Part shown: positions 1 through 32,668 of the stretch, piece after piece | Numbering within the stretch: the first letter of the stretch is position 1 | Layout: each line of letters starts with the position of its first letter | DNA from: Candidatus Peregrinibacteria bacterium | GTDB lineage: Bacteria > Patescibacteriota > Gracilibacteria > UM-FILTER-43-11 | NCBI GenBank assembly: GCA_016934215.1 | Contig: JAFGTE010000010.1 | Span: forward strand, 1-32,668 | DNA length: 32,668 nucleotides | Direction of reading: 5' to 3' | Made by a program: the position numbers and the translations under genes | Notes under the pieces: model-generated | Told to the model about the DNA's origin: nothing | The model's input: the letters and a program-made list of their open reading frames with translations, nothing else | Databases searched by the model: none

Positions 1-49
1 CGACCTTCAGCTTAGAAGGCTGCTGCTCTATCCACTGAGCTACGCGGGC
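1..49 (-). tRNA. tRNA-Arg(UCU), partial at left edge
   Basis: Read on the minus strand, this is the 5' two thirds of a tRNA: acceptor strand GCCCGCG, TA, D-stem GCTC/GAGC, anticodon stem and the loop CTTCTAA with anticodon TCT, which reads AGA. The variable loop, T arm and 3' acceptor strand lie beyond the window edge. Base 27 and base 43 form a G-A mismatch at the top of the anticodon stem; the other four pairs are canonical. It is divergent from the small membrane gene that follows. Confidence 0.9.
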
Positions 50-69
50 ACAGTACATGCTCGATTATA

Positions 70-78
70 TGGTATAAT
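70..78 (+). promoter_or_regulatory. extended -10 promoter
   Basis: TG at 70-71, one base, then TATAAT at 73-78 is a consensus extended -10 element about 30 bp before the start of the membrane gene at 108. No good -35 is visible, which is usual for extended -10 promoters. It sits between the divergent tRNA-Arg and the gene. Confidence 0.55.
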
Positions 79-107
79 ACAGGTGGTATCAATTAACAAA
101 CACTAAA

Positions 108-353
108 ATGAAAAAACTCAATCCTATGGCTGCAGGTCTTGCTTTTGGGATCCTTTGGGCAGCCGGAGTCCTTATCGTAGGGCTGATTGCCACTTATAAC
201 GGTTACGGTTCCGAGATGATCAATACCCTCGGAACAGTCTATCTTGGGCTGAAAACAACCTTGGCAGGTGTTCTTATCGGAACGGTCTGGGGTTTTATAG
301 ATGCTTTTATCGGTGGTTATCTGTTTGCCTGGCTTTACAATAAGTTTGCTTAG
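108..353 (+). CDS. small holin-like two-helix membrane protein
   Basis: This 81-residue protein has two hydrophobic segments, about residues 8-29 and 50-75, separated by a short polar loop. It ends with a conserved-looking WGFIDAFIGG...AWLYN stretch. Short proteins of this shape in archaea and uncultured bacteria are often labelled 'bacteriophage holin', but there is no phage gene here and the label is by resemblance only. I would treat it as an inner-membrane protein of unknown function. The start follows an extended -10 promoter by about 30 bp. Its stop overlaps the stop of the convergent yebC gene by 4 bases. Confidence 0.7.
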   Translation: MKKLNPMAAGLAFGILWAAGVLIVGLIATYNGYGSEMINTLGTVYLGLKTTLAGVLIGTVWGFIDAFIGGYLFAWLYNKFA

Positions 354-1093
354 CCAGCCAGCTTAGACATCAGTTCATCTGATATGTCGAAGTTGCTTGC
401 TACGTCACTGACGTCCTGATCGTCGTCCAGTGCTTCCATGAAATTCAGGATTTTTCTGGCGGTGGCTTCATCCTTCACTTCCACCCACTGGTTGGGGACC
501 ATCTGTATTTCAGCTTTTTCAGGCTTGAAGCCGGCAGTGGTCAGTTTTTCGGTGACGGCGTGGAGCTCCTGTTTTTTAGTGTAAACATGCATCAGGTCTG
601 CTTCGCGTTCAATGTCGACAGCGCCGGCGTCGATGGCAGCAAGTTCGGCTTCATCCGTATTTTGTTTTAAAGTAATCACACCCTTTCGATCAAACATCCA
701 GGCGACGGAACCGGAAGTGCCTAAATTCCCGCCATGTTTATTAAAGATGACTCGTATATTCGTGTAAGTCCGGTTTTTATTATCGGTCAGACATTCGACA
801 ATGATCGCCGTTCCACCCGGTCCGTATCCTTCGTAGGTCACTTCTTCGATCTGAGCGGCATCTTTATCTTCTCCTGTTCCGCGTTTGATGGCTTTATCGA
901 TGTTGGCGCTGGGAACATTGTCTTTTTTGGCATTATCAATAGCCAGCCTCAGGCCGGGGTTCATGGTGGGATCTCCTCCGCTTCGGGCAGCGATACTGAT
1001 CAGGGCGGCATGACGCGTAAAAATCTTACCGCGTTTGGCGTCAGCGGCACCTTTTTTGTGCTTGATGGAATGCCATTTACTGTGACCGGACAT
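350..1093 (-). CDS. yebC: YebC/TACO1-family protein
   Basis: The 247-residue product starts with the family signature MSGHSKWHSIKHKKGAADAK and keeps the following GDPTMNPGLRLAI and NVPSANIDKAIKRG blocks, so the N-terminus and full length match the family (about 240-250 residues). YebC/TACO1 proteins bind the ribosome and help translation through difficult motifs such as polyproline; older work described some members as transcription regulators. Domain I is about residues 1-80, with two further alpha/beta domains after it. The gene lies 5 bp downstream of rpsR on the same strand and is probably read with the rpsF-rpsR operon, which fits a translation role. Confidence 0.95.
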   Translation of the reverse strand: MSGHSKWHSIKHKKGAADAKRGKIFTRHAALISIAARSGGDPTMNPGLRLAIDNAKKDNVPSANIDKAIKRGTGEDKDAAQIEEVTYEGYGPGGTAIIVECLTDNKNRTYTNIRVIFNKHGGNLGTSGSVAWMFDRKGVITLKQNTDEAELAAIDAGAVDIEREADLMHVYTKKQELHAVTEKLTTAGFKPEKAEIQMVPNQWVEVKDEATARKILNFMEALDDDQDVSDVASNFDISDELMSKLAG

Positions 1094-1098
1094 ACTTC

Positions 1099-1341
1099 TT
1101 AATTAGTGAACGGAAGCAGGGCCAGATGCCGGGCACGCTTAATGGCGTTTGCCAGTTTTTTTTGATGGTGCAGGCAAACTCCTGTGTAATAACGGTTTTT
1201 AATTTTTTGAAAACCGTCAACAAAGTGCTTTAGCGTTGCGATGTCTTTATAATCAATGTCCGTCATCTGATTCGTACAGAAAGTGCAGCGGCGTTTACCG
1301 AGAGCATATTTTTGGTTGGTGGAAAAAATTAATTTGGCCAT
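1099..1341 (-). CDS. rpsR: 30S ribosomal protein bS18
   Basis: This 80-residue basic protein shows the bS18 core: CTFC near residue 20, then DYKDIATLKHFV and a C-terminal basic helix KLANAIKRARHLALLPF. bS18 forms a heterodimer with bS6 on the platform of the small subunit. It follows rpsF by 37 bp. In most bacteria ssb lies between rpsF and rpsR; here it does not. The AT-rich gap at 1342-1378 has short direct repeats around AGTTCTTA and no clear Shine-Dalgarno sequence. Confidence 0.97.
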   Translation of the reverse strand: MAKLIFSTNQKYALGKRRCTFCTNQMTDIDYKDIATLKHFVDGFQKIKNRYYTGVCLHHQKKLANAIKRARHLALLPFTN

Positions 1342-1378
1342 AAATCTAAGTTCTTAATTAATAGTTCTTAGTTTTTAG

Positions 1379-1939
1379 TTAAATGTTGAGGTCGTCACCT
1401 TCGAGAAGTTTGTCGAGTTTTTCATCCAGACTTTCAGCGTCGGCTTTTTTGCCTTTATCTTTAATTTCAGTGGGCTTGGCCTCTTTAGCTTCAGCTTTGT
1501 GGGTCTTTCTGGTAGGTTTTTTAACCGTCTTTACTTCTTCTTTAACCTCTTCCTGTTTAGGCTTTTCCTCGATGACTTTTTCTTCTTTGAACTTGGTATA
1601 CTCGTAGTCATCTTTCAAACTTATGTGCAGAAAGCGAATGATATCTTTATCGATTCGCATGTGTTCGTCGAGTTCTATATTAAAGCTTGTGGGGAGGGTG
1701 AGGTTGTAAACAATATAGATTCCTGAATCATGAGGACCGATTCGGTAAGCCAGCTTACGCATACCCCAAATGTCCTTCATGTCTACGGTGCCGCCGTTTT
1801 CTTCAAGGTATTTCTCAAATTCCCTGAGTTTTTTTTCTACAGCGGACTCAAGCATTTCGGGTTGTAGTATGAGGACCAGTTCGTATTTTTTGTTCTGCTC
1901 TTGCAGGACAACGCTTGCAGCGTCTTTCTTTTTTGCCAT
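1379..1939 (-). CDS. rpsF: 30S ribosomal protein bS6 with long charged tail
   Basis: The bS6 fold occupies about residues 18-112: KKYELVLILQPEM opens it, WGMRKLAYRI is the RNA/bS18 contact region, and IRFLHISL is the last strand. The protein is 186 residues, whereas a typical bS6 is 95-135. The extra length is a 17-residue N-terminal extension and a Lys/Glu-rich tail of about 75 residues ending in KLDKLLEGDDLNI. The start is ATG at 1939, behind a promoter at 1997-2024 and a leader hairpin. It is the first gene of rpsF-rpsR-yebC. Confidence 0.95.
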   Translation of the reverse strand: MAKKKDAASVVLQEQNKKYELVLILQPEMLESAVEKKLREFEKYLEENGGTVDMKDIWGMRKLAYRIGPHDSGIYIVYNLTLPTSFNIELDEHMRIDKDIIRFLHISLKDDYEYTKFKEEKVIEEKPKQEEVKEEVKTVKKPTRKTHKAEAKEAKPTEIKDKGKKADAESLDEKLDKLLEGDDLNI

Positions 1940-1946
1940 GATGGTT

Positions 1947-1988
1947 ATCTTTATGGACTAAATGCGGTCCGCCGTGGCGGACAAAGAT
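1947..1988 (-). promoter_or_regulatory. rpsF leader hairpin, possible bS6:bS18 site
   Basis: On the minus strand the leader can form an outer stem (1983-1988 with 1947-1952, ATCTTT/AAAGAT) around a GC-rich inner hairpin (1967-1973 with 1976-1982, GTCCGCC/GGCGGAC). The inner hairpin is followed by CCG. The structure ends 8 bases before the rpsF start codon. Many bacteria have an rpsF leader bound by the bS6:bS18 dimer that uses a CCG trinucleotide; this leader is in the right place, but I cannot confirm the motif. Confidence 0.4.
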
Positions 1989-1996
1989 GCTTGGTC

Positions 1997-2024
1997 ATTG
2001 TAGCGGTTTTTGAAAGTAATGCAA
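1997..2024 (-). promoter_or_regulatory. rpsF operon promoter
   Basis: On the minus strand TTGCAT (2024-2019), a 16-bp spacer and TACAAT (2002-1997) form a good sigma70-type promoter. Transcription would start near 1990, leaving a leader of about 50 nt containing the hairpin at 1947-1988. Confidence 0.6.
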
Positions 2025-2219
2025 GTTTTTTCTTGGTTCCAGGAGGGATGGTAAAGGAAACATTCATAAAAATTAACCTAAAATTAACCCACCAAGGTAA
2101 AAAATATGGGCGAGTTTAGGTGTATTTTTTTGAGTGATCAAAAGGGGAGCTATGGGGTCAATAACACTTTGGTGGAAAAAAATGAGGTAAGCTTGTATTG
2201 TTGTTTGGCAAAATCATTT

Positions 2220-4409
2220 ATGAGTTTTTTAAAAGAACTAAATGACCGGCAACGTGAAGCGGCGGAGACTTTAACGGGGCCACTCCTGATTATTGCGGGA
2301 GCGGGGAGCGGAAAAACGCGCGCCCTTACCTATCGGATTGCCCATCTGATTGAGCAAAAAATGGCACAGCCCTGGCAGATTTTAGCCGTCACTTTTACCA
2401 ATAAAGCAGCCGGTGAAATGCAGAGGCGGGTGGAACAGCTGCTTGCGGCAAACTTCGATCTGGGCGAAAAAAATAGGCCGATGATCGGCACTTTTCACTC
2501 TGTCTGTGTGCGGATTTTACGGAAGTACATTGATAAACTGGGTCGCGAAAAGACTTTTGTGATCTACGATGCCACCGATCAGCAGAGTCTGATGAAACGT
2601 TTGATCAAAGAGAATCAGGTGGATGATGAGAAGATCAAATATCAGGTGGCATTAGGCATGATCTCCAAATTCAAAAACCAGCTGAAGGGTTATGAGGATT
2701 TCCTGAACGCGGCCGGCAATCATTTTGAACGGCAGGTGGCCATACTTTTTGAAGCTTATGAAAAGCGGCTCAAAGAAAACAATGCGCTCGATTTTGATGA
2801 CCTCCTATTATATACGGTCAAACTCTTTCAGAAGCATCCCGAGGTGCTCGATGAGTATCAGGAACGCTGGCGATACATCTGCATTGATGAGTATCAGGAC
2901 ACGAACCACGCGCAGTACCTTCTGGCTAAACTTCTGGCGGCCAAGTACCGCAATATCTGCGTGATCGGGGACAGCGACCAGTCTATTTACAGTTTTCGCG
3001 GGGCGGACATCACCAATATTCTGGAATTCGAAAAAGATTATCAGGATGCCAAAGTCATTAAACTGGAACAGAACTATCGATCGACTCAGGTCATTCTGGA
3101 CGCGGCGGACAGTGTAATCGAAAAGAACAAACGACGAAAGAAAAAAAAGATGTGGACGGAAAAAGAAGGCGGTGATCTGATTGAGGTGATACATGCGCGG
3201 TCCGAAAACGAAGAGGCGGACTGGGTGGCTCGGGAAATCGAAAAGCTGATGCGTTTAAAACAAGTAAATCTGAAAGATATCGTGGTTTTGTACCGCACCA
3301 ACGCTCAGTCGCGCGTGCTGGAAGAAGCCTTTCTGCGTCACGGGCTGCCTTATAAAGTCATCGGTGGGGTAAAGTTCTATGCGCGCAAAGAAATCAAAGA
3401 TATTCTGGCTTATCTTCGGGTTATTCATAATCCGAACGATACCGACAGTCTGCTTCGCATCATCAACACGCCGCCCCGCCGCATCGGTCAGACAACCATC
3501 AACAAGCTGCAGGCTTTCGGGCTGGAACGGTCGCTTTCGCTGGCGGAAGTTCTTAACCATATTCAGATGGTCGATGAAGTAAAGGGGGCGACCAAAGAGG
3601 CATTGGTGGATTTCTGGAAAATAATCATGGATTTTCAGAAACGGGCCGTGGAACTTCCGGTATCGGAATTACTGCGTCAGGTAGTTAAGAAGATTGATTT
3701 CAAAAAATATCTGACGGATGACGGAACTGAAGAAGGGGAGATGCGTTATGAAAACGTGATGGAATTAATTTCGGTGGCCACGAAGTATGATGAAACCGAT
3801 CCGGAACTGTCGCTGGCTTACTTTCTGGAAGAAGTTTCGCTGGTGGCGGACACCGATCAGATCACCGAAGATATTTCGAACGTCACTTTAATGACTTTGC
3901 ACTCAGTTAAAGGTTTGGAATACCCGTATGTATTTATCGTGGGCTGTGAGGAAAATATTTTCCCGCATTCCCGGGCGCTTTTTGAAGAAAAAGATATGGA
4001 AGAGGAACGGCGGCTGATGTATGTGGGTGTGACGCGCGCCATGCACAAGCTTTATCTGCTCGCGGCCAAGCAGCGCATGCTTTATGGGGATTATCAGAGT
4101 AACCGGCTGTCCCGTTTTATCTATGATATTCCGGGTGAACTTGTTGAGACGACGGGACTTGAACCGAAACGGGAAATTTTCAGTGCTTTCGATCAGCGTT
4201 CCGAAGAGGAAATCGCGGAAGAAACCTTTGATCCAAAGATTGCCGAAAAGAAATTCAAAGACGGCGATAAAGTCGCGCACGCCAGCTTTGGAGAGGGTAT
4301 AGTGGTAGAGCGGAGAGGGGATTTAGTCACGGTTGCGTTCACCGATAAAAAAATCAGTATCAAAAAGTTTGCCGCCAATATCGCGCCGCTGGAAAAAATT
4401 ACGAGTTAA
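2220..4409 (+). CDS. pcrA: PcrA/UvrD-type superfamily 1 DNA helicase
   Basis: The product unwinds DNA 3' to 5' using ATP and acts in repair and replication restart. All SF1 motifs are visible: Walker A GAGSGKT (about residue 27), GTFHSVC, Walker B DEYQDTN (about 223), GDSDQSIYSFRGAD, QNYRST, LMTLHSVKGLEY and RRLMYVGVTRA. A C-terminal segment from about residue 679 (GDKVAHASFGEGIVV) matches the Tudor-like RNA-polymerase-binding end of PcrA. The frame is open to an ATG at 2106, but those 38 residues are not family-like; MSFLKELNDRQREA at 2220 is the normal N-terminus and gives 729 residues. The ksgA gene follows after 18 bp. Confidence 0.95.
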   Translation: MSFLKELNDRQREAAETLTGPLLIIAGAGSGKTRALTYRIAHLIEQKMAQPWQILAVTFTNKAAGEMQRRVEQLLAANFDLGEKNRPMIGTFHSVCVRILRKYIDKLGREKTFVIYDATDQQSLMKRLIKENQVDDEKIKYQVALGMISKFKNQLKGYEDFLNAAGNHFERQVAILFEAYEKRLKENNALDFDDLLLYTVKLFQKHPEVLDEYQERWRYICIDEYQDTNHAQYLLAKLLAAKYRNICVIGDSDQSIYSFRGADITNILEFEKDYQDAKVIKLEQNYRSTQVILDAADSVIEKNKRRKKKKMWTEKEGGDLIEVIHARSENEEADWVAREIEKLMRLKQVNLKDIVVLYRTNAQSRVLEEAFLRHGLPYKVIGGVKFYARKEIKDILAYLRVIHNPNDTDSLLRIINTPPRRIGQTTINKLQAFGLERSLSLAEVLNHIQMVDEVKGATKEALVDFWKIIMDFQKRAVELPVSELLRQVVKKIDFKKYLTDDGTEEGEMRYENVMELISVATKYDETDPELSLAYFLEEVSLVADTDQITEDISNVTLMTLHSVKGLEYPYVFIVGCEENIFPHSRALFEEKDMEEERRLMYVGVTRAMHKLYLLAAKQRMLYGDYQSNRLSRFIYDIPGELVETTGLEPKREIFSAFDQRSEEEIAEETFDPKIAEKKFKDGDKVAHASFGEGIVVERRGDLVTVAFTDKKISIKKFAANIAPLEKITS

Positions 4410-4427
4410 TGATTACGAATTACGAGT

Positions 4428-5252
4428 ATGTCGAAGCTCGATCAACTTAAATCACAGCTGATAGCCAAGGATCTGTGGGCCAAAAAGAGTCTGGGGCAGA
4501 ATTTTCTGATCGATGATGAGGCGCTAGTTCAGATTGCTGAAGCGGCGGACCTTTATGAGGGCGATCATGTGATCGAAGTGGGGCCGGGAACGGGTTTTTT
4601 GACGGAGCAACTCATTCAAAAGGCCGGTAAAGTGACGTCGGTGGAACTCGATGCGGACATGGTGGAGATTTTGAAGGAGCAATTTAATCTGACGGACAAT
4701 TTGGAGGTGATTCATTCGGATATTTTAAAGCTGAACATCGAAGATATTGCCGGTGAAAAGTATAAAGTGGTGGCGAATATTCCTTACTACATCACTTCAC
4801 CCGTTATCCGACACTTTTTGCAGGCCAAAAATAGGCCGAAATTGATGGTTTTACTGGTGCAGAAAGAGGTGGCCGAGAAGATGTGTGCTATCGGCGGCAA
4901 AAGTTTTATTACTGTGGAAACGCAAGTACAGGGGCGTTCGGAATATATCGCTACCGTGCCAGCCAGTTCTTTTTATCCTGTGCCGAAAGTGGATTCAGCC
5001 ATCCTGAAAATTACGGTTTACCCAAAGCCAAAAGTGCCTGATGATCAGTTAAAGGATTTTCTGCGTATCGTAAAATTCGGTTACAGCCAGAAGCGCAAGA
5101 AGCTCAGCAACGGACTGGCGGCAGGTTTGCGGATTGAGGCGGCGGAGGCGCGAAAACTGCTGGAAAGAGCAGGTATTCCGGAAAGCGCCCGGCCGGAAGA
5201 TCTGGAGGTGGAGGACTGGAAAAGGCTTTTTGGATGTATCCCGGTTTCGTAG
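4428..5252 (+). CDS. rsmA: 16S rRNA adenine dimethyltransferase RsmA/KsgA
   Basis: This enzyme dimethylates the two adjacent adenines in the 3'-terminal hairpin of 16S rRNA, using S-adenosylmethionine. The 274 residues are full length. KKSLGQNFLID (about 19-29) is the N-terminal signature, VIEVGPGTGFLT is SAM motif I, and the catalytic NIPYYITSPV block lies near residue 117. The C-terminal domain holds FYPVPKVDSAIL and the FGYSQKRKKLSNGL stretch. It follows the helicase by 18 bp in which the heptamer ATTACGA is repeated. A nested palindrome begins at its stop codon. Confidence 0.96.
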   Translation: MSKLDQLKSQLIAKDLWAKKSLGQNFLIDDEALVQIAEAADLYEGDHVIEVGPGTGFLTEQLIQKAGKVTSVELDADMVEILKEQFNLTDNLEVIHSDILKLNIEDIAGEKYKVVANIPYYITSPVIRHFLQAKNRPKLMVLLVQKEVAEKMCAIGGKSFITVETQVQGRSEYIATVPASSFYPVPKVDSAILKITVYPKPKVPDDQLKDFLRIVKFGYSQKRKKLSNGLAAGLRIEAAEARKLLERAGIPESARPEDLEVEDWKRLFGCIPVS

Positions 5253-5324
5253 GTGAATTCTGATGCGCCAAAGTGGCGCCATATTGGCGCCACCTGTGTG
5301 CCAGATCGGTGCATCAGAATTCAC
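5253..5324. repeat. nested palindrome, 72 bp
   Basis: A perfect 14-bp inverted repeat, GTGAATTCTGATGC (5253-5266) with its complement at 5311-5324, encloses a second, smaller palindrome: GTGGCGCCA (5273-5281), TAT, TGGCGCCAC (5285-5293). There is no T-run on either side, so it is not an ordinary intrinsic terminator, although a transcript could fold into a cruciform-like RNA. The shape (outer terminal inverted repeats, inner hairpin, about 70 bp, between genes) resembles a REP- or MITE-like element. I see no second copy in the window. Confidence 0.6.
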
Positions 5325-5362
5325 TGCCATTTTAGGTATACCCCCTGAGGTTATCAAAATTA

Positions 5363-5391
5363 TTGACACAGATTATACAATATGCTAAATT
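5363..5391 (+). promoter_or_regulatory. promoter of the 111-residue gene
   Basis: TTGACA at 5363-5368, a 17-bp spacer and TAAATT at 5386-5391. The -35 is consensus and the -10 matches 4 of 6. The predicted start is about 25 bp before the ATG at 5425. Confidence 0.55.
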
Positions 5392-5424
5392 GTGACACTA
5401 AATTAGTCTAACTTCATATGAATT

Positions 5425-5760
5425 ATGACGAATCCTGATATATCTAAAACACTGGATTCTACTGATGATGCCCCAGAGGTAGTGATTCTTCCTACTGCTT
5501 TACTTATTCGTCATGCTGTGTTTTGTGGAAACAGCGAGGGGGAAAAGCGCGAAGAAAATATGAGAAACATGTCTCGAGCCTGGGCCGGTTTTCTGGATGC
5601 CAGAAAAAGTGAAGCTGCAAAGCAAGAGCTTTGGCTGAGTATGAAAAACACGCTTCATACGGAGCATGGTTCAGAACCGTTATCGCCTGCAGAACGAGCC
5701 AGAGTTATGGATATGGTTCGGGCTGAAGTAAAAGAAACTTTTTTGGCTTTACGTGATTAG
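5425..5760 (+). CDS. hypothetical protein, 111 residues
   Basis: I do not recognise this protein. It has no membrane segment or signal peptide. The N-terminal 35 residues are acidic and then hydrophobic (EVVILPTALLIRHAVFC), and the rest looks helical, with WAGFLDARKSEAAKQELW and a C-terminal SPAERARVMDMVRAEVKETFLALRD helix. It has its own promoter at 5363-5391, and a short hairpin with a T-run (ATTAG/CTAAT then five T, 5756-5773) overlaps the stop, so it may be a monocistronic unit. It lies between the palindrome and comEC. Similar short helical unknowns occur at 10748 and 17581, but I see no sequence relation among them. Confidence 0.65.
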   Translation: MTNPDISKTLDSTDDAPEVVILPTALLIRHAVFCGNSEGEKREENMRNMSRAWAGFLDARKSEAAKQELWLSMKNTLHTEHGSEPLSPAERARVMDMVRAEVKETFLALRD

Positions 5761-5792
5761 TATCTAATTTTTTATATCAAGACCTTCCCGTC

Positions 5793-7103
5793 ATGTTTAT
5801 TATGGGAAGATTCTTTAAATATTTGGTGCCTGCTCTCCTCGGACTGAGTTTGGGGTTTTTTCGCGTGATTATTTCGGAACATCAGGTAACGCCGGCCGAT
5901 ATTGATTACTATAACGGACAAAAAATGGAGGTGATTGGAGTGGTGACTGAGGTCGATATCCGGCGTGATCAGGCTAAATATACCGTTTCTGCAGAAGGGG
6001 ATTTGCAGGGTGATATTCTAATCTCGCTTAACAAGTATCCGCAGTACAGCTATGGTGATCGGATCAGGCTTTACGGGGAGCTTCGGGCTCCCGGCGAATT
6101 TGATGGTTTTGATTACGGGGCTTACCTGAGCCGTTTTGGAATTTATTCGGTGATGTACCATCCTAGCATTGAAGTACTGGAATCCAGTCAGGGGAACTTT
6201 TTTTGGCATGGCATGAGCTTTTTGCAGAGCAAGTTTATGGAAAGAATTAATCGCTTGTTTCCTGAGCCGCATGCCAGTTTTGAGGCGGGTTTGCTGGTTG
6301 GGGCGCGCAAAGGGATTCCCGAGGATCTGATGAATAAATTCAATATCACGGGGCTCACGCACATCATCGCGATCAGCGGGTACAATATCACCATCATCAT
6401 TGTTTTTGTGATGTGGATGCTGGGTAGTTTGCCCCGCAGGCTCGGTTTCGCGGTGGCCTGCGCGGCGATTGTGCTGTTTACGCTTTTTGTGGGTGCCAGT
6501 CCGGCGGTGACGCGGGCCAGCATAATGGGAATTCTGGGTCTGATTGCCCTTAATTACGGACGGCAGAACAATATTTCCCTTACGATTCTGTGGTCGGCGG
6601 CTCTGATGGTCGCCTGGAATCCGAAAATTTTATTGCATGATGTTGGTTTTCAGCTTTCTTTTGCGGCGGTCATGGGTCTGATTTATGTGGCGCCTCATTT
6701 TGAGAAATATTCCAAAAAACTGCCACAAGCTTTCGGAGTGCGTGAAGCGATTACCATGACATTGGCAGCACAGGTGATGGCTCTGCCGATTATTGTTTAC
6801 AATTTTGAACGGCTTTCACTCATTGCGCCGCTAGCCAATGTGCTCGTGGTCTTTGCGATTCCGCCGGCCATGCTGTTTGGTTTTATTGCCGTAGTTTTGT
6901 CTTTTATTTTTTTTCCATTGGCTCAGATTTTTGCCTACATCGCCTGGGGGATTTTGACTTATATCATAAAGATTATTGAAGTAACAGCCAGCATTCCGCA
7001 TGCGAGCATCAATTTACCGGGCATGACTTTGCTGATGATGGCAGGTTATTATGCTCTATTGGGGTTGATTTTGATTAAATTGGTGAAAAGTAGAAATTCT
7101 TGA
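5793..7103 (+). CDS. comEC: ComEC/Rec2-family DNA uptake channel, no beta-lactamase domain
   Basis: ComEC forms the inner-membrane channel through which single-stranded DNA enters during natural transformation. Residues about 8-30 form a membrane segment, 35-130 are the DUF4131/OB-like external part (GEFDGFDYGAYLSRFGIYS), and 150-430 are the polytopic Competence domain with ARKGIPEDLMNKFNITGLTHIIAISGYNI and FVGASPAVTRASIMG. At 436 residues it lacks the C-terminal metallo-beta-lactamase domain of classical ComEC (about 750), a common state in Patescibacteria. ATG codons at 5793 and 5802 are both possible starts. The stop codon overlaps the -35 of the next promoter. Confidence 0.92.
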   Translation: MFIMGRFFKYLVPALLGLSLGFFRVIISEHQVTPADIDYYNGQKMEVIGVVTEVDIRRDQAKYTVSAEGDLQGDILISLNKYPQYSYGDRIRLYGELRAPGEFDGFDYGAYLSRFGIYSVMYHPSIEVLESSQGNFFWHGMSFLQSKFMERINRLFPEPHASFEAGLLVGARKGIPEDLMNKFNITGLTHIIAISGYNITIIIVFVMWMLGSLPRRLGFAVACAAIVLFTLFVGASPAVTRASIMGILGLIALNYGRQNNISLTILWSAALMVAWNPKILLHDVGFQLSFAAVMGLIYVAPHFEKYSKKLPQAFGVREAITMTLAAQVMALPIIVYNFERLSLIAPLANVLVVFAIPPAMLFGFIAVVLSFIFFPLAQIFAYIAWGILTYIIKIIEVTASIPHASINLPGMTLLMMAGYYALLGLILIKLVKSRNS

Positions 7104-7128
7104 CTTTTATGTAAAATTGTTGTATACT
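7100..7128 (+). promoter_or_regulatory. strong promoter in front of the structured leader
   Basis: TTGACT (7100-7105), a 17-bp spacer and TATACT (7123-7128) make one of the better promoters in the window. Its -35 overlaps the comEC stop codon. The transcript would start near 7135 and run through about 280 nt of structured leader before the gene at 7418. Confidence 0.75.
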
Positions 7129-7132
7129 CCAC

Positions 7133-7160
7133 AACCTTAATTGTAAGGTTTTTGCTCTTT
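7133..7160 (+). terminator. probable comEC terminator overlapping the promoter start site
   Basis: AACCTTA (7133-7139), loop ATTG and TAAGGTT (7144-7150) are followed by T-rich sequence (7151-7160). Transcripts coming from comEC would contain the whole hairpin. Transcripts initiated near 7135 from the overlapping promoter would miss part of the 5' arm and escape it. Confidence 0.5.
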
Positions 7161-7184
7161 TAAACTTTTTCTGCGGAGAGCTGC

Positions 7185-7262
7185 ATGTCTCTGTTTTGCG
7201 TAAAATGGCTGTTAAAAGCTCATTTTCGTTACGGAGATGTGCATACTCTCTGCTGTGCATAA
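7185..7262 (+). CDS. candidate leader peptide, 25 codons
   Basis: The frame starts with ATG at 7185, six bases after GGAG (7175-7178), a better Shine-Dalgarno than most genes here have. The peptide is 25 residues, begins MSLFCVKWLL and ends with TLCCA; the codons TGC TGT stand just before the stop. The stop at 7260-7262 lies four bases before the long hairpin that carries the internal T-run. Its start region and its end both fall inside the two CGGAGA/TCTCTG hairpins. This is the layout of an attenuator leader peptide, but it has no strong run of one amino acid, so I call it only a candidate. Confidence 0.4.
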   Translation: MSLFCVKWLLKAHFRYGDVHTLCCA

Positions 7263-7265
7263 TAA

Positions 7266-7316
7266 ACTGGCAGCCAAAAGCCGGTCATTTTTTATGGCCC
7301 GTTTTTTGCTGCCAGT
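7266..7316 (+). terminator. long hairpin with internal T-run, possible attenuator
   Basis: ACTGGCAGC (7266-7274) pairs with GCTGCCAGT (7308-7316). The stem continues inward through AAAA/TTTT and GGTCAT/ATGGCC (7283-7288 with 7294-7299) with only two mismatches. The inner part alone, about 7280-7301, is followed by TTTTTT at 7302-7307 and so has the form of an intrinsic terminator nested in a longer stem. Confidence 0.4.
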
Positions 7317-7382
7317 TGCTACGGACTGGAGCCTGCTTGCCATGTGGCAGCAGAAGGGTTTATGCCCGGAAAGGACTATCCC

Positions 7383-7430
7383 ATGGAACACAAACTCTTG
7401 CTCAACGGAGGCAAGCCATGGAAGTGCTGA
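7383..7430 (+). CDS. candidate upstream ORF overlapping the gene start, 15 codons
   Basis: ATG at 7383 follows AAAGGA by about seven bases and gives the peptide MEHKLLLNGGKPWKC. Its stop (7428-7430) lies 10 bases inside the gene that starts at 7418. The GGAGG that serves the main gene is inside this small frame. Translation of the two would therefore be coupled. It could also be chance, as the frame is short. Confidence 0.35.
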   Translation: MEHKLLLNGGKPWKC

Positions 7431-7831
7431 GCATCCTACTCGTGACGGCGGTACTCGCCTTGGCCGGTTCGGCCCTGAAGGTGAAGGAGTCGTGTGGCAT
7501 CCTCGTGACTGCGCGCGCTTCGCCGAGTTTCCCTCAGATGGCGGTTCTGCCCGTCTTCCGCTTCGCGGACACCAGGTGCGACGGACTTCTCACGGTGCAG
7601 TCGACCGCCAAGAACGGCGGTGACGACTTCATCGTCGACGATTCGTGCGTCACGCCAGCCCATCGCCTGATGGAACGGCGGATTCGCCTCCAACTCGTTC
7701 GGACCTTCGAACGGGCTGGATCCTACGACCAGGCCAGGATGATCAAGAAGCAGGTCGTCCGCACGACACCACGGCCCTTCCGGGGTCTTGTCAACGTCGT
7801 GCTGCAGGAGGTCTACCCCCTCGCCAGCTAG
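7418..7831 (+). CDS. hypothetical signal-anchored protein, high-GC, probably transferred
   Basis: I do not recognise this 137-residue protein. It starts at ATG 7418 after a strong GGAGG. Residues 1-20 (MEVLSILLVTAVLALAGSAL) look like a signal anchor; the rest is probably outside the membrane, with three cysteines (about 25, 54 and 74) and a basic C-terminal half. The codons end mostly in G or C, unlike the neighbours, and the region is roughly 60% G+C by eye. The frame stays open upstream to a TTG at 7196, but that part has ordinary composition and overlaps the hairpins, so I reject it. A stable hairpin follows at 7884-7922. Acquisition from a high-GC donor is the simplest reading. Confidence 0.65.
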   Translation: MEVLSILLVTAVLALAGSALKVKESCGILVTARASPSFPQMAVLPVFRFADTRCDGLLTVQSTAKNGGDDFIVDDSCVTPAHRLMERRIRLQLVRTFERAGSYDQARMIKKQVVRTTPRPFRGLVNVVLQEVYPLAS

Positions 7832-7883
7832 CGAACATCGCATTCGGCACCTGTTCCTCTCAACCCGCACAGCAGAGAGTGCA

Positions 7884-7922
7884 CCCGGTCCCCATCCGCT
7901 CACCAGCGGATCGGGGGCCGGG
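7884..7922 (+). terminator. very stable GC hairpin after the high-GC gene
   Basis: CCCGGTCCCCATCCGCT (7884-7900), loop CACC, and the complementary arm 7905-7922 form about 17 pairs with one bulged C and one G-T pair. There is no T-run. Such T-less, GC-rich hairpins end transcripts in high-GC bacteria, and this one has the same unusual composition as the gene it follows. Confidence 0.6.
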
Positions 7923-7940
7923 ACACTCGATTAACCCACT

Positions 7941-9584
7941 ATGTCACTCTCAGAGTTTCCTCATCAAAGGCCCCTTAGTTCATTAGCTTCATACGGAATA
8001 AATACTCCGGAAACAGCTGATACGCTCAAACAGAATTTCCCCCGGCTTTATGCCAGGGTACTCGATTATCTGCGTGAAAAATTCTGTCTCGCCGAAGCTG
8101 ACCTTTCCGGTCACGATGATCTGATTCGTCTGCTTATTGATTCGGCGGAATGTTTTGAACGCTATGACCATCTGATTATAGAAAATACTCAGCTTTTCAG
8201 AGCTTCTGTTAAAAATGCTTTGATGAACTTGGGAATTGATTCGGAAGATGAAGAAGAGCTTGCTGAAAACACAGATATTGTCAGAAGAAATATAGGAACC
8301 ACTTTTGAAGGTGTAGAAACTTTCCTGGAAGGTTTTTATCCTTTGGCAGTTGTTAACGCATGCGATCAAGAAATGAAACTGGCCCTTCGTGAAGGAGCTG
8401 TTGCTGAAATGGATGATCGTTTTGGTGCCTTGACTGCTCACTGGTCTGAACAAAATTGCGCTCTTTCCGATACTGAAATGGAAGCCCGTTTTATAGAGAG
8501 GGCGGGTATCGGCAACCGGTTTCTTACGACGTATTGTGATTCAGCATTTGTTGGCTTGGTGGATGAATCGCTTCAGAAGACTGTTGACGCAAGACTGGCA
8601 GGAATCAACAGAAAGAAGGGATGGTCTGGATTTGTTAAAAGTATGAAACGACGCATTACGCATTCATTGGAAAATATTCAGCCAGGGCAGGAGAGACGAT
8701 TTCTGCCCGAAAACTGTTTTTTTGCGGAGAATGGTGCGCAGGCTTTTTCTAAATTTCGTAAAGCGTGCATTCCTGCGGGCAGCCGGGTACTTGTAACCAC
8801 TGAGGAATATTCCGAAATTATTGAAGATATGGAAAAAGAAGGAATTGAAATGGTAGAATTTTCCGGTTTGGAGGATCTGATTCAAAAACTGGACCGTTCC
8901 GATTTTGATTTTATTCTGGCCAGTGAAGTGAGCCGGCTTGGAACCGTTCATCGACTGTGTGATTATCACAAAGTCAGAGCTCATCTGTCGCCGGATACCA
9001 AATTGATTGTTGACTCTTGTCAGTCAGCGGGCCGGTGGCAGCACGATTTAGGTGCCTGTATGGCTGACGTGGTCTTTTTAAGCACTCAGAAAGGATCTGA
9101 TCTGGGGAATAGTGAAGGGGTACTCGTTTTTTCCGATGATTTTGACTATGATGGCGTCACTGATCCGCCCGGATCGCTCGGTCATGAGCTGATTGGGCGG
9201 ACTGCGTTTGCCCTGAATCCTGATGGCCTTGCCACTCTTACCCCCGCTCAGCGGGCTGAAGCGATCAGCGACCGGACGAAAAAGTTTTTAGAGCTGGTTC
9301 AGGCGGTGAATGTCCAGGTGGGTCATCGCATTCAGGTACTCAGTCCGCTTGATCCCGGTACTGGAATAATGGGGCATGCTGTTCAGTTAAAAGTCGATGG
9401 TGTTTCACGGGAAGACATTTGTGAACTGGCTGAATCTTATGGTGTTTATATTGCAGATAAACAGGTTATGAAAGAAGATGATCAGTCCCTCAGGATTGCT
9501 TTTCATCCTTATATGAATAATCAGGCGCTTAAAATTATCGCTTACGTGCTTTTATTGGCCTGCGACGCTTATCCATTGAAGTAG
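7941..9584 (+). CDS. PLP-dependent aminotransferase class V-like protein with novel N-terminal domain
   Basis: The C-terminal two thirds (about 255-540) look like a divergent class V aminotransferase/cysteine desulfurase fold. LIVDSCQSAG supplies the PLP-ring aspartate (D358) and the Gln (Q361), ADVVFLSTQKGSDL supplies the likely Schiff-base lysine K384, and SLRIAFHPYMNNQALKII matches the family's C-terminal strand-helix. The N-terminal 250 residues are soluble, acidic and helical, match nothing I know, and are absent from standard members. The substrate cannot be told. No Shine-Dalgarno is evident at 7941. The last 50 bases overlap the end of the convergent trmB-like gene. Confidence 0.7.
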   Translation: MSLSEFPHQRPLSSLASYGINTPETADTLKQNFPRLYARVLDYLREKFCLAEADLSGHDDLIRLLIDSAECFERYDHLIIENTQLFRASVKNALMNLGIDSEDEEELAENTDIVRRNIGTTFEGVETFLEGFYPLAVVNACDQEMKLALREGAVAEMDDRFGALTAHWSEQNCALSDTEMEARFIERAGIGNRFLTTYCDSAFVGLVDESLQKTVDARLAGINRKKGWSGFVKSMKRRITHSLENIQPGQERRFLPENCFFAENGAQAFSKFRKACIPAGSRVLVTTEEYSEIIEDMEKEGIEMVEFSGLEDLIQKLDRSDFDFILASEVSRLGTVHRLCDYHKVRAHLSPDTKLIVDSCQSAGRWQHDLGACMADVVFLSTQKGSDLGNSEGVLVFSDDFDYDGVTDPPGSLGHELIGRTAFALNPDGLATLTPAQRAEAISDRTKKFLELVQAVNVQVGHRIQVLSPLDPGTGIMGHAVQLKVDGVSREDICELAESYGVYIADKQVMKEDDQSLRIAFHPYMNNQALKIIAYVLLLACDAYPLK

Positions 9585-10332
9585 CTTCCTTCCAGGCAAG
9601 CTCAAATAAAACTCCCATGGCTTCGTAAATCTCATGGCTTTCTATTAAGATGCCCAATTTTTCTTTCCAGGAAGTGATGACAATTTTGTTATCGTAAAAC
9701 TGAATCTCGGGGTTGAAGTCGTATTTTTCCCTGGGGATCAGCCGGCTGTGGCGCCCTTCTTTAGCGTCGTGTCTGGTTCGTTCGCGGGCCAGGGGAGTGT
9801 CCGGGTGAATGGATCTGATATCAATTTTATTGGCGACCCGTCTTTTGTAATAGGTTTTAAAATATTCCGGCAGGGCACCGTGCATTCCTTCAAAGGAAGC
9901 CAGAGAACGGATTGTCTCCTGAGATTTCAGGGTATCTTCATATACCTTTTTGAGCCCGTCGTCTCCTTCGTAGAAAGTTACTTTCGGTTTGGTGCTTTCG
10001 GGTCGGAAACGGGATTCTAGTTCGGCCATCACGCTACTTAATTGAGCGATTTTTGTATCGATTTTAGCATTCATGTCCACCCGTTGGCTTTCGAGCAGGT
10101 TTACCAGATTCCTTGGTTCTTCCGGACGGTATAACTGAGTGTTGGCACGCTTGGTCTTTTCGATAACTCCTTTTTCCACCAGTTTGTCCAGAATGAAGCG
10201 GGTGGTGTTTCGGGGGATCTTTACCCGGCGTGCAATCACGGAGGCAGGCTGGGAACCAAGGTTCAGATTGGTCAGGTACACCTCTATTTCTTTTTCATTG
10301 AGTCCGATGTTTTGAAGCACGTTTTTGATCAT
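9535..10332 (-). CDS. TrmB-family transcriptional regulator
   Basis: Residues 1-70 are a winged helix (MIKNVLQNIGLNEKEIEVYL, then SQPASVIARRVKIPRNTTRFILDKLVEKGVIE), the TrmB N-terminal pattern. A coiled segment (about 85-105) and a C-terminal PLD-like sensor region (FYEGDDGLKKVYEDTL...) follow. TrmB proteins bind sugars or other small ligands; which one here is unknown. The frame extends to a TTG at 10356, but that lies inside the promoter; ATG at 10332 gives the family N-terminus (265 residues) and an almost leaderless mRNA. The C-terminus is very basic (KRRRPIKARKR) and is encoded antisense to the end of the PLP-like gene. A palindromic site over its promoter suggests autoregulation. Confidence 0.85.
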   Translation of the reverse strand: MIKNVLQNIGLNEKEIEVYLTNLNLGSQPASVIARRVKIPRNTTRFILDKLVEKGVIEKTKRANTQLYRPEEPRNLVNLLESQRVDMNAKIDTKIAQLSSVMAELESRFRPESTKPKVTFYEGDDGLKKVYEDTLKSQETIRSLASFEGMHGALPEYFKTYYKRRVANKIDIRSIHPDTPLARERTRHDAKEGRHSRLIPREKYDFNPEIQFYDNKIVITSWKEKLGILIESHEIYEAMGVLFELAWKEATSMDKRRRPIKARKR

Positions 10333-10340
10333 TTTCAATT

Positions 10341-10378
10341 TAATTAGTGATGACAAGATTATGTTGTCAATCTAATTA
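10341..10378 (-). promoter_or_regulatory. trmB-like promoter with operator dyad
   Basis: On the minus strand TTGACA (10370-10365), 18 bp and TAATTA (10346-10341) form the promoter; transcription would start around 10334, two or three bases before the ATG. TGACAA (10351-10356), seven bases and TTGTCA (10364-10369) form a perfect dyad over the -35 and spacer, flanked symmetrically by TAATTA at 10341-10346 and 10373-10378. This is a natural operator for the regulator itself. Confidence 0.6.
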
Positions 10379-10429
10379 TAGCTTAAATAAAGCCAAAAAG
10401 CAAGTATTTTGTATATGGATATATAGCTA

Positions 10430-10458
10430 TTGACAATATTTGTTTTTCAATTTATAAT
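10430..10458 (+). promoter_or_regulatory. perfect consensus promoter with second operator-like dyad
   Basis: TTGACA (10430-10435), a 17-bp spacer and TATAAT (10453-10458) match the sigma70 consensus exactly. TGACAA (10431-10436), seven bases and TTTTCA (10444-10449) repeat the trmB dyad with one mismatch and in the same position relative to the -35. A strong promoter held by a repressor is the expected arrangement. Confidence 0.75.
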
Positions 10459-10464
10459 ACTCCT

Positions 10465-10747
10465 CCACCATAAAAAAACACAAACATTTGATCTTTAAAA
10501 AGAAGACCTTCCTAATAAAGGATTAGTGCAAATAGGAGAAGCATTTAATTACGTGGCGGTTCGTGAACTCTCGCTCACTATAGTCTGCCTATAAGGTTCA
10601 GACTCCTGAGAGGTATACCGGCTGTCAGGTTCCATTTGTCGCTTCTATTGCCATCTCACTTCCAGCAAATCGTCATCTATTTATCGACAACCTGCTGCGC
10701 AGTTGGAATTCCTATTTGTACCAATTCTTTATTAATAATTTTGTCCT
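10465..10747 (+). ncRNA. structured leader RNA (about 280 nt) before the 84-residue gene
   Basis: This gap of nearly 300 bases has no long gene. It contains consecutive hairpins: GTGGCG-GTTC/GAAC-CGC-T-CAC (10553-10578), AGTCTG/CAGACT (10582-10604), CCTGA/TCAGG (10605-10629) with GGTATACC inside, and CAAC-CTGC/GCAGTTG (10688-10705). A GTG-started frame (10526-10594, 22 codons, beginning after AAAGGA) overlaps the first two and could be a leader peptide. I find none of the conserved cores of RNase P RNA, tmRNA or SRP RNA. The perfect promoter suggests an abundant RNA or a tightly regulated leader. Confidence 0.5.
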
Positions 10748-11002
10748 ATGAAATCAAATCTGAATCCAAACCGACCTAAAACAGATATTATCGGTTTTAC
10801 TTCAATGCAGTCGCCGGAAGCCATCTTCTTAGATAGTTATGCAATATTAGTTTCCATGGGTGTCAGACATGATATTGCCCAAAGTCTTGCCTCTTATACC
10901 GCTTTCCAGGAAACGGCTTTTGATCCGCAGTCGTCAATACTTGTTCATTTGCATGAAGAAATAGGCCAGGAGCCGAGTGTCAATGGAGGGATGGCCGCTT
11001 AG
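10748..11002 (+). CDS. hypothetical protein, 84 residues
   Basis: I do not recognise it. It is soluble, with a polar N-terminus (MKSNLNPNRPKTDI) and a helical middle (SPEAIFLDSYAILVSMGVRHDIAQSLASYTAF), and an acidic end. It is the first coding frame behind the consensus promoter at 10430-10458 and the structured leader. No Shine-Dalgarno is evident. The codon use is like the neighbours. The hairpin at 11044-11097 separates it from the 515-residue gene, so the two may form one regulated unit. Confidence 0.55.
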   Translation: MKSNLNPNRPKTDIIGFTSMQSPEAIFLDSYAILVSMGVRHDIAQSLASYTAFQETAFDPQSSILVHLHEEIGQEPSVNGGMAA

Positions 11003-11043
11003 TTTAGTTATTCAGTCCAATGTAGACATGAATAAGGGGTTAA

Positions 11044-11097
11044 CCTCCCGCCTATCCGAAATAACACACTAATGTGAATAAGGCGGATGGCGGGAGG
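11044..11097. repeat. GC-rich palindrome
   Basis: CCTCCCGCC (11044-11052), a bulged T and ATCCG (11054-11058) pair with CGGAT (11084-11088) and GGCGGGAGG (11089-11097); CACA/TGTG forms a small inner stem. There is no T-run after it, so it is a weak candidate for a terminator. Its TCCCGCC/GGCGGGA core resembles the palindromes at 1967-1982, 17932-17949 and 28659-28675. Confidence 0.6.
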
Positions 11098-11123
11098 CCA
11101 GCTTCTAATCTTAAAGCAATTTT

Positions 11124-12671
11124 ATGTCTGAATCACAAGACGCTTGTCGCGTTTCTAAACCTACAACAGGAACTCAGCGAAGGGTCGTACTGAGACTTGT
11201 TGAGGATACACTTCCCGATATCGGGAATCTGGATGTTATTTTGAAGGAATCGGAAAAGGTTATCTCTCACGCCTCTCTCACAGAGGAGCGTATTGATGAA
11301 ATGATCCAAAAACGTGCGGGACTCCTTGAACGACTGCAAAATACGGAGGCGACTCGTGATCAGCGTTTGGAGCATGTTCAGGATTACGATCCTTTCGGGG
11401 ATATCGATGTCGGTAACTATGAGGGGTTGGTTTCAGCAGGTGTGCTGGATGCAGAAAATGCCGTAAGGCTTAAGAAGCTCGATGCTGTTATTGACAGGCT
11501 GAGTTCACTGGATCCGCCTACGATCGATTCTGCGACGGAGTTAAAGAAGCTTTCAGCTTTGAGAGAATCTTTTCAGAAACAGCTGGAGGAGCGGATCAAA
11601 ATAAGACAGCAGGCGGTCATTGATCGCCGTGTGGAGGTCAGAAACAAGGTGCTTAGTCATTACCTGAAACGAACCGGAGGTTTGAGAGCGGCCATTGCTG
11701 AAATTGATGCTCAACCAAAAGTATTGGAAAAATTGAAAGTGCTGGAAGCAGAAACAAGAGAAAAACGTAAAAAAGAAATGGAACAGTTTGTGCGCATGAT
11801 GAATGAATCCGTTCAGGTATTGAGTGACAGGCATGCGAAGGTGTTCAAACGATTGAGTGAGCTTACCGGTAATGAAAATATTACTGAAGACCTTCTGAAT
11901 GCGTTTCTGAAAGAAAGTGCGCAAAGACAGCGTAATATTTTTACTGGTGTACGGAATCGCCTTATAGGATCAGTCATTGATGGTGAGGGTAAAGGGCAGC
12001 TCAAGTCATCAAAAGAGGTGGTACCCTGGGCGGAGCATTCTGCTAATATTTCTTATGTCGAGACAGTGAATGGCCTCCGGTACTTTGGTAACAGAAAACG
12101 CCTTGAGACTATGGCTGCTGCCGGAGATGTGCAGGCTGCGCAATTGCTGGAGGAATGTGAGCAATTAATCAATGAGAATGAAGTACTTCGCCGGCTTATA
12201 GGAAAGAAACATATTACGGACAGGGAAACAGGCAAAAAGTGTCTGGGCCCATTCTGGGCCGCCTTTGAGACCAGAAAAGCAAATGACGAGACGGGCGTTA
12301 CTGAGGTGCGCAGAAAAAAGCGAAAAGAGGCTGCAGAACTGGAGGCAAAGACGAAAAAAGCCATGGCTGACATCATAAAGCAAGGAGGATTCGCCGTGAC
12401 GGTACCTGTTTATACGAGTATACGAGGTAAACAGCAATTATCCGGAAAGAAGAAGGGGGCGGTGCGTCTTGAAAGGGATAAATCCAAAAAAGGCAGCGAG
12501 ATTTGGCGGGTAGCGGAAGCAGCTGGCGGGGCAGATATTCTTGAGGTCGGATCGACTTCCCCCCTCAATATGAGTTCATTTCCAAGCTGGGTCAGAGAGC
12601 CGGCACAGAAAAAATTCATTATGCGTGGAGAGGACTTTGTCGAGTTCCTTGTTTATGAATCAGAAGAATAA
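11124..12671 (+). CDS. hypothetical soluble coiled-coil protein, 515 residues
   Basis: I cannot assign a family. There is no signal peptide or membrane segment. Residues about 35-265 are rich in charged heptad-like helices (EERIDEMIQKRAGLLERLQ, ALRESFQKQLEERIKIRQQ, AETREKRKKEMEQFVRMM) and probably form a long coiled coil. The C-terminal half has a mixed region with GLRYFGNRKRLETMAAAGD and a lysine/arginine-rich stretch (about 390-415, RRKKRKEAAELEAKTKKA), and it ends acidic. It may be a structural or nucleic-acid-associated protein, but that is a guess. It lies downstream of the consensus promoter and the 84-residue gene and may share their regulation. Confidence 0.7.
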   Translation: MSESQDACRVSKPTTGTQRRVVLRLVEDTLPDIGNLDVILKESEKVISHASLTEERIDEMIQKRAGLLERLQNTEATRDQRLEHVQDYDPFGDIDVGNYEGLVSAGVLDAENAVRLKKLDAVIDRLSSLDPPTIDSATELKKLSALRESFQKQLEERIKIRQQAVIDRRVEVRNKVLSHYLKRTGGLRAAIAEIDAQPKVLEKLKVLEAETREKRKKEMEQFVRMMNESVQVLSDRHAKVFKRLSELTGNENITEDLLNAFLKESAQRQRNIFTGVRNRLIGSVIDGEGKGQLKSSKEVVPWAEHSANISYVETVNGLRYFGNRKRLETMAAAGDVQAAQLLEECEQLINENEVLRRLIGKKHITDRETGKKCLGPFWAAFETRKANDETGVTEVRRKKRKEAAELEAKTKKAMADIIKQGGFAVTVPVYTSIRGKQQLSGKKKGAVRLERDKSKKGSEIWRVAEAAGGADILEVGSTSPLNMSSFPSWVREPAQKKFIMRGEDFVEFLVYESEE

Positions 12672-12726
12672 CAATGGAAATCCGGATTAAAAGTCGCTAG
12701 ACTCATGGCACATATCTGAATGTTCC

Positions 12727-14025
12727 ATGATCAAAGTCGCCGTCATCGCTCTGGGCTGTCCCAAGAATATTGCTGATACCGAATCGGTGATCGCTGAGTT
12801 TTCGTCCTGGTTTCAGCTTTCCAATTTGAGCGACGCGGATCTTGTCATCATCAATTCCTGTGCTTTTTTAAAGGCTTCGCGGGATGAAGTGCATGAAAAT
12901 ATCGAGGCACTCAAAAACAGGAATGTCGTTCTGATCGGCTGTCTGACGACTCAGCTCACGGAGGCTTTCTTCAAAGATTATCCTCAGGTAAAGGCCATTG
13001 TGTCGCCGGTGAATTATGGGAAAATCGATAGCATCCTCAGGCGGGTGGCCAAAGGCGAGCAGGTATTCTGCGTCGATCCGGAACCGGATAAATTTACAGA
13101 ATTATCCGGAAAATTTCTGATTACGCCGCCCAGTTTTTCTTACGTCAAGATCGCGGAGGGCTGTAACAATGGCTGTGCGTTCTGTCTGATTCCCAGACTT
13201 CGGGGTAATTACCGGAGCCGGCCGATGGAATCTATTCTCTCCGAGGTCAAACAGCTGGTAAAAATCGGAATCAAGGAAATCATTTTGGTGGCGCAGGATA
13301 CCGGTTTTTATGGGGCGGACTTATATAAGAAAAAAGTACTGCCTGAACTTCTGAGAAAAATCACGGCCATTAAAGGGGATTTCTGGGTGCGGGTACTTTA
13401 TGTGTATCCCGAACGGGTGACGGACGAACTCCTTTCGGTTATGGCCGCTTCTCCGAAGATCTGCAAATACCTCGATATTCCTTTGCAGCACGGTGACCCC
13501 GATATTTTAAAGGCGATGCGACGTCCTTATGACCTGAAACTTCTTTATGAGAAACTCGATAAGATCCGTCAGGTGGTTCCGGGAATCACTCTGCGCACCA
13601 GCCTGATTGCCGGCTTCCCCGGCGAAACCAAAAAACAGTTTCAAAACCTTCTCGAATTCATTAAAAAGATTGATTTTGATCATGTGGGTGTTTTTGCTTA
13701 TTCCCGCGAGCCGGGAACCGATGCTTTTAAGCTGAAAGGTCAGGTTCCTTCCGCTGAAAAAGAAAAGCGAAGAGGGGAGGCGATGCTGATTCAGCAGAAA
13801 ATTTCGCTTCGGAAGAACCGTGAGCTTATTGGGGCGGTTCAGCGGTGTCTGATTGAGGACTATGACGATGAAAAAAAGCAATTTATAGGACGTACCATGA
13901 AATTTGCGCCGGAAGTGGACGGTAAAGTCTACATTACATCAGGCAAGAAACTCCGGCTGAATGAATTTTCAGATATCAAAATCACCGACGCTTCGGAATA
14001 CGACTTATTCGCAGAAGTTATTTGA
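12727..14025 (+). CDS. rimO: RimO-type methylthiotransferase
   Basis: RimO is a radical-SAM enzyme that methylthiolates an aspartate of ribosomal protein uS12. The 432 residues show the three domains in order: MTTase N-terminal domain with cluster cysteines C11 (LGCPKN), C45 (NSCAF) and C72 (IGCLT); radical-SAM core with C146, C150 and C153 (CNNGCAFC) followed by LIPRLRGNYRSR; and a C-terminal TRAM domain from about 365. LGCPKN and LQHGDPDILKAMRR are closer to RimO than to MiaB. The stop overlaps the end of the convergent epimerase gene by eight bases. Confidence 0.9.
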   Translation: MIKVAVIALGCPKNIADTESVIAEFSSWFQLSNLSDADLVIINSCAFLKASRDEVHENIEALKNRNVVLIGCLTTQLTEAFFKDYPQVKAIVSPVNYGKIDSILRRVAKGEQVFCVDPEPDKFTELSGKFLITPPSFSYVKIAEGCNNGCAFCLIPRLRGNYRSRPMESILSEVKQLVKIGIKEIILVAQDTGFYGADLYKKKVLPELLRKITAIKGDFWVRVLYVYPERVTDELLSVMAASPKICKYLDIPLQHGDPDILKAMRRPYDLKLLYEKLDKIRQVVPGITLRTSLIAGFPGETKKQFQNLLEFIKKIDFDHVGVFAYSREPGTDAFKLKGQVPSAEKEKRRGEAMLIQQKISLRKNRELIGAVQRCLIEDYDDEKKQFIGRTMKFAPEVDGKVYITSGKKLRLNEFSDIKITDASEYDLFAEVI

Positions 14026-14857
14026 GATGCTTTTTGTATTCTTTCAGAATTCTTTTCAGTGATTCTTCCAGAGGCGGCATAGGCACTCCCAGCGCCTCCC
14101 GTTTGTCGGTATTCAGGACGTCGTTTGACCGGCGTTTGCAGAGCTCTGTCTGCTCCGCTTCATCCATCAGGTTGATCTGAAAATCCGGGTCGACGATTTC
14201 TTTGTAGAGCGTCATGATGGATTGGTGATCCATCGCTCCGATATTGGTCATGTTCATGATTCCGGTCGTGCCCATTTCGATGAGCTGGATAGCGGCAGGG
14301 AAAAAGTCTTCCATGACCGTGCAGGAATTTCTGATATTGATCATTTTGGGGTAATTCAGAAGCTTGTCGATGAGATTTTTAGGGTGGGATTTGCCCATAA
14401 TCGGGATGCGGATTCTAAGCTGGAGGACATTCGGGAAATCTTTGAGGGCCATTTCACTGGCGACGCGGGAACGGGAATACAGAGAACCGAAAAAATTGGC
14501 GGGGTCTTCTTCTGTCCAGCCCTTGCCGCCATTGTCCCCGCTATACACACAACCGCTTGAAAGCTGAGCGACTTTGATGTTTTTTTCAAGAGCGGCTGCC
14601 GCAATGTTGATGGAGCCAGCCACATTCACCGTATAAGTTTCTATGGGGTGCTCTTCACACCAGTCCACGTTGGGTCTGCCCGTTATTCCAGTGGCGTTGA
14701 TGATGTAATCCGGCTTTACTTCTTCAATGGTCTTGCGGACTTCGTCAAAATTCCGTATTTCAATACGCGGTCCGGCGACTTCATGTCCTCTTTCTTCCAA
14801 CGCGTCCTTCAAATGGGACCCGATAAAGCCGGTGCTTCCGAATAGTAAAATTTTCAT
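14018..14857 (-). CDS. UER1/RHM-like nucleotide-sugar epimerase/reductase (SDR fold)
   Basis: This 279-residue extended-SDR protein has GSTGFIG (residues 7-13) for the dinucleotide. It then follows the plant UER1/RHM C-terminal domain closely: TGRPNVDWCE (59-68), SGCVYSG, EEDPANFFGSLYS, LRIRIPI, HPKNLIDKLLNYPKMINIRNS and TNIGAMDHQSI. Those enzymes turn dTDP- or UDP-4-keto-6-deoxyglucose into the rhamnose nucleotide by 3,5-epimerisation and 4-reduction. The usual YxxxK catalytic pair reads Y127-S-R-S-R131, with Arg in place of Lys. No other rhamnose gene is in the window. RmlD-like reductase is the alternative, but the match is clearly nearer to UER1. Confidence 0.8.
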   Translation of the reverse strand: MKILLFGSTGFIGSHLKDALEERGHEVAGPRIEIRNFDEVRKTIEEVKPDYIINATGITGRPNVDWCEEHPIETYTVNVAGSINIAAAALEKNIKVAQLSSGCVYSGDNGGKGWTEEDPANFFGSLYSRSRVASEMALKDFPNVLQLRIRIPIMGKSHPKNLIDKLLNYPKMINIRNSCTVMEDFFPAAIQLIEMGTTGIMNMTNIGAMDHQSIMTLYKEIVDPDFQINLMDEAEQTELCKRRSNDVLNTDKREALGVPMPPLEESLKRILKEYKKHLK

Positions 14858-14864
14858 AATTGAG

Positions 14865-14940
14865 TGGTGGGTGTTGTGGGACTCGAACCCACGACCAATA
14901 GCTTAAAAGGCTACTGCTCTACCAACTGAGCTAAACACCC
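14865..14940 (-). tRNA. tRNA-Lys(UUU)
   Basis: On the minus strand: acceptor GGGTGTT/AACACCC, D-stem GCTC/GAGC, loop CTTTTAA with anticodon TTT, T-arm GTGGG-TTCGAGT-CCCAC, discriminator A and a genomically encoded CCA (14867-14865). Confidence 0.96.
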
Positions 14941-15005
14941 TCGTCATCGTTTTGCTACAGCTTCCGTAAGTTCCACTTACTTCAGTTTACGCAAACTCTT
15001 CCTCT

Positions 15006-15030
15006 CCCCAAATCATAAAATAATTTGGGG
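15006..15030 (-). terminator. hairpin downstream of the membrane gene
   Basis: CCCCAAAT (15006-15013) and ATTTGGGG (15023-15030) form a perfect 8-bp stem with a 9-base loop. It lies about 50 bp beyond the stop of the minus-strand gene at 15083. No T-run follows on either strand, so termination is uncertain. Confidence 0.35.
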
Positions 15031-15082
15031 TCCCCTTGGTAAGCCCAAATATATTACGTAGCGAAGCCGTAAAAGTCAAACT

Positions 15083-15646
15083 TTATGCTTCAACTTCTTC
15101 CCCCAGGAAGCTGGAAATCACGAAAGTGATGGCGGGCAGTGAGAACCAGACGTTGTAGTTGTTGATCATGGTCTGGACCATTTTGGACTGTTCATACATG
15201 ACCTGAACTGCCTGATTCAGGATGTTCGGCACGTCGGAAACGAGTGAGGCACCAGAAGTATAAATCAGAATGGTACTGGTAATGAGGCCGGCACTAAGCA
15301 CTCCGTAGGTCAGATTTAATATCACGTTCATCACCGAAGAACCCGGACGGGACATATTCATGGTAAAGCGGCCGCGAGTGGCCACTAAAACAATGGTCAG
15401 AACGAATATGAATATTTTAATGACCACCAAACCCCCTTCCTGATTGATCATTTCCACCGTATTTTCAGGACTTTGGTTGATGAAATAGTGTTTGATCAGA
15501 TTTCCTATTCCATCCGCTGTCAGAATGGCAATGTAAGTGGCAATAATGACCTTGAGCGTCTGATTCCGGCCAATAATAAAACTGTAAGCGATGATGACCG
15601 CGAAGAATACAATTACGAAGAGGTCCCAGCTCAAGTTTATTTCCAT
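15083..15646 (-). CDS. CvpA-like integral membrane protein
   Basis: The 187-residue protein has four hydrophobic segments, about 8-26, 33-50, 72-90 and 108-130, plus a weaker one near the C-terminus (VWFSLPAITFVISSFLG). The size and the N-terminal pattern of two helices followed by a loop resemble CvpA/colicin V production-like proteins, but I see no diagnostic motif and consider that tentative. It has an acidic C-terminal tip (EEVEA). It stands alone between tRNA-Lys and the glycosylase, both on the same strand. No function should be inferred from position. Confidence 0.6.
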   Translation of the reverse strand: MEINLSWDLFVIVFFAVIIAYSFIIGRNQTLKVIIATYIAILTADGIGNLIKHYFINQSPENTVEMINQEGGLVVIKIFIFVLTIVLVATRGRFTMNMSRPGSSVMNVILNLTYGVLSAGLITSTILIYTSGASLVSDVPNILNQAVQVMYEQSKMVQTMINNYNVWFSLPAITFVISSFLGEEVEA

Positions 15647-15713
15647 TCTTTTTGTTTTGTTTTTTGACTAAAAAAATTATACAACAGGGGATTTTTTTTC
15701 GCAAATATAAAAA

Positions 15714-16232
15714 TCAGTAAAAAAACCGCCACTTCTTGTCAATTCCCACTTTAATGCCAATTCTTGGCGAACTTTTGATCTTTCCTGGCGCAAAATTATC
15801 ATCAAAAACCTCTGCTTTAAGGCCATTATGCGATTCTTTCGTCATTCCCAGGGCAATACAGAGTTTGCCGGGGCCATCGCATAAGTTGTCTTTCTTACCA
15901 CGCCTCTTTTTCATCAGTTCTTTTCCTTCCAATGGCTCAATCGATCTGATGAGTACTGCTGCCGGAAAACCATCAGCTTCCGTCACAATATTGGCGCAAT
16001 GATACATGCCGTAGGTGAAATAGACGTATAAATGCCCGGCAGGACCGAACATTATCTTGTTTCGCTCTGTTTTGCCTCTGGCAGCATGACAGGCGGGGTC
16101 GTTTTGGCCAATATAGGCTTCCACTTCATTGATTCGTCCGCTGCATTTACCAACTTTCAGGATCTTCCCCAAAAGATCTTTCGACACTTCCAGGGTGGGG
16201 CGCTCAAAGAAAGATTTATTTAATCTTTGCAT
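15714..16232 (-). CDS. mpg: DNA-3-methyladenine glycosylase (AAG/MPG family)
   Basis: This enzyme removes alkylated purines from DNA and starts base-excision repair. The 172 residues contain the family blocks in order: FFERPTLEVSKDLLGK, INEVEAYIG with the catalytic Glu, DPACHAARGKTERNKIMFG, YVYFTYGMYHCANIVT, AAVLIRSIEP and NLCDGPGKLCIALGM. It is a little shorter than the typical 190-210, mainly at the end. Its ATG lies 17 bases inside the end of the upstream small membrane gene, so the two are translationally coupled. Confidence 0.93.
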   Translation of the reverse strand: MQRLNKSFFERPTLEVSKDLLGKILKVGKCSGRINEVEAYIGQNDPACHAARGKTERNKIMFGPAGHLYVYFTYGMYHCANIVTEADGFPAAVLIRSIEPLEGKELMKKRRGKKDNLCDGPGKLCIALGMTKESHNGLKAEVFDDNFAPGKIKSSPRIGIKVGIDKKWRFFY

Positions 16233-16428
16233 TGTTCTTTTTTGACTTCTTTCTAAGTGAAATAGCTACAGCTACAATTCCTACAGCGATCAGCATCAGA
16301 GCGAAGTAATGATCGATAATGAAATGCATGGGCTCATGCCAAAAGGATTGATGAGGGCTCTCAAAATGAGCAAGTGCTGTCGGAGCAAAAATGATAAGTA
16401 ATAAGAAAGTGTAGAATGATTTCTTCAT
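16216..16428 (-). CDS. small His-rich membrane protein
   Basis: Residues 1-20 (MKKSFYTFLLLIIFAPTALA) look like a cleavable signal peptide with ALA at the -1 site. A short histidine-rich external segment follows (HFESPHQSFWHEPMHFIIDHYF, five His and several aromatics), then one membrane helix (about 43-59) and a basic tail KKSKKNNAKIK. The topology is therefore outside-membrane-inside. The His cluster suggests metal binding, and the gene is divergent from a PF03773 permease, a family linked to metalloid transport; both are only suggestive. It overlaps the glycosylase gene by 17 bases. Confidence 0.6.
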   Translation of the reverse strand: MKKSFYTFLLLIIFAPTALAHFESPHQSFWHEPMHFIIDHYFALMLIAVGIVAVAISLRKKSKKNNAKIK

Positions 16429-16487
16429 AATTCTCAGATTAAGCTATACTCATTTTAACGGACTTCTTTCTTTATTTCTAATCACTT

Positions 16488-17441
16488 ATGTTCGAACTTC
16501 TTTCCGATTGGCTTGTATATTCGGTTTTTGGCCTCGCTCAGAGCACCCGGGAGGCTGAGATCTTCCATTTTTTTATCTATGATCTCCTTAAGATCTATCT
16601 TCTGATGCTGATCGTGGTACTTGTCATCAGTTTTATTCGCAGTTATCTACCGCCGCATCGTATTCGCAAGCTGATGATGCGCCAGCGCTTTGGTACCGGA
16701 AATATTCTGGCGGCGCTTTTGGGGGCGGTTACGCCTTTTTGCTCCTGCTCTTCCATTCCGCTTTTTATCGGATTTCTGGAAGCGGAAATTCCGCTGGGTA
16801 TCGCTTTTTCTTATATTATTACTTCGCCTTTGGTGAACGAGATCGCTTTTGTCATCATGGGCGGGATGTTCGGTTGGCGAATTGCCGTTATTTACGCACT
16901 CAGTGGTATTGTACTTGGAGTACTGGCCGGTCTTTTGATAGGGCGAATGAAGCTGGAAAAGGAAGTCCTCCTGAAGTTTGAAGGGGAAGCAGAGGGAAGT
17001 CTCAAGTTGGCTGATCTACCGAAGACGCTTGAGGGTAAATTGCGGTTTTCCGTTCAAAAATCCTGGGAAATCTTCAGGAAACTCTGGCTGATCATTGCTA
17101 TCGGTGTCGGTATCGGGGCCCTTATTCATGGCTTAATACCTGCCGAGTTCTTTCAGCAGTATCTGAGCGGTCATTCGGTTCTGGCGGTTCCTTTAGCCGT
17201 GATCGTTGGAGTGCCGATTTATGCGAACGCGTCCACTATTGTGCCGATCGCTTTTGCTCTCAGTACCAAAGGAATCCAGCTCGGCACGATATTGGCTTTT
17301 ATGATGGCGGTGGTCGGGTTATCACTTCCTGAAGCGATCATGCTGAAAAAGGTGATCAGCCTCAAACTGCTAGCGATTTTCTTTGGTCTGGTAGCCTTCG
17401 GCATTACAGTTATCGGTTTGCTGTTCAATTTTCTCACTTAA
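16488..17441 (+). CDS. PF03773 (ArsP/DUF318) permease
   Basis: The 317-residue polytopic protein has about eight membrane segments and the family signature TPFCSCSSIPLFIGF with SPLVNE about 30 residues later, repeated in weaker form as VPIYANASTIVPIAFAL in the second half. The two halves are separated by a charged loop at about 155-185. PF03773 includes ArsP, which exports organoarsenicals, and many members of unknown substrate, so a metalloid or organic-ion exporter is possible but not shown. A possible -10 TATACT is at 16445-16450. A second member of the family lies at 18094. The stop is two bases before tRNA-Met (opposite strand). Confidence 0.85.
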   Translation: MFELLSDWLVYSVFGLAQSTREAEIFHFFIYDLLKIYLLMLIVVLVISFIRSYLPPHRIRKLMMRQRFGTGNILAALLGAVTPFCSCSSIPLFIGFLEAEIPLGIAFSYIITSPLVNEIAFVIMGGMFGWRIAVIYALSGIVLGVLAGLLIGRMKLEKEVLLKFEGEAEGSLKLADLPKTLEGKLRFSVQKSWEIFRKLWLIIAIGVGIGALIHGLIPAEFFQQYLSGHSVLAVPLAVIVGVPIYANASTIVPIAFALSTKGIQLGTILAFMMAVVGLSLPEAIMLKKVISLKLLAIFFGLVAFGITVIGLLFNFLT

Positions 17442-17443
17442 AG

Positions 17444-17520
17444 TGGTGTCACCGGGTGGAATTGAACCACCGACCTCAGGCTTATGAGTCCTGCGCTCTA
17501 ACCAACTGAGCTACGGTGAC
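17444..17520 (-). tRNA. tRNA-Met(CAU)
   Basis: On the minus strand: acceptor GTCACCG/CGGTGAC, D-stem GCTC/GAGC, loop CTCATAA with anticodon CAT, T-arm GGTGG-TTCAATT-CCACC, discriminator A and encoded CCA (17446-17444). There is an A-G mismatch at the base of the anticodon loop (31-39). Elongator Met is most likely; a tRNA-Ile with lysidine-modified CAU cannot be excluded from sequence alone. Confidence 0.92.
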
Positions 17521-17580
17521 ACGCATTTTAACTGCGCATCACAGCGTAACTTATTTTACTATGCATCGCAATCTCTTATT

Positions 17581-17898
17581 TTATTGAACTGGACCAATAA
17601 AACTTCCGTCACTGGCTTTAAAAGCGTAGGTTTGCTCTAAATTACTCTGTATCATGTGGATCTGACCATTACCGTCTGATTGACACATAACAGTAAGACC
17701 TTCACCGTGTGGTCCTACTAAGCGGATATAGTGTTCGCGATGTTGTTTGACCATTTGAACTGTTTCAGGTTTTAAACCCGTTTCAGGATTAACGATCTTG
17801 AATACAGTTGACCTGTGATCAGCTGCAACAGCTGGTTCAAGGACGAAATCGCCTTTGATTTTCGGGGCTACGTCGTAGCTTGGGACAACTTCACTCAT
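17581..17898 (-). CDS. hypothetical protein, 105 residues, under a leucine attenuator
   Basis: I do not recognise this soluble protein. Its N-terminal 30 residues are flexible and acidic. The rest suggests a small beta-rich fold: VFKIVNPETG, HYIRLVGPHGEGLTVMCQS, GQIHMIQSNLEQTYAFKASDG. There is one cysteine. The ATG at 17898 follows an intrinsic terminator by 28 bases with no room for a promoter between, so expression must come from read-through of the leader at 17926-18053. That leader encodes a Leu-rich peptide, so the protein should be made when charged tRNA-Leu is scarce. What it does in leucine limitation is unknown; it is not a leucine biosynthesis enzyme that I can recognise. Confidence 0.65.
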   Translation of the reverse strand: MSEVVPSYDVAPKIKGDFVLEPAVAADHRSTVFKIVNPETGLKPETVQMVKQHREHYIRLVGPHGEGLTVMCQSDGNGQIHMIQSNLEQTYAFKASDGSFIGPVQ

Positions 17899-17925
17899 GT
17901 TTTTTTGGTTAATTGATATTATTAC

Positions 17926-17949
17926 AAAAAATCCGCCTTTAGTGGCGGA
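17926..17949 (-). terminator. intrinsic terminator of the attenuator
   Basis: On the minus strand TCCGCC (17949-17944), a six-base loop, GGCGGA (17937-17932) and six T (17931-17926) form a textbook terminator 28 bases upstream of the gene it precedes. Its 5' arm and loop contain CGCCACTA (17947-17940), exactly complementary to TAGTGGCG at 17993-17986 in the leader, so an antiterminator pairing competes with it. Confidence 0.85.
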
Positions 17950-17975
17950 GTTGATTGGTTATTTAATTTTCTATA

Positions 17976-18036
17976 GCAAACTACTCGCCACTAGGTGACA
18001 TTCAGAAGGAGTAGAAGCTGTAGAGCGTTGTTTTGC
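17976..18036 (-). promoter_or_regulatory. attenuator leader hairpin (pause/anti-antiterminator)
   Basis: On the minus strand CTACTC (18014-18009), which are Leu codons 10-11 of the leader peptide, pairs with GAGTAG (17986-17981). The stem is extended by GCAAA (18036-18032) with TTTGC (17980-17976). Forming it occupies the edge of TAGTGGCG (17993-17986) and so prevents the antiterminator. A ribosome stalled on the Leu codons would block this stem. Confidence 0.65.
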
Positions 18037-18041
18037 ACCAT
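17991..18041 (-). CDS. leucine-rich leader peptide of an attenuator
   Basis: The ATG at 18041 begins a 16-residue peptide, MVQNNALQLLLLLNVT, ending at TAG (17993-17991). Codons 9-13 are CTT CTA CTC CTT CTG, five leucines in a row using four different CTN codons, with a sixth Leu at position 7. The start is about 12 nt after the predicted transcription start. The Leu run coincides with the 5' arm of the leader hairpin and the stop codon lies at the antiterminator strand, the arrangement seen in leu, trp and his operon leaders. I know of no function for the peptide beyond its translation. Confidence 0.75.
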   Translation of the reverse strand: MVQNNALQLLLLLNVT

Positions 18042-18059
18042 AATCTGTTCTTTGCTGAC

Positions 18060-18088
18060 ATTTTATACTCTGACTTCTATTTTGTCAA
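18060..18088 (-). promoter_or_regulatory. promoter of the leucine attenuator unit
   Basis: On the minus strand TTGACA (18088-18083), a 17-bp spacer and TAAAAT (18065-18060). The transcript would start near 18053. The promoter lies directly after the stop codon of the preceding permease gene. Confidence 0.75.
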
Positions 18089-18093
18089 ATTCT

Positions 18094-19101
18094 TTAAAGA
18101 TACAGATTGAAAAGGTAGGCCACCAATAATACTTGGGGAACTGTAATAATCGGCAGCCAGATGGCGGCTTTTTTGCCGATATTGCTCCAGATTAGTCCGA
18201 TTTCCGTGTAGTCGGTGACTACGCCGGCCATCAGAAAGATGAAAGGGTTTCCCAGAGTGCCGACTTTATTGAAGATTTCAAAGGCGATCGGAGCGCTTCC
18301 TTCAGAACAAACTTCGATGATGGTCGCAAAGAGCAGGGTAAGCACCATACCCAAAAAGTCCGGTCCGAAATATTGGGTGAATATATGGGCAGGCACATAA
18401 GCGCCGATGACGCCGGCCAGCATAAAACCAATGAGGATCCACCAGAGAATCATATTGGCCAGATCGACGGCTCCTTTCAGAGTTCCATGGGCCGCTTTTT
18501 CAAGATTAAAATTCGTGAAAGCCGTCCATTGGTAGCTGGTGTCAAAGCGATGGCCTTGATGGGTTTCGACCCAGTCGGCTTTTTCAAGTATCATGTAAAT
18601 TAAGCCCGTAATTACCGCGATGACCATAGCAGCCAAAATAAACAGAAGTGCCTTCCACCCAAAAAACCCGAAGAGCAGAATAGTCACCGGCAGGTTGGCC
18701 CAGGGGGAGGCCAGCAGAAAGGTGACGATCGAGGAAGTACTGGCTCCTTTTTTGTAAAGCTGCATCGAAATGGCCAGAATACCGTGACTGCAGGCGGACA
18801 TCAGAAACCCCGCAATCACGGCATAGAAGATAGTTCTGACCTTCCGTTGTCCCAGGTATTTGAAAACGAAGTTCTCGGGAATAAAGTGGTCGATCAGCCC
18901 GCCGATCAGTAGCCCCAGCAGGATGGCCCACCAGATGACTTTGAGATAGGAAACCAGGCTTTCGTTAAGCGGAGCCAGTGCCGGTAGGTAAGAAAGGGTA
19001 AAAAGGACAATGAAAAAGCCCCCCACGATTTTGAGTTTTCTGCCGAGTCTGATCGGCTCGGCAGGTGTGACACAGTGTTCGCAGGAGGCTTCATGTTTCA
19101 T
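18094..19101 (-). CDS. PF03773 (DUF318) permease, second copy
   Basis: The 335-residue protein begins with a cytosolic CEHC motif (MKHEASCEHCVTPAEP) and has about eight membrane helices. The diagnostic block is SACSHGILAISMQLYKKGAST followed by LLASPWANLPVT; the second half has EVCSEGSAPIAFEIF. It is therefore a different branch from the copy at 16488, which has the TPFCSCSS signature. CEHC could bind a metal or metalloid, as could the CSH site; the substrate is not known. The frame extends to TTG at 19110, but ATG 19101 is the better start. It is the last gene of the five-gene operon, nine bases after the DUF4349-like gene. Confidence 0.85.
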   Translation of the reverse strand: MKHEASCEHCVTPAEPIRLGRKLKIVGGFFIVLFTLSYLPALAPLNESLVSYLKVIWWAILLGLLIGGLIDHFIPENFVFKYLGQRKVRTIFYAVIAGFLMSACSHGILAISMQLYKKGASTSSIVTFLLASPWANLPVTILLFGFFGWKALLFILAAMVIAVITGLIYMILEKADWVETHQGHRFDTSYQWTAFTNFNLEKAAHGTLKGAVDLANMILWWILIGFMLAGVIGAYVPAHIFTQYFGPDFLGMVLTLLFATIIEVCSEGSAPIAFEIFNKVGTLGNPFIFLMAGVVTDYTEIGLIWSNIGKKAAIWLPIITVPQVLLVAYLFNLYL

Positions 19102-19110
19102 TTGATACAA

Positions 19111-20166
19111 TTATTTTTTCTTCTTCCGTAGTTCGAGTTTCCAGATTTTTTTTAGTCCGACCCATACAAATTTCAGCAGGAAGACAGCGATGAAGAAGTA
19201 CAGAAGGCCTTGGGCGATACGTGTCAGGAAGGTGACTAGGCCAATGCTGATTCCCTGAAGCACTTCGTTGACGTTTCTGACCACTTCTTTGGCTTCGTAT
19301 CTCCAGCTGTCCTTGATATCTTTCCAGTCGAAAATCAGATCTTTGTAAACGCTGATGTTGAAGAAGGTGAAATTCAGACGATCGAGCTGATCAGCCATCA
19401 TCTTGTTATAGCGGTCGATCTGAGTTTTTACCTGCAGCTTCTGGGTGGTCAGGCGTTCGATCAGGTTCAGTTTGGAATCGATGACTTTGGCCAGGGTTTC
19501 AGCGTCCTGCTGGCGTGTCGCTAACTTACTAATTTCATCATAAGCGTCCTGAGCGTCTTCCAGTGTCTCTTCAATGGAAGCCAGTTTCTTTTTCAGAATA
19601 TCCAGTTCACTTTCAACATCTTCTACCACGTTTTTAATACTTTGGACATTCACATTCAGAATTTCCGGATCGAGATCTTCGATGACTTTAACGACCTCAG
19701 CGGCGTTTTCTTTGCTTACTTTAAAGCGGTAATAGCAATTGTCTTCATTCTTGTTCGAATCCTCAAAAATCACGTAATCTTTGATTTTCAGGCCTTCAAT
19801 GGTGTCACAGACTTTTTCCAGCTTACGGGTGCGGATGGTACCGTTATAGGTGGTGACTTCGTAATCTTCGGCATCCATACCGGTGCTGTAGCCGGGTTCG
19901 GGAACAATAGCCAGATTGGAACTGACCATTTTAGCGACGTCTTCATCGTAATAATATTCACCGCTGTCCATAGCCATTTCCATGGTCGGGGCCATGCCTC
20001 CGATACCGCGTGAGGAATAGCTCTGACTACTTACGCCGAAGATGGTCTTGAGTGAAAAGCTGATCAGGGCTACCGCAATAGTCAGGGTGATGACTGCCAA
20101 AAGAACCACGCCGATGACCTTGGCGATCGACTTGGCGGACCAATCAAAATTCTTTAAAAAATTCAT
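19111..20166 (-). CDS. DUF4349-like membrane-anchored coiled-coil protein
   Basis: The 351 residues show an N-terminal membrane segment (about 15-38), an extracytoplasmic domain with GTIRTRKLEKVCDTIEGL and YYRFKVSKENAAEVVKVIEDL, a long coiled coil (about 160-265, DVESELDILKKKLASIEETLEDA), and a C-terminal helix (about 305-330) with a KKIWKLELRKKKK tail. The order ferredoxin-like strand region, coiled coil, strand, membrane helix is that of DUF4349 proteins, whose role is unknown. It sits in the operon with the pilin-like proteins and a permease and could belong to an envelope complex, but that is inference. The start is 17 bases after aroC. Confidence 0.75.
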   Translation of the reverse strand: MNFLKNFDWSAKSIAKVIGVVLLAVITLTIAVALISFSLKTIFGVSSQSYSSRGIGGMAPTMEMAMDSGEYYYDEDVAKMVSSNLAIVPEPGYSTGMDAEDYEVTTYNGTIRTRKLEKVCDTIEGLKIKDYVIFEDSNKNEDNCYYRFKVSKENAAEVVKVIEDLDPEILNVNVQSIKNVVEDVESELDILKKKLASIEETLEDAQDAYDEISKLATRQQDAETLAKVIDSKLNLIERLTTQKLQVKTQIDRYNKMMADQLDRLNFTFFNISVYKDLIFDWKDIKDSWRYEAKEVVRNVNEVLQGISIGLVTFLTRIAQGLLYFFIAVFLLKFVWVGLKKIWKLELRKKKK

Positions 20167-20183
20167 AATGATGAACGTTAAGA

Positions 20184-21266
20184 TTAAAGTTTAACTGTTT
20201 TTTGAATTAAATATTCATCCGCCAGTACCAAAGCCGTCATGGCTTCCACGATCGGTACGGCGCGGGGAAGAACGCAGGGGTCATGACGTCCGGACATTTG
20301 GAGACTAGTTCCCCGGCCTTTATTGGTCAGGGTTTTTTGTTTTTTGAAGATGGTAGCGGTGGGTTTAAAAGCCACGCGGAAGACGATGTCCATTCCATTA
20401 CTAATTCCTCCTACGATTCCACCGGCGTTATTGGTTCTGGTGATAATTTTTTGCCCCCTTTTTGTCAAAATATCATTATGTTGTGAGCCTGTCAGCAGAG
20501 TGGCGGAAAAGCCGCTGCCCACTTCAAATCCCTTCGTCGCAGGCAGACTGAGCATGGCCTGGGCTAACCGGGCATCGAGTCTATCAAAAACAGGGCTACC
20601 GAGGCCTGCAGGCACATTTCTGATGACGCATTCAATGACTCCCCCCACGCTGTCACCGTCTTTCTTTATTTTTTCAATCAGTTGGGTCATTTTGCTGGCG
20701 GCCGTTTTGTCGGGGCAGCGCATGGGATTGCTTTCGATTTGACTGAATTTAACAGCGTCTGGATTGATACTGGCCTTTATTTCGCGCACTTCCTTCACAT
20801 AAGCCAGAATTTCAACTTTTGCCTTCTTTTTTAAAATTTTCCTGGCGATGGCTCCGGCTGCGACTCTTCCGGCGGTTTCGCGGGCGCTGGCCCGGCCACC
20901 CCCCCGGTGATCCCGAAGGCCGTATTTGGCATCATAAGTAAAGTCAGCATGAGAAGGACGGTAAGTATCAGCTAATTTGCTGTAATCTTTACTTATCTGA
21001 TCTTTGTTATCAATGATCAGACTGATGGGTGTTCCTGTTGTTAAACCATGAAGTACCCCCGACATGATTTTAACTTTATCTTCTTCTTTGCGACTGGTCG
21101 TGATACTGCTTTGTCCGGGTCTTCGACGGTCCAGTTCTGTCTGAATTTCTTTCTCTGAAATTTCCAGTCCGGCAGGGCAGCCATCGATTACTACGCCTAA
21201 AGCGGGGCCATGAGATTCACCCCAGGTCGTGATGCGAAAAAGACTTCCAAAAGAGTTACCAGCCAT
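20184..21266 (-). CDS. aroC: chorismate synthase
   Basis: Chorismate synthase converts EPSP to chorismate, the last step of the shikimate pathway, using reduced FMN. All three family signatures are present: [14 protein letters not shown] (about 17-30), [16 protein letters not shown] (about 118-133) and the C-terminal [17 protein letters not shown]. The length of 360 matches the family. No other shikimate or aromatic amino-acid gene is in the window. It is embedded between pilin-like and DUF4349-like genes, 34 bases after the former, an odd neighbourhood for this enzyme. If the rest of the pathway is absent elsewhere in the genome, its substrate would have to be imported. Confidence 0.96.
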
Positions 21267-21300
21267 ACGAAAACGGTTAAGCTAAGTAAGTGTATCAGAA

Positions 21301-22773
21301 TTACCTGAATACTACCAGCGTGGCCACAATCACGTAGGCACTGAGTACGACAATGATTCCGATGATGGCATTGCGTATGATTTTTTTTGATTTTTCCACC
21401 ATTTCATCGTTCCCGTAATTTATGATCATGGTGGCAGCACCATAAACCAAAGCGGCAAAAGCAACGAGACCCACAAAGCCTAAAAGAAACTGAATCACAC
21501 TGCCGATGGTATTGATGATGGAAGTAATATTGGAAGTCCGAATCTGATCACTTTGCTCCTGGGTGGGGATCACAAAAATCTGTTCAATTAAAATTTTATC
21601 GATGGCGATCAGAATGAGACCGACGCCAACCCAGAGCAGGGATTTTTTTTGTTTGGTAATCACATCTTCCTCACCGGCTGCGAAGAGAATTTGTGCGCCG
21701 CTGATGACGATAAAAAGGATCGCAATCGTGCCAATAAGGGCTTTAATAAAATTAACGAGTCCGTAGATCTCGTTTGAGAATCCCACATCTTTGATGAGTT
21801 CCGTTCTTTGTACCCCTGCCGGACCATATAAGTAATCAATGCCGCGGTCTGCCAGAAGTACGGCTACTAAGCCGACACCTGCATACATAATGGCTCTTTT
21901 TTGTTCGGTGATGATATTCTCATCCCCCTGGGCAAAGACCATTCGGGTCCCTGCGTAGACAATCCAGAGTACCGCAATTCCTATAAGAAGATTTTTAATG
22001 GTGTTGGCGATGCTGCGAGTAATCAGATTGATCTGGCTTTCGCCTTCAGCTTCTGCCTGGACGATGGCTAAGCTGTCTTCGATGAGAGCTATATCATCAC
22101 TGCTAAGTTCTTCCACGTTAGAAAGAAGATCTCTCATAGGAAGTCTGATCATCACTTCCTCGTCGCCAACCAACTGAGAATCTGCCAGATCCTGAAGGCT
22201 GGTGTAGCCTTCATTCTCCAGGACGCCGATGATTCTGTTCGGAAGAGGCCCCCATTTGCTGTAGTTAAAATAGAAATCAATTTCGTGGAAAAGCAGATTA
22301 ATACCTTCTTCTTTATTGAGCGAACCAGTATTCCCCAGCGCATTGCCTATATCGTCCTTGATTTCAAATTCCAGATCTTCAATGTCTTCTTTTAAGCCGT
22401 CAATCATCAGTTGCTGGTTTTCGAGTTCTTCGGTATCTGTCATTCCGCTTTTGGCAGCTTCTGCCGTGCCAAGTTGTCTGCGCAGTGCTGTCAGCCCGAA
22501 TTCACCGATAAAATCATCTTCAAATGTTGCGGCGAAACCGCTCAGGCGTTCGAAATCCTTATTTATCATATAATCCTCCCATTTTTGTGGTAAGGATCCC
22601 CAAGCCTGGGTGGGTTTTGAATAATCGATCACAGAAATGCCTTCTCCTTCCAGTTTTGCCTTTATAGCGTCCAGCGCATTGAATTCGTTCTGGGCAAAAG
22701 TGGTTGTAGCGAAAGTGAGAAGAAATATTCCTGTCAGCAGGAGTCCGCTGGTGATTTTTTCAAGTGTTTTCAT
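21301..22773 (-). CDS. VirB2-like (T4SS pilin-type) protein with three pilin repeats and long N-terminal domain
   Basis: A signal peptide (residues 1-27, TFA-Q site) is followed by a soluble acidic, helical domain (28-245) and three copies of a two-helix unit of about 60 residues (about 255-312, 335-395 and 425-487). Each copy has a first helix, a charged loop (AQGDENIITEQK, AAGEEDVITKQK, NYGNDEMVEKSK) and a second helix, the pattern of VirB2/TrbC-like pilins. Single VirB2 pilins are one such unit; here three are fused. It is directly adjacent to the next pilin-like gene (stop TAA and ATG touch). I see no secretion ATPase or coupling protein in the window. Confidence 0.75.
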   Translation of the reverse strand: MKTLEKITSGLLLTGIFLLTFATTTFAQNEFNALDAIKAKLEGEGISVIDYSKPTQAWGSLPQKWEDYMINKDFERLSGFAATFEDDFIGEFGLTALRRQLGTAEAAKSGMTDTEELENQQLMIDGLKEDIEDLEFEIKDDIGNALGNTGSLNKEEGINLLFHEIDFYFNYSKWGPLPNRIIGVLENEGYTSLQDLADSQLVGDEEVMIRLPMRDLLSNVEELSSDDIALIEDSLAIVQAEAEGESQINLITRSIANTIKNLLIGIAVLWIVYAGTRMVFAQGDENIITEQKRAIMYAGVGLVAVLLADRGIDYLYGPAGVQRTELIKDVGFSNEIYGLVNFIKALIGTIAILFIVISGAQILFAAGEEDVITKQKKSLLWVGVGLILIAIDKILIEQIFVIPTQEQSDQIRTSNITSIINTIGSVIQFLLGFVGLVAFAALVYGAATMIINYGNDEMVEKSKKIIRNAIIGIIVVLSAYVIVATLVVFR

Positions 22774-23709
22774 TTAGGCTATATAGGTATTCAGAAACCC
22801 TATTTCTGCTGAGGTGAGTGTGTTCACCAAAGCGTAGGCACCGTAAATAATGACGATGGCCACCACGCCTTCCACGATCATTCTTTTTCCTTTAGTAGCC
22901 CGATCTTCATTGTCCAGAGCGGTCAGATAAATATAACCCGCGTAGATCGTAAAAATAATGGCCAAAGGTCCGACAAAAACAAGAATTAAACGAATCACTC
23001 CGGCAAACTCGCCGATTCCCGTTTCCGCCGCCGCCGCTCTGGTTTCTGCGGGTTCGTTCAGAACGTAGATACTGTTGACGATGTTGCTGGCCAGCATGAT
23101 TGTCAGGAGTCCCAGAAAACTCCATGTAATGTTTCTTTTCTGTTTGGTGATAGCCTCTTCTTCACCACGGGCAGTAATCATTCTGATAGAACTGATAACC
23201 ATCATCAGGACTGCCACAGAACCCAGTAACCACTTGATGTAATCTGTGATATCTCTGAGCTGATCCCGGGCGGCATCAAAGTCAATCAGCTGGGCCGTTG
23301 TTGCCCTTTCCGGATTGAAAATAGAGGCCACGTTTTCCGCGATAATCAACATCATAAAACCAAGTAAGGCATAGAGAAAATTATTTTTTTGTTTGGTAAT
23401 CACGTCTTCCTGTCCACGGGCAATCACCAGCCGAAAGCCGTATAATACCCCCATAATCAAAGCTACCCCTCCTACGACATTTCTGATGATTCGGATCAGA
23501 TTTTTAGCAAAACCGATCGCCAGTTCCTCTCCTGAGGCTGTCGTGGGGGCAAAGGTTTTAACACCCCCCAGGTACTTGTCCCATCCTTCCCCCAGATAGC
23601 TTTGGGCATGGGCTATTTTTACAGTAAAAAGAAGCAGGACAAAAAAGCCTGCCCATGGCACCATGATTCTGAAAGCCCGAATGATTTTGTTTTTGTTTAT
23701 TTTTGGCAC
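22774..23709 (-). CDS. VirB2-like protein with three pilin repeats
   Basis: The 311 residues hold a signal peptide (cleavage near AHA-Q, residue 35) and three two-helix pilin units at about 67-130, 152-212 and 233-296. The loops read ARGQEDVITKQK, ARGEEEAITKQK and ALDNEDRATKGK, so repeats 1 and 2 are closely related to each other and to repeat 2 of the neighbour. The start is GTG at 23709 with GAGG just upstream. It heads the five-gene operon behind the promoter at 23730-23757. As T4SS pilin-like proteins they may form a surface filament or a membrane channel; neither is shown. Confidence 0.75.
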   Translation of the reverse strand: MPKINKNKIIRAFRIMVPWAGFFVLLLFTVKIAHAQSYLGEGWDKYLGGVKTFAPTTASGEELAIGFAKNLIRIIRNVVGGVALIMGVLYGFRLVIARGQEDVITKQKNNFLYALLGFMMLIIAENVASIFNPERATTAQLIDFDAARDQLRDITDYIKWLLGSVAVLMMVISSIRMITARGEEEAITKQKRNITWSFLGLLTIMLASNIVNSIYVLNEPAETRAAAAETGIGEFAGVIRLILVFVGPLAIIFTIYAGYIYLTALDNEDRATKGKRMIVEGVVAIVIIYGAYALVNTLTSAEIGFLNTYIA

Positions 23710-23729
23710 TTTCCTCTTTTGTTAGTTTT

Positions 23730-23757
23730 ATTTTACAAGTTCAAAAAAGATTTGCAA
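23730..23757 (-). promoter_or_regulatory. pilin-operon promoter
   Basis: On the minus strand TTGCAA (23757-23752), 16 bp and TAAAAT (23735-23730). The -35 is self-complementary and also serves the divergent rpmF promoter. Confidence 0.55.
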
Positions 23758-23780
23758 TAAGAACTGGAATAGTTTAGAAT
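23752..23780 (+). promoter_or_regulatory. rpmF-nusB-rnc promoter
   Basis: TTGCAA (23752-23757), a 17-bp spacer and TAGAAT (23775-23780), about 35 bp before the rpmF start. The same TTGCAA hexamer is the -35 of the divergent pilin-operon promoter. Confidence 0.6.
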
Positions 23781-23814
23781 TCCCAAGCTAATTTCAAGTT
23801 TTTTAACCTTCATT

Positions 23815-24054
23815 ATGGCCAAAAGATCAACTCCCAAAAAACAACAGGCCAACAGCCAGTCATCTCGCAGATATAAAACGTATCAGAACAAAGCCCGAAA
23901 AAGGCTTTTGCAGGCAACTTCTGTTTCTAAATGCGATAAATGCGGTGAGGCCAGGCTTTCTCATACGGCTTGCTTAGCATGTGGTTATTACAAAGGCAGA
24001 GTGGTAATCGATAAGTCCAAAGAGATGGATAAGATTACCAAAGTGAAAGCTTAA
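23815..24054 (+). CDS. rpmF: 50S ribosomal protein bL32
   Basis: The 79-residue basic protein opens with MAKRSTPKKQQANSQSSRR, typical of bL32, and has a zinc-ribbon CDKCGEARLSHTACLACGYYKGR with four cysteines at about 42, 45, 55 and 58. It is a component of the large subunit near the peptidyl-transferase centre. It begins the operon rpmF-nusB-rnc, about 35 bp behind the promoter at 23752-23780. Confidence 0.96.
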   Translation: MAKRSTPKKQQANSQSSRRYKTYQNKARKRLLQATSVSKCDKCGEARLSHTACLACGYYKGRVVIDKSKEMDKITKVKA

Positions 24055-24063
24055 CAATTGATT

Positions 24064-24483
24064 ATGGCCAGTTGGCGACATCTATCCAGAGTGATTGTCA
24101 TGCAGAGCTTCTTTGAACACGAAGCCCGTGCAGGCGACCTTGAGGAGATTTTGGCGTATAATTTAGATGAGTATGGCGATAAGATCTCAGATAGAGCCTT
24201 TGCTGAGAATCTGGCAAAGAAAATTGAAAAGAACTACGCCAGGATTCGTGAACTCATTAAAAATCATGCGCCTGAATGGCCGGTGGATAAAATGGATCCG
24301 GTGGAACGGGCTATTTTAGTCCTTGGTATATGCGAACTGATTGATCCGGAGAAGGACGTGCCGGTGAATGTGGCAATTAATGAGTCCATTGAATTAGCTA
24401 AGACCTATGGCGATGAAAGTAGCGGAAAATTTGTCAATGGTGTGCTCAATGCAGTGGCACATGATAAAACAGTAGCCAAATAA
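24064..24483 (+). CDS. nusB: transcription antitermination factor NusB
   Basis: NusB binds boxA RNA with NusE (uS10) and supports rRNA antitermination. The all-helical 139 residues match the family: [18 protein letters not shown] at the start, the interior [29 protein letters not shown] and [33 protein letters not shown] at the end. The frame begins at a TTG at 24058, but ATG 24064 is the natural start. It follows rpmF by nine bases and is separated from rnc by two bases, so the three genes form one transcript. Pairing nusB with rnc fits rRNA synthesis and processing. Confidence 0.94.
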
Positions 24484-24485
24484 AT

Positions 24486-25166
24486 ATGTACAAGAAGCTT
24501 GAAGAACAAATTGGGATTAAATTCAAAGACTATCATATGCTTCGGAACGCCTTCGTTCACCGTTCTTATTTAAATGAACATCGGGACAGTCAGTATGAAA
24601 GTAATGAACGGCTTGAGTTTTTGGGTGATGCGGTACTGGAATTGGCGGTGACGGAATATCTTTATGAGCGTTATCCCAATCCCGAAGGAGAACTGACCAA
24701 TTGGCGCAGCGCGCTTGTCAAAGGTGAGATGCTGGCCAAGATTGCCACTCAGCTGCAACTTGGGGAGTATCTCTTTTTGAGTCATGGTGAGGAGAAATCC
24801 GGAGGCCGGGAAAAAGACTATCTGCTTGCTAATACATTCGAAGCTCTTATTGGCGTCATTTACCTGGAACTTGGTTATGAAATGGCCAAAGCTTTTATTG
24901 AAAAATTTTTATTGGTGCGTTTGGAAGATATATTGGTAAGAGGGCATCATATTGATGCGAAATCCCGTTTACAGGAACTGGCTCAGGAAAAAGTGGGTAC
25001 GACTCCTAATTATGAGCTGCAGCACGAAGAGGGACCTGATCATAATAAGGTTTTTACGATGGCTGCTTATATCGGTACGCGAATAGTAGGAAAGGGGAAG
25101 GGCAGCAGTAAACAGCTTGCTGAACAGCAGGCGGCAGAAGATGCCCTCAAAAGGCTCAAATGGTAA
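24486..25166 (+). CDS. rnc: ribonuclease III
   Basis: RNase III cuts double-stranded RNA, including the rRNA precursor. The catalytic domain has NERLEFLGDAVLELAV (about 39-54) with the metal-binding Glu and Asp, and LLANTFEALIGVIYLE (about 113-128) with the second Asn/Glu pair. The dsRNA-binding domain follows from about 155 (DAKSRLQELAQEK ... GSSKQLAEQQAAEDAL). The 226-residue length is standard. It overlaps no gene; the convergent jag/khpB gene ends three bases after it. Confidence 0.97.
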   Translation: MYKKLEEQIGIKFKDYHMLRNAFVHRSYLNEHRDSQYESNERLEFLGDAVLELAVTEYLYERYPNPEGELTNWRSALVKGEMLAKIATQLQLGEYLFLSHGEEKSGGREKDYLLANTFEALIGVIYLELGYEMAKAFIEKFLLVRLEDILVRGHHIDAKSRLQELAQEKVGTTPNYELQHEEGPDHNKVFTMAAYIGTRIVGKGKGSSKQLAEQQAAEDALKRLKW

Positions 25167-25169
25167 ACT

Positions 25170-25625
25170 TTATTTTGGAATGATTTTGATAGCGCGGGCC
25201 TGGCCTTCGCCGATGCTTTCAGTGGTCACCTTGTCTTTGAATTTATCAGCCAAAAATAGGTGAACCTTCCGGCGAAAATAGGGGTTCATCGGAGGCAGTT
25301 TCACTTCTTTTTGGGTTTCGATGGCATGTTCTGCCTTTCTTTCAGCCAGTCTTATGACACTTTCCTCTTGTCTTTTCTTGTAACCATCCACATCGACGAT
25401 TACCTGAATGTCACTGCCTATTTTTTGTTTCCAAAGGATGCACTTGAGCATGTGCTGAAGAGCTGCAATCGTTTCCCCGTGCCATCCAATCAGCAGGTTG
25501 GAGCTGGAAGTGTCGATAGATACGTAAAAAGTCTTTTCGCTTTCTTTTTTTACCTTAACACCGGAAAAAGGCACTTTCATGACTTCCAGTATTTTCTCCA
25601 GGGTTTCTTTTATAACTAGTTCCAT
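25170..25625 (-). CDS. jag: Jag/KhpB RNA-binding protein (KH and R3H domains)
   Basis: This protein binds RNA and often sits next to yidC. Residues about 33-90 are the KH domain with the GxxG loop in LIGWHGETIAALQ. Residues about 90-150 are the R3H domain with MNPYFRRKVHLFLADK. Compared with longer Jag proteins, the N-terminal Jag-N domain is essentially missing, leaving 151 residues. It is the last gene of rpmH-rnpA-yidC-jag, 41 bp after yidC. Confidence 0.9.
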   Translation of the reverse strand: MELVIKETLEKILEVMKVPFSGVKVKKESEKTFYVSIDTSSSNLLIGWHGETIAALQHMLKCILWKQKIGSDIQVIVDVDGYKKRQEESVIRLAERKAEHAIETQKEVKLPPMNPYFRRKVHLFLADKFKDKVTTESIGEGQARAIKIIPK

Positions 25626-25666
25626 ACAAAAGTCAGTCTACATCGAAATATTTTTCGTCGCAAATA

Positions 25667-26815
25667 TTATTCTTTTGACTTATTAACAACTATCTGCTGA
25701 CCGATTCCGAAGATAGTGGAAGCCCCCCAGTAAAAGCCGACAGCGGCTGGCAGACTTGCGGTAAAGAAGGCAATGAGCAGCGGCATGAAATAAATCATCG
25801 TCTTGTTCATCATGGGCATGGGACTGTCCGTTGCAGCATTTTTTATACTTTTACCTAGCGTTAAACGCATTTGACCGAATTGCAGGAGGCCGACAATGAT
25901 TGGCAAGGCGATAACATTGATTTTAGTCAGGTCGATCAGCCCTAAAAATACCGGTTCGATCAGTGAGGTGTCAAAGCTCTGCAAACTGCTATACAGTAGT
26001 TGCGGATTAACGAAATCGAGCCCGTCTTTTACAACGTAGAATAAGGCGATAAGTACCGGAAACTGAATCAGCATAGGCAGGCAGCTGCTCATGGGGTTTA
26101 CTTTGTATTTTTTCCATATCTGCATCGTCTCTTCCGCCAGTTTTTGGGGATTGTCTTTATACTTCTTTTTCAGGGCATCCAGCTGAGGTTGCACCTTTTG
26201 CATGGCTTTTTGAGCTTTCAGAGCTTTCTGGTTCGGGGCCAGAAGAATGAGTTTAATGATAAAAGTAAGTACAATAATAGCCCAACCGAAGCTATGCCCC
26301 GGAATCACGGAGGTTAAGAAGATCAGTGTGTTGAAAATTGGTTTGTAGAGGCCTTCGACCCAAAGTATACGAAAGAGGCCGGGAGCCGTGACCTCAATTT
26401 CTTTAGTGAAAGCTTTCCTGGTTTCTCCGATAGTCTGTTCTAATGAGATCCGATACTTTCCTTTTTGGTCGAATAAGGTTTGATTCCAGGCAGCGTAATT
26501 GATTAAATGCTTTTTACCGGGCGGGATAACAATGTTTTCTTTATTGCATACCGTGCTTTCAGCTTCTATCATCGTCCATTCACCATTCATGTAATATTCC
26601 ACATTTAATGGGTTTTTGGGGCATTTTGCGGCGATGATCAGATCCGCGTTGCTATTATTTTTTACATTGATTACAACGGTTTTACCGATGGCGAATTTCG
26701 TTTTGCCTTCAAGCATTACGTCGTCCGTGCTCTGTTCATTTGTTTTTGGGTTCAGAAAAGACCATATGAGCAGGAAACCCAGCGCGAAGAGGATGAATCG
26801 AGAGTATTTAGACAT
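25667..26815 (-). CDS. yidC: membrane protein insertase YidC/Oxa1
   Basis: YidC inserts membrane proteins with or without the Sec translocon. Residues 1-20 are a membrane anchor and 25-140 a reduced periplasmic domain, much smaller than in E. coli. The conserved insertase core starts near residue 155, with the helix WAIIVLTFIIKLILLAP, the basic coiled region ALKAQKAMQKVQPQLDALKKKY, MSSCLPMLIQFPVLIALFYVV, and GFYWGASTIFGIGQQ at the end. The position usually held by the groove arginine seems to be lysine (IIKL), a conservative change. It overlaps the rnpA end by eight bases. Confidence 0.93.
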   Translation of the reverse strand: MSKYSRFILFALGFLLIWSFLNPKTNEQSTDDVMLEGKTKFAIGKTVVINVKNNSNADLIIAAKCPKNPLNVEYYMNGEWTMIEAESTVCNKENIVIPPGKKHLINYAAWNQTLFDQKGKYRISLEQTIGETRKAFTKEIEVTAPGLFRILWVEGLYKPIFNTLIFLTSVIPGHSFGWAIIVLTFIIKLILLAPNQKALKAQKAMQKVQPQLDALKKKYKDNPQKLAEETMQIWKKYKVNPMSSCLPMLIQFPVLIALFYVVKDGLDFVNPQLLYSSLQSFDTSLIEPVFLGLIDLTKINVIALPIIVGLLQFGQMRLTLGKSIKNAATDSPMPMMNKTMIYFMPLLIAFFTASLPAAVGFYWGASTIFGIGQQIVVNKSKE

Positions 26816-27152
26816 TAATATGGGCGTGGTTAAAAAATTCTTTTATTTGTGATTCGATGACACAGTATTCCAGGTCTTCCGGAATTCCTTTTTTAGTTGT
26901 AACAAGGCAGACGATAGGATTTTTTAGAATACTCATATTTAAGCGAATACTTTCTGTGATTTGTCTGCGAATTCTGTTTCGGCTTACTGCTTTTCGTGAA
27001 AATTGCTTACTGATGCTGACGGCAAATTTCGAATCCTCTGAAATTGACGGCAGGAATTTAAAAACAAAATGGGACGTCTTATAAGAAGGGCCTTCTTTAT
27101 TGAGTTTAGCGATGAGTCTCTGATTTAAAATTCTGCTTTTTCGACTTAACAT
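26808..27152 (-). CDS. rnpA: ribonuclease P protein component
   Basis: RnpA is the protein subunit that helps RNase P mature the tRNA 5' end. The 114 residues include FVFKFLPS...KFAVSISKQFSRKAVSRNRIRRQITESIR, the RNR motif region that contacts the RNA. The ATG at 27152 shares one base with the rpmH stop (TAATG), and its end overlaps yidC by eight bases, so translation of the three genes is probably coupled. Confidence 0.92.
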   Translation of the reverse strand: MLSRKSRILNQRLIAKLNKEGPSYKTSHFVFKFLPSISEDSKFAVSISKQFSRKAVSRNRIRRQITESIRLNMSILKNPIVCLVTTKKGIPEDLEYCVIESQIKEFFNHAHINV

Positions 27153-27283
27153 TATTGAGCACTCAGGCGTTTTCGCCCCTTACTTCTTCGGCGGTTAATA
27201 GCTTTAGCGCCGCCTTTGGTTGTCATGCGCGCCTGGAATCCATGCCTTTTATGGCGCTTTCTCTGATTTCCTTTACTCAGCAT
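27152..27283 (-). CDS. rpmH: 50S ribosomal protein bL34
   Basis: A 43-codon gene read on the minus strand from ATG at 27283 to TAA at 27154-27152. It starts [20 protein letters not shown] and goes on to [20 protein letters not shown], the universal bL34 pattern. It heads rpmH-rnpA-yidC-jag. In many bacteria dnaA and the origin lie directly upstream; here the upstream gene is an unrelated sugar isomerase-like protein. Confidence 0.97.
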
Positions 27284-27307
27284 TTTTTTAACTTAATTAG
27301 CCCAAAT

Positions 27308-27336
27308 AGGCTAAAGTTTTTCAAACTAAAAGTCAA
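27308..27336 (-). promoter_or_regulatory. possible rpmH promoter
   Basis: On the minus strand TTGACT (27336-27331), a 17-bp spacer and TAGCCT (27313-27308). The -35 is good, the -10 is poor. A short stem TAGCC/GGCTA overlaps the -10. Confidence 0.35.
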
Positions 27337-27358
27337 TTTTTTATATCCAAATGGTGAC

Positions 27359-28102
27359 CTATTTGTAGAATTCGTCCACAAAAGCTTTGATCTTTTTCAG
27401 TTTGGTAATGACTTTTTCGTCGTCTCCGGCCGACAGCTCCGTAGAACGGACGCGAATGCTTATGGCTCCCTTGTAATCACTGGTTTTGAGTTTTTTCAGA
27501 AAACTTTCTAAAGGAAGCACACCCTCAACCGGTGAAGCGTATTCTTTGTGCTTATTGATGTTTGAAAGGTGCACGTGAACAATCAGTTTTCTCAGATGAT
27601 TGTAAACACTCATGAGATTGCCCCATTTTTTGGAAGCCGCTGATGAAGTGTCCAGGGCGGCCATGCCAAATTTCTTTAAGTCTGAAAGGCTGTTCATAGC
27701 ATGATCAGGCAAAAAACCAAAAACCGTTTTACCCGGTGCATTGAGTAAGGCAATCTGTATATGCTTTTTTTTGCGGAGGGCGGGCGTTTTCTTTTTTAGC
27801 CAGTTTGTGAATTTGAAGTCAAGAAATTTGGGGGGTGTGATAACGACCACCGGGCATTTTAAATAAACCGCCATTTCGACCACATGTTCGACACTTTGAG
27901 CTGTCCCGTTTACAGGGGAATGCAGGGCGATTACAGGCAAGCTGTGTTCATCAGAAAGCTTTTTGATATACTCCGCATTCTGCGTGTCAAAGTTATTCTT
28001 ATCTACGCCAATTTCAATTCCATCGTAGCCGGCAGCTTTGGCAAACTCAAATATGCGATTTAATCCATATTTGTGCAGAGAGTTTGTGTGTAATGCGATC
28101 AT
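27359..28102 (-). CDS. TIM-barrel sugar-phosphate isomerase/epimerase-like protein
   Basis: The 247 residues follow the AP-endonuclease-2/xylose-isomerase-like TIM barrel: MIALHTNSLHKYGLNRIFEFAKAAGYDGIEIGV at the start, LPVIALHSPVNG, VVVITPP, MAALDTSSA, KLIVHVHLSN and YKGAISIRV. Several metal-binding positions of the superfamily (Glu in IEIG, His in ALHS, Asp in ALDTS, His in VHVHLS) appear to be kept. The substrate is not known, and no sugar pathway genes are nearby. It has its own promoter and is not obviously part of the rpmH operon. Confidence 0.75.
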   Translation of the reverse strand: MIALHTNSLHKYGLNRIFEFAKAAGYDGIEIGVDKNNFDTQNAEYIKKLSDEHSLPVIALHSPVNGTAQSVEHVVEMAVYLKCPVVVITPPKFLDFKFTNWLKKKTPALRKKKHIQIALLNAPGKTVFGFLPDHAMNSLSDLKKFGMAALDTSSAASKKWGNLMSVYNHLRKLIVHVHLSNINKHKEYASPVEGVLPLESFLKKLKTSDYKGAISIRVRSTELSAGDDEKVITKLKKIKAFVDEFYK

Positions 28103-28128
28103 GTTTTTTTATATTTTCTATTTATATA

Positions 28129-28158
28129 ATTATAGCAAATATTATGCACCTAAGTCAA
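28129..28158 (-). promoter_or_regulatory. promoter of the isomerase-like gene
   Basis: On the minus strand TTGACT (28158-28153), an 18-bp spacer and TATAAT (28134-28129). The start would lie about 20 bases before the ATG at 28102. Confidence 0.65.
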
Positions 28159-28167
28159 AAATGTCTT

Positions 28168-28641
28168 TTATTTGGACGGGAGGAAGCCTTTTGATTCAGC
28201 TTCTTCTGCCGTTTTAAAGTACAGGCGGTTTTTGGGAGTGATGGAAAAGGCTTTGGAACTGAGGATACTGTAATAATATTTGCCGGATTTACTGGCGATG
28301 TACTCGGTACCATCAGGAAGATCACGGGCGGAATAGTATTGATACAGCGTTACCTGATAGACAGGTATTTCGAAGCTGTCACCCGGTACCAGACTAAGAA
28401 TGTGTTCAGTATCGTAAGCAAGGCGGGCATCTGCTCCGGCAATTTCACCTTTTAGCATTCCGTTTTCGAATTTTAAGAATTTAATGGTGGCAGTGCCCGG
28501 GTTTAAATCAGGTACTTCCCGTATTTGCGGAAAGGCAGTCCGAGCTGACTGGTAGTACCCCAGACTAAAGCCGGCAGTGAGACCGATGGCTAATAGCAGG
28601 GTGACAACCACGAGAATATTAATGAGTTCTTTTTTGATCAT
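28168..28641 (-). CDS. membrane-anchored protein with cysteine-less Ada-like C-terminal motif
   Basis: Residues 9-30 form an N-terminal membrane anchor; the rest of the 157 residues is outside. A beta-rich middle follows (GTATIKFLKFENGMLKGEI). The C-terminal 45 residues, with ASKSGKYYYSIL...KNRLYFKTAEEAESKGF, resemble the small Ada metal-binding-like domain found at the C-terminus of many secreted nucleases and unknown proteins in Patescibacteria. The cysteines expected in the YYYPxxC region are absent here (YYYSILSSKAF), so metal binding is unlikely. Its own promoter is not clear; a GC-rich palindrome lies just upstream. Confidence 0.6.
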   Translation of the reverse strand: MIKKELINILVVVTLLLAIGLTAGFSLGYYQSARTAFPQIREVPDLNPGTATIKFLKFENGMLKGEIAGADARLAYDTEHILSLVPGDSFEIPVYQVTLYQYYSARDLPDGTEYIASKSGKYYYSILSSKAFSITPKNRLYFKTAEEAESKGFLPSK

Positions 28642-28650
28642 AATAATAAA

Positions 28651-28683
28651 CCCTTCAAATCCCGCTTGGCGGGATCGGAAGGG
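28651..28683. repeat. GC-rich palindrome between divergent genes
   Basis: ATCCCGC (28659-28665), loop TTG and GCGGGAT (28669-28675) form the core; CCCTTC (28651-28656) and GAAGGG (28678-28683) extend the stem after a 2x2 mismatch. Both flanking genes are transcribed away from it, so it does not end either of them. Confidence 0.6.
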
Positions 28684-28730
28684 GCTTTTAAATTTAAATT
28701 AGAGTATAATGTTAGCACTGTATAATTATT

Positions 28731-29840
28731 ATGTCAACATATATTTTTATCCTTGGCAAGGAACCTGAGCTTTCCAAAGCCGAGCTTGCTGCACGTTACC
28801 CGACTTTAAAGTTTTTAAGCGAAGCTTCGGAGTTTGTCATGATGAAACTGTCTGATGATTTTAATCAGCAGGAATTTAATCATTTAGGCGGACAGATAAA
28901 GGCTGGTAAAGTTTTTGCTAAAACGAATAAAAAGGAGTTGATTTCATTGATTGCGGATTATCTTTTGGCAGATCATGATTCAGGTAAGCTCAATTACGGC
29001 CTTAGTGTACATGGCTGGCCTGAGAAGAATTTACGTTTTCTGCTTTTGGGTCTCAAGAAAGAATTCAAAACACGCGGTGTGAGCAGTCGTTTTGCGAATC
29101 AGGCATTCAAAAATATTTCAACAGCTCAGCACAAAGGACTCGCGGGCGGGCTGGAAATTCTGGTATGTAAAGAGCTCAGTGATTTCTATCTGGCTGAGGT
29201 TGTAGCGGTGCAGGATATTGATTCCTATTCAAAACGAGATTACAAAAAGCCTTTTCGTGATATGAAAGTGGGGATGCTGCCTCCTAAACTTGCTCAGATA
29301 ATGATCAATCTGACTGGTTCTGATGGCGTTATCTGGGATCCTTTTTGCGGTGGAGGAACACTTATTATGGAGGGGCTTCTGATGGGGCACGATATGATTG
29401 GTTCAGACATCAATGAGAAAATTTTAAAAGGGGCGAAGCAGAATGTTGAGTGGCTCAAAAAGGAGTTTGACGTTAAGGGGAAGGTAGATCTTTTTGCTCA
29501 TGATGCCACAAGAATGGTTCCTGATAAGAGCTTTGATGCGGTCTGTTTTGAGGGGTATCTGGGGCCGCCTCAGGGGCAGCTTAAACCAAAGAAAGAATTA
29601 GCTGATGTTTTAGGCGAGTTAACAAAACTCTATTATTTATTTTTTGATTCACTGAAGACAGCAGATTTCAAAGGGCCCATTGTCATCGGCCTTCCTTTTT
29701 TCAGGGTTAAAGAAGGTGAAATCTTTTTAAATGAAATGATTCATGGTGTTCGGTTGATGGGTTTTAAAAAGGAACTTGACCTTAAATATGCCCGCCAGGA
29801 CCAGCTGGTGGGGCGTCATATTCTTCGTTTCCGTTTATGA
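28731..29840 (+). CDS. Trm11/THUMP-like RNA methyltransferase
   Basis: Residues about 180-369 are a Rossmann SAM-dependent methyltransferase: VIWDPFCGGGTLIMEGLLMG is motif I, DMIGSDINEKILKGAKQN follows, and VDLFAHDATRM and SFDAVCFEGYLGPPQG stand where N-methylases have D/NPPY. The N-terminal 170 residues may be a THUMP/ferredoxin-like RNA-binding part, as in the Trm11-like family that makes N2-methylguanosine in tRNA. The altered catalytic motif makes the exact reaction uncertain. The gene is followed by mnmA with a 4-base ATGA overlap. TATAAT elements are at 28705-28710 and 28721-28726; the second would give a near-leaderless mRNA. Confidence 0.8.
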   Translation: MSTYIFILGKEPELSKAELAARYPTLKFLSEASEFVMMKLSDDFNQQEFNHLGGQIKAGKVFAKTNKKELISLIADYLLADHDSGKLNYGLSVHGWPEKNLRFLLLGLKKEFKTRGVSSRFANQAFKNISTAQHKGLAGGLEILVCKELSDFYLAEVVAVQDIDSYSKRDYKKPFRDMKVGMLPPKLAQIMINLTGSDGVIWDPFCGGGTLIMEGLLMGHDMIGSDINEKILKGAKQNVEWLKKEFDVKGKVDLFAHDATRMVPDKSFDAVCFEGYLGPPQGQLKPKKELADVLGELTKLYYLFFDSLKTADFKGPIVIGLPFFRVKEGEIFLNEMIHGVRLMGFKKELDLKYARQDQLVGRHILRFRL

Positions 29841-30877
29841 AAATAGCTGTGTTGGCATCAGGGGGGGTGGATAGCTCAGTGGCTCTCAGACTCCTTCATC
29901 GTGAGAAGCATGAGCTCAGGGCCTTCTATTTAAAGATCTGGCTGGAGGATGAACTTTCATATCTGGGGGAGTGCCCCTGGGAAGAAGATCTTTCTTACGT
30001 GCGTCAGATTTGTGAAGCAGCCAGTGTGCCGCTCCAAGTTGTGCCGATGCAAAAAGAGTACTGGCAGCGCGTGGTGCAGTATACGGTGAATGAAGCGAAG
30101 GCCGGCCGCACGCCGAATCCTGATATTCTCTGTAACCAGCAGATCAAGTTCGGTCAGTTTTATGAAGTGATCGATAAAAGTTTTGAAAAAGTGGCCACGG
30201 GGCATTATGCGCAAGTGGAAGAAACGGAAAAAGGGTTTATTCTGAAGCGGGCACCGGATCTGGTGAAAGATCAGACTTATTTTCTGGCTCAGATCAGTCA
30301 GGCTCAGCTAGGCCGCGCTCTGTTTCCAATTGGTTCTTATAATAAGAAAGAGGTAAGAAAGTTGGCACAAAAGTTTGATCTGCCAAATCAGGCACGCAAA
30401 GACAGTCAGGGAATTTGTTTTCTTGGGAAGATTCCTTTTCAGGAATTTCTGAAACATCATTTGGGTAAACATCCGGGTGACTTTGTGAACGTGGCAACGG
30501 GTAAGAAGGTGGGGGAGCATCTGGGTTATTGGTTCTACACAATTGGTCAGCGAAACGGACTCGGTTTAAGTGGCGGGCCCTGGTTTGTGGTAAAAAAGGA
30601 TATTGAAAAGAACGTGATCTTTCTGGCCCAAGGCTATGAACCAGAGGAAGTATATAAGGATGAATTTGAAGTAGGCTCTATTCATTTAATCAATCCTGAT
30701 TTTAAAAAAGTGACAGGGAGCCTACAAGTAAAGATCCGTCATGGGGTCGCGATGCATGACTGTCAGGTGGAGGGACAAAGGGTTTTGCTGAAAGAACCCG
30801 TACACGGTGTAGCTGCCGGGCAGTTCGCGGTTTTTTATGAGGGTGATGTTTGCTTAGGAAGTGCGGTTATTCTGTAG
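29837..30877 (+). CDS. mnmA: tRNA-specific 2-thiouridylase MnmA
   Basis: MnmA adds sulfur to U34 of tRNA-Lys, -Glu and -Gln. The 346-residue protein has the PP-loop SGGVDSSVALRLL (residues 8-20), the catalytic pair C99 (NPDILCNQQIKF) and C194 (KDSQGICFLG), and the C-terminal beta-barrel (WFYTIGQRNGLGL, then VKIRHG, AAGQFAVFYEGDVCLGSAVI). It overlaps the upstream methyltransferase by ATGA, so the two tRNA-modification genes are coupled. One likely substrate, tRNA-Lys(UUU), is encoded at 14865-14940. Confidence 0.96.
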   Translation: MKIAVLASGGVDSSVALRLLHREKHELRAFYLKIWLEDELSYLGECPWEEDLSYVRQICEAASVPLQVVPMQKEYWQRVVQYTVNEAKAGRTPNPDILCNQQIKFGQFYEVIDKSFEKVATGHYAQVEETEKGFILKRAPDLVKDQTYFLAQISQAQLGRALFPIGSYNKKEVRKLAQKFDLPNQARKDSQGICFLGKIPFQEFLKHHLGKHPGDFVNVATGKKVGEHLGYWFYTIGQRNGLGLSGGPWFVVKKDIEKNVIFLAQGYEPEEVYKDEFEVGSIHLINPDFKKVTGSLQVKIRHGVAMHDCQVEGQRVLLKEPVHGVAAGQFAVFYEGDVCLGSAVIL

Positions 30878-30922
30878 AGTTTTTATTTAGTGGGGTGTTG
30901 GCAGTACTCTTTAAACACACTC

Positions 30923-30958
30923 AAAAAAATTTACCCGATCTTTACCTCCGGAGGTAAA
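30923..30958 (-). terminator. probable nadA terminator with 18-bp palindrome
   Basis: TTTACCTCCGGAGGTAAA (30941-30958) is a perfect palindrome. On the minus strand a second pairing, TTTACC with GGGTAAA (about 30931-30937), brings a run of seven T (30929-30923) directly after the stem, which would end nadA transcripts. No T-run follows on the plus strand for mnmA. Confidence 0.45.
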
Positions 30959-31017
30959 AAATACTAATGTTAATAGGTTAATTTTTTTGAATGGTTTGAA
31001 TGGGTATGGGACAGTTG

Positions 31018-32019
31018 TTATAGGCTGACGATTTTAATCATTTTATTCAGGGCTTTTTGTGCTTTTTTGATGATGTCTTTTGGTAATTCCACAATTTGCT
31101 CTGGGCGAGGGGACTGAAGGCACTGCAGAATATCTTTGAGCATGATTTTTTTCATGTAGGGGCAGAGAGCACAGGAGCCGACAATTTTTTTGCCGGGTTT
31201 TTCGGTGCGCACTCTGTCTGAAAGGCCGCATTCGGTGGCTAACATAAATACATCGGCATCCGAAGTATCCACATAACGAAGCATTTGCTCGGTGCTGCCC
31301 ATCATGTCGGCTTCTTTTATGACGCTGGGGGCGCATTCCGAATGAGCCAGGATCTTTGCCTGTGGATATTCCTGACGGATCTCTTTGACGGCTTCGGAAG
31401 AGAATTCCTCGTGAACGATACAGCGCCCCTTCCAGGGGGTGAGCTTCTTTTTGGTCAGGGGTTGCAGATTTTTAGCCATAAATTCATCGGGAATAAAGAT
31501 GATTTCATTTTCTCGCATGCCTTCAATTATCTTTAGCGCATTACCGGAAGTGCATACAACGTCACTTTCAGCTTTTACTTCCGCGGTCGTGTTTATATAG
31601 GTAACAACGGCGGCGTTTGAGTGAGCTTTACGAAGGCCACGAACGTCGTCGGCCGTGATCGAATCAGCCAGACTGCAGCCAGCTATAGCAGGCACAAGCA
31701 CTGTTTTTTGCGGATTGAGTATTTTGGCGGTTTCAGCCATAAAATACACTGAACTAAACACAATAATATTTGCTGTTGTTTCGCGGGCCCGCATACTCAG
31801 CGCGTAAGAATCACCCAAATAATCCGCTACGCCGTACATGATATCGGGTGTCTGATAAGAATGGGCGAGAATGACCGCATTTCTCTTTTTTTTGAGCTGG
31901 TTGATCTCAAGGGTTAGCGGTGCAATCAGCTGGCAGTCAGGCTCGCTCCAGCCGACATGCTGCAGTTTTTCAAAGAGGCGGGTACTTTCCTTTGCTATTT
32001 CCTGATCGGTAAAATTCAT
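31018..32019 (-). CDS. nadA: quinolinate synthase
   Basis: NadA condenses iminoaspartate with dihydroxyacetone phosphate to make quinolinate for NAD synthesis, using a 4Fe-4S cluster. The 333-residue protein has ILAHSYQTPDI (50-60), LGDSYALS, FMAETAKIL, and the likely cluster ligands C115 (AGCSLADS), C200 (RCIVHEEF) and C283 or C286 (GSCALCPYM); HSECAP and ATECGLSDR are also typical. No nadB or nadC is in the window, so the source of iminoaspartate must lie elsewhere or be different. The gene is alone between mnmA and nhaA. Confidence 0.95.
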   Translation of the reverse strand: MNFTDQEIAKESTRLFEKLQHVGWSEPDCQLIAPLTLEINQLKKKRNAVILAHSYQTPDIMYGVADYLGDSYALSMRARETTANIIVFSSVYFMAETAKILNPQKTVLVPAIAGCSLADSITADDVRGLRKAHSNAAVVTYINTTAEVKAESDVVCTSGNALKIIEGMRENEIIFIPDEFMAKNLQPLTKKKLTPWKGRCIVHEEFSSEAVKEIRQEYPQAKILAHSECAPSVIKEADMMGSTEQMLRYVDTSDADVFMLATECGLSDRVRTEKPGKKIVGSCALCPYMKKIMLKDILQCLQSPRPEQIVELPKDIIKKAQKALNKMIKIVSL

Positions 32020-32113
32020 GGTTACAGTTTCTTTTATTTACTGAAAAAACTCAATACCTTGTTGGGATTTGAGGAGTGGCAAGCAGGCTGCCTACCACTT
32101 CCCCATGGTTTTC

Positions 32114-32668
32114 TTAGTTTTTGGTTTCCGTCACCACGCAAGGTGGTACAGGAATCTTCACCTCCTGTTGTTTTGAGGAGCGGCCAACGCCCATCATCTT
32201 GGCGACGACAAACGATACGAATGCAGCGCTGAAGGAAAGCAAAGCTCCCATCTTGGCTGCGTCTTGAGTCGCTCCCGGTGGGAAAGCGACGGTGGACACG
32301 AACAGTGCCACGGTGAATCCGATACCGGCCATGCAGCCGAGCACCAGCACATCGCGGAAGTTCATGCCGTTTGGTAGGTCCAGACGGAAAACTTTCACAG
32401 CCAGCAGCGTGAGCAGAAAGATACCGACCGGTTTGCCAACGAGCAGACCGATGGAAACGAAACTAGTCGTCATGCCCATGGCACCGAAGGCAACGCCGGC
32501 GTTGGCGAAGCCAAACAGCATCAGGATCAGTTCGACCGGTTTTTTCCACCAGTGTTCGAAGGCGTTGAGGGCGTCATCCGCGTGATCCTCAGCAAAGAGT
32601 CCGACATCCTTTTCTGCGTGCGGCAGGGTAGGGATGATGGGAACCAGTGCGAGGGCTGGGTGGATTCC
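32114..32668 (-). CDS. nhaA: Na+/H+ antiporter NhaA, 3' part (runs off the right edge)
   Basis: About the last 184 residues of NhaA are present. Reading on from the right edge gives GIHPALALVPIIPTLP, a polar loop ending NAFEHWWKKPVELILMLFG, then FANAGVAFG, GKPVGIFLLT and the FRDVLVLGCMAGIGFTVALFVSTVAF block of the last helices. The protein exchanges sodium for protons across the inner membrane. The true start lies beyond 32668. Codons end more often in G or C than in neighbours such as nadA, and the local G+C is higher, so it may have been acquired. A short hairpin region lies between it and nadA. Confidence 0.9.
   Translation of the reverse strand, partial: GIHPALALVPIIPTLPHAEKDVGLFAEDHADDALNAFEHWWKKPVELILMLFGFANAGVAFGAMGMTTSFVSIGLLVGKPVGIFLLTLLAVKVFRLDLPNGMNFRDVLVLGCMAGIGFTVALFVSTVAFPPGATQDAAKMGALLSFSAAFVSFVVAKMMGVGRSSKQQEVKIPVPPCVVTETKN

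Follow-up and report, generated by a model that had tools for sequence, protein, structure and literature searches.

A probable leucine attenuator ahead of an orphan reading frame in a patescibacterial genome with several amino-acid attenuators

Why would a bacterium that very probably cannot make leucine carry a leucine attenuator, and what would such an element control? The window, the whole 32,668-nt stretch of DNA analysed here, raises this question with a promoter, a leucine-rich leader frame and a terminator that lie on its minus strand just upstream of a 105-residue open reading frame (ORF). Patescibacteria are commonly regarded as stripped-down and poorly regulated. In the open literature that we searched, we found no report of amino-acid attenuators in Patescibacteria, in line with a sequence-only reading that knew of none of this kind. 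Our analysis indicates that the element most likely acts by classical ribosome-mediated transcription attenuation, sensing the charging of leucyl-tRNA.

The leader has the anatomy of an attenuator. Every element that the sequence-only reading had named (promoter, Leu frame, pairings and terminator) is present on the minus strand where it was placed, exact to the base (Table 1). The antiterminator strand had been given as 8 nt, TAGTGGCG at 17993-17986 opposite CGCCACTA at 17947-17940; its position holds, but the helix is longer, with 11 pairs and one bulged base joining 17993-17983 to 17951-17940. The terminator (full sequence TCCGCCACTAAAGGCGGATTTTTT) has a six-pair stem at 17949-17932 and six T at 17931-17926. 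Five of the 16 leader codons are Leu codons, and a six-frame scan of the window found no other run of five or more. The fold energy of the 128-nt leader lies 3.0 sd below that of shuffles. The leader ORF has no strong Shine-Dalgarno sequence ahead of it. A separate promoter between 17899 and 17925 would have spoken against attenuation, and no second promoter-like site was found there.

Table 1. Features of the attenuator locus in the window. Leader peptides are written here and in the text up to the stop codon.
Feature	Position	Strand	Basis or remark
Promoter, TTGACA-17-TAAAAT	18060..18088	(-)	11/12 consensus bases matched
Leader peptide ORF, MVQNNALQLLLLLNVT	17991..18041, incl. stop codon	(-)	Sequence; ATG 18041, TAG 17991, 16 codons
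Regulatory run, Leu codons 9-13 (CTT CTA CTC CTT CTG)	18003..18017	(-)	Codon-run scan
Segment 1, CTACTC (partner GAGTAG, 17986-17981)	18009..18014	(-)	Minimum-energy fold
Segment 2, TAGTGGCGAGT, antiterminator strand starting at the leader stop codon	17983..17993	(-)	Pairs with 17951-17940 in stalled-ribosome fold
Segment 3, ACTCCGCCACTA, 5' arm plus loop of the terminator and partner of the antiterminator strand	17940..17951	(-)	Sequence, folding, register test
Intrinsic terminator, TCCGCC-ACTAAA-GGCGGA and six T (segments 3:4)	17926..17949	(-)	Sequence, folding
105-residue orphan ORF, putative attenuated gene	17581..17898	(-)	ATG 27 nt past the T run
tRNA-Met(CAT), next gene downstream	17444..17520	(-)	In G002, too, the syntenic site has it on its 3' side

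Folding predicts a switch that is thrown by the position of the ribosome. For each leader we computed how probable it is that the terminator's 5' arm has found a partner in a transcript that does not yet include the 3' arm, placing the ribosome either on the key codons or at the stop codon. The difference was compared with a null in which only the letters from the stall site to the terminator were shuffled. In the window leader the 5' arm is predicted to be sequestered with probability 0.84 when the ribosome stalls and 0.03 when it reaches the stop codon, a difference matched by none of 200 shuffles, which bears out the claim that antiterminator and terminator are mutually exclusive and are switched by a stall on the Leu codons. 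Over the 24 leaders folded, the 5' arm is likewise predicted to be sequestered under a stalled ribosome and free under a ribosome at the stop codon; the swing averages 0.73, whereas shuffles give means of about 0.0 to 0.25. The combined P of about 7e-21 over these 24 leaders is overstated, because the leaders are related and their kinship was ignored. The test is not circular for the leaders that the upstream scan described below supplied, since they were chosen by terminator and codons and not by antiterminator. The antiterminator register is likewise favoured: 83% and 88% of cells are paired in register, compared with 29 to 64% in slid registers (one set comprising 8 leaders). Covariation of the antiterminator pairing, tested by column shuffling, did not reach significance, since most of the paired letters do not vary.

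The 1:2 hairpin, which joins 18014-18009 to 17986-17981, is the weakest element and is modestly supported. It appears in the minimum-energy fold computed for the full leader; in untranslated nascent RNA, however, before the 3' arm of the terminator emerges, the antiterminator is predicted to be preferred. The untranslated, superattenuated state is therefore ambiguous, as the hairpin does not stand clearly above the antiterminator before segment 4 emerges. Reading by eye, we found counterparts of the segment 1 pairing in two relatives (CTACACG/CGTGTAG and CTATGC/GCGTAG).

The window attenuator, described on its own in the sequence-only reading, is not a lone oddity. It is one of at least four in its genome (G000), which has three further leaders, and its family and class supply about 20 more. 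Weak matches from a family DNA search led to a complete leader at G000:C16:16235-16399 (peptide MNTWNVLHVVLVLNPL, Val/Leu type), which has the strand TAGTGGCG.GTAGTTT and the terminator core as in the window and whose target gene is not recognisable. Its counterpart in the congener G001:C95 encodes MSNYPMLRWFLVINPLCGA. These two leaders and the window leader share 13 codons ahead of an Asn codon and a constant frame length, and a covariance model built from the three and run on the family found additional leaders. The terminator core recurs in other leaders of the same genome, and TTGACA promoters of similar kind were also seen at related leaders. Other DNA matches to the Leu run, at G000:C4:18515, in G008 and at G012:C50, proved to be ordinary coding sequence or to lack an attenuator.

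Related leaders with other codon runs precede matching biosynthetic genes, which agrees with the proposed kinship to leu, trp and his leaders. An Ile leader in G000:C14 (MNTVSQNIISIIIQKPA) lies upstream of a LeuA-like gene, an arrangement also found in G005, a member of another genus in the family, and a Phe/Tyr leader in G000:C4, around position 21250 (MHSSNYFFYGFYFKVR), lies upstream of DAHP synthase. G005 also has a Leu-6 leader, ahead of a gene of unknown kind. In G009, G012 and G013, aromatic leaders are followed by DAHP synthase and then by an apparent AroB. We also scanned directly upstream of HMGL-like (PF00682) and DAHP synthase (PF00793) genes in 58 relatives. Aromatic leaders precede DAHP synthase thirteen times (twelve by the scan, G000:C4 included, and a thirteenth read in G017), and LeuA-type genes in the scan are preceded by five Ile and three Leu leaders. 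The leaders from the scan are spread over several families of the class. As a control, we applied an explicit aromatic-leader criterion to DAHP synthase loci of which nearly all lie in other phyla, and only 3 of the 80 qualified. Wherever the downstream gene is recognisable, the codon run matches its pathway, the hallmark by which leader-peptide attenuation is recognised. For this leader type, codon run and pairings are kept across family and class.

Several of these loci hold further features of their own. Behind the Val/Leu/Ile-type attenuators at G000:C16:16235-16800, G001:C95, G010:C50 and G016:C22 comes a hairpin whose end lies in or close to GGTGTGGTCT, and then short ORFs that are mutually dissimilar; those of G000 (69 residues) and G001 (59 residues) each have a strong Shine-Dalgarno sequence. 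These two loci also go on to a second hairpin, GCTCCGCC...GGCGGAGC. This region may be a structured RNA or encode fast-evolving small proteins under branched-chain amino-acid control. The Ile attenuator at G000:C14:78298-80100 precedes a distant LeuA-like protein of 567 residues, and similar pairs occur in G005, G033, G042 and G044. Records from Lentisphaeria and Clostridia show aromatic leader peptides (MNKNYGKIYRFSFYFYFRGGACRAMI and MKVTVNSAAYSFYYFYFSNGKK) and terminators upstream of DAHP synthase, apparently attenuators in other phyla. The DAHP synthase genes of the class-mates G048:C2 and G056:C18 contain 24 and 14 in-frame TGA codons and are otherwise open, consistent with TGA being read as an amino acid, which points to Gracilibacteria as the probable class.

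A leucine attenuator in this genome would not serve leucine biosynthesis. The LeuC/aconitase (PF00330) and IlvD (PF00920) families are absent from the 96%-complete genome and from most of the family, while the same searches were positive in all 14 control genomes. The sole HMGL-like gene of the genome is a distant relative of LeuA, scoring 140 bits against a cut-off of 532. The organism is thus very probably unable to make leucine, isoleucine or valine, as the earlier claim of no service to a leucine pathway had it. Because both families are absent, the Leu attenuator would report supply, by uptake or host provision, and not pathway output or a need for leucine synthesis. Aromatic synthesis seems to be present, at least in part, with DAHP synthase in the genome and chorismate synthase in the window.

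The putative target is an orphan. Searches with its 105-residue product returned no homolog from 98 relatives or from GTDB genome contigs, IMG/VR, phages, plasmids, Pfam, NCBIfam and PDB. It has no match to a known pathway enzyme, so the locus cannot be classed as leuL proper, which controls leucine pathway genes. The claim that the leader switches on this protein divides in two: folding supports the switch, and the ORF is a candidate target by its position, with a start codon spaced as in other attenuated genes and enzymes. Its codon usage is atypical, at -0.03 per codon compared with 0.15 to 0.38 for the window genes tested, a score within the range of spurious frames. The ORF may have arisen recently as a gene, may be of foreign origin, or may not be a gene. 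Its product is poor in leucine (4.8%, compared with 10.7% in window genes; P 0.03), as is the unrelated 167-residue product that follows the Leu-6 leader in G005 (4.2%, compared with 10.7%; P 0.002). Low leucine content is what one would expect of a gene transcribed under leucine starvation, although two proteins are few.

Candidate relationships of the protein were set aside. A weak likeness of residues 3-50 to the C-terminal part of nucleoside diphosphate kinases scores above all 2000 shuffles of the protein, yet, as a choice from among hundreds of genomes with E of about 0.02 per genome over 380 genomes, it is not significant. A PHROG match (E 0.095) was disregarded, kinship with the 167-residue protein of G005 was rejected because about 30% of shuffles reach an equal score, and an AlphaFold model made without an alignment has pLDDT 41 and is unusable.

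We found no ortholog of the window locus; at the syntenic site of the congener G002, a permease is followed by tRNA-Met, with neither leader nor ORF. At that site (G002:C35, about 3620-3790), a damaged partial copy of tRNA-Met lies just upstream of the intact gene, which suggests a rearrangement at the tRNA-Met gene. In the window, ArsP_1-family permeases at 16488-17441 (+) and 18094-19110 (-) converge around attenuator, ORF and tRNA. Farther off, at 21301-23709 (-), two adjacent proteins have three T4SS_pilin model matches each.

These features fit the following scheme. RNA polymerase would start near 18053, with ribosomes translating the leader ORF as it emerges. With charged Leu-tRNA at hand, the ribosome would reach the stop codon and cover segment 2, the terminator would form, and an RNA of about 128 nt would result. 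When Leu-tRNA is scarce, a ribosome stalled on codons 9-13 would leave 17993-17983 to pair with 17951-17940, and no terminator would form. RNA polymerase would then continue into the 105-residue ORF, which we infer to be the target, and perhaps into the tRNA-Met gene, possibly co-transcribed on read-through.

The leader might instead be a relic or a transplant, left behind when a leucine biosynthetic gene that it once preceded was lost, or itself moved by duplication, with the ORF a chance or decaying frame that has no function. LeuC and IlvD are missing from the genome, class-mates have Leu leaders ahead of LeuA, the orphan ORF has atypical codon usage, and the syntenic site in G002 holds neither leader nor ORF. 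We nevertheless judge this unlikely, as the predicted switch is intact and strong and 105 codons stay open behind an ATG at the spacing typical of attenuated genes. In G005, moreover, the Leu-6 leader precedes a different, unrelated gene, and both products are leucine-poor.

That the leader is a unit of its own, a small RNA or small-protein gene with a promoter, a 16-residue peptide and a constitutive terminator and no connection to the ORF downstream, seems quite improbable. The unit is complete from promoter to terminator in about 128 nt, and the short ORFs behind the C16-type copies are poorly conserved, yet the peptides of related leaders vary freely and keep only the codon type, which matches the downstream enzyme, and neither peptide nor small-RNA function would explain an antiterminator strand that shuffles do not reproduce. 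We give still less credence to stalling from another cause, nascent-chain arrest or a ribosome-targeting drug, which would make the leader a sensor of drugs or translation stress. Any stall at codons 9-13 would throw the same RNA switch, but the runs vary (Leu, Ile, Val/Leu, Phe/Tyr/Trp) with the pathway of the gene behind them, which is not expected of drug-responsive leaders. Attenuation governed by leucyl-tRNA charging thus remains our preferred reading.

The mechanism of attenuation is known. Going by the open literature searched, what is new is that it occurs in several amino-acid flavours in Patescibacteria and is putatively coupled here, in a leucine auxotroph, to an orphan gene. Tentatively, and with more doubt than confidence, we propose that branched-chain attenuators have been cut loose from biosynthesis in this leucine-auxotrophic, probably host-dependent bacterium and serve as supply sensors, inducing lineage-specific, leucine-poor orphans (105 residues here, 167 in G005) when leucine fails. 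Four or more differently tuned attenuators in a genome of 1 Mb would show leader-peptide regulation to extend through a deep bacterial branch, and one retained for an amino acid that the cell cannot make would single out the downstream genes as part of the response when supply fails. Such attenuators would then be a sequence handle on otherwise unknown genes.

Proteobacteria control their leu, ilv, trp, his and phe operons by ribosome-mediated attenuators, of which leuL of E. coli is the type. The window leader resembles these in its run of regulatory codons in a leader peptide, its mutually exclusive antiterminator and terminator, and a U run close upstream of a gene; unlike them, it belongs to Patescibacteria, is shorter, precedes an orphan target and lies in a genome that lacks the leucine pathway. 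T-box riboswitches bind tRNA directly and need no leader peptide. Like the modelled window leader, they react to the charging state of one particular tRNA and are able to govern termination; Rfam searches of the window leader returned no T-box match at E up to 5, and matches to Arrc14 and rseX fell far below threshold. Candidate attenuators in Actinobacteria (trp, trpS, leuS and ilvB leaders) were likewise predicted from leader codons and competing hairpins, and those of leuS show that Leu leaders are able to control non-biosynthetic genes (PMC1262725). Their targets are pathway or synthetase genes, and the LEU element of leuA is a pseudoknot, unlike the window structure (PMC1262725). In Staphylococcus aureus, a leucine-rich attenuator peptide is reported to control branched-chain amino-acid synthesis (PMC5794164); the leader peptide is used as proposed for the window, but in an organism that has the pathway.
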